NCBI RefSeq assembly: GCF_950295315.1
Contig: NC_080164.1
Location: 11,055,490-11,119,489, forward strand
Source of the DNA: Erinaceus europaeus
Taxonomy: Eukaryota; Chordata; Mammalia; Eulipotyphla; Erinaceidae
Direction: 5' to 3'
Length of the DNA stretch: 64,000 nucleotides
Below the pieces are notes generated by a model that saw only the letters and a list, made by a program, of their open reading frames with translations, ran no database searches and was not told the DNA's origin. This document shows, one piece after another, positions 1 to 64,000 of the stretch. The translations under genes and the position numbers were made by a program. The stretch's first letter is position 1. The number at the start of each line of letters is the position of its first letter.

Positions 1-1590
1 GTGTGATGCCTCCCATTTTATTCTTCTCAAGATTTTTTTAGGCAATTCTAGGTCTTTTCTGGTTCCAGATAAACATATACAGCATTTGTTCTATTCTCCT
101 AAAAATGTGTTTGGGATCTTGATGGGGATAACATTAAATTTATACATGGCTCTAGGGAGTATATTCATTTTGATGGTGTTAAATCTTCCAACCCATGAAC
201 ATGGAGTATCTTTCCACTTCTTTGTGACTTTTTCAATTTCCTTGAGTAGTGACTCATAATTTTCCATATACAAGTCTTTCACTTCTTTGGTTAGGTTTAT
301 TCTTAGATATTTTATTGTTTTTGTTGCTATAGTAAAAGGAATTGATTGCCGTATTTCAACTTCTTCTAACTTAGTGTTTTCATAGAGGAATGCCACTGAC
401 TTTTGAATGTTAATTTTGTAGCCTGACATCTTACTGTATTGCCTGATGATTCCCAAAATCTTCTTGCTGGATTCCTTAGGTTTTTCTGTGTATATTATCA
501 TGTCATCTGCAAATAGGGAGAGTCTGACTTCTTCTCTTCCAATCTGTATCCCTTTAATTCCTTGCTCCTGCCTGATTGCTATGGCAAGAACTTCCAATAC
601 TATTTTGAATAGTAATGGTGATAATGGGCATCCATGTCTAGTACCTGATCTGAGGGGAAACCCTTCCAGTTTTTCACCATTGAGTATGATGTTGGCTGTA
701 GGTTTGCTATATATAGATTCTACTATCTTCTGGAATTTTCCATCTATTCCTATTTTTTGTAGTGTTTTGATCCTGAAAGGATGTTGTATTTTGTCAAAGG
801 CTTTCTCTGCATTTATTTATATGACCATGTGGTTTTTGGTCTTGCTTTTATTGATGTGGTGGATCATGTTGATTGATTTGAAACCAAACTTGCATGCCTG
901 GGATAAATCCCACTTGGTCATGATGAACAATCTTTTTAGTACACTGCTGTATCCAGTTGGCTAGAGTTTTGTTCAGTATTTTAACATCTATGTTCATCAG
1001 AGTTACTGGTCTGTAGTTTTCTTTTTCGGCTGTGTCCCTGTCTCCTTTTGGTATCAGAGTGATGTTGGCTTTATAGAAGCTGGCAGGGAGTATTCCAGTG
1101 TCTTCAATCTTCTGGAAGACTTTTAAAAGTAGAGGTATTAGTTTTTCTTTGAAGGTTCTGTAGAATTTATTTGTAAAACCATTTGGTCCAGGACTTTTAT
1201 TCTTCGGAAGGTTTTTGATAACTGTTTCAATTTCATTAGCTGTGATGGGCCTGTTTGTGTTATCTAGTTCCTCTTTCCTTAATTTTGGAAGTTTGAAGGT
1301 ATCTAGGAAATTGTCCATTTCTTCCAGGTTCTCTAGCTTGGTGGAATATAGTTGTTCATAGAAGCCTCACATGATATGTTGGATTTCTGCAATGTCCATT
1401 GTGGTATCTCCTCTTTCATTTATGATCCTATTTATTTGGTTCTTCTCCCTTTTTGTTTTGTGAGTCTGGCTAAAGGTTTGTCAATTTTGTTCTCTCTTTT
1501 GAAGAACCAACATTTACTTTCATTGATCTTTTGTAAAATATATGGTCTTAATTGCACAGTCTCCTGTAGTGTTTCTTGTGAGTCTGGTGA
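1..1590 (-). pseudogene. LINE-1 ORF2 fragment (reverse transcriptase), decayed, open at window edge
   Basis: Minus-strand L1 ORF2. The upstream part (848-1318) reads NKSPGPNGF and [17 protein letters not shown], the fingers/palm region of L1 reverse transcriptase. The downstream part (91-597) carries the catalytic FADDMIIY motif followed by the thumb region. The two halves are in different frames: there is a shift near 890-905, and an in-frame stop where [13 protein letters not shown] is read near 815-825. The protein is therefore not functional. The endonuclease domain is absent; similarity fades near 1590, which I take as the 5' end of the copy. The 3' part of ORF2 lies to the left of the window. 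Confidence 0.93.
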
Positions 1591-2285
1591 GAATCATGTC
1601 AACTAAAGATAGAAATGAAACAGAATCTATGCAGTTGTTGACTGGTTACATCTTCTGTTTTTTAATGAAACTACCATTCACAGTGAGGGTACTGTGAGGT
1701 TGAGAAGTTAGGCCATGAAATTGCAGTCCACATTCCAATATTTGTTCATAGTAGGGTAATGCATCCTATGTGGAAGCTAGAAACTTAGGGCTCTACTTCA
1801 TGCACTTGTCTCTCTATTATGTATGCAGCCTGGTCTTCAGATGTCAAGGATTCGAGTGTGGACTGAATAATTTAGACACTAGCCAGGCACTCCCAGATAC
1901 TCATCTTAGGAGACAAAGTGTGGTTGTGAGAGGTACAAGTGGCCTTACTGGATCCTAGGAAAGTGCTTTGAAAATCAGACTGGTGGTACATCAGGATTGC
2001 AATAAGGATGGTGAGTGATCAAATGTATTCAGTGTCCGCTTGGCTCAGACAGGCTGGAAGCTGAGCATCTGCTTCACCTGTGATTAGGGTCCGGTTGCTT
2101 TAGAGGATGCCAATCCCAGTTGTTTTAGAGATGATAATGTCTAGACTTCTTTTCTTGCTCCCCTGGGAGTAGAGCAGGGAGTCTAAGAATGAAGTTAAGG
2201 CCTGGCTTTCTGAAAGATAATAAAATCTAAACTTCAAGTTTCATGTTTACAAGAAGAGAGGTCTTGGCAATATGTCCAAAAGTGT
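1591..2285. other. Unique sequence, nothing recognised
   Basis: AT-rich sequence with no repeat, splice-flanked exon or RNA gene that I recognise. The short open frames have no family resemblance. Confidence 0.4.
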
Positions 2286-2400
2286 TTTTTTTTAATTATT
2301 ATTAGAAATATAGGAGGAGAATGCCAAAGAACCGAATGTGCTGCTGGGAATTGAGGTTGGGACCTCATGTTCAAGAGTCCACTGCACCATGTCCAGGACT
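2286..2400 (-). mobile_element. SINE-C fragment, minus
   Basis: Starts with a poly(T) run, then 'gctgggaattgaggttgggacctcatg' and 'agtccactgcaccatg', the reverse complement of a tRNA-derived SINE head. No clear target-site duplication. Confidence 0.55.
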
Positions 2401-3399
2401 ACCAAAAGATTTTATCTTTCATTTTTGCAAAATTAGGTTATTTTAATGATGATTAGTTAAGATCACTTTCCCTTGCTCCCTAGTTTCTTCAATCACATCC
2501 TCTTGCCTTGTTGGAATAACTGCAGATATTTGGGGGGGGGCTAAGAGGAGGGGAAGGCCCCTCAAGACTGCAGTGAGTTTGTAGCTGACAGTCATATTTT
2601 TTCCAGAGGTCAGTTTTAGCTGACTGCCCAGTTATAAGCATGGATTCCAGGAATGCCCTGCCACTCCATTGAGATGATATGTATCATGTTGCCAGGAGGC
2701 TTCAAGGCCCACATCTGTCGCCCCCTTGTACACTTGGGGAGAAACTCACACCAGCACAAATGAGCTATCCTGCCCATTTCATTCTCGCCACTCCCTTGTA
2801 AATAATTGTACAAAGTTCTTGGCACATATTCCTCAACACATTGAGAACATCTACTGCCAAAATATGATTGGGCACTTGCTAATGGGTATAAATATTATGC
2901 GATCTTTTTTCCCTAGTCCTATGTTCTGAAAGTCATTTTCCAGTTTTTGTTGTTGTGGTTGTTGTTTTCACAGTATAATATACTCTGTCCTTACAAGCAA
3001 GTGGTTACTTTCATGCAAACAGGTGCTGTTGTAATCGCACTGTTTTCTAAAGCTGGGCTTCAAAGCTGTGCAATCTTCAGACCTCATTTAACCTGCTTTT
3101 CCCAAGATGGTACTCTTAACCAAAGAGGGAAATCCCACAAGTCACTTAGGCTTGCTTTCTTCTGTAAGTCATTCTTCCATTGTATGGACCTCTGTCTCAT
3201 GAGCAATAGAAAACATCGATCTTGGAAAGGTCACCTGGTACTGAGCTCAGGTGGCAAGGCCCAGAGCTGGGCAGCAAATAAGAGTGTGACTTTTGATCAT
3301 TCAGAGCAAGCCCTGTGTTTGCACAGAAAGAGACAAGGAATGTCCAGTGGGTAGATTAATATCAGGCAGAAGAAGCTATTTTTTTATGTGTGGTGCACA
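2401..3399. other. Unique sequence, nothing recognised
   Basis: No repeat family recognised. It includes a 9-bp G run near 2531. A 135-codon open frame at 2947-3354 has no recognisable domain and is probably chance. Confidence 0.35.
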
Positions 3400-3620
3400 T
3401 TTTTAATTACTTTATTTATTATGATAAGACAGAGAAACTGAGAGGGAACCGGGAGAGGGAGAGGGAGGGGGGAGAGGAGGGGAGGGGGAGGAGGGAGGGG
3501 AGGGGGAGGGGGAGAGAGAGAGAGACCTGTGACACTGCTTCACTGATCATAAATCTTTTCTCCTATAAGAGCGGACCAGGGGCTTGAACCTGGGTCCTTC
3601 TACATGGTCACATGTACTCA
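3400..3620 (-). mobile_element. SINE-B, minus, with G-rich purine expansion
   Basis: Reverse-complement SINE: an AT tail at 3400-3425, a purine tract at 3444-3529 derived from the SINE pyrimidine domain, then 'gacactgcttcactgatcat' and 'ggggcttgaacctgggtcctt' (B-box region). The tract has repeated GGGAGG and GGGGAG runs. Confidence 0.75.
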
Positions 3621-3621
3621 T

Positions 3622-4150
3622 TTTTTAAAAAAATTTTAGTGGTTTACTTATGATCAACAAGATTGTAGGAGAAGAGGGTACAATTCCATAAAATCCCCAC
3701 CACCAGAGTTCCATATCCCATCCCCTCCACTGAAAGGTTCCCTGTTCTTTATCCCTCTGAGTGTATGGAGCAAAGGTCTTTATGAATCGCAGAAGGTGGG
3801 AGGTCTGATTTCTGTAATTGCTTTTCTGTTGGATATGGGTGTTTTCAGTTTGACCCATACCCCTGGGCTATTTCTATATTTCCCTAGTGGTGCAGGGCCC
3901 TAGAGAGGTGGGGTGCCAGGACACATGGGTGAGGTCATTTGCCCAGTGAAGTCAAGTTGGCATCATGGTTGCGTCTGCAACTTGGTGGCTGGAAAGCATT
4001 AAGATACAAAGCAGAAAAAAAAAAGTTTAATAATCGGGAACCTAAAGGTAAGAATATAGCAGGTGAGATTTGGGGGTTTTCATGTTGGAAGAAGCTAGGA
4101 AGTCTATTTTGCTATAATTTGGGCAGAGAAGAAAGTATCCCCTTCTCATT
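3622..4150 (-). mobile_element. LINE-1 3' UTR fragment, minus
   Basis: Opens with a T-rich end, then 'caagattgtaggagaagagggtacaattcc', 'ccaccaccagagttccatatcccatcccctcc' and 'tctgtaattgctt'. The same order of blocks recurs at 7265, 7655, 17788, 36465, 61406 and 62065. It is 5'-truncated near 4150. Immediate adjacency to the preceding SINE suggests insertion next to it. Confidence 0.8.
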
Positions 4151-5437
4151 CTTGTATGGCTCCTAACTTTGTGTGACTTAGTGGCAAGTCAAATGGAATC
4201 CCTTGACCTGGACATATACTGTCTTCAAGCCAGAGCTACTGGGAAGCTGACTAGTCAATCAATAAGACCTCCCTTCTCTCTTGTGAAAGGACTTCCTTCT
4301 CTCTGCGACTTGGAATCTGCTCTGTAGAAATGGGCATGCATGATCCTAGTAGACTGCTAATGGAATAGTCCATCATGCAGCCAGAGAGCTGTGAGAACAT
4401 GCACTAAGCAATTCAGAAGTTAAAGAAGTAATGTCAATAATGGCATTTACCTAAACTTTTGTAAGATCCTGCGAAAGATTAGCTGTGGGCTACTCATAAT
4501 ATTGGAGTCCTGTACATTTAAGGTCAGAGAGACTGGTAAGATGTAGATTTCTAAACGAATGCAGCCTAACTCATAGAGGCCAATTTGTTTGTCAGAACAA
4601 TTGAAAGAACAAACCACACAACCCCAAGCCAGCAGCAGACCCAGGAGACTGCATTCCCCTGCTGCCTGGGGACCCAGGTAGACTAGCTGTCCCTTGGCTG
4701 ATGAGAAGGCAGAAGGAAGGAATATTTTCTATTCCTTGCCTGTGGGCTGTTCATTAATCAACATCACTTTCCTCATTAGTATCTAGGCATCTCAGCTATT
4801 TTGAGGTGCTTCCAACAATTCATTTTCCCCTTCTGGTTATATAATCTTCATAATGAGGAGAGTAGTTGTGGTAGTGTTGTCTTTTTTTTTTCTAAGATAA
4901 ATATTAATTCTCCTTTCCATTTTTCATTTAAATTTCCCTCCAGTTGGGTTTGCCTTTTTCAATTTACACTGCTGAAACCCCATGGCCCAAAGACACACAA
5001 TTAACACTGTTTTCTTGGTGAGGGTCAGAATGTCTGCTTTGTAGGCTCATGTTTTTCTTAAGATAGCAGTTGAAGCTACAAGAGAAATGGAAATTAATTG
5101 GCAGAACTAGGACCATCTCCTCCTCATTGAGCTGAGACTATGTCATAAATCATCATTGTCTCTGTCCTCTCGTCGTCTCTGTGTTGGTCTAGGAAGGGGT
5201 TAGGGTTCCCAGGCTCAGAGGAGGAAGAAGCCAGGTGCTTTGCCTTGAGGGACTTTCAGAAAGGGCTTTGTTCTTCCCTGTTCCAGGATTATAAAATCAG
5301 TGACCACAGAACTGTCTTCTTCTTAACAAAATTAACAGTCTCCAGGTGTTCTCATCTAGGTGATAGATGGGCGGCTTGAAAAATATGCTTTAATGTTAGG
5401 ACAGGTGGACTGTGTTGGTCTTCCAAGCCTTCCGAAC
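4151..5437. other. Unique sequence, nothing recognised
   Basis: About 1.3 kb without a repeat or gene that I recognise. Confidence 0.35.
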
Positions 5438-5634
5438 TTCTCTCTCTCTCCCCTCATTCCCTTTCTCATGTTTTTTTCCACTCTGTTTACTTCCCCCCAT
5501 CTCCTCTCTTCATATCTCTCTTCTTCCCTTCCCTCCTTCCTTCTTTCCATCTTCCTTCCTTCCATCCTTCCTACCCTTCTTCTTTTCTTCCTTCCTGCTC
5601 TTCTTTTCCCCCCCTCCATCTATCCCTTCCATGT
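5438..5634. repeat. Polypyrimidine tract (CCTT/CTT-rich)
   Basis: About 200 bp almost purely C and T on the plus strand, mostly CCTT, CTT and TTCC units. Open frames on either strand across it (poly Ser/Leu/Pro, or Arg/Lys/Glu) are compositional. Confidence 0.85.
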
Positions 5635-5769
5635 TGAGTGTTTCTTGAACTACTGTATGCTGTCACTATATTAGATGTTGCAAATGTCATGGTGAAGAAG
5701 ACAAGGTCTGAAGGAAAAAATGTACATGAAAACAAACATCCCGAGGATAATCTGATGTGTAGCTGCACA

Positions 5770-5810
5770 AGAGAGAGAGAGATAGAGAGGGAGAGAGAGA
5801 GAGAGAGAGA

Positions 5811-5856
<46 letters not shown>

Positions 5857-5863
5857 GAGAGAG
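5770..5863. repeat. (GA)n microsatellite, interrupted
   Basis: Imperfect GA array of about 94 bp with GATA and GGGA interruptions; probably the remnant of a minus-strand SINE purine domain. Confidence 0.9.
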
Positions 5864-6029
5864 GAGACTTCTGAATACAAGGAGAATCAGGCTGGTGAAG
5901 ATAGGCCCTCTTTATGAAACCCTTCAGCACTGCTTATCTATACTACGTACTGAGGCTTTCTGTGTCTCCTGTGTGTTTATTTATGTGAGCTGTGTGTGTG
6001 ATTATGGGCTTTGATAGGTGAGATGAAAT

Positions 6030-6110
6030 ATCTCAGTGTTCCCCTTTTCTCATTTATAAAATAGAAAGAGAAACAACACCTCAGTGTAGTCATTCTGTGA
6101 GCTCAGAATT
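6030..6110 (+). mobile_element. MIR fragment
   Basis: 'tctcatttataaaatagaaagagaaacaacacctcagtgtagt' matches the MIR pattern of 'ctcatctgtaaaatgg' followed by 'acctacctcat'. Degenerate. Confidence 0.45.
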
Positions 6111-6382
6111 CTGACCTATCAATGCTTTTCAAGCCATGGATGGAATCACATAGACTCAGATATGAGACAATGTCATAGTGTTATCTCCTGAGTCTGGGAA
6201 CTTGGAAGACCTCTCTGAAAAGCCAAAGTGAGAAAGACTTGTAGTATAGGATTCTTCTGGGAGTTTGCGGATAGCCAGCTGTATATCTGTTCCAAAACTC
6301 CATCTGGAATCATTTCAGGTTCGTGGTGTGTAGCATAAGTTCCCTTTGAGTGGGTGAGGGGATCTAAGGCACAATGATGTTA

Positions 6383-6590
6383 GAGTTGGGTGGTGGTTCA
6401 CCTGGGACAACACACACATAACTATGTGCAAGAACCTGGGCTCAAGCCCCTGGTCACTACCTACAGGGGGGCAGATTCATGAGGTGAAATAGCAATGCAG
6501 GTGTCTCTTCTCTCTCTCTCTCTATCTATCTCCCCTCCCCTCTTAATTTCTCTCTGTCCTATCAAATCAGAAAATGTTGCAATGATTTAT
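6383..6590 (+). mobile_element. SINE-B, plus
   Basis: Head 'gggtggtggttcacctgg', B-box-like 'gggctcaagccc', core 'tgcaggtgtctct', then a CT-rich domain and 'ttctctctgtcctatcaaatc'. Confidence 0.75.
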
Positions 6591-6627
6591 TTGCAAGATC
6601 AGTGGCTCTAGTTTACATTTTTCATCT

Positions 6628-6785
6628 TTTCAAAAAGATCTTATTTTTATTTAATTGGATCAAGAGAAAGAGAGGGGTAGGGGAGAAACAGAGCATTGCT
6701 TTGGTACATGCCATGCTGGGCATGAAACTCAGCACCTCATGTTTGACAATCCAATGCCTTACCCCTGCAGCACCTCCCAGGCCAC
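6628..6785 (-). mobile_element. SINE-C-like element, minus
   Basis: AT-rich tail, 'caagagaaagagaggggtaggggag', then 'gctgggcatgaaactcagcacctcatg' and 'tgccttacccctgcagcacctccc', matching an inverted tRNA-derived SINE head. Confidence 0.6.
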
Positions 6786-6894
6786 ACATTTTTCTTATGT
6801 GCACTTGGAATCTTTCCACTTGGAGTCTAGCTTGGTTGGTGCACAGTACATACTTTCTCAATTATGAAGAGTGTCTTAGTGACAAGAGGGCTCA

Positions 6895-7080
6895 TGCCAA
6901 CAGAACCACATTTAAATTCCAAATCCACAATTTACTAGCTCTATAAAAACTTTTAACGGGTTGCTTCCTTTCTCTCAAGCTGAGTTCGTTCAACTCTAAA
7001 ATAGACATAATTACAAGAAGTTCTGTGACCACCAAATGCTCTTGGCAGACAATGAGTGTGTAGTAGGTATTAACTATGAG
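6895..7080 (+). mobile_element. MIR element
   Basis: Order of blocks matches MIR: 'aaattccaaatccacaatttactagctct', 'tcaactctaaaatagacataattac', then 'gtgtgtagtaggtattaactat'. Strongly diverged, as expected of this ancient SINE. Confidence 0.55.
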
Positions 7081-7264
7081 AGGCTAGCTGTCATATAGAT
7101 ACTAGCACATGTCAGCCAAGAATGGTGCCTGTAGCTTCTTTATCGTGTACAACAAAGACCCTTGCCACACTTTATCTTACCGGAGACATTGCTCAGTACA
7201 CTAATCCATATAGTGGTTACTTTTAAACTTCAATGGAATTGTCTCATTGGACACCATTTTCTAT

Positions 7265-7640
7265 TTAAATTTTTTCTTAGTGATTTGATAATAATTAACA
7301 AGATTGTAAGATAACAGGGGTACAATTCTTTATGGTTGCCCCCATCAGAGTTCCAAGTTCCATCCTCTCCATTGGAAACTTCCCTATTTCTTTATCCCTC
7401 TGGGGTAAAATTCTTTATGGGGTACAGAAGGTGAAAGGTCTAGCTTCTGTAATTGCTTCCCCACTGGGCATGGGCATTGGCAGGTGGATCCATACCCCTA
7501 GCCTGTTTCTTTCTTTTCCCTTGTCGGGTGGGCTCTGGAGACGTGAGACCTGGGACACATTGGTGATATTGTCTGACCAGGGAAGTCAGGATGGCATCAT
7601 AGTAATGTCTGCAACTTGTGTACAGCATCTTCTATTATCT
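7265..7640 (-). mobile_element. LINE-1 3' UTR fragment, minus
   Basis: 'attaacaagattgtaagataacaggggtacaattc', 'ccatcagagttccaagttccatcctctcc', and 'ggtctagcttctgtaattgcttccccactgggcatggg'. Ends near 'gtctgcaacttgtgtac', so 5'-truncated, directly beside a second copy. Confidence 0.8.
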
Positions 7641-7654
7641 TTTCCTTTCTTTTC

Positions 7655-8830
7655 TTTTTTTTTTCATTTATTTAATAATGATCGAGAAGACCATAGGATA
7701 AGAGGTGTACAGTCCCACACAATTTCCACCATCAGAGTTCCATATCCCATCCCCTTCCCTTGAAAGCTTTCCTATTCTTTATCCCTTTGGGATCATGGAC
7801 CCAGGGTCATTGTGGGATGCAGAAGGTGGAAGGTCTGGCTTCTGTAATTGCTTCCCCACTGAACATGGGAGTTGATAGGTTGGTCCATACTCCCAAGCTG
7901 TTTCTATTTTTACCTAGTGGAGTAGGGCTCTGGAAAGGAGTGGTTCCAGGGCACATTGGTGAGGTCATCATCCCAGGGAAGTTAGGTTGGCATCATGGGA
8001 GCATCTGCAACTTGACAGCTGAAAAAATTTAAGATATATATCAGAGTAAACTGTTTAATAATCATGAATCTAAAGGTAAGAATATAGCAGATGAGATGTG
8101 GGATCTCCATTTTGGTAAACACTATAAAGTCTATTTTAGGTACATTTCAAGGGGCCCATAACTTAGAAAATTTTTGTCTGATCCTGACACCCAACATGTA
8201 GGAGGGCTACAGGTATTGTCTGGGGAGATGGTGTCAGAGTTGGATGTAGGACTAGAAAATTCCATCAGGGAAGAAAGTTGTTCCAAAATATGGGACAATT
8301 ACATAAATACTGTCAATTTTAAATCCCATTAATCTGATCTGGGCCACATATTCAGCACAGGAGCGTATTTAACCTCTGCATTCATGTAGGTCTGAGCTTG
8401 CGTCCCATGGCCACAGCTGGGAACATTCTAGGCTGCACTCATTTCAGGACCCGTCTTCCTCAAGTGGCAGAGTATTTTGACCCATCCTCCCTTTAGATAG
8501 TGGGACAGTCCCACCAATGTTGTTCCCCATAGAGGGAAAGGTTCTGTAGTGGTCCATGATGTTGTTCCCCATAGAGGGCAAGGTTCTGTAGTGGTCCACA
8601 TGACAGTCCATGATGTTGTTCCTGATGGAGATGAACAGCAAATGTGGAGCGAGGGATCTCTTAGAGGTCTAGGCCCATCATATCTGCATGGGAATTCCAG
8701 GCTTCCCTGACTAGTGTCTCGGATGATGGGGTGGCCTGGTAGTGACCAAAAGAGCCACTATTAACATATACTGGTCTCTTGTCCTTATCTGGCTTTTGTA
8801 GGTTGACACCATGCTCTTATAATTACCTTG
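7655..8830 (-). mobile_element. LINE-1 3' UTR, long copy, minus
   Basis: A poly(T) run leads into the same L1 3' UTR blocks as the preceding copy. It continues much further upstream through 'gtctattttaggtacatttcaaggggcccat', 'gggaacattctaggctgcactcatttcagg' and beyond. The last motif recurs at 38100-38150, confirming that this is repeat and not unique DNA. The exact 5' limit is uncertain (8640-8830). Confidence 0.75.
8516..8630. repeat. Tandem duplication, 42-bp unit, about 2.5 copies, inside L1 3' UTR
   Basis: The block 'gttgttccccatagaggg' starts at 8519 and again at 8561, each followed by 'aaggttctgtagtggtcc'. A degraded third start ('gttgttcctgatgg') lies near 8614. Confidence 0.85.
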
Positions 8831-9427
8831 AGCCTGTTTATCCTTCACATAGGTTTAAGAGTCACTACGCTGCTACAGTGGTTTCTTTCTTTAGACTTAA
8901 TGAATGAATTCAAGGTTTGAACCTGGGATCCATCAGGCTGTCTTTTAGCAAGAAGATTCATAGCTGAGGGGCAGGTTGGGATGAGGAAATTAGATAGCAT
9001 TATGCTCCTCTGTGTGACCCTAGGAAGCAGATATATTATTCGGTCTGGTGAAAAAGCAAGCAAGCAAACGAAACAATGAAGATATATCATGGAGGTATAG
9101 AGAGGACTTGAAAATATGAGCTGGACAACAAAACCCAAGTCATACCTGGTTTTAGCCAGAGATCCAGTCCTGAGTTCCTTGAGATGATCTGGCAAAAATT
9201 AAACAGTTAAATTCTACTTTTTATTTAATAGATGCACTTTTTGTCACTGACAATCCTCAAACTTGTAGGCAATATTTCCACCAGTGATACACTAGAGAAT
9301 ACCTAGCACCTATGTCTAACAGAATTTCAGATACTATACACAGATGTTATCACAACTACCTGGTCTTTCTAAATGGCTTGTCATTATACTTAGACTAACA
9401 GTAGAGAGTGTACACATAATTTTAAAT
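8831..9427. other. Unique sequence, nothing recognised
   Basis: No confident repeat. 'caaggtttgaacctgggatcc' at about 8911 hints at a very old inverted SINE but lacks the rest. Confidence 0.3.
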
Positions 9428-9467
<40 letters not shown>

Positions 9468-9745
9468 TTTTGGGCCTCAAGGGTTATTGCTGGGGCTTGG
9501 TGCCTGGTGCCTGCACTACGAATCCACTGCTCCTGGAGACTTTTTTTTGCCTTTTGTTGCCATTGTTGTTTATCGTTGATGTTATTATTATTGCTATCAT
9601 TGTTGTTGGATTGGACAGAGAAATCGGAGATGAGGGGAAGACAGAGAGGGGAAGAGAAAGATGGACACCTGCAGACCTACTTCACCACTTGTAAAGTGAC
9701 CCCCCTGCAGGTGGGGAGTCAGGAACTCGAACCGGGATCTATTTT
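9428..9745 (-). mobile_element. SINE-A, minus, 5'-truncated, with (TTTA)n tail
   Basis: A (TTTA)n tail (9429-9470) leads into 'agggttattgctggggcttggtgcctg', 'atccactgctcctggaga', GTT-rich linker, 'ggacagagaaatcgg' and 'gacacctgcagacctacttcaccac'. It ends at the B box 'gaactcgaaccgggatc'; the tRNA A-box end is missing. This copy has the extended 3' domain seen also at 48799. Confidence 0.88.
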
Positions 9746-10184
9746 ATTTGTATTTCTCTAACCTGTTCCCCTGGAACAAAAGAAGCAGAGGGAGATAATA
9801 TGTTCTTGGTTCTCAGATACTTCAGAACCAGCATGGATTGAAGGATAAGAGAGGAACTGGAATGGGATTGTGACTTCAGAAACTGAGATTCTTACACTGA
9901 ACTCCAGGACATTTGCAGAGCAGGGCAATGATAGTCAAGGCTGAATAGAGCAGAGTCCCCTCCAATTTTGCTGGAACTACATACAATCATTCTGTGCTGC
10001 CAGGGCTACTTATTACAGGGAAAAGGATCTCACAAAAAAAAAAAAGAAGAAAAGAAAAATACTTGGCTGGGTTTAGTTGCTCCATTGGCCCAAGGCTCTT
10101 GACACCCACTGTGCCTATGAGACTGTGACAGGAGAAGCAAGACATGGGAGATAGAGATTCCAGAGTAGACTATGTAGACTTGGT
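9746..10184. other. Unique sequence, nothing recognised
   Basis: Only a short A-rich tract near 10030-10060 stands out. Confidence 0.35.
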
Positions 10185-10372
10185 CCTACTTCTGTTGTGT
10201 GATGCCAGACAAACTACTTAACCTATTTGTTCTTAGTTTCTTTGTCTACAAAATGAGGATAAAATCACGGCCTACCTCAAAGATCTTTAGGGAGCAAGAC
10301 TGATTCACATCGAAGACATTTAGAACAACATTTAGCATGTGGTGAGCATGGCATGCAGACATAGTATCATAA
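10185..10372 (+). mobile_element. MIR element
   Basis: Contains the MIR core: 'tgatgccagacaaactacttaacc', 'cttagtttctttgtctacaaaatgaggataaaatc', 'ggcctacctcaaagatc' and 'acatttagaacaacatttagcatgtgg'. Confidence 0.8.
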
Positions 10373-10474
10373 TTGCCATTGTTGTCATTTCATCTGCTGC
10401 CCCCACCAATCTTGGGAGCTCACCATTACACAAGAAGCCTAGCTGTAAGCATATTAAAAGTTAGCCCCTTCTGC

Positions 10475-10645
10475 AATCCTCAGTGAGCCTGGGTCCATGC
10501 TCCCAGAGGGCTAGAGAATGGGAAAGCTATCATGGGAGGGGGTGGGTTATGGAGATTGGGTGGTGGGAATTGTGTGGAGTTGTACCCCTCCTACCTTATG
10601 TTTTTGTTCATTAATCCTTTCTTAAATAAAAAATTAAAAAAAAAG
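10475..10645 (+). mobile_element. LINE-1 3' terminus with poly(A), plus
   Basis: 'cagtgagcctgggtccatgctcccagagggctagagaatgggaaagctatc', then 'ggtggtgggaattgtgtggagttgtacccctcctacc' and an A-rich end; the reverse complement of the blocks at 17830-17960. Confidence 0.85.
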
Positions 10646-10844
10646 TTAGTCAAGTAAACAGAACAATTAACCTAGTCAAGTCAGCATTCACATGGAGGAA
10701 TGTGGAAACTGAGTCAAAGGACAGACAAGATACTTATGTTAAAATTCCCTGACTGTGGGGAGCATTCTTTGTATCTGGTACCTGGCAGGGCCTATGAATC
10801 TTCCTGGTCAGGCAGCTTTCCTGGTGAGTGAGACACAGGAATCT

Positions 10845-10847
<3 letters not shown>

Positions 10848-10892
<45 letters not shown>
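10848..10892. repeat. (CT)n microsatellite
   Basis: About 44 bp of uninterrupted CT abutting the 3' domain of an inverted SINE. Confidence 0.95.
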
Positions 10893-10893
<1 letters not shown>

Positions 10894-11145
10894 GAGTTAT
10901 CACTGGGGCTCTGTGCCTGCACAATTTTTTTTTCTTTTTATTTGATAGGATGGAGATAAATTGAGAGAGGAGGGGGTGATAGAGAGGGAGAGAGAAAGAT
11001 AGACATCTGCAGACCTGCATCAGCACTCCTGAAGCATCCCCCTCCCCCTCCGTAGGTGGGGAGCCAGAGGCCAGAACATGGACCCTGGCATGGGTCCTTG
11101 TGCTTCCAACTGTGTATGCAATGGTTCAGCACATTCTTGCATACT
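10893..11145 (-). mobile_element. SINE, minus (A/B-type)
   Basis: 'ccagagttatcactggggctctgtgcctgcac' (extended 3' domain), T-run, 'gagagggagagagaaagatagacatctgcagacctgcatcagcac', then 'ggtggggagccagaggcc' and 'catgggtccttgtgctt'. Confidence 0.75.
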
Positions 11146-11339
11146 TTTCAGTGAGGAAGACATTAACAGGAGGAGGTATCAGTACTTCCCAGCTGCTGTG
11201 TCAAGGCCCCGATACTTATGGGTAAATAAAGCATCGGTGCTCCTTGCCTGATAGCTCTAAAAAGAAACAGGTCTGAATGTACTTTACACTCAAGAAACTG
11301 ACATCATTTCAAAGTATATAAAGGTTCTGAGGCATATAT

Positions 11340-11575
11340 ATTCCAGGTTGAGCCCTGGATACCCACCTGGAAGGAGCAGTGGACCTGTGTTGAATGAGTC
11401 TTTCTTTCCCTCTCCCTCTCTCCTGCCCTCTCTCCACATCTGTTTGTCTCCATCAGAAAAAAAATCAAAAGGAAAAAAAAAATAACTGCCTAGAGCAGCA
11501 GAGTCATTATGAAGCCACTGAATCCCAGTAATAACCCTGGAGGCAAAAAAAGAAATAAAAATGTATGATACAGAA
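11340..11575 (+). mobile_element. SINE, plus, degenerate, with extended 3' domain
   Basis: 'ccaggttgagccctggatacccacctgg' resembles the B-box and core. It is followed by a CT-rich domain, an A-run, and the 3' domain 'actgaatcccagtaataaccctggaggcaaaaaaag'. Confidence 0.6.
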
Positions 11576-11829
11576 CTTTATAAATATTTTATATCATGAT
11601 TTCAAACTTCTGTAATGTGAATTTATACCACTCTTGAATCTTTCCCTGCCTCCATACCACCTCTTCTGTATCATATTTTATAAATTGGTAAATTTCCACT
11701 TTATATTGTGACTAGGGTGTTTATTTATGTGTCTATATCCTTCTAAGTCTATTTAAGAGTAAGAAGCAATTTCTTTTTATCTTTTTCTTCCTGCTCTTTT
11801 CTCCCTTAGAGAACCTCCTCTGTACACAT

Positions 11830-11851
11830 ATTCTCTCTCTCTCTCTCTCTC

Positions 11852-11901
<50 letters not shown>
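11830..11901. repeat. Compound (TC)n(AC)n microsatellite
   Basis: TC array followed by an (AC)n array of about 43 bp. Confidence 0.95.
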
Positions 11902-11903
<2 letters not shown>

Positions 11904-11934
11904 ATTCATGTACATACAGTATTTGAAAATATTA

Positions 11935-12165
11935 CCTCATTCAATCTTCCCAACAATTCTAGGGAGCAGGTAGATATTATCTCTATTTTTCAAATTAATA
12001 TACTGAAGCTCAGAGAGGTTAATAAAATTGTGTAAGGTCACAAAATTCATAAGTGATTGAGCTGACATTTTCACCCAAATCTCTCTAACTCCACAGTCCA
12101 TATTCTTTTTCTCCTGAGCCAGATTTCTACTCCAAATAGCTCTCATGCACATTTTCAGTTTCTTA
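11935..12165 (-). mobile_element. MIR element, minus
   Basis: 'tatactgaagctcagagaggttaataaaattgtgtaaggtcacaaaattcataagtg' is the antisense MIR core (ctgaggctcagagaggttaag...aaggtcacacag). The flanking 'ccacagtccatattctttttct' continues the match. Confidence 0.75.
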
Positions 12166-12484
12166 AAGGTAAAGCCTGACTATTTCCTTTGAAGTCAGTT
12201 TGCTCATAGAGTCCTGATATGCCTCCACATCCAGGCTGACATTCAGGGAAATCAATAGCTGTTGTACTCGTGATTCCTGACGCAGGAGGCTGGGGAGAAA
12301 AGGGCAGGGACAGGAGCATCACACAAGGACAACTATATTATTTTATAAACCTGCTTAGTGTCCTCTGAATATGAAGTCTGTTGTGTAAACACACAATTTC
12401 TATAGTTAGAAACTAGTACTGGGAAGTTGCTGAGACCCTCATCATAGACACCAGTGATGCTTTAAAAATGCCCACGTTTGAATG
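12166..12484. other. Unique sequence, nothing recognised
   Basis: No repeat or gene recognised. Confidence 0.35.
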
Positions 12485-12871
12485 TAAATGGTCCGGTCTC
12501 TCTGGAGAGCAGTCTGAAGAACTCTCACAAGGCTAGACGTGGACCTTCCATATGACCCAGTAATTCCTCTCCTGGGGATCTACCGCAAGGATTCCATAAC
12601 ACCCAATCAAAAGGCTATGTGAACTCCTATGTTTATAGCAGCACAATTCATAATAGCTAAAACCTGGAAGCAACTCAGGTGCCCAACAACAGATGAGTGG
12701 CTGAGAAAGCTGTTGTATATATACACAATGGAATACTATGCAGCTATCAAGAACAATGAACCCACCTTCTCTGACCCATCTTGGATGGAGCTAGAAGGAA
12801 TTATGTTAAGTGAGCTAAGTAAGAAGGATAAAGATAAGTATGGGATGATCCTAGTCATCAACAGAAGTTGA
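12485..12871 (+). pseudogene. LINE-1 ORF2 C-terminus, plus, 5'-truncated
   Basis: The last part of L1 ORF2 ends at the stop codon at 12869-12871. It reads FIAAQFIIAKTWK, then the L1 hallmark YTMEYYAAIKNNE, and ends WMELEGIMLSELSKKDKDKYGM. A stop immediately upstream of 12629 and a frame change show decay. The 5' truncation near 12485 is typical of incomplete L1 retrotransposition. The 3' UTR follows directly. Confidence 0.9.
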
Positions 12872-14030
12872 GAAAGAAGAACAGAAAGGGAAACTAAAAG
12901 CAGGATCTCATTAAATCGAGAGAGTAGGGCACCAAAGTAAAAACCCTGTGGTGAGGGGGAGGGTGGACATTTGGCTTCCTGGGGTGGCGGGGGGGGGGGG
13001 CGATGGGTAGGTGGGTGGATGGGACACAGTCTTTGGTGGTGGGAATAGTGTTTATGTACACTCCTATTAAAGTGTAGTCATGTAAACCACTATTTAATTA
13101 ATATGAGCGGAAAATTGCTCATATGTCTCGAACTTTTTAAAACACAGACTGAGTCTTTTTAATACATAGGCTGAGTCTTTGATATGTTGACTTTCTCAAA
13201 AGTCTAGACCAGGTAGAATAGAAGCAACCAGTGGCACAGCTATATACAAGATGCTGGGTATTATACAGCAAATCCTAACAAAGAGACTTTTCAAAGTTAA
13301 CCCAATTACCAAATAATGTGATGATAACAATAATAATCCATTGTCTTCTTGAACCCTAAGATAGCAGAAACCTCACATTTCCACTATAGAGCCATATTTC
13401 CCCAGTTCTGGAACCTTAGGGTGGAGCCCACTTTCCTGCATGCTTTTCTCAATTCATATCAAATAATATTGCATCTGCCGATCCCAACCTAATCAAGGCA
13501 ACAAGTGCCAGCCCAGCATGCTTCACTTAAGACTGTGTCCAGAGACTTCAGGTGTGGAATGACAACCCTTCAGCTCTATTACGCGGGTGAGACCTTTCCT
13601 TTCATAGTATTCTCTAATTCCATTCCAGGTGGTCTACTCACCAATAAAGTCCCCAAACCTAGATATAGACCAGGTCCCCTGAGATAGAGCATAGGTTCAC
13701 ACATGTCCGTAAGCCAGGGAAAAATATATACCTGAAAGCAGAAGTACACAAGAGTCTGCAGTGAGTACCCCCCAACACTTCATCTGCACTATTCCAGCCT
13801 TTAGGTCCATGATTGTTCAATAATTTGTTTGGCTTTATATGTTAACTCTCTTTTCAGCCACCAGGTTCCAGATGCCAGCATGATGCTGACCAGACTTCCC
13901 TGGACTAACAACCCCTTCAATGTGTCCTGGAGCCCCACTTCCCCAGAGTCCCGCCCTACTAGGGAAAGAGAGAGGCAGACTGGGAGTATGGATTGACCAG
14001 TCAACACCCATGCACTTCCTGCACCCCAAA
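12872..14030 (+). mobile_element. LINE-1 3' UTR, long, plus (same insertion as preceding ORF2 end)
   Basis: Continues from the ORF2 stop. It holds a G-rich segment at 12979-13020, 'gggacacagtctttggtggtgggaatagtg' (13022-13051), 'agactgagtctttttaatac' and, at 13800-14010, 'ccatgattgttcaataatttgtttggc' through 'gagagaggcagactgggagtatggattgacc'. Most of it is the reverse complement of 17985-19010. It stops near 14030 without the usual terminal block and poly(A), so the 3' end is lost or replaced. Confidence 0.85.
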
Positions 14031-14035
14031 AATAA

Positions 14036-14430
14036 TTTTGGTCCTTTCTCCTGGTTGAGGAGAAATGATAGGAGGAAGATGATCAGAAGGTTTTGAGCTC
14101 CAGTTCCATTAAGACCCAGAGAAAGAAGAGAAGAAGAAAGAATGAATGAAAGAAAGAAAGAAAGAAAGAGAGGAAGAAAGAAAGAAAGGAAGGAAGGAAG
14201 GAAGGAAGGGGGGAAAGAAAGAAGGAAGGACATTCAAAAGTAGTAATAAGTGTAGGTGTGACCAAAAAAGGAAAAGAAGACAGAAGCATGGAGAAAATGG
14301 ACAAATATATAGAAATATAGACAGATAGTTACAGACCTGGGGAACTGCTTCATTCCCAATGAAGGGAATGGGGATACAGAACTTTGGTGGTGGGAATGGA
14401 GTGGAATTATAATCACTAATTAAAAAAAAA
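14036..14430 (+). mobile_element. LINE-1-like 3' end, second 3' UTR lineage, plus
   Basis: 'ctggttgaggagaaatgataggaggaagatgatcagaagg' followed by 'gagctccagttccattaagacccagagaaagaag' matches 17518-17660. The end 'acagaactttggtggtgggaatgg' plus 'ataatcactaattaaaaaaaaaa' is an L1-type 3' terminus with poly(A). A (GAAA)n/(GAAG)n array at 14139-14228 expanded inside it. Confidence 0.7.
14139..14228. repeat. (GAAA)n/(GGAA)n microsatellite
   Basis: Purine-only tetranucleotide array. Antisense open frames rich in Phe/Leu/Ser across it are compositional. Confidence 0.92.
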
Positions 14431-14764
14431 AACTGTGGAGCCACAGGTCATGCCTACTACAGCCTTCTTGCTTTATACCCCCCCTGTCCCCCCCCCACTG
14501 CCTTTGTCAGGAACATGATGCTGTTTGCTTTTCTCACGGCCCAGTCCTTCACTCTCCTCCCCCAGGCTTATGTGTTCGTTGATTGCACATATTGTCTGCA
14601 ACATTTCCCTGGCCTTTCTGATTTCTAGTCATCTTTTGGTTCTCAGTTTCTAGAGCAGGGTGAAGATTTGTCAAGATTGTGCTGGGATAATCCTTTGTAC
14701 TTAACACCAGACAAGCATCACGTTATCCACACATATCTTGATTCTTTTTTTACATACTAGATTC

Positions 14765-14880
14765 AGAGCTACTGGCAGCCAAGGACTATGTTTGTTTTAT
14801 TCTGCAGTCATGTCTGGCACAGAGCACAGGACTTACAGGAGGGCGGATGCTTAATAATAATTGGCCTGTAAATACATGGG
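14765..14880 (+). mobile_element. L2/MIR-type 3' fragment
   Basis: 'ccaaggactatgtttgttttattc', 'tgtctggcacagagcacaggact' and 'ggatgcttaataata' follow the L2 3' pattern (gactttgtctg... cctggcacatagtaggtgctcaata). Confidence 0.5.
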
Positions 14881-16014
14881 AGGCTACACTGCCATGCTTT
14901 TGCTTTTTCCTATTAGAAGGGATGAAGAAGTAGAGACAAAATAAATAGTGCTTTTGGTTTCACCCGGAGAACATAATGTTTAAATAAGAAAGACCAGATT
15001 TCATTGTTGTTTTCAAGATGTTTGTTATTTAAATTCTCACTTTATTGGACAGTCGCCTTTATATTCCAGTCAAAATGAAATTGAATAAACACATTTCAGA
15101 GGAGTTCACAGTGATTAGGGGACCCAGGCCACCTGAGCTTGCTAAGGGGATGAGCAATCTTCTGGACTCACAAGGAGCTGAGCAGAATGTCTGTGTTTGG
15201 ACCAGCACTTTCTCCCTCACTGTGATCCCTGAGAATCAGATGCAAGTCTGAGAATAACACTCATCTTCAGCTCTAGAATGTGATACCCTGTAAATGGGAA
15301 CATGGGGGAGGGCGTCAGTGAAATTCAAGTAGTCCTCCCTTATATCCAACATGCCCACCAGTTTGTAGGGCTTACTCAATTTCCAACTTTTAAAAAGAAA
15401 AAGGAGGTTGAGCCATTAGTCACAATACAAATATTAACTGGGCTCTGTGTGAGAGGAGGCAGCCTGCATGGAGAAAGACAAGAGATCCTGGAGCTCTGAG
15501 ATTCTCATCAGAGAGGTGGGAGTAACATAAAAGTGAACATTGAAATAAGAGGACCATATTGTCTACCTTCCCAGCTCCCCGTAGGTGCGAGAGTGGAACA
15601 GGGTGCTGCTGGTTATTCATCTGGACCAGCTTGCGTGAACGAGTCCTGTCTGCCAAATCTGGGCATATGTTTATTGCTGTAGTCAATAAAACTTTGTAAG
15701 AACAATGAAGTAGATGTCTGTGCAGAGCATGGCTCACTGCCAAGTGAATTTTACGCTTCATAATTTCGCTAGAAGTTCGGAGAAGGTCAGAGGCAGTATC
15801 ACTACTTAATTGTGGGGTGACTAGGACAGTCTTAACAAGTGGAGCTGAAAGAATAGGTGGGATGGGTGGTTAGTAATTATACAAGGTTTCTCCACCTGAG
15901 TGAAAATGCAGACATCAATCCATAGGTTAGCCAACAGGAGTTGACTCGTTGATACCGGTAATTTAGCTCTGGAGTGAAATTTGTGAGTGTTGTTATTGGT
16001 AGTTTAAGAATGAG
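14881..16014. other. Unique sequence, nothing recognised
   Basis: No repeat recognised across about 1.1 kb. A 113-codon minus-strand frame at 15420-15761 has no recognisable domain. Confidence 0.35.
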
Positions 16015-16211
16015 GAAGTGGTGGCTGGCCAGTGGTGTGCCCAGTGGAAGGCACCTGTTGCCATGCTCGAGGTCATGGGTGTTAGCCCCCACCTCCAACC
16101 TACAGGGGGAAGCTTCACAAAGGGGTACATCAGCATTGAAGGTGTCTTACATTCTCTCTCTCCCTCTCTCCACTTCTCCCTCTCCCTCCTCTTCTCTCTT
16201 CTTATTTATCA

Positions 16212-16271
<60 letters not shown>

Positions 16272-16375
16272 GAGAGAGACAGAGAAGAGAAAAAAATCAT
16301 GACCAGGTGAGGTACAGTCATTGTGCAGATACCAAGACCCAGTAATAACCCCAGTGGGCTGGAAAAAAAAAAGAA
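16015..16375 (+). mobile_element. SINE, plus, with (AC)n expansion and extended 3' domain
   Basis: Head 'gtggctggccagtggtgtgccc', B-box region 'catgggtgttagccccc', core 'ctacagggggaagcttcac', pyrimidine domain, (AC)n at 16212-16267, then the 3' domain 'agtcattgtgcagataccaagacccagtaataaccccagtgggctgg' and A-run. Confidence 0.75.
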
Positions 16376-16785
16376 TGAGGAGTGTGTTATGGAAATAAAT
16401 CCCTTGGACTTATCACTGCTTTCATTTTTTTCTTCTTTTCCTAGTCCCCTTCTATAGATTTTCATGCCACCCTTGCTGGGTATAAGCCACCCTAGTTTCT
16501 CTAAGGACACCAACCAGGATACACAGGACAGCCAAGGTCACCAGTCTAAAAGGAATTTCTGAGACTCCAGGCTAGGAGTGATGATTATGTTCAGGGAACA
16601 TGGTTTTCTTTGAGGTTTTCAACACTGGTCCTCTTTGCAAAGGGAAACCTTCAGTCCCCCATCCCTTGTCCTTTGGCTGAGGCCTAACTGGGGGCACAAA
16701 GGGCACATTCTTCTTTCCTTGTTTGTGTCTGAAGCAAAGCTTAAGCATCCTCCTAAAAGACAGCCTGCCATCATCCCCAAAGCTT
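16376..16785. other. Unique sequence, nothing recognised
   Basis: No repeat or gene recognised. Confidence 0.35.
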
Positions 16786-17035
16786 TTTTTTTACAAGATT
16801 ATAAAATAACAGGACTATCGTTCCACACCACTCCTACCACCAAAGATCTACACCCCTCCCCTAGTAGTGACCACCATAGTTTTCCTAAGGTCAGAGGTAG
16901 ACTGACTACTTCTTTTTCCAGTTAATGTGTTTCAACTCTCTGTATTCCACACAGAAGTGAATCCGTCCAGAAACTGTCCTTTACTTCCTTGCTTAGAGAA
17001 GCATAATGACCTCTAGTTCTATCCATTCTCTTCCA
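16786..17035 (-). mobile_element. LINE-1 3' end with short 3' UTR, minus
   Basis: Begins with poly(T), then 'acaagattataaaataacagg', 'ccacaccactcctaccaccaaagatctacacccctcccc', and at 16988-17030 'gagaagcataatgacctctagttctatccattc', the antisense of the L1 ORF2 end. The compact 3' UTR shows it is a different L1 lineage from the long-UTR copies. Confidence 0.65.
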
Positions 17036-17039
17036 ACAG

Positions 17040-17510
17040 ACTTTCTTAGCTTCTTCCAATATGAAAACCCCAAATATTACCTGTTATATTTTCACCTTTA
17101 GGCTCCTGGTTATTAAACAATTTTTTCTGCTTTATATCTTAATGCTTTTCAGTCATTGAGTTGCAGATGCTACCATGACATCATTCTGACTTCCCTGGGC
17201 AGATGACCCCATCAATGTGTCCTGGAACCCCACCTCCCCAGAGTCCTATCCCACTAGGGAAAGATAGAAACAGGCTTAGAGTGTGGTTCAACCTGTCAAT
17301 ACCCATGTCCAATAGGAAAGCAATTAGAGAAACCAGACCTTCCACCTTCTACACCCCATAAAGATCTTTTGCCTATACTCCCAGAGGAAAAAAAAGAACA
17401 GGGAAGCTTCCAGTGGACGGGGTGGAACACAGAACTATGATAGTGGGAATTGTATCCATTTTATCCCACGATTTTGTCAATAATTATTAAATCCCTAATT
17501 AAAAACTCAG
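17040..17510 (+). mobile_element. LINE-1 3' UTR with terminus, plus
   Basis: 'aggctcctggttattaaacaatttttt', 'gagttgcagatgctaccatgacatcattctgacttccctggg', 'ccactagggaaagatagaaacagg', then 'gaacacagaactatgatagtgggaattgtatcc' and an A-rich end near 17505. Confidence 0.8.
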
Positions 17511-17517
17511 GAAAAAA

Positions 17518-17787
17518 AAAAGGAATAATTTGACCTTATTCCCAGTGGAGGAGAAATGAGGAGGGGAAGAAGACCAGAGGGCTCTGAGCTCCAACTCCAC
17601 CATTACCCAGAAAGAGAAGAGGAAAAAAAAAAGAAGGGTATTAGTAAGTAAAAATAGGTGGAACTGTGACTTAGGAAGATAAGGCAGGACCATAGGAAAA
17701 ATATGGGCAAGTATAAGTACATATAGATAGTTATAGAAATAATAATTAGTCCATCTCTGTGACCTTGGGAGAACTACTACAGTTTCA
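17518..17787 (+). mobile_element. LINE-1-like 3' UTR (second lineage), 5' part, plus, interrupted
   Basis: Matches 14036-14340: 'cccagtggaggagaaatgagg', 'gagctccaactccaccattacccagaaagag', 'taagtacatatagatagttatag'. The match breaks at 'actactacagtttca' and resumes at 19011, after the intervening minus-strand L1. Confidence 0.7.
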
Positions 17788-19010
17788 TTTTTTTTCTTTT
17801 TTAAATTTTTAAAATTTATTTAAAAAAGGAAACATTAACAAAACCATAGGATAAGAGGGGGTACAACTCCACACAATTCCCACCACCAGAACTCCATATC
17901 CCATCCCCTCCCCTGATAGCTTTCTTATTCTTTATCCCTCTGGGAGTATGGACCCAAGGTCACTGTGGGACGAAGAAGGTAGAAGGCCTGGCTTCTGTAA
18001 TTGCTTCCCCTGCTGAACATGGTCATTGACAGGTCGATCCATACTCCCAGCCTGTCTCTCTCCCTAGTAGGGTGGGGCTCTAGTGAAGCTGAGCTCCAGG
18101 ACACATTGGTGGGGTCCTCACTCCAGGGAAGTCTAGTCGGCATCATGATGGCATCTGGAACCTGGTGGCTGAAAAGAGAGTTAACATACAAAGCCAAACA
18201 AATTGTTGTACAATCATGGACCTAAAGGGGGTACTCACTGCAGACTATTGTGTACTTTTGATTTCAGGTATATATTTTGCCCTAGTTTATGGATACATGT
18301 GAACATATGCTCTATCTCAGGGTACCTGGTCTGTATCTAGGTTTTCGGACTTTGTTAGGAAATGAACTACCTGGAATGGAATTAGAGAATCTTATGAAAG
18401 GGAAGGTCTCACCTGAGTAATGAAGCTGAAGGGTTGTCATTCCACACCTGAAGTCTCTGGACACAGTCTGAAGTGAAGCATGCTGAGGTGGTACTCATTG
18501 CGTTGATTAGGTTGGGATTGGTGGATGCAATATTATTTGGTATGAATTAAGAGAAGCATACAGGAAAGTAGGCCCCACCCTATGGTTACAGTACTGGGGG
18601 AAATAAAGGCTCTATAGTGAAAATGTGAGTTTCCTGCTGTCTTAGGGCTCAAGAAGACAATAGATAGCTATTGTTATCATCACAATATTTGGTAATTGGG
18701 TTAACTTTGAAAAATCCCTTTGTTAGGATTTGCTGTATAATACCCAACATCACCATAAGTTATGTCCTTTGACATTTGTATATAGCTGTGCCACTGGTTG
18801 CTTCTGTTCTCCCTGGTCTAGACTTTTGAGAGAGTCAACATATCAAAGACTCAGCCTATGTGTTAAAAAGACTCAAGTCTGTGCTTTAAAAAGTTTGAGA
18901 CATTCAATCAATGTTTCCCCTCTCATATTAATTTTATAGTGATTTATATGACTACAAATTAATAGGCGTGTACATAAACACCATTCCCACCACCAAAAGA
19001 CTGTGTCCCA
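17788..19010 (-). mobile_element. LINE-1 3' UTR, about 1.2 kb, minus, inserted in an older L1 end
   Basis: Poly(T) at 17788-17806 marks the 3' end. Then come 'aaaccataggataagag', 'ccaccaccagaactccatatcccatcccctcccctgatagc' and 'tgcttcccctgctgaacatgg'. The copy runs through the whole long 3' UTR to 'caccaaaagactgtgtccca' at 19010, where it is 5'-truncated before reaching ORF2. It is the reverse complement of 13000-14010. No clear target-site duplication. Confidence 0.85.
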
Positions 19011-19040
19011 TAGGGGACACAGAAATTTGGTGGTGGGAAT
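18983..19040. repeat. Near-perfect inverted repeat at a LINE-1 junction
   Basis: Arms 18983-19009 and 19014-19040 are 27 bp each, matching at 24 positions, with a 4-nt loop. The left arm is the truncated end of the minus-strand L1; the right arm belongs to the interrupted plus-strand L1 end. Confidence 0.95.
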
Positions 19041-19090
19041 CTTATAATGTTGTAAATCAATATTAAATCACTAATGCAATTAAAAAATTA
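19011..19090 (+). mobile_element. LINE-1-like 3' terminus (second lineage), resumption, plus
   Basis: 'ggggacacagaaatttggtggtgggaat' then 'gtaaatcaatattaaatcactaatgc' and an A-rich end; parallels 14362-14430. Confidence 0.7.
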
Positions 19091-19466
19091 CAATCAAAAT
19101 ATAATTCATTGTGATCCAGGCACGACTGAGTTAGAAAAATGTCATCAAAATCCAAGAGGGAAAGACTTTCTTGCAGGGCAGATAAATTTCCAGACATTTG
19201 TTCTGGGGATGAAGTCTGGGTTGGGGCCTGAGATACAGTGTCTAAAGATGTCAGATCATCAGGCAAAAAGAGGGAGTGAGTGCCTGGCATGGTTAGGGCA
19301 TGGCCTGGCATATTTTTCCACCAGGGTATGTCAGGGATGTGTTCCTGCTGGAAGGCAGTGCAGTGCATGTGGGGGAGGAATTACAATATCAAAGACAAGC
19401 AGATGACAGTTTGAGGAAGGTCTTGAGTGCCATGCCAATGGGAAGTCATTGCTTTTTTAGCCTGGA
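19091..19466. other. Unique sequence, nothing recognised
   Basis: Short open frames on both strands (about 100 codons) have no recognisable domain. Confidence 0.35.
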
Positions 19467-19483
19467 GGTGGAAAGAGAGAAAT

Positions 19484-19516
<33 letters not shown>

Positions 19517-19540
19517 GGAGAAAGAAAGAAAAGAAAAATC
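19467..19540. repeat. (GA)n/(GAAA)n microsatellite
   Basis: Purine array preceded by 'agcctggaggtgg'; possibly a remnant of an inverted SINE. Confidence 0.85.
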
Positions 19541-21169
19541 TCTGACATCCGGATGATTTAAAATCCAGAGTGTAAAGAGCTGTGTTTGAAGAACAGATAG
19601 TTTATTCTTCAAGGCCATGTACCAATCAACACTTTAGAGCTGCTTGTTCACAATGCAAATGGAGTCTCCACACAAGCTGTTTCATTTTCCCCAGCATGGC
19701 TCTGAGTCTCCTGATTCCTCCAGCTTGATGCTCCAGTTGAGCCCAGGGGAATCTCTTTTCCTGACTCCCACCCAGTGTATTCAGTGAAGATGCCAGGCTA
19801 AGAGCAACCAGCTTCTAGACAGCTCTCTTAAGCAAGGAGTAATTTGTATCTGAAAGAATAGCATTCGCTGCTATTCAAGGCAAAGGCCCCAGGTGGTAAG
19901 GCTGGTGTAAATGCTGGACATCTCCCCTCCCCCCCAAAAAAAAACCAAACAAACAAACAAACACACACACATATCAGGCAGGGAGGCTATGGCTTTGGGA
20001 AGTACCATGTGACCCTTCGTCCCTTTTCTTCCTTCACAAGTGTCTCCGCTTTCTTTCCCTCAGAAATCTGGGGCAATTGTACTTGGCAAAATATTTTCAA
20101 ATCTTCTCCTGGCCCCTGACATTTAGAAACAACTAACCTGCTTTGTTTGAGAAATGCATTTAAATAAATTAATGAATCCTCCACTCTGAATGAATCCTTT
20201 CGGGCTGCTTACAGAGAAATTTTGAAAGGGCAATATTATCACTGACAGACCTGCAGCATTGGAGCCATGTGATATCCAGAACACTAAGCGGGGAGGCAGA
20301 ACATAATGACAGAGTTTTTACCTATAGCAAAGCCATTAAAGGTCGCCTACCAGAAGGACAGCTGAAATAGAATTTGTTTTCAAATTATAAGATTAAAGAA
20401 TGTTCCTTGAAGAAAGTATTATTATACAGTGTCAAAAGAAAGCAAGATTAAAATGGTTGAAGATGCAATCACAGCTGAGATCAATTCTCCTCTCTCTGTG
20501 GTTTGCATACCCCAGGGCGTCTCCACCTCAATGGAGCTGGGCCGGGTGGAGAAATTGGCAAGCGCTCATGTCTCCAGAAAGATCTTTTCCCTACTGAGAG
20601 TTCTTTTCCCCCTCTGGTCTGACTGAAAACATACTTGCCTACCAGGGAAATAGTGTGGAGCAGCGGAGGGGCTTCTCTGCTAATGGTGCCCATTGCAGAG
20701 GACAACATTAAAGAGTCTTTAAAATGAAAGGGGCCATTTTGCGTTTTCAAGTCATTAGGCAGGTTTATGACTGATCCCTTTGCCAAAGAGCAGGCGGATA
20801 AGACTCTCCACACAGCCATTCCACTTACTGCCGGCTCATCTCACACACAGCTTTTGCTCAATGTTGCCCCCACGCCCAGAACTCCCCTGGTGTCAGCCAG
20901 GTCTCATGCTGGAGAGGATGGAAAATATTTGCCCTTCCTTCTCGGCTGCACCCTATTCCTTAATCTGCACATTAACAGAGGGGTTCAGGACGCTGCACGG
21001 AGCACATTGGAACAAACACTGATGTGCTGTTACCATCACCACTTCCAGAATCTGTAGCATGCGTAAGTTCGCCTCAAATATCAGCTGACAGGAAACCTGC
21101 ACACACAGAGAAAAAGGAGGCAATAAAGGTGCATTCTGCAGTTAAATGACGTACACACAGGGCTAGGGA
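19541..21169. other. Repeat-free block, about 1.6 kb
   Basis: No SINE, LINE or other mobile element recognised; the only low-complexity sequence is A-rich with AAAC and CA units at 19936-19972. No exon that I can support: the open frames at 20400-20600 and 20767-21057 overlap in different frames and resemble nothing known. In so repeat-dense a window this is a candidate for constrained non-coding DNA, but conservation cannot be judged from the sequence alone. Confidence 0.35.
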
Positions 21170-21329
21170 AGCAGCATATTGGCCATACACTAGATTGCTA
21201 TGCCTGAAGCTCTGAGGCCTCAGTGCTCTGCGCAGCTCTGGCTTAGGGCAACGCTGGGGATCGAACCTGGGGCTTGCAGGTATCTATCCCTCTCTTTTAC
21301 CTTCCAGTGCTCTCTCCTTCTCTCTACAC

Positions 21330-21382
<53 letters not shown>

Positions 21383-21455
21383 ATTTATACAAGGTGTGAT
21401 GGTAAATCAGCTTTGCAGGTACTAAGCCTCAGTGATGACCCTGGTGGTGATTAAA
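21170..21455 (+). mobile_element. SINE, plus, with (AC)n expansion
   Basis: 'ggccatacactagattgctatgcctgaagctctgagg', B-box-like 'ggggatcgaacctgggg', pyrimidine region, (AC)n at 21328-21380, then the 3' domain 'ggtactaagcctcagtgatgaccctggtggtg'. Confidence 0.65.
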
Positions 21456-21467
21456 AACATAGAACAA

Positions 21468-21742
21468 GGGAGTTGGCAGTAGCACAGTGGGTTAAGCGCA
21501 TGTGGCGCAAAGCTCAAGGACCGGCATAAAGATCCTGGTTTGAGCCCTCCCCTTCCCCCCCAGCTCCCCACCTGCAGGGGAGTCGCTTCACAAGTGGTGA
21601 AGCAGGTCTGCAGGTGTCTATCTTTCTCTCCCCCTCTCTGCCTTCCCTCCTCTCTCCATTTCTCTCTGTCCTATCCAACAACAATGACATCAATAGCCAC
21701 AACAATAATGAAAGAAAGATAGAACAAAAAAAGAAAAAAAAT
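21468..21742 (+). mobile_element. SINE-A, plus
   Basis: A-box-side 'gtagcacagtgggttaagcgcatgtggcgcaaag', B box 'ggtttgagccc', core 'cacctgcaggggagtcgcttcacaagtggtgaagcaggtctgcaggtgtc', 'tctctctgtcctatccaacaacaatgac', A-rich tail. Confidence 0.93.
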
Positions 21743-21890
21743 CAGGCTGGTGAAAAAGCTCACTTGGATAGTGTGTTACTTCACCTTACCTGTGACCTAA
21801 GTTCAAGCCTGGTCCTTAACACACTTAAGGAAACTTCAGTACTGTGGTCTCTTTCACTCTTTCTCTACCTCTATAATATATAAGACAATT
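21743..21890 (+). mobile_element. SINE-C, plus
   Basis: 'caggctggtgaaaaagctcacttggatagtgtg', B-box-like 'agttcaagcctgg', and 'gaaacttcagtactgtggtctctttc'. Sits in the tail of the preceding SINE-A. Confidence 0.75.
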
Positions 21891-22086
21891 ACAAATATTA
21901 AAAGAGAAAATACTGTCCATGCTGTAGTAATTAAAACAAAGAAGCATGTGGCAGGGAAGCACACATAAGGGATTGGAAAAATTTTGAATTAAACTGGGGC
22001 TTTTAAACATATTTTTAACATGTTGCTTATATATTGGATATGGACAGAAAAATTGGAAAGGAAAGTGGAGATAGAAGTAGAAAGAG

Positions 22087-22368
22087 GAGGAGTCGGGGGT
22101 AGCACAGCGGATTAAGCACATATGGACAAAGTGCAAGGAGTGGCATTAGGATCCTGGTTCAAGTCCCTGGCTCCCCACTTGCTGGGGGGTCACTTCACAG
22201 GTGGTGAAGTAGTACTGCAAGTGTCTGTCTTTCTTTCCCCTTCTCTGTCTTCCCCTCCTCTCTCCATTTCTCTCTGTCCTATCCAACAATGACATCAACA
22301 ATAATAATAACCACCACAACAATAAAACAACAAAAAGGGTAACAAAAGGAGAAAACAAATAAAAAGGA
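22087..22368 (+). mobile_element. SINE-A, plus
   Basis: 'ggagtcgggggtagcacagcggattaagcac', B box 'ggttcaagtcc', core 'cacttcacaggtggtgaagtag', 'tttctctctgtcctatccaacaatgacatcaac', ACC/AAC-rich tail. Confidence 0.93.
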
Positions 22369-22507
22369 GAGAGGAAGAGAGACTCTTGGAGTAGCATTGT
22401 TTCAAGGAGCTTGAAACTGGGGCCTTGAGCATTTCACTATTTATACACCATGAGGTACAATAGCACCTGTCCCTACACTGAAGTTTCTATAGAAAATCAG
22501 GACATGT

Positions 22508-22700
22508 GAGGGGCCTGGTTAAGTGCACACATTACAGTATGCAAGGTCCCAAGTTCAAGCCCCTGGTCTCCACCTGCAGGGGAAAAAGCTTCATGAGTGG
22601 TGTAGCAGGGCTGTGGTGTCTTTCTGTCTCTCTGTCTCCCCTTCCCTCTCAATTACCCTTTGCCTCTCTCCAATAATAAATAAATAACGTATTTTTAAAA
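22508..22700 (+). mobile_element. SINE-B, plus
   Basis: 'ggggcctggttaagtgcacacattacagtatgcaaggtcc', B box 'agttcaagccc', 'cacctgcagggg', 'gtgtagcagggctgtgg', tail 'caataataaataaataac'. Confidence 0.9.
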
Positions 22701-23254
22701 AAAGAATATTAGAACATGACAGAGGAGTCCTGACAAGTAGGTGGAAAGTTGATTTTCAACATAAAAATAAAAAAACTGCATTTTTATCTCTTCTAAACAA
22801 CATAAATTTTAGGTACCTAGCACACTGAATATGTAAAAGATGATTTTAAGCTTCAAAAGAAAATTTATATGAACATTTCTCTGACCTTGGGGGATAAAAA
22901 TACTTCTTAAGCAGAGCACTATGTGCACAGTTATGGTGGGAAATGTTTATATATTGAGTAAAAATTTATGGCTTCCATATGATTAGAGTTGATGAGAGCA
23001 AACCAAATGGAAATGGCAGACCAGGAGGCATGCTTCACAATGTATGTGACTAAAGTATCTAGAATGTTTTTAAGACGTCTATAAGCCAGTAAGTAAAAGA
23101 CACACAACTTAATACTGTTTGGCAAACAGTGAAGATGCATGACAGAGGGAAAGTGAATAGAAAAAAATAAATAATCCTGTTAGCAACATATAAATATAAA
23201 TGAAAACAACAAAGTACCAATTTGCAATCAACAGATCAGACACAATCTTACATG
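22701..23254. other. AT-rich unique sequence, nothing recognised
   Basis: No repeat or gene recognised. Confidence 0.35.
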
Positions 23255-23309
23255 TTATAATGCACAAGGATCCTGGTTCAAGCTCCCTGGTCCCCATCTT
23301 CACACACAT

Positions 23310-23398
<89 letters not shown>

Positions 23399-23475
23399 TG
23401 AACTTGGTATATATGTGTGTGTGTATATATGTATGTATATATATATATATGTTTGTGTGTGAATATATACATATA
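23255..23475 (+). repeat. SINE head remnant with compound (AC)n(TA)n microsatellite
   Basis: 'aatgcacaaggatcctggttcaagctccctggtccccatc' is the SINE B-box region. The rest of the SINE is replaced by (AC)n at 23301-23350, (TA)n at 23356-23395 and imperfect GT/TA sequence to 23475. Long open frames of alternating Tyr-Ile or Thr-His are compositional. Confidence 0.85.
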
Positions 23476-24429
23476 TATTCAATCACTATAGGTAGATACA
23501 GAGATCCTTGAAGGGATGTTTCTGTACTCCATACTCTATGCACTGAGCAATGGTATCTAATGACCTTGGAGAAATTTCTAAATGTTGGCCTTGGGCAGGT
23601 AAAGTATTGGGGCACCTTCCTGTGTCAGAAAATAAGAAGATGTCTCAATGATTAATGGGAACCCCAGAAGGACAGAGAAGCCAACTTATATGGGTTTCTT
23701 CCACAAAAGTCTGAAAGAATTTAAGCCTCAAAATAAACAGTGAGAGTATTAGACTATAACCCAAGGAATGTTAGAGACCACCTGCTTTTATGATGTCTGT
23801 TGCTTGTTAATGTATGTTTGCATTATTATTTTTTTTCTGCATTCTATTTCATTTGTTTAATCATTAAGAGCTATGGTGTCTGGCTAGGGCACTAGCTCAC
23901 AGTGTCCTGTGCTCAGTTCCTGCTCTGAAGAAAGGGTATCTGGTGTTCAGCTAAGGAATTTATGAGTTATTAGATCAGTAGACCCTCAAAGGCAAAATCC
24001 TGAGCTTCTATACTGTGTCAGAAACCAGTACAGAAACAAGCACCCTTCATAGAGTCTGGAATGTGCAAGGTGGACCTTGAGTCTAGGCACCAGAGGGTCT
24101 GTGGGGTGGGTGACATTTAGAACAATTTCCTAAGTAGTCAGACATGAACTACTCTTCTGTATATACTCTTGAAAAATACTTCAATGTTGCTCATTCTGCT
24201 TTGCTATAACCATGCTTTGGTAAGTAATTATTGTTAGAGGTGGATGTACGTGTAGTTGCATTCAGTGAAACACAATTGCAGGGGCTGTATACTGGTTCAT
24301 TCACCGCCAGGGCTCCTCTTTCATTGTCTGATAGTGTTTGACCTCAATGTTTTTTTCTACCAGAGTTTCATGCTGGAACCTGGATTCCAGCAAAAGTATA
24401 AAATAGAAATTAATGAGCCCATCCTGATA
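23476..24429. other. Unique sequence, nothing recognised
   Basis: 'ggctagggcactagctcacagtg' near 23883 may be a worn SINE head; otherwise nothing. Confidence 0.3.
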
Positions 24430-24969
24430 TAAGTAATCAACTGAAGAGAAGATATTTCATTATAGCAGAATGCCAACATCTAAACATGGAAAGAATAAAG
24501 GAGTTCGTATATCACCACACCGCCAACATCGTAACATTATATAGTCATAAACCAATAATAGACACTAAAAGTTGTGAGTAAAGAAGTGATGAGGTATGTG
24601 AAAGTTTCAAATTATCTCTCCTCAAAAGAGTGAAATAGCTATTGTTATAAAGGGAAAAATAGTAACTTTACAATGGAAAAGTTAGTCAAAAATCATGGTT
24701 AATATGAGCTGTAGTTACAGGACAAAGTACAGTAAAACAAATTGAAAAAACGGAACCGCCCAATAAGATGTGATAAGAACAAAAAATTACTTATATGGTA
24801 TTCTTTAAAGATAGAAACTGAACATATTTATGGAGATACTGCAAAAAAAAATCCTCACTGAGGAAAACTCCACATATAATTCTTACGATCTTTAGGAGTA
24901 CTCAGGTTATGAATAGGATTGTTACAGCTTAAAGGAGACTAAAAATATAATGAATTTGTCATGACTTTT
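24430..24969 (+). mobile_element. Old L1M-type 3' UTR, first part, plus
   Basis: 'agtaactttacaatggaaaagtt', 'gaaccgcccaataagatgtgataagaac' and 'cagcttaaaggagactaaaaatataatg' follow the order of ancient L1M/L1ME 3' UTRs as I know them. Heavily diverged. Confidence 0.5.
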
Positions 24970-25155
24970 GCATGTGTCAGCAATAAGGAGAGAGAGAGAG
25001 AGGTGTGTGTGTGTGTGGGGGGGGTGGGGCTATGTCACAGAAGTCTCTTCCAGTTTGTTGGAAGCTGGTTTGGACCTGTATTGTGCATATGTCAGAGTAG
25101 GGGATCTACTCAGCTGAGCTGTTTTGCAGGCCATGATTGCTTTTCCTATTAAAAA
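24970..25155 (-). mobile_element. Degenerate inverted SINE with (GA)n(GT)n
   Basis: (GA)n and (GT)n at 24987-25027, then 'aggggatctactcagctgagctgttttgcaggccatg', resembling an inverted tRNA-derived head. It interrupts an old L1M 3' UTR. Confidence 0.45.
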
Positions 25156-25350
25156 AAAAAACAGAAAAACTTTGATAATTAGGATTGGTAGAGCTCAAAT
25201 TTTGTCAGATGGTTATTGGACATACCAGTGTTAGCTTCCTTATTTTGATGGTCTCATTGTGTTAGAAACAAATGTTCCTAATAGGAAATATATAGTAGCA
25301 TATTTGGGGAAAGATGGGGATGTGTGCCGGGCTAGCGTGGGTATTGGCAA
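25156..25350 (+). mobile_element. Old L1M-type 3' end, second part, plus
   Basis: 'aaactttgataattaggattggtag', 'ccagtgttagcttccttattttgatggtctcattgtgtta' and 'gggaaagatggggatgtgtg' match the terminal block of L1ME-like elements. Confidence 0.5.
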
Positions 25351-25523
25351 TTTATTCCCAAGCAATCCAGTTTAGTCCCACAACTAGAGAAGATAAACTT
25401 AAAAAAAAATATATCACGACAACTATTTTGTGAATTTAATGTTGCTATCCTTAGAGACCTAAAGATATATTAAAATGGATGGATGTGAGACACATGGAAA
25501 TGTGTTTTGAAAGCTTCCATGTC

Positions 25524-25692
25524 TGCGGTCCGGGAGGTGGCTAAATGCTGTGGATAAAGCACTGGACTCTCATGCATGATGTCCTGAGTTCAATCCCCGG
25601 GAGCACTTGTACCAGAGTGATGTCTGGTTCTTTCTCTCTCTCTCCCTATCTCTCTCATTGATAAATAAATAAAATATTAAAAAAGAACAAAA
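25524..25692 (+). mobile_element. SINE-C, plus, with target-site duplication
   Basis: 'ggtccgggaggtggctaaatgctgtggataaagcactggactctcatgc', B box 'gagttcaatccccgg', 'ccagagtgatgtctggttctttctc', tail 'gataaataaataaaatatt'. Direct repeats 'cttccatgtc' at 25514-25523 and 25693-25702 flank it. Confidence 0.93.
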
Positions 25693-25754
25693 CTTCCATG
25701 TCACTCATGATCAGGTTTGGGAGACATTGGACTAAATCCGTGCTGTTTCACATG

Positions 25755-25895
25755 TTAGCTTGTATATAAATCACAAAGGGCTGGCGTTAAGATTCCGATT
25801 TTGATATAGTCTTTCCAAAGTGAAAGACGGATCTGTATTTCTGGCAAGCCCTCAAGAGGTGGCAGTGGAGCTGGACTACAGTCTGAATTGTGAGT
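25755..25895 (+). mobile_element. MER5-like hAT relic
   Basis: 'aaagggctggcgttaagattccgatttt', 'gacggatctgtatttctggcaagccctcaagaggtggcagtgg' resembles the inner part of MER5A (cagattctgattc...tgcatttctaacaagctcccaggtgatgctgatg). Confidence 0.45.
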
Positions 25896-26120
25896 GGGGA
25901 ACCTATTGGGGTTTGAGAGTATGTCATGCCTGAAGAGGGTTCTGCATCCAGCCCTGAAAGGATGGTGACAGAAGAGTCTATCCTTCACAAGAAGAGTATA
26001 AAATAAATAGGCAATAGACTTTGTGCTTGTGAATTATTTTTCAGGATAGAAAAATAAAACCTTTCATCCTCAGAGAACATTCTGATTCTGTCAGGTCCTG
26101 GGCTTATTTCAAATATAAAA

Positions 26121-26490
26121 CCTCCCACCAGCAGTACAGAAAGGTTCCTCTCCAACATTTGTTGTTACTGTCTTTTCTGATTTTTAACAGTCTCATGGAA
26201 GTAAAGTAATATCTTATTGTTGTCTTTATTTGTACTTCTTCAATAATTACTAACTTTGAACATTTTTTTTTTCATATGTCTGTTGGTTCTTTGAATCTCT
26301 GTGTTGGTGCATACTCTGACCATATCCTCTCCCCAGTTTTGCAGGGGGGTAATTTCACTGTTGCTGATTTTTGATCATATGTAACTATGACAGCTTTAGT
26401 CTGATGTGTGACAGATAAATGTCTTCTCTTATTCTGTAAAGAGTCTGTCTTTTGGTGGTGGTTCCTTTTGCTGTGAAGAAGTGTTTCAAT
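26121..26490 (-). mobile_element. LINE-1 ORF2 segment, inverted 5' half of one insertion
   Basis: Antisense of the L1 ORF2 region just upstream of 'actgctggtgggaatgtaaa': 'cccaccagcagtacagaaagg', 'tcatatgtctgttggttc', 'ttccttttgctgtgaagaagtg'. It joins head-on to a plus-strand segment that continues from the same L1 position. Confidence 0.75.
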
Positions 26491-26750
26491 TCTATACTGC
26501 TGTTGGCAGTGGCAATGTAAATTGGTCCAACTCTTATAGAGAACAGTCTAGAGAACTCTCAGAAAGCTAGAAATGGACCTATCCAAGGATCCAGGATCCA
26601 ACAATTCCTCTTCTGGGCATATCCAAAGGAAACAAATAAATCTATCAGAAGAGATGTACGTACATATATATGTTAATAAGAGCCCAATTTGTACATAGCC
26701 CAAACGGGAGAAAACCAGGTGTTCAACAACAAATGAATGGCTAAGAAAAC

Positions 26751-26823
<73 letters not shown>

Positions 26824-27235
26824 ACAACACAGTGGACTATGACTCGGTATGATGAAGTCACTTTCTTCACTTTGTCTTGGATGGAGCTTGAAAGAATCAT
26901 GTAATGTGATACAAGTCAAAAGGAGAAGGATGAATACAAGATGACCTCACTCATAAGTGGAACTTAGAAAACAAGAATAGAAAGGGAAATCACTAAATAA
27001 ACTTGGACTGGTTTTGGTATATTATAGGAAAGCAAAGGACACTGGGGAAGGGGTTATTAAGAAGCGAGTTGAGGGGGGTTTGGTGTTCCGTGCATGATGA
27101 TGGAGGAGAAACTGAGTTGGTGGTGAAGGTGATTTTCTGACACCTATCGTGGTAAGATGAGAAATTTAACCCATGTGCCAACAACTGTACTGTAAACAAA
27201 TAACTTCCCAATAAGATCATTTAAAAAATGTAACA
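26491..27235 (+). mobile_element. LINE-1 ORF2 end and 3' UTR, 3' half of the same insertion
   Basis: 'tctatactgctgttggcagtggcaatgtaaattgg' continues L1 ORF2 in sense. Then 'acaacaaatgaatggctaagaaaactg', 'gatggagcttgaaagaatcatgtaatgtgat', 'gatgacctcactcataagtggaactt', the 3' UTR and a weak A-rich end at 27221-27235. A (TC)n(AC)n array at 26758-26822 lies where the 'tatatatacacaatgg' stretch of ORF2 would be. Confidence 0.8.
26758..26822. repeat. (TC)n(AC)n microsatellite within LINE-1
   Basis: Expanded from the TA/CA-rich stretch of L1 ORF2 that precedes the 'atggaatactatgc' block. Confidence 0.93.
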
Positions 27236-27769
27236 ATAAATAACTTCATTTTTTGTCAATGTAATCAAAATCTAAACCATAACCTTACATGAGAAGTCTA
27301 GAGATATATAGAAAAATATGGATACATTGGAGACAGTATCTTAATCTCTCACATTACATTTTGCTTATACTTGAAACTAAGTAAAATATTTTTAGTCAGG
27401 AATGTGGATTAGTAGAGGAGTACAGGACTTGTGTGACTGAGTCCCTTGTTTAATCTCTGTCACTGCATCTTCCAGAACTAAGAAGTGTGCTGTTTCTTTC
27501 ACACCCAGATAGATGCCCTCTTCACAGTACTCCTGTCTCCATGCCCACTGGTTGCCCCATTTTTTTTGCCCTAGCTGAACTGCACCTCTCACCTACCCAG
27601 GCTCCGATGTCTTTAATTAGGGTTGCAAAGATGTCTTGACTCCCTCCATGGGTTCTGTCTAACCCAGATGCCAGTCTGTAAACATTGTCCCTGCATTTCT
27701 AGCCATCCTACTTGGGCTGCACCCTCTCACCTTGGACGCCCACTGCTGCTGCTTCGCCTGCATGGGGAT
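27236..27769. other. Unique sequence, possible SINE-C remnant near 27395-27500
   Basis: 'ggaatgtggattagtagaggagtacaggacttgtgtgactgagtcccttgtttaatctctg' has the outline of a tRNA-derived SINE but is too diverged to be sure. Nothing else seen. Confidence 0.3.
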
Positions 27770-27905
27770 TCTTCTAATTCCATATTAGAATGCCTTCACT
27801 TGCATTCCCTCCAATTTTCCTCTTGCTACTTGGTATCTACCATCCCTGGTCAGATCATGAAGCCTTCTCCCCAGCATGAAGATCCATCATGTTTACCCCA
27901 GTTTG
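27770..27905 (+). mobile_element. Possible L2 fragment
   Basis: 'tagaatgccttcacttgcattccctcc' and 'tcagatcatgaagccttctcccc' loosely follow the L2 3' ORF region (aatgcc..., ctcctcc..., gaagccttccctgac). Confidence 0.35.
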
Positions 27906-28547
27906 CTACCCTAGTTCACAAATAAGCAAGTTCTTTAACTGATTTCCTATGAGCAAGCCCGTAATAACCGGGCTCTGGCAGGTTCAACATCTTAGCCACT
28001 ATCATAAATTTCTGCATCCTATATAAGAGTTACTTTCACATCTTTTGTCCTAACTCTCTTAGAAAAGGAAGTTAGTGTTCGGGTTCTCTCTAAAGCCTCT
28101 TGGATAGAAATCTTTATTGTTTCTCATTTCTATAATTTTTCCTTGGTTTGCTGACTTCAGGCATATAACTCATTTGAGTCTTTCAAAAAATCTATCACAG
28201 TTTTCTCTAAATCTTCTTTATAAGCCCCAATGTTCTAGGATAATCAAGGTTTTCTTGTTTATTGGTTTTCCTCTTTCAGATATTTTGATTCTGTTTGTTG
28301 GTGATGTTCTAGGCTACTAATAGTCTCTTTAAAAATGTAGATATGGGTATACCAAATTCATTTAAATTAAGCGTTCTTAATTTGAAATACTCTATGAATT
28401 TATCCTGAAATTCATCCAGTTTTATAGCCTGTGCATCAAGCAGATGGCTTGTATTTATTCACAAAGACTTCTAATATGCTTGCATGTTTCCTTCATAAAT
28501 CCCTTTATTTCATACATAATATAAGAAATCCTCAGAGAAGGCATTGG
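27906..28547. other. AT-rich unique sequence, nothing recognised
   Basis: No repeat or gene recognised. Confidence 0.35.
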
Positions 28548-28800
28548 AGATGGCATAATAATTACGCAAAAGAACTTCTATGCTTTTCATTACAGTTTCA
28601 ATTCCCAATTCAACTGTAAGCCCAATACCACCATGAGCATTGCTCTGGTCTCTGTCATTCTCTCTCCCTCTCCCTCTCCCTCTCCCTCTCCCTCTCCCTC
28701 TCCCTCTCCCTCTCCCTCTCCCTCTCCCTCTCCCTCTCCCTCTCCCTCTCTCCCTCTCCCTCTCCCTCTCTGCATTTCTCATTAAAATAAAATACATAAC
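28548..28800 (+). mobile_element. SINE-C-like, plus, with hexanucleotide expansion
   Basis: 'ggagatggcataataattacgcaaaagaacttctatgc', B-box-like 'cagtttcaattccc', then a (CTCTCC)n array at 28657-28768, and the SINE end 'tgcatttctcattaaaataaaatac'. Confidence 0.6.
28657..28768. repeat. (CTCTCC)n hexanucleotide array
   Basis: About 18 nearly identical hexamer units, with one CTCTCTCC slip near 28745. The open frames (Leu-Pro on plus, Gly-Glu/Gly-Arg on minus) follow from the unit. Confidence 0.95.
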
Positions 28801-28911
28801 ATATTTTCAAGACGAAATTCTCATAGAAATCCAAAGTGATTTGGCTTCAACGTGTAAACGGGATTGACAGGAAAACTTTTAAAAATTACTGGCTAATTTG
28901 TAAAATTCAGG

Positions 28912-29030
28912 ATTGGGCTGTGTTACTCTGGTAGAATGAATATATTGGAATTTGCAGGACCTGAGATTAAATCCCTGGTTCCCACTTGAAAAAAGAGAAG
29001 ATTCATAAATGATGGAGAGGCCCTCCAAAT

Positions 29031-29074
<44 letters not shown>

Positions 29075-29185
29075 ACCTCCATTCCATAACAAAGAAAAAT
29101 AAAAAACAGGTAAATGGCCACCTGAGGTTGTTAAATCATCATGCAGGTACTGAGCCACAGTGATAAATCTGGGTAAAAAAAACAA
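28912..29185 (+). mobile_element. SINE, plus, with (TC)n and extended 3' domain
   Basis: 'gggctgtgttactctggtagaatgaatatattgg', 'gagattaaatccctggttcccac', 'aagattcataaatgatgg', (TC)n at 29033-29072, then 'catcatgcaggtactgagccacagtgataaatctgggtaaaaaa'. Confidence 0.7.
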
Positions 29186-29770
29186 AACAATGTTTTGAGA
29201 CTTCCCATGCACTTATTAAGATATTACATACTTATAATGACTTTCTTTCTTGCCAAGTTGTTGTAAAATCATTATAACAGCCAGATGTTCAAAATGCCCT
29301 TAAGGCTATTACCATCACTCACTATCTCCAAGTTTATATTGAAGAGAAAACCACTGTACTAACTTACATCAAATCTGTGATTTAGTGACAAATAGCATGG
29401 TTCAAAGACACTGTTAGGAATAACCCCAGCATCTAAAGCATATGAAAGTGAAACTGCCTTTTGAAACTTGTAGCATCATTTTAGCTCCTTCTTTTTCTAC
29501 TAACATATTTCCCAGGACTTCCTCATAATATAGAAGATACACTGGATGGCTTAGCAAGGAGCTTCAAAATGTATCGAACAGTCATTTTGCCTCAAATAGC
29601 TGGTCTGAAAGTGCAGCTTCCATTACTTGCCTAATAGCCTCCCTGTCTGAGTGCTGGAAAAATGTATTTACTAAATTCTAAGCCTAGCTTTTGTCAGGAT
29701 AAATTGGTTGTTCCTTAATGGAAGGTAATGATTGGAATAAGTACCACAGAACTGTCATGAAGATAGCTCG
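29186..29770. other. Repeat-poor unique sequence
   Basis: No mobile element or gene recognised; first part of a repeat-poor block reaching to about 30930. Confidence 0.35.
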
Positions 29771-29838
29771 ACCATCCATCCATCCATCCATCCATCCATC
29801 CATCCATCCATCCATCCATCCATCCATCCATCCATCCA
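29771..29838. repeat. (CATC)n microsatellite
   Basis: About 17 perfect tetranucleotide units; likely polymorphic. Confidence 0.97.
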
Positions 29839-30934
29839 GACTGCTATTGAGTTAAACAGGTTGAAGAACACATGTCTAAATTTCTCTACAAGACTTCATT
29901 AGAAAAGTGTATTGCTTTATTATTTTCAAATGACTCGTGGGTAATAGACCATTGCGCTTCACATAGTTTCTTGTGATAATTCCAGATCATGGTTTTTGTT
30001 TGTTTGAAGGAGGAGAGAATGTTTTTTGGGGAAAGGGCAGAGGGTGTAGTTCTCCTGAGATGGCAAGATCTTTTGGTCTCACATGTTCATGTATATTTTC
30101 TGACTTAGATGCTAAGTCTAATCTGATTTTCATCTCTTTTCTTCTTCAACTACAGAGACACGTGTTTTCTTTACCATAATTATATTTTAGTGGCTATTTA
30201 TGGGAAGTGTCTGCAATACCAAATTGATAAGAGGATGTTTGAATTTATTAAGCAACTATGATGTACTAGGTCCCCTCATTCTATTTCATGATTCTGTAGT
30301 GATTGATGCTTTCTTGTCTCTCAGTCCTGTCTTCAACATCACCAGGACCAGTTGATTTGAGTAAGTCGCATTCCTATTTTGTAAATTCTATTCTAGTATA
30401 TTCTGTCATAACTTTATAATTACCTTCTATTCCTGCTGGGGAAGGGGGAACATCTGAAGGCAGCAATTATGACTGTTGGATAAGTTACTTACCTTGTGAA
30501 TTTATTCTACTATAAAAAGCATTGTTCCATTCTGTGCAGGCATTTAGAGAGAGTATAGTTGTTTGTGAGTCCTGGAAACTAAATTCAAACTAAGTCTGCT
30601 CAACAAGCTAATGATTCTATGAATACCTTATATGCAAAATAGACTTACTTCCATATCTTCTTTACTTGAATCAAGTTAATCATCACTTTAACAACTGTGA
30701 TTTCTTCCATTATATTGGATGTAGATTTTTTTGATGCTTATCTCATATCTGTACCCAGCATTCTAACACCTAAATGTAATACTATGTGTTAATTCCACCC
30801 TTGAAATTAGGAATGAGTATTAGGAATTTATTGTGTGGAATTGGGTTCTAAGAGAATGTTCCATTTGCCAGATTTAATTTTGTCATGCTTCATAAATCAG
30901 TTAATAAGTTATTAGGTAAGAAAGTATACTATTA
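29839..30934. other. Repeat-poor unique sequence
   Basis: About 1.1 kb with no mobile element or gene recognised. Confidence 0.35.
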
Positions 30935-31260
30935 GGGTCTCCCTCATAGAGCTGTGAGGGGCCTAAAATCAAAGTTCTTGCAACTGTATCTGACACAACA
31001 AATCATCACTCCTAGGAGCCTTTTACAATACCTATAACTGCAACCACAGCTACTATTATTGCTATAATGGCTGTTAGCAATATTTACTTGCTGCAGTATG
31101 CCTACCACAGAATGGTTCTTGGTAAATGTTTTTAAAATGAATGAAAGCCTGCTCCTCAAAGCCTTGTAAAAGGTCAGATAATAAGGAAAATGAAGTTCAG
31201 GGAGGCAACAACCTTGCCCAGGGCTGTCCAGTGATGGAGCCAGAACTCGATCCTCTCTGA
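30935..31260. mobile_element. MIR-like fragments, opposite orientations
   Basis: 30940-31000 'ccctcatagagctgtgaggggcctaaaatc' resembles the plus-strand MIR core. 31185-31250 'atgaagttcagggaggcaacaaccttgcccagggctgtccagtgatggagccagaactcgatcc' is a good antisense MIR core. Confidence 0.55.
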
Positions 31261-32099
31261 CCCCAGTCGGGTACCATTTCCATGACTTCCTCCTCCCCCC
31301 ACTTAGGAGGCAGTGGTTTTATTCTATTTTTATCACGCTGTTCCATCTCTATAAAAATTCTACACATGTCTTTTAAGGATGCTGACCAAGAGGATGGTTC
31401 TGTAACCTTGTGTAAAACCTAAGTTGTGTGTGTGCCAGCTTCTGTCCCCCACACCCACATCCTGGATGCCCAGGCTCATCTCCCACAAGGCTCAGGGTAC
31501 ATTTTTCCAGCCTCAGAGTGTGAAAGCAGAGATCTGCTTTCAACCAGAGACCAACCCCCCACCGCTGACTCCCAGCACCCACCCCAGGCTGCCGGGAGCA
31601 CAGTTCTTCCTTCCTGCTTAGTGAGCCATGCCCATGACAGCCACCTCCCTAGGGCAGGCACTGCCTCATCAGACCAGCTGTAACTTGGACCATTACGTTC
31701 TCTCGTGGGCAGTAATGGCATTTTCCATTTTCTAGACATGCCCGCTGTGCTGTGCACTTGCTTCATAGTAGGGAGTGCAGAGGCGGCTGAGGGTCCTTTC
31801 TTTGTCTTTCTCTTTCGTGCAGCTTGTCTTGGCCGAAAGAGAGTCCAGAAGGGTCACTGCAGCACTATGACAGGGGGAGGGTGTGGGTGCGTGAATGGAT
31901 AAGGGCCAGGAGGCATGGACCCTGGCTCCAAAATAGCTCCACCGTTGACCCAAAGAGATGGGTTATGATTTTAGGAAAACTTCAACTCAGGAAAGCATGC
32001 AGCATCTGAGAATCAGTATGGTCATCTTCCCCAAGTCAGTTTCTCTCTATACATTTTATTGGTTTGTATCTGCATATGTGTATCTGATTATATGTACAG
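31261..32099. other. GC-richer unique sequence, nothing firm
   Basis: 31400-31700 is locally C-rich and 31890-32050 has a faint MIR outline ('ttaggaaaacttcaactc...catctgagaatcag'). No exon is supportable; overlapping open frames on both strands have no family features. Confidence 0.3.
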
Positions 32100-32190
32100 A
32101 CAGCCAGAGAGCTAGCTCACCATACAGAACACCTGAGTTCAAACCCTGAAGACACATGAGAGTTAGAGCTTTGGGAGTCGGTCCCAGTGC
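32100..32190 (+). mobile_element. Old SINE fragment, plus
   Basis: 'cagagagctagctcaccatacagaacacctgagttcaaaccctgaagac' has A-box and B-box spacing of the tRNA-derived SINEs but is diverged. Confidence 0.45.
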
Positions 32191-32306
32191 TATCTTCTTG
32201 TCTCTGCATCTGAATGAAGAAAGGTGGTCCAAGAAAAGTGTGCGTGTGTGAGGTCCTGGCTCTGCAAAATAATAAACAAGAAACAAATAAAAAACAAATT
32301 TATGTA

Positions 32307-32307
<1 letters not shown>

Positions 32308-32346
<39 letters not shown>

Positions 32347-32580
32347 TGTGTATGAGAGAGAGAGAGAAAGAGAGAGAGACATGAAGGGAGAGAGAGACAT
32401 GGAGAGAGATACATGGAGGGAGAGAGAGACAAAGAAAGAAAGAGAAATAGAAAGAGAGAGAGAGAGAGGGAGAGAGAGAGAATGAGAAGCATCATCTGGC
32501 ATACAAGGTGATGGGAATTTAACTTGGGCCCTACACATTGGAGGTCCTATCCCTCTACCCACTGACCGACCTCCCCAGAA
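32308..32580 (-). mobile_element. Inverted SINE with (TG)n and (GA)n arrays
   Basis: (TG)n at 32308-32342 and an interrupted (GA)n region at 32353-32481, then 'gatgggaatttaacttgggccc' and 'cctctacccactgaccgacctcccc', the antisense of a SINE head. The 279-codon minus-strand frame across this region is an artefact of the arrays. Confidence 0.65.
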
Positions 32581-32829
32581 AGCCCCCTCATATGTTTCCT
32601 TGAAGACCAGAGAAGAGGAAAAGAAACTCTCCAGGGAATATCCAGCCTGGGGGGAGCTCAGAGAGCAAGGAGGCTGGCAGAAGGCTGAAGGAGCAGGCCC
32701 TGTCTGTCCCCATCTTGGAGAGAGACAGGGAAGGGGAAGCACCATGGTGACAAGCACCAGTGTTTCCTGTGTACCACAGATGCTGCCTAAATTGTCAGTT
32801 TTAGCCAAAGCAGCATTCAGAGAGATAGA

Positions 32830-33060
32830 CTGGTGTGATGGATTCAACACAGACCTCGGGGTCAGCAAAAATGGGATCCAGTCGTGTTCGGCCAATTACT
32901 CCCTTAAGGATGCCAGCAAGATGTCACAATGCTGAAAGCCCTTTCCTCATTTGTCAAAGGAGAGGGCTGCTCTCAGCTTCTTGGTTCCTCCACACCAGAG
33001 TGTTGTTTAGCTCCGAGAAGTGCTATGAAGCTGCCAGGCTGGGCAGACAGGCTGCCTGGG
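32830..33060 (+). mobile_element. MIR element, plus
   Basis: 'acctcggggtcagcaaaaatgggatccag', 'ccaattactcccttaagg', 'gaaagccctttcctcatttgtcaaagg' follow MIR order (gagtcag...ggttcaag...cttaacc...cctcatctgtaaaatgg). Confidence 0.6.
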
Positions 33061-33164
33061 GTAGGGGCTTGTGGACTTTTGGGTTCCTGGATCTTGAGTA
33101 AGGAGCAACAAAGTGTACACACCTGCAGTTCCTGTCCTGAGTCTGATGACTTTCTCGTTTTTAA

Positions 33165-33295
33165 AATTTAATTAATTTATTATTTATTTGATATAAACAG
33201 TGAAATTGAGAAGTAAGGGGGGGAGAAAGTGGAGGGAGGGGAGAGAGAGGGAGAGCGGGAGAGAGAGAGACTTGCAGCACATCTTTACCACTTCT
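33165..33295 (-). mobile_element. SINE-B, minus, 3' part of a split copy
   Basis: AT tail 'taattaatttattatttatttgatataaacag', purine domain, 'cttgcagcacatctttaccacttct'. Interrupted by a SINE-A and resumed at 33582. Confidence 0.85.
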
Positions 33296-33568
33296 TTTTA
33301 AAATTTTATTTATTTTCCCTTTTGTTGTTCTTGCTTTTTATTGTTCTTGTTTTTATTGTTGTTGTAGATCTTATTTTGTTGTTTTTTTGATGTTGTTGTC
33401 ATTGTTAGGACAGAGATAAATGGAGAGAAGAGGGGAAGACAGAGAGGGGGAGAGAAAGACAGACACCTGCAGACCTGCTTCACCGCTTGTGAAGCGATGC
33501 CCCTGCAGGTGGGGAGCCGGGGGCTCGAACTGGGATCCTTAAGCTGATCTTTGCTCTTTATGCCAGTG
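33296..33568 (-). mobile_element. SINE-A, minus, inserted into SINE-B
   Basis: Tail 'taaaattttatttattttccc', GTT-rich linker, 'aggacagagataaatggagag', 'gacacctgcagacctgcttcaccgcttgtgaagcgatgcccctgcaggtggggagccgggggctcgaactgggatcc'. Flanked by direct repeats 'ctttaccacttct' at 33283-33295 and 33569-33581. Confidence 0.95.
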
Positions 33569-33581
33569 CTTTACCACTTCT

Positions 33582-33675
33582 GAAGCTTCCCCCCTGCAGG
33601 TGGAGACTATGGACTTGAACCCAGGTCCTTGTGCACTGTAACATGCACTTAACCAGGTATGCCACTGCCAAGACC
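33582..33675 (-). mobile_element. SINE-B, minus, 5' part of the split copy
   Basis: 'gaagcttcccccctgcaggtggagac', B box 'gacttgaacccaggtcc', 'tgtaacatgcacttaaccaggtatgcc'. Confidence 0.9.
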
Positions 33676-34399
33676 CCAGAATTGGCTACTGGAGCCCCAC
33701 AGGGAATCCTAGTTCAATAAAAGACCTTGAGATCAAGTGAACCTGTAACTCCTGGGGCCTGGAGGAAATAGTTTTGCCTCCAGAGACCGTTTGGGGACAT
33801 GAGGGCAGCAGACAGAGAGAGAGGCAGCATGTGGGCATGTGTCTTTGCTGGGGACCCTGGGAGGAATGATTTGGGATTCCCAGGCTAGAACTGGAATGGT
33901 CAATTCAAACCCAGAGTGGGCTTTGTGTAAGGCCCAGGGGAATCTTATCTAAGCTGCCTGTAAAACCCAGAGGCCCTGGGAGACAGAGAAACCTGTCCAT
34001 CCTCAAAGCTCTTGAAAAACCCTATCAGGAACTTACATTACCTTGTGACTCCATAGCTGTTCTCTAGGGCCTGAATCAGAAATCTCAGTTCATGGAGATT
34101 TAAGTTCCCTCCAGGATACTGAGTCAACAAAATAGATGCCTAGGCAGTAATACCATTGGGCGTTTTGCTCAAGAATTGACACCATGGCACTGGACCTCTG
34201 AACAACCTGGTTTAGCTCCCTTTTTTCCCTTGGTCTATATCCTGTCCTCCTTCGCCCACTTTCCAAAATGTTGATGGTTTATCTTTTTACCAGCACCTTA
34301 ATTAGTGATTTTCCTAATTCAACTATTTCTTGCTGATAGTTTATTTATTTTTGCCATTACGGTTATTGAGACTCTGTTTATATTGAGACTCTGTTATTG
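33676..34399. other. Unique sequence, nothing recognised
   Basis: No repeat or gene recognised; a near-duplicate 'attgagactctgtt' occurs twice at 34366-34400. Confidence 0.35.
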
Positions 34400-34625
34400 A
34401 GACTCCTATTTATTTATTCATTTTTATTTTCAATAGAAAGTGAAAAAGAGATAACAATAAAGAGGGAGAGAGAAGGAGAGAGGTGTTCAGAATGAAGAGG
34501 ACATCTGTGGCAAGAGACCATTGCTCATGAGGCTTCTTTCCTAAAGGTGGAAACCAGGGCCTTGAACTTGGGCCCTTGTCCATGGAAATATGTAGTACCT
34601 GCTGGGTAAGCCACCAGCTGGTTCC
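34400..34625 (-). mobile_element. SINE-B, minus
   Basis: 'tatttatttattcatttttattttc', purine domain, 'aaccagggccttgaacttgggccc', 'cctgctgggtaagccaccagctggttcc'. Confidence 0.75.
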
Positions 34626-35040
34626 AGTCTCTTATTTTTAGTTATTATATCTTAAGTTATTATAAATATGTATTTAACTACTTTAATGTGACTTCTTTTT
34701 TTTCTTTCGTAATGTAATTCCCCTGAAAGCGGTAAGTCGTAGTAAGAATGCCTTGGGCTCCTGGGTGAGTTTGCTTTCCCCTCCCCCTCCAAAATTGGGG
34801 TGGGAAAGATTTCACAAGGTAAGCACTTCCTCTTCATAAATCTCTACAGCTTCAAGAAAGCCTTGTCAACAAAAGCCAGGGTATATCATTGTCTTGAAAT
34901 CCATTCTTTTATATTTCTGTCTTATTAGTGTGAACCACAATGCATGTGTAAGAGAGAGGTGAAAAAAAAAGCGGGCATTTTAATGCTTGCTAAGTTGACA
35001 GACATTCCAAGTATTTTGCAATTTGAAAATATCACTTGAG
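34626..35040. other. Unique sequence, nothing recognised
   Basis: No repeat or gene recognised. Confidence 0.35.
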
Positions 35041-35233
35041 AGAGACCAGGTGGTGGTGTGACCAGTTGAACACACATGTTACCATGTTCGAATCTGGGTT
35101 CGAGCCCCAAGTCCCCACCTGTAGGAGGGAAGTTTCACAAGCGGTGAAGCAATACTGCAGGTATCTCTCTCCCCCTTCCCTCTCAATTTCTCTCCATCCT
35201 ATCTAATAAATAAAGAACATAAAACTTAAAAAA
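35041..35233 (+). mobile_element. SINE-B, plus
   Basis: 'gaccaggtggtggtgtgaccagttgaacacacatgttacc', B box 'gggttcgagcccc', 'cacctgtaggagggaagtttcacaagcggtgaagc', tail 'taataaataaag'. Confidence 0.9.
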
Positions 35234-35243
35234 GGTATATGGC

Positions 35244-35530
35244 GGGAGTCAGGCGGTAGCACAGCAGGTTAAGCGCACGTGGCACAAAGCACAAGGACCA
35301 GTGTAAGGATCCCGGTTCTAGCTCCCGGCTCCCCACATGCAGAGATGTCGCTTCACAGGCGGGGAAGCAGGTCTGCAGGTGTCTATCTTTCTCTCCCCCT
35401 CTCTGTCTTCCCCTCTTCTCTCCATTTCCCTCTGTCCTATCTAACAACAAAAACACCAATAACAACAACAACTACAACAATAAAAAACAAGGGCAACAAA
35501 AAGGGAAAATAAATAAACATTTTTTTTTAG
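35244..35530 (+). mobile_element. SINE-A, plus, with 15-bp target-site duplication
   Basis: 'gggagtcaggcggtagcacagcaggttaagcgcacgtgg', 'ggatcccggttctagctcccgg', full core, AAC/AAT tail. The 15-bp direct repeat AAAAAGGTATATGGC is present at 35229-35243 and 35531-35545; the insertion is in the tail of the preceding SINE-B. Confidence 0.97.
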
Positions 35531-35545
35531 AAAAAGGTATATGGC

Positions 35546-36179
35546 ATTTGAGAATGTTGGTGACACCCCCTGGGTGCTGTGGAGGGAAGTGGGGCCACTA
35601 CCACAGTGGACTGATGGGTGCAGAGCCAGGATTCCTGGGGTGTGTTGGCGGAGGCCGGGTAATGGACTGGCACTCATGGCTGCCTGCTGGGTGCCAGTCT
35701 CAGGTCAGAGATGGAGGAGACGTTTCTGTTTGTTGGAGTCTAAACAGCCTGCATTATTTTTTGGGCCATCACTTGACCCTCTTCCCTTTTACTACCCAGC
35801 CTGTGTGGACAAAGCTCTGGTTGCCATGGGACCTCAGTGTCCACTTCTTAGAGGCTCTCTCCCAATTTAGAAACCCCGTTGTCAGTCTTGCCGACATATG
35901 GCTTGATGAACATTGGAATGGCTGAGAAACTCACTCTCTGCGTCCAAGGACAGGCCCTGCCTTCAGCTTTCTGAAATAGCTCTCAGTGTTAGAAAGTGAC
36001 ATGCCAGAAAGTGCTGGGTGATGCTCCCTGTAAATACAACTTAGTCTCCTTAGACACGCCTACAGGCTCCCATGGTTACTCTCCAGAGAACTCCAGCCAG
36101 TGCCCTTGCCTGCCTCGATCCAGGACTTGCCTTTTATTTTTTATTTTATTTTATCTTATTTATTTATATATTTATTTAA
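35546..36179. other. Unique sequence, nothing recognised
   Basis: GC-richer at the start. Overlapping plus-strand frames of 109 and 125 codons (35541-35925) resemble no known protein. Confidence 0.3.
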
Positions 36180-36305
36180 TTATTTTATTTATAAAAAGGA
36201 AACATTGAGAAAACCAGAGGGTAAGAGGGGTACAACTCCACACCATTCCCACTACCAGATCTCCATATCCTATCCCCTCCCCTGATAGCTTTCCTATTTT
36301 TTAAC
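36180..36305 (-). mobile_element. LINE-1 3' terminus, minus, short
   Basis: 'tttataaaaaggaaacattgagaaaaccagagggtaagaggggtacaactccacacc', 'cccctcccctgatagctttcc'. Truncated after about 125 bp. Confidence 0.8.
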
Positions 36306-36464
36306 AGTCTTTGGTCCATTAGACCACAGCTGTAAATCCTAAGTCCCCTCCCCTGAGTCACTCCATTCATGCACTGGGGCTTCCTGTAAACACATTCTGA
36401 TTCTGTCCCTAAAGTATAGTGATCAGGATCCAGGGTTGCTTTAAAAGGATCTTTCCATTCTGTT
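36306..36464. other. Unclassified segment between two LINE-1 ends
   Basis: 'ggtccattagaccacagctg' to 'gatccagggttgc'. It does not match the other 3' UTR copies here; origin unknown. Confidence 0.3.
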
Positions 36465-37150
36465 TTTATCAGTGCTTTAATAAAGATTAACAAGATTGTA
36501 AGGTAACAGGGGTACAATTTCCTACAGTTCCCACCACCAGAATTCCCTGTCCCATCCTCCTCCATTGGAAACTTTCCTATTCTTTACCCCTCTAGGAATA
36601 TGGAACAATATTCTTTTTGAGGTGCAGAAGGTGGAAGGTCTGGCTTCTGTAAGTGCTTCTCTGCTGGACATGGTTGTTGGCAGGTGGATCCATACCCTCA
36701 GTCTGTTTCTGTCTTTTTGTAGTTGGTTAGGGCTCTGGAGAGGTGAGGTTCCAGAGCACATTGGTGAGGCTGCTTGCCTGGGGAAGTCAGGATGGCATCA
36801 TAGTAACATCTGCAATTTGGTGGCTAAAAGGTGGTAAGATCTAAAGCAGCACAAATTTTTTAATAAACAGGAAACCGAACGTAGGAATACAGCAGATGAA
36901 ATGAGAAAGTTTTTGTGTGGGAAGAAACTGGCAAGTCTATCTGAGGAATGTTCCAAGTGGCCCATGACTTTAGGAATTTTTGCCTGAGCCATGATAGCTA
37001 AAATGCAGGTGGACTAAAAGCATTACCTGGGAAGATGGTGTGAAAGTTGAGAAACTGACAAAAAGGCAGGATTAGGGCAGAGACTAGAACTAATATGTGG
37101 AAAATATATAAATACCATTAGCTGTTCACCCCACTGATCTGACCTAGGGC
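36465..37150 (-). mobile_element. LINE-1 3' UTR, minus, split
   Basis: 'attaacaagattgtaaggtaacagggg', 'ccaccaccagaattccctgtcccatcc', 'gaggtgcagaaggtggaaggtctggcttctg', and upstream 'ctgatctgacctagggcatat'. In the 7655 copy that last block runs straight on to 'attcagcacagg'; here that continuation lies at 38037. Confidence 0.82.
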
Positions 37151-37154
37151 ATAT

Positions 37155-37916
37155 ATATGCATATGCTGGCACTCATGTGGAGTGGCTCCAACCAGGAGGT
37201 AAGCTACTGGTCTTCCCCCTGGTTCTAGTGACCACGTGCAAAAGTAAGGAAGCTCCAGGAGGGATCCTAGTATGGACCTCTGTTTATTTAGGGTAAAACA
37301 CAAGGCTTTATAGCAAACAGAACCAAGGGAATTTTTTACATATGTCAGAAATTACAGGTTTCTTAAAGACCAGCTTGCCCCTATAGTGGGGTAGGAATGA
37401 CAAGAATTGATGTGATACCAAAAGGTCAGAACAATTAGTCTCCATGATGCAGGCATGTTAATTATCCAACAGTATTAAGAAAAACATAGTGGCTAAACCA
37501 GTAGAATGAGATGAAACAGAGAGAGACAGAACTTGATGTAAATCATAGATATCAAAGACAAGCAAGGGAATAGATGTGGGGATCTCACTGCCAAGTCACT
37601 GGCAGGGGTATATGATAGAGTGTGTTCTCCTATATGATCAAAAGGTGAACTTATAGTGGATGTGTGAACTTTGAATGACTATAGTGAACTTTGAGCAAAC
37701 CCTCAAGCCGTTTGACCTGCTCGCAGGAGAAACTAAGTGTGAGAGGCTTGTAGGCTTTCTCTGGGCTTGAGAGACTAACAAGGGGAAACTGAGTCTGGGA
37801 GGCTTTCCCTCTTAGCTCAGCCCTATATGTGAGAGGCCAACAAGTGGGGTGTCTTTCTAGACATCCATCCAAGGATGGGACAGCTCCCCTAAGCTCTACC
37901 AAGCTTTCACATAGTC

Positions 37917-37977
<61 letters not shown>

Positions 37978-38036
37978 ATCTATCTATGTGTATATATACA
38001 TATATATCTATATATAACTATATATCTATATCTATT
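37155..38036 (-). mobile_element. Putative LTR insertion, minus
   Basis: Lies inside an L1 3' UTR, between 'catat' at 37150-37154 and 'catat' at 38037-38041 (possible 5-bp target duplication). Read on the minus strand it has a TATAAA (37307-37312), an AATAAA (37283-37288) about 20 bp on, and a C/T-rich end, an LTR-like promoter and polyadenylation layout. No gag or pol is seen. The right end is obscured by a (TCTA)n array. Family unknown. Confidence 0.4.
37915..37977. repeat. (TCTA)n microsatellite
   Basis: About 16 tetranucleotide units followed by a TA-rich stretch to 38035. Confidence 0.96.
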
Positions 38037-38160
38037 CATATTCAGCACAGGAGTCTGTGAAACCTCTGAAGCCCTGTCAGCAAGAGCTCACAGTTCATGC
38101 TCACAGCTAGGAACATTCTAGGCTGCACTCATTTCAAGACTAGTCTTCACTGAGAAGCAT
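38037..38160 (-). mobile_element. LINE-1 3' UTR, resumption of the split copy
   Basis: 'cagcacaggagtctgtgaaacctctg' and 'gctaggaacattctaggctgcactcatttcaagac' match 8350-8455. Confidence 0.8.
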
Positions 38161-38199
38161 AGGAAAAACCTTTCTATTCCTGAGAAATATGCTCTTTGT

Positions 38200-38277
38200 C
38201 TTACACACACGTACACACACACACATACACACATGTACACACACGTACACACACACACACACACACACATACACACT
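38200..38277. repeat. (AC)n microsatellite, interrupted
   Basis: AC array with GT and AT interruptions. Confidence 0.93.
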
Positions 38278-38849
38278 GATCTCACTCTGTCCTATTCCAT
38301 CTGAAAAGTCAACACCAGCAACTGCTAACCTTCCCTGCAGAAGGATTGTCATGTCAGGAAGAGCATTGGAGCTCTGTCTGCAGGCGTGCATCTATGTATC
38401 ATCTCCACCCATTGGTTCTTATTCTGTCCAGTTCAGGATGAGGATTCCCCTTCTGCATTTATGGTCAACTACTGGAGAGGAGGACTACTTTTCTATCTCT
38501 TTCTCATTTCACAGTATAATTTGAGGGAAACCACTCACCCTGGAGGGTGAGGAGACTGGATGGGCTCTTTGTCCCTTCCAAATCTCTTCTTTTCACTCAA
38601 AGTCATTTCCCCTGCAGGAAAGCAACTGGGGTTCAGACCTAGCACACCTGATGGGCTGTCAGTCTTAGCTGTAGCACTTGGACCATTGGCAAGAAGCACA
38701 GTGATGGCTACAGGCTGACCTAATTCCTCTGGTGTGAGATTTTTACTGGATGGAGACTCAGAGGCTCACCACATCTTCATTTCAAAATATCTATACATTA
38801 TCTTACAAATTATAGAAGGTCCATTGAGCGTGAGTTCTATTGGAGCTCT
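38278..38849. other. Unique sequence, nothing recognised
   Basis: No repeat or gene recognised. Confidence 0.35.
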
Positions 38850-39000
38850 CTGGATCAGAATGGGAATTAGCACAGAGTCTGGTCTCTCTGTCATAAGCCC
38901 GAGCTGTGGGCACATCCCCTGAACTCCAGACCTCAAATTTCCTCATCATAACATGAGAATGGAACCATCTCTTTCTGTTACCATAGACTGATAGCAGTAT
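38850..39000 (+). mobile_element. Possible MIR fragment
   Basis: 'ctggatcagaatgggaattagcac', 'aatttcctcatcataacatgagaatgg' have the MIR outline; weak. Confidence 0.35.
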
Positions 39001-40269
39001 TTCCCTTAGTGCAGTTTGATACCTCTTAGTTCTGTTCTTTCTGGAACTATAGTCTTGAGGGACAGGTCATATTACTATATTAGTATATAGATGATTGTTC
39101 TGAGAGCACTTGCAGTGGCTGTATTAGACTGTGCTACTTAGAGCCAGCCCTCTTCACTGCTGAAGACCTCACTCTTCCAGCTGATTTCTGCCTCTTGTCA
39201 GCCCCACCCACCAACTCTTTCAGGCATGGCCTTGGACTCCCAAGAGTTCCTTCTTCCTAAAGCTACTATACCCTTCCACAGAGGCTGACTTAATCTAACA
39301 GCTGCATCATCCCAAGTTCAAATACACTGACCAGAGAGGTGTAGATGGGATCTGGGAATGATAAACTTTACCATAGGGGCTAGAGGAATGGATTCTGAGG
39401 ACAGTCAATTAAGAGGGGTGCATGATAAAGGTGGGTGAGGGAACATTGAAGGGTATAAATGTACCCTGATACAGGATTGAACAAGACCCCTGGGGGGATG
39501 GCTCTAGCATGGTGTTCAGATGATTCTGAGAGGTATTGGCAAAGCAATGATAGAAATCAAGAAGGCAGAAATGCCAGAAGTCTGATGGCAGATGGTGGAT
39601 TGAGAGTCCCAGGAAAATGAGCATGCTAGGATCTGAAGTGCTGTGTAAGGCTGGCAGGCTCACCAGCTGGTGTCATGTAGTGTGAGGACCCGGTGGATGC
39701 TCTGTTTCTAAAAGCAATAAGAAATGTGCTGGAAAGAAGGCCACCAGTATCTCCCAGAGTGCAGTAGTGGCTCTCTGAAGACTGGAGCTGACAGTTGGTT
39801 AGCTTAGAGTATTAGTTACCCTCATTGCTATGGGAAAAATTCCACTAATAATAGAGACTACGTTGTGGTACTTAGTGCTCAGAGGGGAACTGAGCAAGGC
39901 TGTTGCAATGTGGTAAGGTTGCGGGAGCAAATGGCTACTGTGTCCTCAAGAGGCAGGATTTGGGGTGTCTGGGAACCGTGAGAAAGAATGACTCATCTCA
40001 TTGATCCTGGGAACCATATGGGGGGGAAATTAGTACTTCCTGTTCTAAGTGTAAGGTGTGCAGGCTTAGAGCACCTGGCTCTCAGCAGAAATAAGCTTTA
40101 AGGGACTTAGCAAATTGAACATCAGGCTGTCAGGCTGTAGCTGTTACTTCTGCATGTGTTTGGACCCAGGGAGAGGAGTTAGCATCTCATGTTGGCATGC
40201 ATAGACTTCCTGGACAGAATGAGCTGGGACAGCTAGTATAGAATGAGGAAAATATTTATCTTTTTTTAG
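39001..40269. other. Unique sequence, nothing recognised
   Basis: About 1.3 kb with no recognised repeat, exon or RNA gene. Confidence 0.35.
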
Positions 40270-40356
40270 TATTTTTTTAATTTAAAAAAATAAAATAACT
40301 TATTTAGTGGATAGAGACAGCCAGAACTTGAGAGGGGGGGGATAGAAAGAGGCAGA
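40270..40356 (-). mobile_element. SINE-B, minus, 3' part of a split copy
   Basis: A/T tail, 'gtggatagagacagccagaacttgagaggggggg', ending 'gaaagaggcaga'. Continues at 41117. Confidence 0.85.
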
Positions 40357-40795
40357 CTATGTATTAAAAAGACTCAGTCTGTGCTTTAAAAAGTCTAAGA
40401 CATTCAGTTTTTCCCCTCTCATATAACTTAAATAGTGATTTATATGACTACAAATTAATAGGAGTGTACATAAACATACTTCTCACCACCAAAAGACTGT
40501 GTCCCATCCCAACTCCTTGCCCCTCTCCCCTGCCCCATGAAGCTGAAAATCCACCCTCACCCTCCACCCAGGGTTTTTACTTTGGTGCTATCCTATAAAT
40601 TTAGTCAGATCCTGCTTTGAGTTTCCCTTTCTGTTCTTCTTTCTCAACTTCTTTTTATGAGTGGGATCATCCCATACTTGTATTTAACTTTTTGACTTAG
40701 CTCACTTAACATAATTCCTTCTAGCTCCATCCAAGATGGGTCAGAGAAGGTGGGTTCATTGTTCTTAATAGCTGAGTAGTATTCCATTGTGTATA
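40357..40795 (-). mobile_element. LINE-1, inverted 5' segment of a twin-primed insertion
   Basis: Reads on the minus strand as the last part of ORF2 ('tccattgtgtata' at 40782-40794 is the antisense of the 'tatacacaatgg' block, and 'agctccatccaagatgggtcagag' the antisense of ORF2 WMELEG...) followed by the first third of the long 3' UTR to 'aatacatag'. It adjoins the plus-strand terminal part of the same element. Confidence 0.93.
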
Positions 40796-41116
40796 GACAA
40801 CTCCACCAATGTGCCTTGGAGCTCTGCCTCCCCAGGGTCCTTCCCCACTAGGGAAAGAGAGAGGCAGGCTGGGAGTATAGATCGACCTGTCAATGCCCAT
40901 GTTCAGCAAGGAAGCAACTACAGAAGCCAGACTTTCCACCTTCTGTATCCCACAATGACCTTGGGTCCATACTCCCAGAGGGTTAAAGAATAGGAAAGCT
41001 ATCAGGGGAGGAGATAGTATAAGGAGGTCTAGTGGTTGAAACTGTGCAAAGCTGTACCCCTCTTATCCTCTGGTCTTGTCAATGTTTCCTTTTTATAAAT
41101 AAAAAAAATAAAAATT
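40796..41116 (+). mobile_element. LINE-1, 3' segment with poly(A) of the twin-primed insertion
   Basis: 'ccaatgtgccttggagctctgcc', 'gagagaggcaggctgggagtatagatcgacctgtcaatgcccatg', 'ccatactcccagagggttaaag', 'tcctctggtcttgtcaatgtttcc', ending in an A-rich tail at 41096-41114. Direct repeats 'gaaagaggcaga' at 40345-40356 and 41117-41128 bound the whole insertion. Confidence 0.95.
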
Positions 41117-41255
41117 GAAAGAGGCAGAGATACATAAGCAGCACTGTTTCACTGCTTGTGACGCTTTCTCACTGCAGGTGGGGACAGAGGGCATGAACCA
41201 AGGTGCTTGCGCATTGTCTCATGGGCACTTAGGTGAGTTTGCCACAACCTGTGCC
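41117..41255 (-). mobile_element. SINE-B, minus, 5' part of the split copy
   Basis: 'gaaagaggcagagatacataagcagcactgtttcactgcttgtgacgc', 'ctgcaggtggggacagagggcatgaacc', 'gcgcattgtctcatgggcacttagg'. Confidence 0.85.
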
Positions 41256-42061
41256 TGTGTTTTTTGTTTTTTTCACCATATATGTTGATACCCCTTTGCC
41301 TAATTTTCAGAGAAAATGGATACATCTAGCAGCTGTGGCCTGAGAAATCTATGATGGCCAGGGACTCAGAGACCTTAGAGAGGACAGTCTGGGTCATGCC
41401 ACATAGCAGCAGAGGGGTTCAAAGCTGAGGGCCCAGGGAATCCGCAATGGGTTATGAAGGATAAGATGATGGCTCACAGTTGAGCCTATAAACCAACTGA
41501 AGCAAGAGGGGCTCTCATCTGTCCTACTCTCATACCTCTTAGAAGTGAACCCCAGGAGAAAATGCCACCAGCATTTCCAGAGGAGCTGATCTCAGAACTG
41601 CAATCAGGGAATTCTTAGTGACCCAACGTCATTTGTTGCTGACACAAAGAATGACTGTGCTTGGCATGGAGTATTGTGTTGCCCACACCCTCCTCAATGG
41701 AATGAGGATTTGAGTTCCCGCAGTTCCTAGCCCTCAGCTGTGAGCCATGCCCATTAATGTCCCTCCATGATGCAGAGTTCCCTCCCCTTGAATAGTGTCC
41801 TTCCAAGAATGGTCACTACAGATGTACTAAGACCGACCTTCTCTGCCCCTCCTTTCACAGAGGACAGTGATTTTGAAAGAGCATCTCCAGTTCAGAATCC
41901 TTGGTGGGGCCAGCTCAGGCTTTCATTGTATTTGCACTGGAGCCCACCTTTTGGCCTGAATCTACTCCCTCTCCTCCCTATGCAGAGGCTGGGTCTAAAC
42001 ATACTGCTGAATTAACTCTCTGTTCATCTCTGTCTCAGAGTCTGTTCCCAGCACACAGAAC
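41256..42061. other. Unique sequence, nothing recognised
   Basis: No repeat or gene recognised. Confidence 0.35.
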
Positions 42062-42310
42062 TTTTGAGAGTTGGTTGTGTGAGTTTGATCCCCCACCGCC
42101 CACCTGCTGGGGATTCATTTCATGAGCTGAGCTGTGAAGCAAGTCTGCAAATGTATTATCTTTCTCTCCTTCTGTCTATCTCCCTGTCCTCTTTCATTTT
42201 TTCTCTGTCCTATCTAGTAAAAATTAGAAAGGAAAAATATGGCCGCCAGGAGCAGTGGATTCATAGTGCCAGCACCAAGCCCCATCAATTGTAAGCAAAG
42301 AGAAAAAAAG
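42062..42310 (+). mobile_element. SINE, plus, with extended 3' domain
   Basis: 'gtgagtttgatcccccaccgcccacctgctggggattcatttc', 'gtgaagcaagtctgcaaatg', 'ttctctgtcctatctagtaa', then 'ggccgccaggagcagtggattcatagtgccagcaccaagcccc'. The head is truncated. Confidence 0.8.
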
Positions 42311-42313
42311 AGG

Positions 42314-42316
<3 letters not shown>

Positions 42317-42359
<43 letters not shown>
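42317..42359. repeat. (GA)n microsatellite
   Basis: About 21 GA units just after the SINE tail. Confidence 0.95.
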
Positions 42360-42362
<3 letters not shown>

Positions 42363-43199
42363 GCAGATAATAGCATTAGTTGTGTGATATTAAACTTGGT
42401 TCAAGAAGTATTAATCATAGATCAATGACTATCGTATAGAAAGTGCTTTGTAAATAGATGTTGGATTCAAGGAGTGTTATCCAGGATATTTTTATATCCC
42501 CACAGTTACAATATTCTTGAAAAAGTTTATATTGAAGGCATCATAGTTGAACACTAAGTGGAATCACATAAATTTTGTTGGGAAGGGTGCCTTCCTTAGC
42601 TAAGAGCAATATGGTACCTGGTGTCTTTTAATGGATCTTCTTTGGCGTGGGCTGTGATACTTTTGCCCAACAGCCAACGATGGGCCTATTCTGCATCTAT
42701 TTTCAGACTAACCTGGGAAGTTATGTAAATTGGGTACATTTCTGAAATTGAGTTAGACCAACTCTCTTCAGCAGACCATAGATTAGAGGTCAGTAAGCTT
42801 CCTATGCAAAGAATCAGATAGAAATATTTCTGCTTCACAGACCTTCTGGCCTGTTGCCATTACTTTGCTCTGCCATTGTTGGGCAAAGGCTGCAGAAGAT
42901 AATATGTAAATGAATGAGAGTTTGTAGTCTAGTAAAAGTTAATTTACAGAAAGCAGGTGTTCAGTCAGATTTCACCTGGAGACCATATTCGGCCAATCCC
43001 TGGCCTCGGCAATACACAGAGCATATTAAACAAGATGCCCATTGGTCCTCCTTGGCTGGAAATCCAGAAACCTCCACAGTGTAACCACTAAACAACCCAT
43101 TCCCACTGGGTAAGTTTCTCAGCCAACAAGTACTCACTGGTCACTTTAAATGCACAGATCCTGGGTAAATGTTTCTAAACAAAATACTGTCTGTGCTTT
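42360..43199. other. Unique sequence, nothing recognised
   Basis: About 840 bp with no recognised repeat or gene. Confidence 0.35.
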
Positions 43200-43570
43200 G
43201 TTCCTCCTCCTACTCTTCCTACTCCTCCTACTCCTCCTACTCCTCCTCCTTCTTCTCCTTCTCCTTCTCCTTCTCCTCCTTCTCCTTCTCCTTCTCCTTC
43301 TCCTTCTCCTTCTCCTTCTCCTTCTCCTTCTTTGTCTTCTTCTTCTTCCTCCTACTTCCCCTTCCCCTTCCCCTTCCCCTTCCCCTTCCCCTTCCCCTTC
43401 TCCTTCTCCTTCTCCTTCTCCTTCTCCTTCTCCTTCTCCTTCTCCTTCTCCTTCTCCTTCTCCTTCTTCTTCTTCTTCATCTTCATCTTCATCTTATTCT
43501 TCTTCCTCCTACTTCTCCTCCTCCTCCTCCTCCTTCTTCTCCTTCTCCTCCTTCTTCTCCTTCTTCTTTT
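43200..43570. repeat. Long polypyrimidine tract (CTT/CTC/CCTT)
   Basis: About 370 bp almost entirely C and T on the plus strand, in blocks of TCCTAC, CTTCTC, CCCCTT and TTC/ATC units. Only scattered purines interrupt it. Open frames of up to 140 codons here (Leu, Ser/Pro or Phe/Ser on plus; Arg/Lys/Glu on minus) are compositional. Confidence 0.97.
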
Positions 43571-44200
43571 AGGATCCATAAAGAAGTATAATTAATCCAC
43601 ATCTTTAATTACAGCAGAGGGTCAGAGTATAATACAGAGGGATGGTTTTGCCTTGCAAATTGACCACTGCACATGAAGACAGAGAGAGGCATCTGAGTTT
43701 TAAAAAGGACTGCCCAATCTAGCTTGGCAGGGGACAGTTTAATAAGCGAGGAGATTTGCTTACAAGGTGAAGGATGCACTGCCACAGATGAGTCTGTCTC
43801 TGCAGCTGCCCACCAGAACATTAAACATTTACCTGGAAGCCTCGGCTGGGTTTAGTCACACAGACTGTCCAGATAGTCTCAACACTGCATTATAGTCTCA
43901 AAGCTCTATCCTTGTGGCAAGTGCTAGTGAAGAGATGATAAGCAGAAGACATATTTCAAATATAGCATAGGGGGTGAGAATCCTCTGATAGCCAGGGGTC
44001 CAGCTTGAGAATTCTGTCCTCTGACAAGTGGGACACAGATTCTCCTTTGAAATACAAAGCTTCAGCATGAGTCTATGGTTTAGGTGACAAAGGGATATCT
44101 GTTAAGAAATACTGCAGTACTACGTAGGACTCAGAGGCATGGACTTTATCCTGAACATGCTAGGAACAATCGCAGAGTTTCTCATAAGATCTTAAACAGA
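43571..44200. other. Unique sequence, nothing recognised
   Basis: No repeat or gene recognised. Confidence 0.35.
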
Positions 44201-44515
44201 GGGAGTCAGGCGGTAGCACAGCGGGTTAAGCACACATGGCGAGAAGTGCAAGGATCGGCATAAGGATCCCGGTTCGAGCCCCTGGTTCCCAGCCTGCAGG
44301 GGAGTCGTTTCACAAGCGGTGAAGCAGGTCTGCAGGTGTCTATCTTTCTCTCCCCCTCTCTGTCTTCCCCTCCTCTCTCCATTTCTCTTTGTCCTTTCTA
44401 ACAGCGATGACATCATCAACAACAACAATGACAGTAATAACTACAACAACAATAAAAAACAACAAGGACCAACAAAAGGGAAAATAAATAAAATATTTAA
44501 AAAATTAAAAAATAT
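44201..44515 (+). mobile_element. SINE-A, plus, near full length
   Basis: 'gggagtcaggcggtagcacagcgggttaagcac', B box 'ggttcgagccc', full core, AAC tail ending 'ataaataaaatattt'. Possible target duplication 'atcttaaa' at 44189-44196 and 44516-44523. Confidence 0.95.
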
Positions 44516-44659
44516 ATCTTAAAAGGCACATGCACTGCCAGTCAGACTCTCTACCTGCTGCTGCTCCACCTTCTGGGATGCCAGTTTGAAGGATTTTAAT
44601 CAGAGGAGTCACACAAGTGAGATCTGCATTCGACAAAGTTGCCTCTGAAGACAGATTAC

Positions 44660-44770
44660 CTAGGATCAGAGGAATAGCTCACAAGTATTGTGCATTCAAG
44701 TCTGAGCCTGCCCCCTCTACAGTGAAGGAAGCTATGATGCTGTTCTCTCCGCTACCTGATTTTTTAAAAA
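44660..44770 (+). mobile_element. SINE-C fragment, plus, diverged
   Basis: 'gaggaatagctcacaagtattgtgc', 'caagtctgagcctgccccc' and 'aaggaagctatgatgctgttctctc' parallel the SINE-C at 21743. Confidence 0.55.
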
Positions 44771-45014
44771 AAGCAGGAGATGAAAACAGGTTACCTAATA
44801 ATTGAACTGGATTGGTCAAGTGACAAAAATAAAACCATAAGGTTTTTTTTTTTTTGAAATTGCATACAACTCAGTTATGAATTAAGTTTATTGTATATTT
44901 CTGCCTAGCCTGGTTACTGTATAAGCACCAGGATGTAACATAATTTTTCTTCCCCCCTTCCCGCTTTGCAAGTATCTACAAGCTTGACACATTGCATGTG
45001 CCATTTAAGAAATA

Positions 45015-45150
45015 TATGTTTTTTTGATTTTTTAGTTTATGTATTTGTGGTCCCTTTTGTTGCCCTTGTTTTTTATTGTTGTAGTTAGTATGGCTGTTGT
45101 TGTTGTTGTTGATGTCATCATTGTTAGGACAGAGAGAAATGTAGAAAGTT
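45015..45150 (-). mobile_element. SINE-A 3' fragment, minus
   Basis: 'tgtggtcccttttgttgcccttgttttttattgttgtag', 'gttgatgtcatcattgttaggacagagagaaatg'; truncated at the start of the purine domain, followed by a T-run. Confidence 0.85.
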
Positions 45151-46469
45151 TTTTTTTTTTTTTTAGTTTTTTTCTATAGGAAAAGCATCATGATTTTTCT
45201 GACAAGCCAATATTTTTCAATTGTATAAACATGGGACTGAATGTTCATTGTCATTAAGAAACAAAAACATGGTGGTATGACTTGTTTCAGTTTCATCAGA
45301 TAGCTTTGCTATTTATAGGGTAATTTGGACTCTAAGACCAGTGGTGTTTCTCAGTCTGAATCATTGCATGTGCCTACATGCATCCTTTTGGATCCTCCAC
45401 ATGTCCCAGCTCAATGTTGCTGGAGTCGAAGGTGACTGAGGAGTACTGGCTCTCAGGCCTCTGCCAGAGCCAGTGGTCTCCCTGCAGGAAAATGGCTTTC
45501 CATATGGTCCGCCCAGCCAGGACAGCATTCCCCAGAAAACATGGTGAATCTCAGATCCCTGCAAAGCTCCAGCTTTGCTAGAAAGCAAATCATTTTTTTC
45601 TCCTAGGAGCTATCCAAGTCCCTCTTTTCAAAGGCTTTCTCTGTTTAATGTTCCTCCATCTGCCTGGTTCTCTGTCTTGGAACAATGCTTTATATGCAAA
45701 CTTTGCAGTTATGACAACATAAAAAGTCCTCAGAGAGGTGTTCTAAATGTTTCAGAAAAGAAGAAACCCAATAGCCCAGAATAAGAAATCTTTTCCTAAT
45801 GAGCAGGGACAAAAAGAAGGGAGAAGGATATCTCTGTTTTGACCATGTCTGCTCCAGGACTTTTCCCAACTGTTGGGAAAAAAACTTAAACTATACTTCA
45901 GGTCACTGCCTCACTTTTTCTTTATTGGGCCTGTGATTTGGAGCAGAAATACTGACCAGGCATGAGGGTGTCACTGAAGAGGAGTAGCGGGGCTGAGAAG
46001 GCTGGTGAAGCTGGGATCAATGTCGTCTCATTTATTAATTTTTGGCAAGCACCCACCAGGTGGAAGTTTCTGGGCATCAGCTGAATAAAGCTAACTCATA
46101 GGAGTAACCCGTCTCTCTGAAGGAATCCATGGCCTATCAAGGGGAAAGGGAAACATATCAGTTATCTGACACCAGCTGTCCAGTGTGCTGTCTTCTCAAG
46201 TTGCCTGGTGTGGTGGGAGCTCAACTCTGTGTGTGTGCTCCTCAGGCCAAGTCAAACTTCCAGAACACATCTGTCAACTTGGTGGGGCTGGTTCTTCAAA
46301 AGTTTATTTGTTGGAAGAGTGAGACCTTTTACAAGAGAGCTCATATAAGAGAGAATGCTGATGAGGAAATGAATGCAGGATAAGGTTGGTTCCGGTAAGA
46401 AAGTCTTACTCATGGCAGGGAGGATGAGTCTAGTGCAAACTGGTAACTGGTACTCAGCAGTGAATGGAG
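45151..46469. other. Unique sequence, nothing recognised
   Basis: About 1.3 kb with no recognised repeat or gene; CpG-poor (about four in the last kilobase by hand count). Confidence 0.35.
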
Positions 46470-46639
46470 GAGGGGGCAGGTGGTGGTGAACCTGGTTGAG
46501 TGTATATGTTATAATACACAGGCACCCAGGATCAAATCCCTGTGCCCACTTGCAGGGGAAAAGCTTTGTGAGTGGTAAAGCAGTGTTGTAAGTGTCTCTC
46601 TGTCTCTTTCCCTGTCAATTTCTGTCTCTATTTAATAAT
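46470..46639 (+). mobile_element. SINE-B, plus, tail interrupted by a non-LTR retrotransposon
   Basis: 'ggcaggtggtggtgaacctggttgagtgtatatg', 'aggatcaaatccctgtgcccacttgcaggggaaaagc', 'ttctgtctctatttaataat'. The usual continuation 'aataaataag' is found at 47615 on, after the insertion. Confidence 0.88.
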
Positions 46640-47617
46640 TCTTCTTCTTCTAGCATTTGCCCTTCTTCCGTAGCCAGTCAACAGCGTCAGGTTGAGCCTG
46701 ATGGAAAGTTTTGAGACCTCCTTTGAATCTGGAGAGGTGGCAGTCATTGACTATGTGGGTCATAGTCTGTCTGTAGCCACAGGGGCAGTTCGGGTTGTCT
46801 CTGGCTCCCCAGCGATGGAACATAGTGGCGCACCGGCCATGGCCTGTTTGATAGCGATTGAGGAGGGCCCAATCATAACGTGCTAGGTCAAAGCCGGGTT
46901 GACGCTTGCAGGGGTCTGTGATGAGGTGTTTGTTCTTTACCTCAGCTGACTGCCAACTCTGTTTTCAAGAGACTGGAACAGAGAAGTTCAGTGTAGGCGT
47001 AGGGGACCAGATTGGGTGACGAGACGTCAAGCATTGAACAGGGTGGGCGAAGATATCCGCGTATATTGGCAGGTCTGGTTGAGCGTAGACGTGGGAAATG
47101 AACTTAGATGATGCCGCATCCCGACGAATATCTGGTGGGGTGATGTTGCTAAGAACTGGCAGCCATGGAACCGGGGTGGAACGGATGGTTCCAGAAATTA
47201 TCCTCATGGAGGAATATAATTTGGAATCCATCAGGTGGACATGGGGGCTGCGGAACCATTCTGGGGCACAGTATTCTGCAGTGGAATAGCATAATGCCAG
47301 AGATGATGATCATAGTGTGGAAGCGCTCGCGCCCCATGAGGAGCTGGCCAGTCTTGCAATGATGTTATTCCTCGCGCCCACCTTTGCTGCAGTTTTTATG
47401 AGATGTTCATGAAATGACAGGGTGCGATCGAGAGTAACGCCAAGATAGACTGGCTGGGCTTCGTGCCGGATTCTCGTATCGCCAAGCTGCACATTAAGCT
47501 CACGCGAGGCCGAGGCATGGTGTAGATGGAAAACAGATGATACCGTTTTTGCAGTGCCAGGGATTAGTCGCCATTTTTACAGTAATCAGATATCAGATAT
47601 TTAATTAACTTAATAAT
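46630..47617. repeat. Target-site duplication around the non-LTR element
   Basis: 'atttaataat' at 46630-46639 and 'acttaataat' at 47608-47617 agree at 9 of 10 positions (last 8 identical). They bound the insertion inside the SINE-B tail. Confidence 0.6.
46640..47607 (-). pseudogene. Non-LTR retrotransposon polyprotein C-terminus (jockey/I-superfamily-like), CpG-rich, 5'-truncated
   Basis: On the minus strand, 47573 to the stop at 46650-46652 reads 307 codons in one frame without an indel. Only two internal stops interrupt it: TGA at 47310-47312 (likely an Arg CGA once) and TGA at 46965-46967 (likely Trp). Landmarks in order are YLGVTLDRTL (47418-47447), SSWGAS, YSTAEYCAPEW, RSTPVPWLPVLSNITPPDIRR (47121-47183) and a C-terminal CPCG-x6-H-x4-C zinc-knuckle-like motif (46740-46787). 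These belong to the region after the reverse-transcriptase palm in jockey/I-type elements and are not L1, L2 or CR1-like as I know them. The catalytic palm and endonuclease are missing. The stop runs straight into a GAA-repeat tail. About 41 CpGs lie in the coding part. The clade assignment is uncertain, and 47577-47607 is unassigned. Confidence 0.8.
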
Positions 47618-47630
47618 AAATAAGTTAATT

Positions 47631-47845
47631 GGAGGACAGGCATGGTGGATTACCTGGTTGAGCACACATGTTACAATGCATAAGGATCCAGGTTAGAGCC
47701 TCTGGTCCCCACCTGCAGGGGAAAAGCTTTGCAAATGGTGAAGCAGGGTTGCAGGTGTTCTCTGTCTCTCTCCCTTTTTATCATCCCCCCCTCGAGTTCT
47801 GACTGTTTCTATCCAATAGATAAAATAAAGATTTTAAAAAAGGAG
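47631..47845 (+). mobile_element. SINE-B, plus
   Basis: 'ggcatggtggattacctggttgagcacacatgttacaatgc', B box 'aggttagagcc', 'cacctgcaggggaaaagctttgcaaatggtgaagcagggttgcagg', tail 'tagataaaataaag'. Confidence 0.92.
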
Positions 47846-48297
47846 CGATTAGAGGGGAGGAAGTACAACGGGGCTAGATATTCTTCTTTCAAATTGTTGG
47901 TGTGTCTCTTTAACCAGCACAGTTCTCAGTCCCACTTACTGGTCCTGAGGTAGCATTCTCTGAGCTATATATTGGCAAGCCTAGGACTATTTACACTATG
48001 ACGATTGACAGGTGCTACTAATCCAGATTATTTTATCCCCTATCTCTGTTGAGTAACCACTTATCAGCATATGGAAATAATGCTACAAAACAAAATAAAA
48101 AAACAACACTATGAAAGAGAAGGAGATCTTTTCTCCTCTAAAGTCCAAGACCACAATATAGCTGAACATGGCAAAGTTTACAATTTAACAAAAGGTGTCC
48201 CTCAAAACAGTGCCTCTTGGAGTTTATAATGCATGCTAGCATATTAAAGAGTCTAAGGAATTTGTGCGAAGGAACCTGCTTTATTCTGTTTAATTTA
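47846..48297. other. Unique sequence, nothing recognised
   Basis: No repeat or gene recognised. Confidence 0.35.
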
Positions 48298-48455
48298 GAC
48301 CAGTGCCTCTCAGACTTGAATGTGTGAAGGAGTCACCTGAGCATGTTGATACCCTTCCAGTCTGAGGCAGGGTCTGTATTTCTATATTCTCCAAAGGCTG
48401 CCAAGCCATGCTGATCCTGCAGGTCTCAGGACCAATCTTTGAGAAACAAATATTT
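48298..48455 (+). mobile_element. MER5-type hAT non-autonomous DNA transposon relic
   Basis: Starts 'accagtgcctctcagacttgaatgtgtg', then 'gagtcacctgagcatg', 'ctgatcctgcaggtctcaggacca' and ends 'tctttgagaaacaaa', so the ends form a degenerate terminal inverted repeat as in MER5A. Confidence 0.75.
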
Positions 48456-48587
48456 AGAATCCTTCAGTTATATGAGCAAGAAACTTGCAGTTTGTAAATG
48501 TTTCTAGAACTTTGATCCTGGGAGCACGTTTTCAAATGTTGCTTCAGTGCATCATGATACGGGGATCAGGGAGGAGTGGTCTAGTTC

Positions 48588-48790
48588 TGGTGGGGGCTGG
48601 TGAGGTCATTCAGACCTAGAGCACAGGCTCATGTTTCTGGTTTCAATCCCCAATTCCCAGCACTGCATGGGAGCAGCAAAGAGAAAGGACTTTCTGAATG
48701 GCAGAGTAACACTTTAGCTTCACTCTCCATTTCTCTACATCACTTTCTCTCTTACCCATTCTAGATAAAAAAAATAAAAATAAAAAAATG
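48588..48790 (+). mobile_element. SINE, plus, diverged
   Basis: 'gggggctggtgaggtcattcagacctagagcac', 'ggtttcaatccccaattcccagcactgcatgggagc', 'tctccatttctctacatc', A/T tail. Confidence 0.65.
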
Positions 48791-48798
48791 AAAGAAAC

Positions 48799-49165
48799 AA
48801 GGGCTTGGGCGGTAGCACAGCAGGTTAAGTGCATGTGGCGCAAAGCATAAGGACTGCCTTAAGGACCTTGGTTTCAGTCCCCAACTCCCCATCTGCAGGG
48901 GAGTTGCTTAACAAGTGGTGAAGCAGGTCTGCAGGTGTCTATCTTTATCTCCCCCTCTCTGTCTCCCATCCTCTCTCCATTTCTCTCTGTCCTATCCAAC
49001 AACAACAACAATTATCAGTGGCAAAAATAACTATAAAGGCAACAACAAGGGCAACAAAATGTGAAAAAAATGGCCTCCAGGAGCAGTGGATTCCTAGTGC
49101 AGGCACCGAGCCCCAGCAATAACCCTGGAGGAAAAAAATAAAATAAAAATTTAAAAAAATAAGGA
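48799..49165 (+). mobile_element. SINE-A, plus, with extended 3' domain
   Basis: 'gcttgggcggtagcacagcaggttaagtgcatgtggcgcaaag', 'ctgcaggggagttgcttaacaagtggtgaagcaggtctgcagg', AAC linker, then 'ggcctccaggagcagtggattcctagtgcaggcaccgagccccagcaataaccctggagg' and A/T tail. Confidence 0.93.
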
Positions 49166-50652
49166 AATAAAACATGGTCAGAGATGTCACAGTTTCTCCA
49201 AATGCAGGGTGGGGCCAAGCCATGAGATCCATAGAAACAAGAGGTTTTCTTGAGGAGACCACAGTTTTCAGTGGGTGAGACATTGAAACTTAGTAGAACA
49301 TGCTCCCAAGACAGGGTTGGAGCTGGGTTTCCTACAGGTGACAGACTTGCCCATCAGCACAGGGAAGTCAGTACATGAGAAGCTTCTAGCAAGACTCAGC
49401 GGTAGTAGTGCACAACAGGGGCCTGGATTTTACATCATGGAGATGCTGAATCAAGGAGCCTCATAGTAGATATTACGGTATGTATCATTGAGGTGTGTCC
49501 ACAGGCGGGTACAGACTGGCCAAAGTCAATGTTATATATTAGAAGCAATTTGGGATCCTTTCTCAGAGAGGTGTCAAGTTTTTGCTGGAAAGGATGGCTA
49601 GAAATCAATTAACTCGAGGTAGACCAGATGTCAGGAAGATGTACAGGTAGTGCATTCCAACTGAAACATTCAGAGAAGATAAGGCAGTGGTAGGGTAGTG
49701 GGGCCTTTGATTTCTGTCTAAATTTTTCTTCTGCCTTGTTCCTCCCTTGTATAGAAAGCCAGGCAGATGTTGTTCATGGTGCAGAGATGTTTCACATCTT
49801 CCTGAAGGCCAGGAGTAGAAACTAATGGCAAGTGCCCCTGGGGAAGGGCTTAGGAGGAGAAATGGTTTTCTTAGAAATAAACTTTCCAAAAGAAATTACC
49901 TGACGGAGCAGGGGACTGGATTGTTTTTAATGATTTGACAACTCAGTTTGGCCTTATTGCTGTACATCAAATGATATTTCAGAGGGAGGCTCAATGATAT
50001 AATAAAAGTGGAGACTGTAGACGGATTTCCACTGGTGTCACAGGAACATATTATACTCCAAGCCTGACAGGTCAGGAACCAGCTGGGAGATGTCCACCAG
50101 CCCAGGCAGGGGCTGCAAGCCAATTCAGTGATGAAGGAGTGGAAGGAGGTGACTGGGGGTGGCATGCATCCTCTGCTCTCCTTTCTAGTCTCACAAGTGA
50201 CTCCACTCCTCAGGTAAAGACATCCACTCCCTTTACCTAGAGGCTCCAATCCCACTCTGCCCAAGTTTTGGTCTATGTACATGTATGCTTCTCTCTGCTG
50301 CAAATGCTGATCTTGGCAAAGAAGAAAGCCTTGTTTTATGCCATAAAAAGTCAGACACCTGTTATGATAGTTCATATTTCAAAAACATGATCCCCATCAC
50401 ATTTTCTATCAATCTCACAGGTACATCTGACTATCCCAGAGTTACAGAAAAGTTGCGGGAAGAGAGGAGACCATGAAGGCCCCTTGGGAAAGCATTTTCC
50501 TGCTCTTCTGCTGCAGCACAACCTTTCCTGTTCAGCTCCAACACTGCCAGGGTCCAGCCTCAGACACGTGGATCTATCAGTTCATCCTGCAAACCCAGAC
50601 TTTTTCTTTTAGAAGATATATGTCATCAGTGAGGTAGTGAGAAAAAAGATAT
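49166..50652. other. Unique sequence, nothing recognised
   Basis: About 1.5 kb. A 159-codon minus-strand frame (49896-50375) has Cys/Trp-rich stretches but no domain I can name and no splice or promoter context. Confidence 0.3.
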
Positions 50653-50800
50653 TGCATGGTCTGGAAGATGGTTCAATGGGTAAGGCACTGGACTCTCAAA
50701 CATGAGGTCCTCTGTTCAGTCCCTGGCAGTACATGTACCATAGTGATGTCTGGTTCTTTCTCTCTCTTCTCCTTTCTTATTAATAAATAAGTAAAAAGGA
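50653..50800 (+). mobile_element. SINE-C, plus
   Basis: 'atggtctggaagatggttcaatgggtaaggcactggactctcaaacatgaggtcc', 'accatagtgatgtctggttctttctc', tail 'attaataaataag'. Confidence 0.92.
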
Positions 50801-50814
50801 AGAAAAATATACTT

Positions 50815-50880
50815 CAAATTACTTCATCACTCATGAAGCGACTCCCATCCTTAGCAGGTGGGGAGCTGAGGCTTCCATTT
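50815..50880 (-). mobile_element. SINE-A core fragment, minus
   Basis: 'cttcatcactcatgaagcgactcccatccttagcaggtggggagctgagg', the inverted SINE core only. Confidence 0.6.
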
Positions 50881-50934
50881 CCATTATTTCAACCACTCTG
50901 GTCAACTGTGGTCAGAACATGTGAGGCATAGTTA

Positions 50935-51020
50935 GGAGAGGAGAGAAGAAAAAAGGAGAGGAGAGGATAGGAGAGGAAGGGAGGAGAGAGGGAGATAGAG
51001 ATAGAGAGAGAGAGAAATAG
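50935..51020. repeat. (GA)n/(GGA)n purine tract
   Basis: Imperfect purine-only tract on the plus strand. Confidence 0.85.
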
Positions 51021-51479
51021 GGATAGATTACATTTATATACTTTTATTATAACATATTGTAATGGCTGCTCTATTTTACTGTCAGTTACTGTCATTAACA
51101 TCTCAATGTGTCTAATGTACAAATCAAGCTTGATTGTAAGCATGGAGGTACAGGAGAAAACAGTGATCCATTGCTCCCTCCTGCCTGCTGTGCTAGGCTC
51201 CCATGGGGAGATGGGAGTGTTTAGACAATACCCTTTGGGACCTACAGGAGGGTTAATGCAATTGAGAATTAACTACTAAATGCTTACTGTTTAAAGAAGA
51301 AAGAATGGTACTTTGCACAAGAAGAACACACAGGCAGATGTTTGCCACAGGGGGCATCCCCTCCTGTGAGGACTTGGAGGCAACTCTGTGTGTTGGGTCT
51401 GGAATAGCTGAGCCAGAGAGGTATGCTGGGGGAGAGGGAAGCTGCTAGATTTCATAGGCCTTGGGAGGACTTGCTCTGT
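51021..51479. other. Unique sequence, nothing recognised
   Basis: No repeat or gene recognised. Confidence 0.35.
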
Positions 51480-51590
51480 GGGTTAATACTTTGGATACTA
51501 GAGATAGTTCCGGGGTAAAACCTATGTGTTACTTTATGTGAGTTACATTAGGTGAGATTCAAAGGAGCACCAAAGGGTTCTCTCTCTCTC

Positions 51591-51656
<66 letters not shown>

Positions 51657-51800
51657 TGTGTGTATCTCTGTCTTTTACCTTACATCTAGAGGAAAGAAAA
51701 GAAATATATGGGCAGTGGAGTGATGGTATGACATCTCTCTCTCACTCTCCTCTTTTTCTCTCTGTTCATTTCCATTTTTCCTTTACTACTCTAAGTATAT
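51480..51800 (+). mobile_element. Degenerate SINE, plus, with (TC)n(TG)n
   Basis: 'gggttaatactttggatactagag', 'gtgagattcaaaggagcacc', (TC)n and (TG)n at 51580-51664, then 'tcttttaccttacatctagaggaaag', which parallels the SINE at 51975. Confidence 0.5.
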
Positions 51801-51974
51801 AGGATAAAAATAAAAGATGGGGATTGTGTGTATGTGGGAAATGTTGACAGAATTCCCTAGGGGCAAGGTTCTCATTTCATTCTTGAGCACTTCATTAAAA
51901 GAAAAAAAATCAGGAATAATTTGAAGTTGGGGTGATGCAATCAGATTTACATTAAAGATATCCTCCATTCCGGA

Positions 51975-52290
51975 GCCCAGAGGTGTCTCACCTGGTAAAG
52001 CTAACACGTAACTTTGCTGGAGGACCTGTGTTTGAGCCCCTCACCCCCTGTCCAACCACACGGGAGAACATGCGGGGAAGAAGCTTCATCTGTCATGCAC
52101 AGGTGCTGCAGTCTCTCTCTCTCTCTCTTCTCTCTCTCTGTCTGTCTCTGTCTCTCTCTGTCTTTCACCCTACATCTAGAGGAGAGAAAAGGAAAGAAAA
52201 GAGAAATATGTCCACTGAGAGCCACGGAATAGTGTTGGTACTGAGCCCCAGCAACAATCCAGATGGCAAACAGGAAAAACATCTGCCATG
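51975..52290 (+). mobile_element. SINE, plus, with extended 3' domain
   Basis: 'gagcccagaggtgtctcacctggtaaagctaacacg', B-box-like 'gtgtttgagcccc', CT domain (52112-52165), 'gagccacggaatagtgttggtactgagccccagcaacaatcc'. Confidence 0.75.
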
Positions 52291-52422
52291 CCAGTAGTTT
52301 GAAGACTACGTCGAAGAAGGGCATGCTGAGAAGCGGAGAGTGTCTGTGAGGGTGTGCTGTGTACACCCAAGGTGAGCAGCTTTTCTGGGTGTCAATTGAT
52401 AGTAGCAACTAGTATAAGAACT

Positions 52423-52423
<1 letters not shown>

Positions 52424-52481
<58 letters not shown>

Positions 52482-52528
52482 TTGTGTGTGTGTGTGTGAG
52501 GTGTGTATGTGTGTGTGAGGTGTGTGGG
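52424..52528. repeat. (TG)n microsatellite, interrupted
   Basis: TG array of about 60 bp, then imperfect repeats of 'gtgtgtgaggtgtgt'. Confidence 0.95.
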
Positions 52529-53722
52529 TAGGCTGGGCAATGGGGACAAAGTTCTTGAAGAAGTTGAAATCTTCATGAAGGGATAAAGTCTTGAAACCCT
52601 TCCAGAGCAGGAAAAGCAGGAGTCTGTGGCAATGAATCAAAGGGGTGCAAGGGCAGAGGTGCTGTGGACTGGAGGAGTGAGAGGAGGACTTGCCGATAAG
52701 GGTGAGCCTCGGGTTTGAGTGCTTGGAGGTGGGGAGCATGACGAGTGGGACTCTCATATGGGTCTGGTCTGCGGAGCAGGAAGAGGATCTGAGCTTGGAG
52801 CAGAACAGTGCAGGACTTAGCACCTCAGTTTCTCAGCACCACCAGATTTGAATCCCTTGGCCACCTACAATTCTGTGATGGTTGAGGCCATTTAGGCCAT
52901 CTCAAAGGAAGTTCCTTTCCTGTCAGTACCCAGCAGAACAATCTATTTTGCAGAGCTTTTGATTTGAGGGGTTGATCATGTTCCTTTCCTCCCCAGGAAA
53001 GGACTATTTGCATATATTTATGAGTCTTATTACATAGCTTTATGGCTGGTACATGTAATAATAGCAGGCTAGACGTTCATGCTATGTGTCACCAGAGAAG
53101 TCATCAGTCGAACATAAAAATGTAAATCCATTTGCAGAAATGCAGGCCAGCTATTGAGAGTGAAACTGGCAGAAGATGTGTCCCCAGCGATCAGTTAGCC
53201 CAGGACCGAGGACACACGTCCTTGTTCAGCCCTGCCTTGCAGACCATCTGGAAACAGACACTGCTTAATAATGCAGAATGATAAAATAAGCTATGTCTCC
53301 ACTTACAAATGGGATCATTTGGAGGATGAGTGAGTACACAGATCTAGAGAGGATGGAAATATTTCCCCCAGTTACAGCAAGGCTGAACTGGGGGAAAGGA
53401 GATGAAGATGGTCATTAGTTCCAAGGATGCACTTAGTGAATCCTGGGTGAAGCCAAACTTAAAAATAAGAGAACTGCAATTGCAGGTGGTTGCTTCTCAG
53501 CAAAATTGACCTGCCAAAGCCTCCTATGAATGGTTGTACTTTCTCTGACAAACAGATGTCAATATCTAAAAATGTTTCCTGCAATTTCTTTGCACAAAGC
53601 AATAAGACACTTTCAGCCCAATAACCTCTCACTTTGCTGCCCCACACCTGTTACCACCAAAATGAACAAAGGTAAGAAAGCTAAAAACAAAACTTCTGGG
53701 TCACGTGCTAGAACCCAGTGGT
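52529..53722. other. Unique sequence, nothing recognised
   Basis: No repeat recognised. 53000-53160 ('ctatttgcatatatttatgag' to 'gaaatgcaggcc') is AT-rich and looks like ordinary single-copy non-coding DNA. Confidence 0.35.
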
Positions 53723-53846
53723 TCTCTCTCTATCTCTCTCTCTCCCTCTCTCTCTCCCTCTCCCTCTCCCTCTCACTCTCCCTCACCCTCTCCCTCTCCC
53801 TCTCTTGCATCCTCTCCTTCTCCCACTCCCTCTCCCTCTCTCTCTG
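53723..53846. repeat. (CT)n/(CCCTCT)n tract
   Basis: Pyrimidine array with CCCTCT hexamers similar in unit to 28657-28768. Confidence 0.93.
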
Positions 53847-54465
53847 AAAGTACAAGCCAGAGCAACTCTGCTCTTTTCCCATTTCACTGGCTCTTTCAAG
53901 AGAAATTAAGCCAGTTATTTCTCTGACTATTAAACACAGGACTAAGAACCTGAAAGTTTATGTCACATTTGATTGAGAGAGAGTTTAGCTGTGAGCTTCA
54001 TGGCTGGGAAGTGGAGCTGGGGACTTGCCTTCTCCTTACTGCTCTGGTCTGAGTGCCGGGTGCCAGGTGCTGGGTTCCTTGTTAAGACTGCTGGCTTTCC
54101 AGCCATCCAGTGACCATTCTACAGCAGGGCTAGGCAAATGGATTTCCCCATCGCTAGAATGCAAGTGACAACAGCTTTCCCAGAACAAGGGTGTAGAGGA
54201 CAGGAGAATTGTATCATATGCCCCAGTAATGTATAGATCTGCCCCTGCCCCTCCCCGTTTTGCTTGCCTGGTTTGGGAGAGGGATCTACCGCCAAAGTCT
54301 TTCCTGTGCTATCAGTCAAACAGCTGACACAACTGTATTTAGGTGGCCAGCTTGATGATGCATGGTATTACAAGTGTATTGCCTTGCATGTGAGTATATA
54401 CCTTGCAGTTGCCTAGAAGCACTGGGGAGATAGCATAGCTGCTATACAAAGCTTGGCTGTGTACT
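53847..54465. other. Unique sequence, nothing recognised
   Basis: No repeat or gene recognised. Confidence 0.35.
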
Positions 54466-54665
54466 TCTCCTCCTCCTTATTACTCTCCTTCTCCTTCTTC
54501 TTCTCCTTCTTCTCCCCCTCTTCCTCCTTATTATTCTTCTTCTCCTTCTCCTCCTTCTCTCCCCCTCTCCCTCCCCCTCCTTCTCCTCCTCCTCCTCCTC
54601 CTCCTCCTCCTCCTCCTCTTCTTCTTCTTCTTCTTCTTCTTCTTCTTCTTCTTCTTCTTCTCCTT
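54466..54665. repeat. Polypyrimidine tract (TCC)n(TTC)n
   Basis: About 200 bp, mostly CTT/CTCC then (CTC)n at 54580-54616 and (TTC)n at 54617-54660. It abuts a minus-strand SINE. Confidence 0.95.
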
Positions 54666-54699
54666 CTTCCTATTTTTTCCTATTTTTCTTCTATTTTTA

Positions 54700-54890
54700 T
54701 TATATAGGACAGGTAAAAAAATAGAGAGGGTAGGGAGAGGGAGAGAGGAAGAAATAAAAAGAAAGAGATACCTACAGCATTACCTCACCATTCATGAAAC
54801 TTCCCTTCCCTGTAGCTGGGGAGAAGGAGTTCCAACCCTGGTCCTTGCACATGGTAATGCGCGCTTAACCAGTTATACCACTACGCAGGC
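54700..54890 (-). mobile_element. SINE-B, minus
   Basis: 'tatataggacaggtaaaaaaatagagaggg', 'gatacctacagcattacctcaccattcatgaaac', 'aaccctggtccttgcacatggtaatgcgcgcttaaccagttataccac'. Confidence 0.85.
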
Positions 54891-55589
54891 CTGGGCTCTG
54901 TCCTTCTCATGCTGCCATTCTTCTGGTTGTGACCATCTCTTCTGTCTCTGTCTCCCAATTTTGTTATGATTACACAGATCTCACCCAAATCATGCAGAAT
55001 AGTCTCTCCTCATCGAGGTCACCTGATTACAAACCACCCCACCATCTGTGTCCTTAGTTCCACCTATGTGGCAGGTAGCTCACCACAGGCTCTGAGGATT
55101 AGGGTGTGACTATCTCTAGGGAGAACATTGTTCTGCCTACCACAGGGGTCATGTTCTTTCAGTGTTCATCATAAAAGGGAAGGAGAGAGTAGGGACTTGA
55201 AGTCCTATAGCAACTATATCCCAGCTTTGGCTCTTAGGACATGTCATTGGCAAACCTGTGTGCCTCATGTTGTCTGGCCTTCCAGAATTCCACGCAATGC
55301 TTGTAGGTTGATGGCTGGAAAATGCTAATCCCCAACAGACCATCTTCTTAAGTGTCATGTCCTTGATCTAATTGCCTCTTCTTTAATATATGCCTACTCA
55401 CTACAAGTTATTGAATATTCCAGAGTGGAAACTATAAAGTCACACCATTTTATTGAATTTTTTTTCTCTTTCTTTTTTCACTCCAATGTCTGTTTTCCAG
55501 CAGTCCTAACTACTACTCTCATGGACTTAAAAACCTATCTTATTGCTTTTTTTCTTTCTCCATAGAGTCTGTGGCCGCTCACCAAGTTT
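54891..55589. other. Unique or very old repeat sequence
   Basis: 54950-55145 ending 'gaacattgttctgcctaccacag' may be an ancient repeat, but I cannot name the family. Nothing else recognised. Confidence 0.3.
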
Positions 55590-56070
55590 ACTACAAAGCA
55601 ATCTTTCTTCCTAATGATCCCAGAGTCCATGTCTTCCCTTCTTTCTCATTCCCATAATTCTGCTCACCATATTTTCCTGGTGCACTGTGTCAACCATGGC
55701 CTTTTACCAACTCTGTGAATCTTTCTGTGAAGTCTCCGCAAACACTACCAGAGCCATTACAAATAAATGCAGAGGTTTAATTCTGTCTTTAAAGTATGCA
55801 GTGGTTCCCTTTTTCTACACAAAGCTACCTTGTCATTCCATACCAATGTGAGCAGTCTTGAAAGTTCTTTCCCCACACTCACTTTCCACCACTTCCTGTG
55901 AGATCCATGTGGTGTTGCTGTCACTCCTTCCCCCTTGCTTTGTAATGACTTGTGAGTCTGACTACCTTCAGATATTGGGAAGCCACTCAAGGCTGGAATG
56001 GTATCTAAATGATCTCAATATCGCCCTTATGTAGAACACTCTATAGATGCTTAGCAAGTGTAAAAGAAGG
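55590..56070 (+). mobile_element. L2 3' fragment, plus
   Basis: The last part, 'ctcaaggctggaatggtatctaaatgatctcaatatcgccc', and 'gtagaacactctatagatgcttagcaag', follow the L2 3' end (gagggcaggaatggtgtct...gcacctagcacagtg...tagatgctcaataa). The upstream C/T-rich part is consistent with L2 but weak. Confidence 0.5.
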
Positions 56071-56599
56071 CAGGCACTAAATTATCCTTGTTGCTTGTAT
56101 TTTCAGCCTTCTGTTCAGAGCAACTCATAGCAGTGGCCGTGATTACCAACTGGTTGCAAGGAAAAGACCCAGAAACTATGTTGCCCAGAAACTCAGTGCT
56201 TCTTCGTCACCTCTCTGGTCATCTCAGGTGAATAAACTCTGGTCAAAGTGCAGGTCAGCTGAATCTAGGGCTTCCACTCAAGACTCTTTGTTCTCTAAAT
56301 TTCACAATATCCAACTTGCTTACCTTCAGTGTAGTGGCATGTATACATTGGAGTGGCAGCTTATTCTTTCTGAAAGGATCTTATTAAATTCAACCCTTTG
56401 GCCTCATCTCTATGGTGGTCATGCACACATCTAAATGATAGAGACTCCTGTCTGTGAATGGCACAAAAAGGAAACTTTATACTGATTAGGGGGGTCAATT
56501 TCTTTCTGTAACAGAAATCCTCAAGTATCCATCTCTTCTGTGTACTTTAGAGAGAGCTTCTGAGTTAATTATGCTTACAAAAAAGCGCCTTAACATTTG
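56071..56599. other. Unique sequence, nothing recognised
   Basis: No repeat or gene recognised. Confidence 0.35.
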
Positions 56600-56995
56600 C
56601 ATTTTTAGTGATCCATCTTCAGACTATATTGTTGATAGTTCTGAAAAGGTCTGACCATCAAAGATGCCTGAGGCTAAACACACTCAGTCCTAAGACTGTG
56701 GAGCCCTGCATAAAGAGTTCATTTCTGGAATGCTTGTCGGAGGCTAGCAGTTTTGTAAAACCACAGACCCACCAGACAAACATCATGGAAAATCCCCTCT
56801 GAACTCTAACCTAACTTCCTTGTTCTCCTTGTCCTATAAGAATCTTCCTCCCCTGACCCTGGGCATGACTTCACGGTCCCCACTCTGTCCAGACCCTCAA
56901 ACCTTGCTCAGGAGAGCCAAATAAAGCCCTAGTTGATAATATTTGCAGCCTTACTATTTCTATCAGGTCCCTTTCGCCACCCACCAGCCCTTACA
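56600..56995 (+). mobile_element. Putative solo LTR (gammaretrovirus-like, ERV1), plus
   Basis: The right half has LTR order: a TATA-like 'cctataagaatc' (56835-56846), a C-rich stretch, 'gctcaggagagccaaataaagccctagttgataatatttgc' with AATAAA at 56921-56926, then a U5-like end 'gccacccaccagcccttaca'. No primer-binding site or gag follows, hence solo. The left boundary is uncertain. Confidence 0.55.
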
Positions 56996-58874
56996 CGTGT
57001 GTGTTGGTGGATAAGAGTAAGGGGTGGGCTTTTCAGAGTTACCCTGTGCCTGGCATTTCTCTTCTTTTTCAAAGGCTGAAGATACTGGGCAAAGTGTTGC
57101 TTTATATCCTCCTCAGGGGTCCCAGGGTAGCTGAGAGTCCTCTGCCTCTTCAGTGTCCTCCATCAAAAGGCTTGAGTCAGGGTTTGCTATTTCTGGACAA
57201 GGGCAGTCACAGATTTGATCTCTGCAAAGTCATCTCCACTTTGAAGCTGACTCTGTGCTCTGGACATACTACCTCTCTTCCCAGTGAGGGGAGGGAGGAG
57301 AGTGGAGGATGATCCCTAAGTGTCCACGAACAAAGATGAGAAGACATCTGAACCTCTGGAGGAGGGGGCCACTCTGTCACTCTGGGACCTTTTCTTTTTC
57401 TCCCGGGGTTAGACAGAGATGTTTATACACACCATTTCTTTCCTTGCAGTTTGGACTTGTCACCAAAAAAAAAAAAAAAAAAAAAAAAGTTCAGAGCTCT
57501 AGTTCAGCCTTCTCAAAAAAAAAAAAAAAAAAAAGGAAAAAAAAATGAAGCTAAGAGAAACGCTAGCTAAGAGAATTTTGAATATTCCTTGACCTCAGAA
57601 TTTGCCCTGAAGCTGGGTTCTTAGGATGGTCGGCACCCAGATCAAATTAGCTTGGCCTCTAATGAGCCCCTAGGTGTGCAAAGACTTGCTGGAGAAGGCA
57701 GAGTGGTGTGGGAACCAAGAGGAAGTGGTTTTCAGTTCCTGTGTTTCCCAGGTTGGGAGCAGTCATTTTTGAGTTCGCAAGGCTGACCATCCTGTGAGTC
57801 CCAGAGGCTCTCTTTCAGATACTGTTTTCAGGGGTAGGGAAGGAATTCTCTTCCTTTGAGACTCTTTGTGCTACTTGCTAAGAGGCTGATCTTAGAGCAG
57901 GAATAAGGAGGTGGCCGTGTTTTTTCTGGTGGATCAGTGATTGTGCTGTGATGCAGCTGAGAGTCCCTTAGGGGATGGGCAGTAAACAGCTCACCTGGTG
58001 ATGAATTGATCTCACCTGTAGTGCTGCCGTAACCTATAGCCTTTTGGGGAAAGCAATGAAAGGGGACCTTGCTTAGGATTTCTGGATAATCCTGGTCTGT
58101 TTGTTTACAGATGTGGGAAGGTCTCATGCAGGGGCTGTTGGTGTGGAATACATATGCTGCTCTCTCCAAGTCAGCAACCATGTAGGGCTGGTGAGCCAGC
58201 AGCAGGGCTCCCCCATGTTCGGCTCATAAATAAATAAAAAGCTCCCCAGTGATTTGGCTGCCAAATGTGACATAGTGATGAATCTCCAGGGTGTCACTCA
58301 GGATGGTGACGGTTGTGATGCTGATGGACTTGAGGAGGCAGGAGCCTGGCAGTGTGTCTGTTTTTATGGGGTTTGTATCAGGACCCTTTCTGGAGTGGAA
58401 ATACCAGTGACCAGCACAGCTTGGTCTTCTCACTCAGCACACACTGTGAGACACAGTGAAGGGAGTACAGAAACTTGACAAATTTGACCTGGAGGAGAAT
58501 GAATGGAAGTGAGAATTACATTGTATCTCCTCCTCTCCACTCAGTAATGACACAGTATCTAGAAGGTCCCTAGTCCACGGTCACCAGTTCCATCCAATCC
58601 CGCCATCTGTGCTATCCCCTATCTGCAGGATCTCAGATTTTCTCATGGTCACAACCCTCCTTGGCTGGACATGACCTACTCTTAGGATAACATCTCAGTT
58701 GCTGAGCCTGGGACCCAAAGGTTTTCAGGATGGTACTAAACTCTCGAATGGCTCTATCTCCCACCCCTCTCTGTTCTTCTGCGAAAGCAGAATTTCTTCC
58801 TCTTTCCAAGGTTACTTGTTATCTCTGTATCCCCTCAGGGCTTTTCAGAAAAGATGGAAGGAAACAGAGGAAGA
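56996..58874. other. Unique sequence, nothing recognised apart from two A-tracts
   Basis: About 1.9 kb. A 103-codon plus frame (57001-57312) and a 117-codon minus frame (57828-58181) have no recognisable domain. Confidence 0.3.
57463..57545. repeat. Two long A-tracts
   Basis: A-runs of about 25 at 57464-57488 and about 20 at 57515-57534, the second extended by GG and more A to 57545. They are separated by 26 bp of mixed sequence. Possibly two poly(A) tails, but no retroposon body is recognisable to the left. Confidence 0.9.
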
Positions 58875-58906
58875 GAGAAAGGGGGAGATAGGTAGATAGA
58901 GAGGGG

Positions 58907-58951
<45 letters not shown>

Positions 58952-59090
58952 AGCCACTTCTCTACCACATGGGGAGTTCCCTCCTTGATGCTGCTCAAGC
59001 CCCCTCACCCCTTGGGGAACCAGGTACTCAACCCATGGTCTGGCATATCATAAGCCATGTCCTCTGCTCACTGAACTAAGTACCAGGTCC
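58875..59090 (-). mobile_element. Inverted SINE with (GA)n
   Basis: Purine domain with (GA)n at 58911-58948, 'acttctctaccacatggggagttccctcc', 'ggggaaccaggtactcaacccatgg', 'tctgctcactgaactaag'. Confidence 0.6.
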
Positions 59091-59094
59091 TAAT

Positions 59095-59261
59095 GGATTT
59101 ATTTTATTTCATTTTATTTTGGATTACTTTTTAACTGGCACCAAGTCTTTCTCTGGGCCTTGCTGCTTGCACAGCAGATCCACTACTCTTGGCAGTCATT
59201 ATTATTTTTACTGTTTTTTAATCCTCTTTTTCTTTTCTTGCTTTCTTCTTTTTTTCTTTTT
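59095..59261 (-). mobile_element. SINE, minus, 3' part of a split copy
   Basis: 'ctctgggccttgctgcttgcacagcagatccactactcttggcag' (extended 3' domain antisense), then a T/C-rich run. Resumes at 59442. Confidence 0.7.
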
Positions 59262-59441
59262 TTGGGGGCTGGTTAAGCACACACACTACAGTGTGCAAAG
59301 ACCCAGCTTCAAGCCCCTGATCCCCAGCTGCAGGGGGGAAATCTTCATGAGTGGTGAAGTAGGGCTACAGGTGTCTCTCTGTCTCTCTCCTTCCCCTTAT
59401 CAATTTCTCTCTGTCTCTATTCAATAATAAATAAAACTTAA
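59262..59441 (+). mobile_element. SINE-B, plus, inserted into a minus-strand SINE
   Basis: 'gggggctggttaagcacacacactacagtgtgc', B box 'gcttcaagccc', 'cagctgcaggggggaaatcttcatgagtggtgaagtagggctacagg', tail 'caataataaataaaac'. Confidence 0.9.
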
Positions 59442-59605
59442 AAGGAGAGACAGAGAGAGAGAGAGAGAAGGAGAAAGACAGACACCTACAGCACTGCTTC
59501 ATCACTTAAGAAGCTCCCTTCCTATACAGATGGGGAGCAGGTTCTTGAACCTCAGCCCTTCTGCATGGCAACGTGCGTCCTCTACTGGGTGTGCCACCTC
59601 CTGGC
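59442..59605 (-). mobile_element. SINE, minus, 5' part of the split copy
   Basis: (GA)n, 'gacagacacctacagcactgcttcatcacttaag', 'gatggggagcaggttcttgaacc', 'tgtgccacctcctggcccc'. Confidence 0.85.
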
Positions 59606-59934
59606 CCCACCCTAACAGTTTGAAAGAATGCAGGAGCAGATTTATAGGCTAAGAGATTCAGGTGAGTCTTTTGTATTACAGTCTTGATAAGGTAAGTCTT
59701 CTGTATCACAGTCTGCTGCTCCGAGAAGTCTCAGTCTTGGTCAAATCACATGTGCTCATGTAAGGTCAACTGGACGTTACGTTAATCACATCTGAAAAAA
59801 TAACTTCACTAGTCTTTAGGCATTCAGCTGAACATGAGAGCCTTGCCAAGTTGATTCAGAACAGATTTAATCACTATGTGATGTCTGTTTGCTTTTTGTA
59901 CTTATTACTTTCATTGTTTAGAGCCACTATAACA
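59606..59934. other. Unique sequence, nothing recognised
   Basis: No repeat or gene recognised. Confidence 0.35.
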
Positions 59935-60020
59935 ACACACACATGCACACGCACACGCACACGCACACGCACACACACACACATACTGAGAGAGACAGAG
60001 AGAGTGAGAGAGAGAGAGAC
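59935..60020. repeat. (AC)n/(GCAC)n and (GA)n microsatellite
   Basis: CACACG units then AC, followed by an interrupted GA array. Confidence 0.93.
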
Positions 60021-60224
60021 TGCCTGTTAAATACCTGTACATTTACCAGTAAAATGACTACCATTTCTTCCTCTGCAAAGCTTGTTTTTCTCTGAGGAGA
60101 AGCCAGCTATCATTCCTCTCTCCAGATGCCTTGTACCTCTGTCACAGTTCTTTGTGTATTTGCTAGAAAGAGCTTAGGAGCTTGTTGGTTAAGATTATGC
60201 CTACATTAGCTTACTAGCTCTTTG

Positions 60225-60315
60225 AAGCAAGGGTTTTGTCTCATTGCCTATGTACTTTTCTAATCTTAGCAGAGGACAGGAAAGGTAGATAGTGCTCAAT
60301 AAATATAGGCTGGAT
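60225..60315 (+). mobile_element. L2/MIR-type 3' end
   Basis: 'gaagcaagggttttgtctcattgcctatgtac', 'ggtagatagtgctcaataaatataggctggataaag' follow the L2 terminal pattern. Confidence 0.55.
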
Positions 60316-60762
60316 AAAGGCTTCTTATTATAATATCTGAACTGGTTGGATCCACATCAAAATTATGGGTCCTCCACCTGGTCTGCTTCAGGCTCTGCTA
60401 AGCTGGCGTTTTCTCAAATCCCCTCCCACCTATGAATTCATCTTAACCACCACCCAGACCTTACATTTCAACCCTCTTTCTCACTGAATGTTGATTTTCA
60501 GAACGTGAACACCCATTATAGTCACTAATTTCCAAAATGGCAGTTTGCGCCTTCTTGAAGTAGTGAAGGAAGGAAACTTTCCAAGTCTTTAAACCCAAGC
60601 AGTTAGAAAACAGAGATGACTTGGAAAGGACTCTTTGTGATGAGTCATTTTGTTCACAGCTCTCCTTATCCTTTCAGAAGACTCCACCAATGCTGGACTG
60701 TCTGCTGGTAACTTCACCACTTCCAACTTTCAGAGAAGTCACGGCTATACTTCACAGGTGTT
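60316..60762. other. Unique sequence, nothing recognised
   Basis: No repeat or gene recognised. Confidence 0.35.
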
Positions 60763-61082
60763 AATGCTCCTAGGGTTTTAGATAAAGAGTCTGCCAAGGA
60801 ATGGCACTGAGAAGGTGGGGTAGGAGTAAATGCCATTAGTCTAGTGCTCCTAGGGTTTTAGAGAAAGAGTCTGCCAAGGAATGGAACTGAGAAGGTGGGG
60901 TAGGAGTAAATGCCATTAGTCTAATGCTCCTAGGGTTTTAGAGAAAGAGTCTGCCAAGGAATGGAACTTAGAAGGTGGGGTAGGAGTACATGCCATTAGT
61001 CTAGTGCTCCTAGGGTTTTAGAGAAAGAGTCTGCCAAGGAATGGAACTTAGGAGGTGGGGTAGGAGTAAATGCCATTAGTCT
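60763..61082. repeat. Minisatellite, 4 copies of an 80-bp unit
   Basis: 'tgctcctagggttttaga' starts at 60765, 60845, 60925 and 61005, an exact 80-bp period. Each unit continues 'aaagagtctgccaaggaatgg' and 'gaaggtggggtaggagta' and ends 'tgccattagtct'. Copies differ at only a few bases each, and no indels are seen. Confidence 0.98.
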
Positions 61083-61224
61083 ACACTGTGGGGTGAGGAA
61101 ACTTTTTTTCTGCCAAGGTCTGTTTAGATATTTAAAACATCATTCAAAGACCATACCCCACGATCAACTTAAAAACTATCCCTTAATGTTGCTAAGAAAA
61201 AAGGTGCAGTTGTGGTGCTAAACA

Positions 61225-61405
61225 GTGACTCACTCACTGAATGGACACATTACCATGTGCAAGGACTTAGGTTCAAGTTTTTGGTCCCCACCTACAGGGA
61301 GGTAGCTTCATAAGTGGTGAAGCAGTGCTGCAGGTGTTTTTCTTTCTCTGTTCCTCTCTATACCCTCCTAATTTCTCTCAGTCTTATCAAATAAGTATTT
61401 TTTCA
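61225..61405 (+). mobile_element. SINE-B, plus
   Basis: 'gactcactcactgaatggacacattaccatgtgcaagg', B-box-like 'aggttcaagtttttgg', 'cacctacagggaggtagcttcataagtggtgaagcagtgctgcagg'. Confidence 0.8.
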
Positions 61406-61655
61406 GTTTATTTATTTATTATTATTTTTTATAAAAAGGAAACATTGACAAAACCATAGGATAAGAGAGGTACAACTCCACATAATTCCCACCACCAGAT
61501 CTCTGTATCCCACCCTCTCCCCTAATAGCTTTCCTATTCTTTATCCCTCTGGGAGTATGGACCCAAGGTCATTGTGGGATGCAGAAGGTGGAAGGTCTGG
61601 CTTCTGTAATTGCTTCCCCAATGAACATGGGCGTTGACAGGTCAATCCATACATA
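61406..61655 (-). mobile_element. LINE-1 3' end, minus, about 250 bp
   Basis: 'ttataaaaaggaaacattgacaaaaccataggataagag', 'ccaccaccagatctctgtatccc', 'ggtctggcttctgtaattgcttccccaatgaacatgggcgttgacagg'. The 3' end abuts the SINE-B tail. Confidence 0.9.
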
Positions 61656-62064
61656 AACAGTCTTTTAAAGTGCAGTTGCTTTGACAGGGTTGACCAAATT
61701 TTTTTGCAGTTCAAATACAGTTCCTGGATGGGATATTCCCTAATCATTCTACAGAGATGGTTGCGGGATATTGCATGATCACCAAATTAAATTCCTCACT
61801 GATTTAATGATAGAATGCCCTCTAGCTACAATATTCCATGGGATGTCATGTCCATCATGTTCTGTACATCTTGTCTTGAGGTGTCTTTTGGTTTATTAGT
61901 AAATAAATAGTGAAAAGTAGGTCTCTAATAGGTCTCAGTGTTCCTGGTGATCAGATACACATGGCGTGCCACTTTGTCTCTGGGCTTCACATTGCAGGAT
62001 GTGAAATGAGACAGTGAACTTCTTTCTTTTCAAAGCTCCCATCAAATTTAAAAATAAAACATGT
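61656..62064. other. Unique sequence, nothing recognised
   Basis: No repeat or gene recognised. Confidence 0.35.
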
Positions 62065-62505
62065 GTTCCTTTTTAAATTTTTTTTTAATTTATAAAAAGG
62101 AAACATTGACAAAACCATAGGATAAGAGGGGCACAACTTTGCATAATTCCAACCACCAGACCTTCATATCCCATGCCCTCCCCTGATAGCTTTTCTAATC
62201 TTTATCTCTCTGGGAGCATGGACCCAAGATCATTGTGGGATGCAGAAGGTTGAAGGTCTGGCTTCTGTAATTGCTTCCCTGATGAATATGGGCATTGACA
62301 GGTTGATCCATACTCCCAACCTGTCTCTCTCTTTCCCTAGTGGGGAAGGGCTCTAGGGAAGCAGAGCTCCAAGGCACCTTGGTGGGGTTGTCTGTCCAGG
62401 GAAGTCTTGTCACATCCTGCTAGCATCTGGATCTGGTGGCTAAAAAGAGAGTTAACATACAAAGCCAAACAAATTGTTGAACAATCATGGACCTAAAGGC
62501 TGAGC
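62065..62505 (-). mobile_element. LINE-1 3' UTR, minus, about 440 bp
   Basis: Same 3' blocks as the copy at 61406, extending to 'acaaagccaaacaaattgttgaacaatcatggacctaaagg'. On the sense (minus) strand a 72-codon open frame (62195-62413) parallels frames in other copies. Confidence 0.92.
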
Positions 62506-63254
62506 CAGCCTGAGCAAAGACATCCAATTGTTAAACAAACAAACAAAAAAACCCTCCATATAGTCTTTCCCAGGCAGGGGTGAGGCTCTTATTTGTCAGA
62601 TATTTTTTCACTCAAATAGAGCTCCAGTCACTTAGATAGAAAAAAAAAAAAAAGAAGGAAATCAAAAAGGAAAAGGATTAGAATCACACCTCTGGTGAGC
62701 CGGGAATCTTGGTAAATAAAAAAACTCAGAGGAGAGCCTGCTAGTAGTAGCTCTCCAGCCCCCTTGGTCTGGTTATGGGGTTGGGGGGAGAGGTGTGCTT
62801 CAGAAATAATCAAAAGATTTCTATTCTTTTTTCTCTATTTTCTAACCCAAGATTGAGCTACAGTCACCTCCTTGGTGTCACACTTAGGACCTCTTATCCC
62901 TTATTCACTGTCCTGCTGACGGCCCAGTATCCTACTCTATCTATCAATTGTTGTCAGAGCTCATGCCAGCAGCTGCCTCCAAGTCCCCATCTTGGCTATA
63001 CCTCTGAGCTCTTTCAAACAGTATAAAATGTGGCATCCTCAATACACCACAAAGCTACTGTGTTCTACCAGAGACTATTACAGCAGGTCAATACAATGGC
63101 AAACATTGACTCCCTGGGGTGCTGCTTGGATGTATCTTAGTGGTAGGCTAAGAACAGTTCAGTCAGAGAAGGGAAATGAAAGGTCAAGCACAGCTCCCAC
63201 CCATCCTTCTTTGTCATGATGTTCTACTCTTTTCTAATGAATTTCCTTATTTTT
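62506..63254. other. Unique sequence, nothing recognised
   Basis: No repeat or gene recognised. Confidence 0.35.
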
Positions 63255-63495
63255 AAAAGATTGAAAAAAAAACAACAACTTTGAATTGAATTTTATCGGA
63301 CAGAGAGAACTTGAAAGAGAGGGGTGATTGAGGGGGAGAGAGAGAGAGAGAGACAGAGAGACACCTGCAGCACTGTTTCACCACTTGTGAAGCCACCCTG
63401 TCCCCCCGCCCCTGCAGATGGGGACCAGGAGGAGGGAACCCAGGTCATTGAGCATGGTAACTTGTGCACTTAACCAGTGTGCCACCTCCCAGCCC
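63255..63495 (-). mobile_element. SINE-B, minus, with probable target-site duplication
   Basis: A/T tail, 'cggacagagagaacttgaaagagagg', 'gacacctgcagcactgtttcaccacttgtgaagcc', 'gtgcacttaaccagtgtgccacctcccagcccc'. 'atgaatttcc' to the left (63237-63246) and 'atgaattcc' to the right (63497-63505) may be the duplication. Confidence 0.92.
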
Positions 63496-63727
63496 CATGA
63501 ATTCCCTCTTAATCTTTTCCCAGTAAAGTCTCCAACAACACAGTGGAGTGATCAGAAATGTGATCTTGTAGAAACTTCATTTTACTATTTTCATAATAAT
63601 ATTTCTCTTCTTGATAGTCTGTGGGCAAAAAAGGAATTGGGAAAAAGAACCCTTGGGGCCCCAGGTAAGAAACTCAGCAAAACTTCCCAGTGTAGCAGTT
63701 ATCTGGGTGTACATCAGAAGTAGCCTT

Positions 63728-64000
63728 TAAGGCAGTCGGGCAGTAGTGTGGCAGGTTAAATATAGGTGGTGTAAAACACAAGGACCAGTCTAAAGATCCT
63801 GGTCCGAGCCCCCGGCTCCCCACCTGCAGGGGAGTCGCTTCACAGGCGGTGAAGCAGGTCTGCAAGGCGTCTCTCTTTCTCTCCTCCTTTATGTCTTCCC
63901 TTCCTCTCTCCATTTCTCTGTCATATCTAACAGTAACATCAGTAACTACAACAATAAAACAACAAGGGCAACAAAAGAGCAAATAAATAAATTTTAAAAA
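63728..64000 (+). mobile_element. SINE-A, plus, reaching the window edge
   Basis: 'gcagtcgggcagtagtgtggcaggttaaatatagg', 'ctggtccgagcccccggctccccacctgcaggggagtcgcttcacaggcggtgaagcaggtctgc', AAC tail 'aaataaataaattttaaaaa'. Confidence 0.95.

Follow-up and report, generated by a model that had tools for sequence, protein, structure and literature searches.

A young Vingi-type LINE of the hedgehog genome and its short derivatives begin with a predicted HDV-like ribozyme

Among the described systems closest to the one considered here are the L1Tc/ingi elements of trypanosomes, which carry a 5'-terminal HDV-like ribozyme of demonstrated activity, according to the portions of the source that were available (PMC4035085). 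The same portions present NARTc, RIME and SIDER of trypanosomatids as short derivatives that keep the 5' hallmark (PMC4035085). An HDV-like ribozyme is also found in mammalian genomes, that of CPEB3, as stated in the accessible part of PMC8256844.

The stretch of DNA analysed here (the window) covers 64 kb of the genome of the hedgehog Erinaceus europaeus and contains part of a LINE that almost certainly represents hedgehog Vingi, an assignment based on the reported features of the family and on its description in citing papers. Kojima, Kapitonov and Jurka are said to have described Vingi from hedgehogs in 2011, in Mol Biol Evol 28:17 (Vingi-1_EE / Vingi-1_AAl); they reportedly characterised it as the sister of Ingi, without RNase H and with internally deleted derivatives, and reportedly noted both its recent expansion in a mammal and its absence from other mammal lineages. 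In the available text of PMC3183009, hedgehog Vingi transposable elements are placed among likely mammalian horizontal transfers, and Vingi-1N3_EE among the families that are less than 1% diverged in the hedgehog. Excerpts from other papers record Vingi traces in human (PMC5753468), one pre-amniote Vingi fossil in human (PMC9004415), Vingi-2_Acar in Anolis (PMC3747384) and 860 Vingi copies in Anolis (PMC7561263); the traces in human imply that the clade was once present in mammalian ancestors. The accessible part of a 2025 Atelerix study counts 4,476 I-Jockey copies, which may be of the same family as the window element. Since both the Vingi family and the proposal of its horizontal transfer are already published, the headline of a sequence-only reading of the window, horizontal acquisition in the hedgehog lineage, is not new. 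Because the LINE is a known family it is ordinary as a report of foreign DNA; its 5' end is not.

The window copy lies on the minus strand at 46637..47597 and comprises the last ~961 of the ~3,085 bp of a Vingi-like element. BLAST aligns 46638-47597 at 96.6% identity with positions 2301-3261 of a stretch (4701-7965) that contains the genomic copy L021, and detects no further copy of the LINE in the 64-kb window at an E-value of 1 or better. What survives of the single ORF (46650..47576, minus strand) is the portion past the reverse-transcriptase core together with the C-terminal CxC...H...C region, and all four motifs that had been picked out by the sequence-only reading (YLGVTLDRTL, YSTAEYCAPEW, WLPVLSNITPPD and CPCG...H...C) are indeed present in one minus-strand frame. 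This remnant is interrupted by two in-frame TGA stops, lacks one A near the 5' end of the frame, as judged by eye against L021, and terminates in a TAG at 46650-46652; no Pfam family was found in this C-terminal piece. The 3' tail AAGAAGAAGAA (46639..46649, minus strand) follows immediately after the TAG, so that the window copy has almost no 3' UTR, and two extra T are present beyond the tail at 46637-46638. Flanking the element is an 8-bp target-site duplication, TATTTAAT, with one copy on the 5' side (47598..47605) and one on the 3' side (46629..46636); the location proposed earlier is thereby retained, while its bounds of 46640-47607 are replaced by 46637-47597. The insertion target was the AT-rich tail of a plus-strand SINE at 46460..46628 (bounds approximate), which we take, by eye, to be of tRNA type, and the insertion would have occurred by target-primed reverse transcription. 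A second SINE copy, belonging to repeat family D5, lies on the plus strand just past the insertion (47629..47835, bounds approximate), and D5 is found in the window at 47666-47759 and 61245-61338.

With 41 CpG in 960 bp, an observed/expected ratio of 0.68, the element stands well apart from the other 64 window bins of 960 bp, which have a mean of 5.6, a maximum of 16 and a mean observed/expected ratio of 0.13. The CpG richness noticed earlier is thus borne out, but the step from it to recent arrival is weak: high CpG is a sign of recent copying, and that would be seen under vertical persistence as well. Its sequence marks the window feature as the dead remains of a young LINE copy, truncated at the 5' end, and it is without the ribozyme-bearing 5' end discussed below; Rfam returned 0 matches in the window at gathering cut-offs. 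Another genomic copy, L019, has the identical 5' truncation point (47597 in the window copy) in different flanks, which may reflect microhomology or chance. Elsewhere in the window, two minus-strand ORFs at 91-1318 resemble L1 ORF2 remnants by eye, and a tandem array with 80-bp spacing occupies 60682-61081, represented by four overlapping 160-nt copies, two of them at 96% and one at 61% to the reference. A tandem-repeat scan of 45000-50000 found none.

Genome-wide searches were made in the 2.72-Gb assembly G000, with the 40 best-scoring matches scored in each search, so the divergences given here are those of the youngest or most complete copies. Against a 951-bp piece of the element, each of the 40 scored matches, the window's own among them, is at 96-100% identity. 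Allowing 3 mismatches, a 38-mer from the 3' end matches 38,207 places and a 31-mer from the 5' end (bases 4-34) matches 10,152, the reversed-pattern control giving 0 in each case. The 20 copies fetched vary in the extent of 5' truncation and share with the window copy (21/21) a common 3' end, GGGCAAA(C/T)(G/A)CTAGAAGAAGAA..., while the junctions of 20 copies all have differing flanks. An exact duplication of at least 8 bp borders 12 of 20 copies (L021 excluded, the window copy included), with 5-7 bp in a further 7 and none in 1; duplications of at least 8 bp occur in only 2 of 380 mismatched flank pairs. The number of 3'-end places and the differing flanks of the 20 copies point to genomic insertion, and contamination or an assembly artefact is ruled out by the many copies, their different flanks and their target-site duplications. 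The 20 top-scoring copies diverge pairwise by 2.5% on average, or by 1.2% when CpG-prone columns are left out; from the column majority the window copy differs at 26 positions, 16 of them in CpG-prone columns.

The complete element is represented by L021 (4877-7965), which is full-length or nearly so. It is ~3.1 kb long and consists of a 91-nt 5' leader and one ORF of ~990 codons, the protein starting with MDPSHF at nt 92 and the stop codon being set in the (GAA)n tail. In the 750 aa of the L021 protein that were read, Pfam identifies RVT_1 (PF00078, 1.7e-34) and, also above the cut-off, Exo_endo_phos_2 (PF14529) and Exo_endo_phos (PF03372), indicating an apurinic-type endonuclease. No RNase H family appears in the scans of this piece or of the window C-terminal piece; since the former has endonuclease and reverse transcriptase only and the latter is unmatched, there is no sign of RNase H. 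The 5' start is tightly defined in the top-scoring set: 20 of the 39 other scored copies share the starting position of L021, and none of the 39 lies outside -9 to +4 of it. Twenty 5'-end loci were fetched, L029, which is the same genomic copy as L021, being counted once. Thirteen show collinearity with the element throughout the ~1,924 nt read, 4 carry an inverted piece and 3 have internal deletions. Six of the 13 collinear loci have no interruption of the frame in the 613 codons read, and L021 itself has a stop codon further along. The inverted segments (L032, L034, L035 and L039; 4 of 20 loci) are of the twin-priming type, here in a non-L1 LINE.

At the protein level the top matches are metagenome proteins, which cover most of the query at 50-61% identity. 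The named relatives are eel, turtle, coelacanth and arthropod proteins, among the best 120 of 408 matches for the window piece and the best 120 of 2,516 for the L021 protein. A Vingi-like protein on an ENA contig (P0121) is 95% identical and probably represents host DNA, from the same species or a close relative; the same probably applies to P0241, an L1 protein, 94% identical, on an ENA contig. P0241 comes from the best 120 of 5,847 matches of an L1 ORF2 piece, in which the named proteins are mammalian, none of them from a hedgehog, with the exception of one fungal record (P0289). Apart from P0121, the best E-value among the best 120 of 2,516 matches of the L021 protein is 1.3e-208 (P0122), the highest identity among the best 120 of 408 for the window piece is that of P0107 (65% identical over 53% of the query), a value that no other protein in either list exceeds, and P0124 is 61% identical over 551 columns in an alignment of 146 rows. 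Solved L1 ORF2 and R2 proteins, by comparison, match at about 1e-11, the best L1 ORF2 reaching 9.3e-12 over 183 residues. Set against other proteins at up to 1.3e-208, this rules out an L1 identity, and the earlier description of a young mammalian LINE not of the usual kind agrees with these values; derivation from a known mammalian LINE, named in advance as an outcome that would overturn that description, was not what the L1 comparison found.

A tree was built from 59 of the 146 aligned rows, the metagenome rows being chosen by hand and the root placed at the midpoint. A branch with support 99* separates the window family, together with the eel, turtle and coelacanth proteins, from the 13 arthropod rows; the arthropod grouping itself has support 55, and a fish protein (P0184, Muraenolepis) joins the arthropods' side on a very long branch. 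The statement that elements of this kind are typical of invertebrates and fish is not upheld by this grouping, and an invertebrate origin is unsupported, the 13 arthropod rows being split from the window family by the 99* branch under the midpoint root.

It is at the 5' end that the family shows something not found described in the open-licence literature. The full-length copies (~3.1 kb) and derivatives of ~195 bp begin with the same 70 nt, and these have the topology of an HDV-like ribozyme with helices P1-P4. In copy L030 the segments read, in order, GGGATGC, ATT, GGATCG, ACC, TTCCCGT, GGT and GCATCCC (nt 1-36), followed by GTGAGTA, CCC, ATTCATT, GGG, GAAACTGA and CGATCC (nt 37-70). The proposed helices are P1 (1-7/30-36), P2 (11-16/65-70), P3 (17-19/27-29) and P4 (44-46/54-56), and CUGA is located in J4/2, immediately before the 3' strand of P2. 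Read along the sequence, the order is P1-P2-P3-P3'-P1'-P4-P2', a nested double pseudoknot in which P1 stands at the predicted cut site; cleavage would then fall immediately ahead of base 1, where the element itself begins. The C of CUGA would, from its position in J4/2, be the catalytic C.

A strict ribozyme descriptor, composed after the sequence had been seen, was run on both strands of the 332 kb of fetched DNA; its only hits fall at base 1, in 15 of the 20 5'-end loci. Random sequence gives a background of ~0.3-1.5 per Mb, with 4 hits in 12 Mb resembling the element and 30 in 20 Mb resembling the genome; 2.0 Mb of order-1 sequence gives 0. All 19 pairs are kept in 14 of 21 aligned 5' ends, and the J4/2 C in 20 of 21, the copy that has lost it being L021 (L029). 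In the 361 cells of the 19 distinct rows there are 15 substitutions to G-U and 8 disrupted pairs. Taken as a whole, these features make an HDV-like self-cleaving ribozyme the most likely fold of the first 70 nt.

The short derivatives carry the same 5' end into a SINE-like format. L049 (G000:C1:87610-87830, 1-221, minus strand) is a 195-bp element in which positions 2-130 of the LINE are joined to 3015-3082, that is, to its last 68 nt plus tail, and it is flanked by copies of a target-site duplication of ~10 bp, as identified by eye. A gapped pattern built on this layout and requiring 23 exact letters has 3,849 matches genome-wide; 91 of 100 listed matches are 142, 145 or 146 long, which suggests that lineages have been amplified rather than that each deletion arose independently. 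A plausible mechanism is that the predicted ribozyme trims read-through transcripts at base 1, which would give each RNA, those of the ~195-bp derivatives included, a correct 5' end for the next round, the short derivatives probably being mobilised in trans. Reading together the parts of the element, the start shared by copies at the 5' end, the flanking duplications, the internally deleted copies and the putative ribozyme topology, each of them legible in the DNA, we regard it as likely that this is a young Vingi-type element inserted by target priming into a SINE tail, whose 5' 70 nt would act as an HDV-like ribozyme setting the 5' ends of its RNA. The wider proposition, that ~10,000 HDV-like ribozymes head a recent mammalian LINE and its ~195-bp derivatives and that predicted self-cleavage, not a promoter, defines the 5' end, is one we favour with somewhat less assurance.

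Several results run against the ribozyme. Rfam gave no ribozyme match up to E 10 in 11 of the 20 5'-end loci, and among the 19 distinct rows, whose copies are very alike, 0 pairs have changed on both sides. In a shuffle control, all 500 shuffled sets match the real rows in pairing and 461 of them attain the same covariation score, so that the control lends the ribozyme pairing no support. When partners are slid, 33-46% are paired as against 97.8% in the proposed structure, which favours the structure, yet any structure derived from these same sequences would be expected to show this. ViennaRNA, which cannot score pseudoknots, finds an alternative fold at -28.4 kcal/mol compared with -17.3 kcal/mol for P1+P3+P4. 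For P1.1, the L3 sequence UUCCCGU and GUGAGUA allow at most one convincing C-G pair by eye, and J4/2 is longer than usual. The strand after P1' is 7 nt long, as against a J1/4 of 0-2 nt given for R2 in the available text of PMC3774820. The pattern containing the J4/2 C is found in 5,696 copies genome-wide and the C-to-T change at this position in 41, which leaves no large subfamily without the C; a tolerated C-to-T change in P2 is found in 39 copies and one outside the ribozyme in 77, and by this comparison there is no clear constraint on the J4/2 C. A search for DNA of relatives found nothing in viral contigs and, in genome contigs, one stretch, 30% identical, from a bacterial MAG. These observations leave some room for the alternative that the 5' 70 nt are an internal promoter or a protein-binding or translation structure, the common start being a fixed transcription start site. 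The nested fold without pseudoknots is the more stable in ViennaRNA, the shuffles do not help the ribozyme, and the trypanosome equivalent, Pr77, combines promoter and ribozyme functions in the portions of PMC4035085 that were available. However, a promoter would require none of the ribozyme-like features seen here, neither the four helices nor the 7-nt L3 nor the CNRA strand beside P2', which nevertheless coincide with base 1, against a descriptor background of only ~0.3-1.5 per Mb of random sequence, and we consider this explanation improbable.

As to how the family came to be in the hedgehog, recent horizontal transfer into its lineage from a non-mammalian animal falls a little short of an even chance in our estimation. 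The copies are young (mean divergence 1.2% outside CpG-prone columns in the 20 top-scoring copies) and transfer has been published as likely for hedgehog Vingi in the part of PMC3183009 available, but the measured copies are biased towards young ones and no near-identical donor emerged, the best candidates listed besides P0121 being P0107 (65% over 53%) and P0124 (61% over 551 columns). The occurrence of Vingi in reptiles and its traces in human, in the partial texts cited above, also make vertical persistence possible. An ancient mammalian Vingi, inherited vertically, lost elsewhere and recently re-amplified in hedgehogs, would fit the grouping of the family with named vertebrate relatives in the tree and the fossils described in human in the available parts of PMC5753468 and PMC9004415. 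Vertical inheritance requires loss in the other mammal lineages, where Vingi is reportedly absent, and we hold it to be doubtful, less probable than transfer. That a known mammalian LINE (L1, L2, CR1 or RTE) has been misread as foreign, or that the element is a contaminant, is hardly credible: the L1-like ORFs at 91-1318, L1 by eye, do place such sequence within the window, but when L1 was compared directly the solved ORF2 gave only 9.3e-12 over 183 residues against 1.3e-208 for P0122, and a contaminant would not occur thousands of times, in differing flanks and bordered by target-site duplications.

Compared with what is reported of the Vingi clade, the window family likewise encodes an endonuclease and a reverse transcriptase with no RNase H found, likewise has internally deleted non-autonomous derivatives and likewise has expanded recently in a mammal; it differs in that a 5' ribozyme is predicted here and none was found in print for Vingi in the open-licence literature. 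Within that literature, which lacks most subscription journals, we found no report of an HDV-like ribozyme in Vingi or in Erinaceus, so that the claim is new as far as open-licence literature goes, its novelty not being proven. We know of no earlier HDV-like ribozyme heading a mammalian LINE together with its own short derivatives. If the 5' end does cut itself, this would be the first such case known to us in a mammalian LINE and would link Vingi mechanistically to the L1Tc/ingi elements of trypanosomes, and the ~3.1-kb element with its ~195-bp dependent would offer a compact natural system for the spread of a ribozyme in a mammal.

The likeness to the trypanosome elements lies in an HDV-like ribozyme at the very 5' end, with its cut where the element begins, only predicted in the window family, and in short, internally deleted copies that keep the 5' end as do NARTc, RIME and SIDER; in contrast, L1Tc encodes an RNase H and has protist hosts, according to the portions of PMC4035085 available, whereas the window family has a mammal host and no RNase H was found in it. 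R2 and the window family have in common an HDV-like ribozyme, here predicted, at the 5' end of a LINE, and from the accessible text of PMC3774820 the resemblance extends to a P1 of 6-7 bp, a P2 of at least 5 bp, a variable P4 and a conserved catalytic C, although J1/4 is longer in the predicted Vingi ribozyme. R2 is site-specific for 28S rDNA, whereas the window family is dispersed. Finally, the CPEB3 ribozyme resides in an intron of one gene, while the hedgehog family carries thousands of predicted copies inside a retrotransposon.
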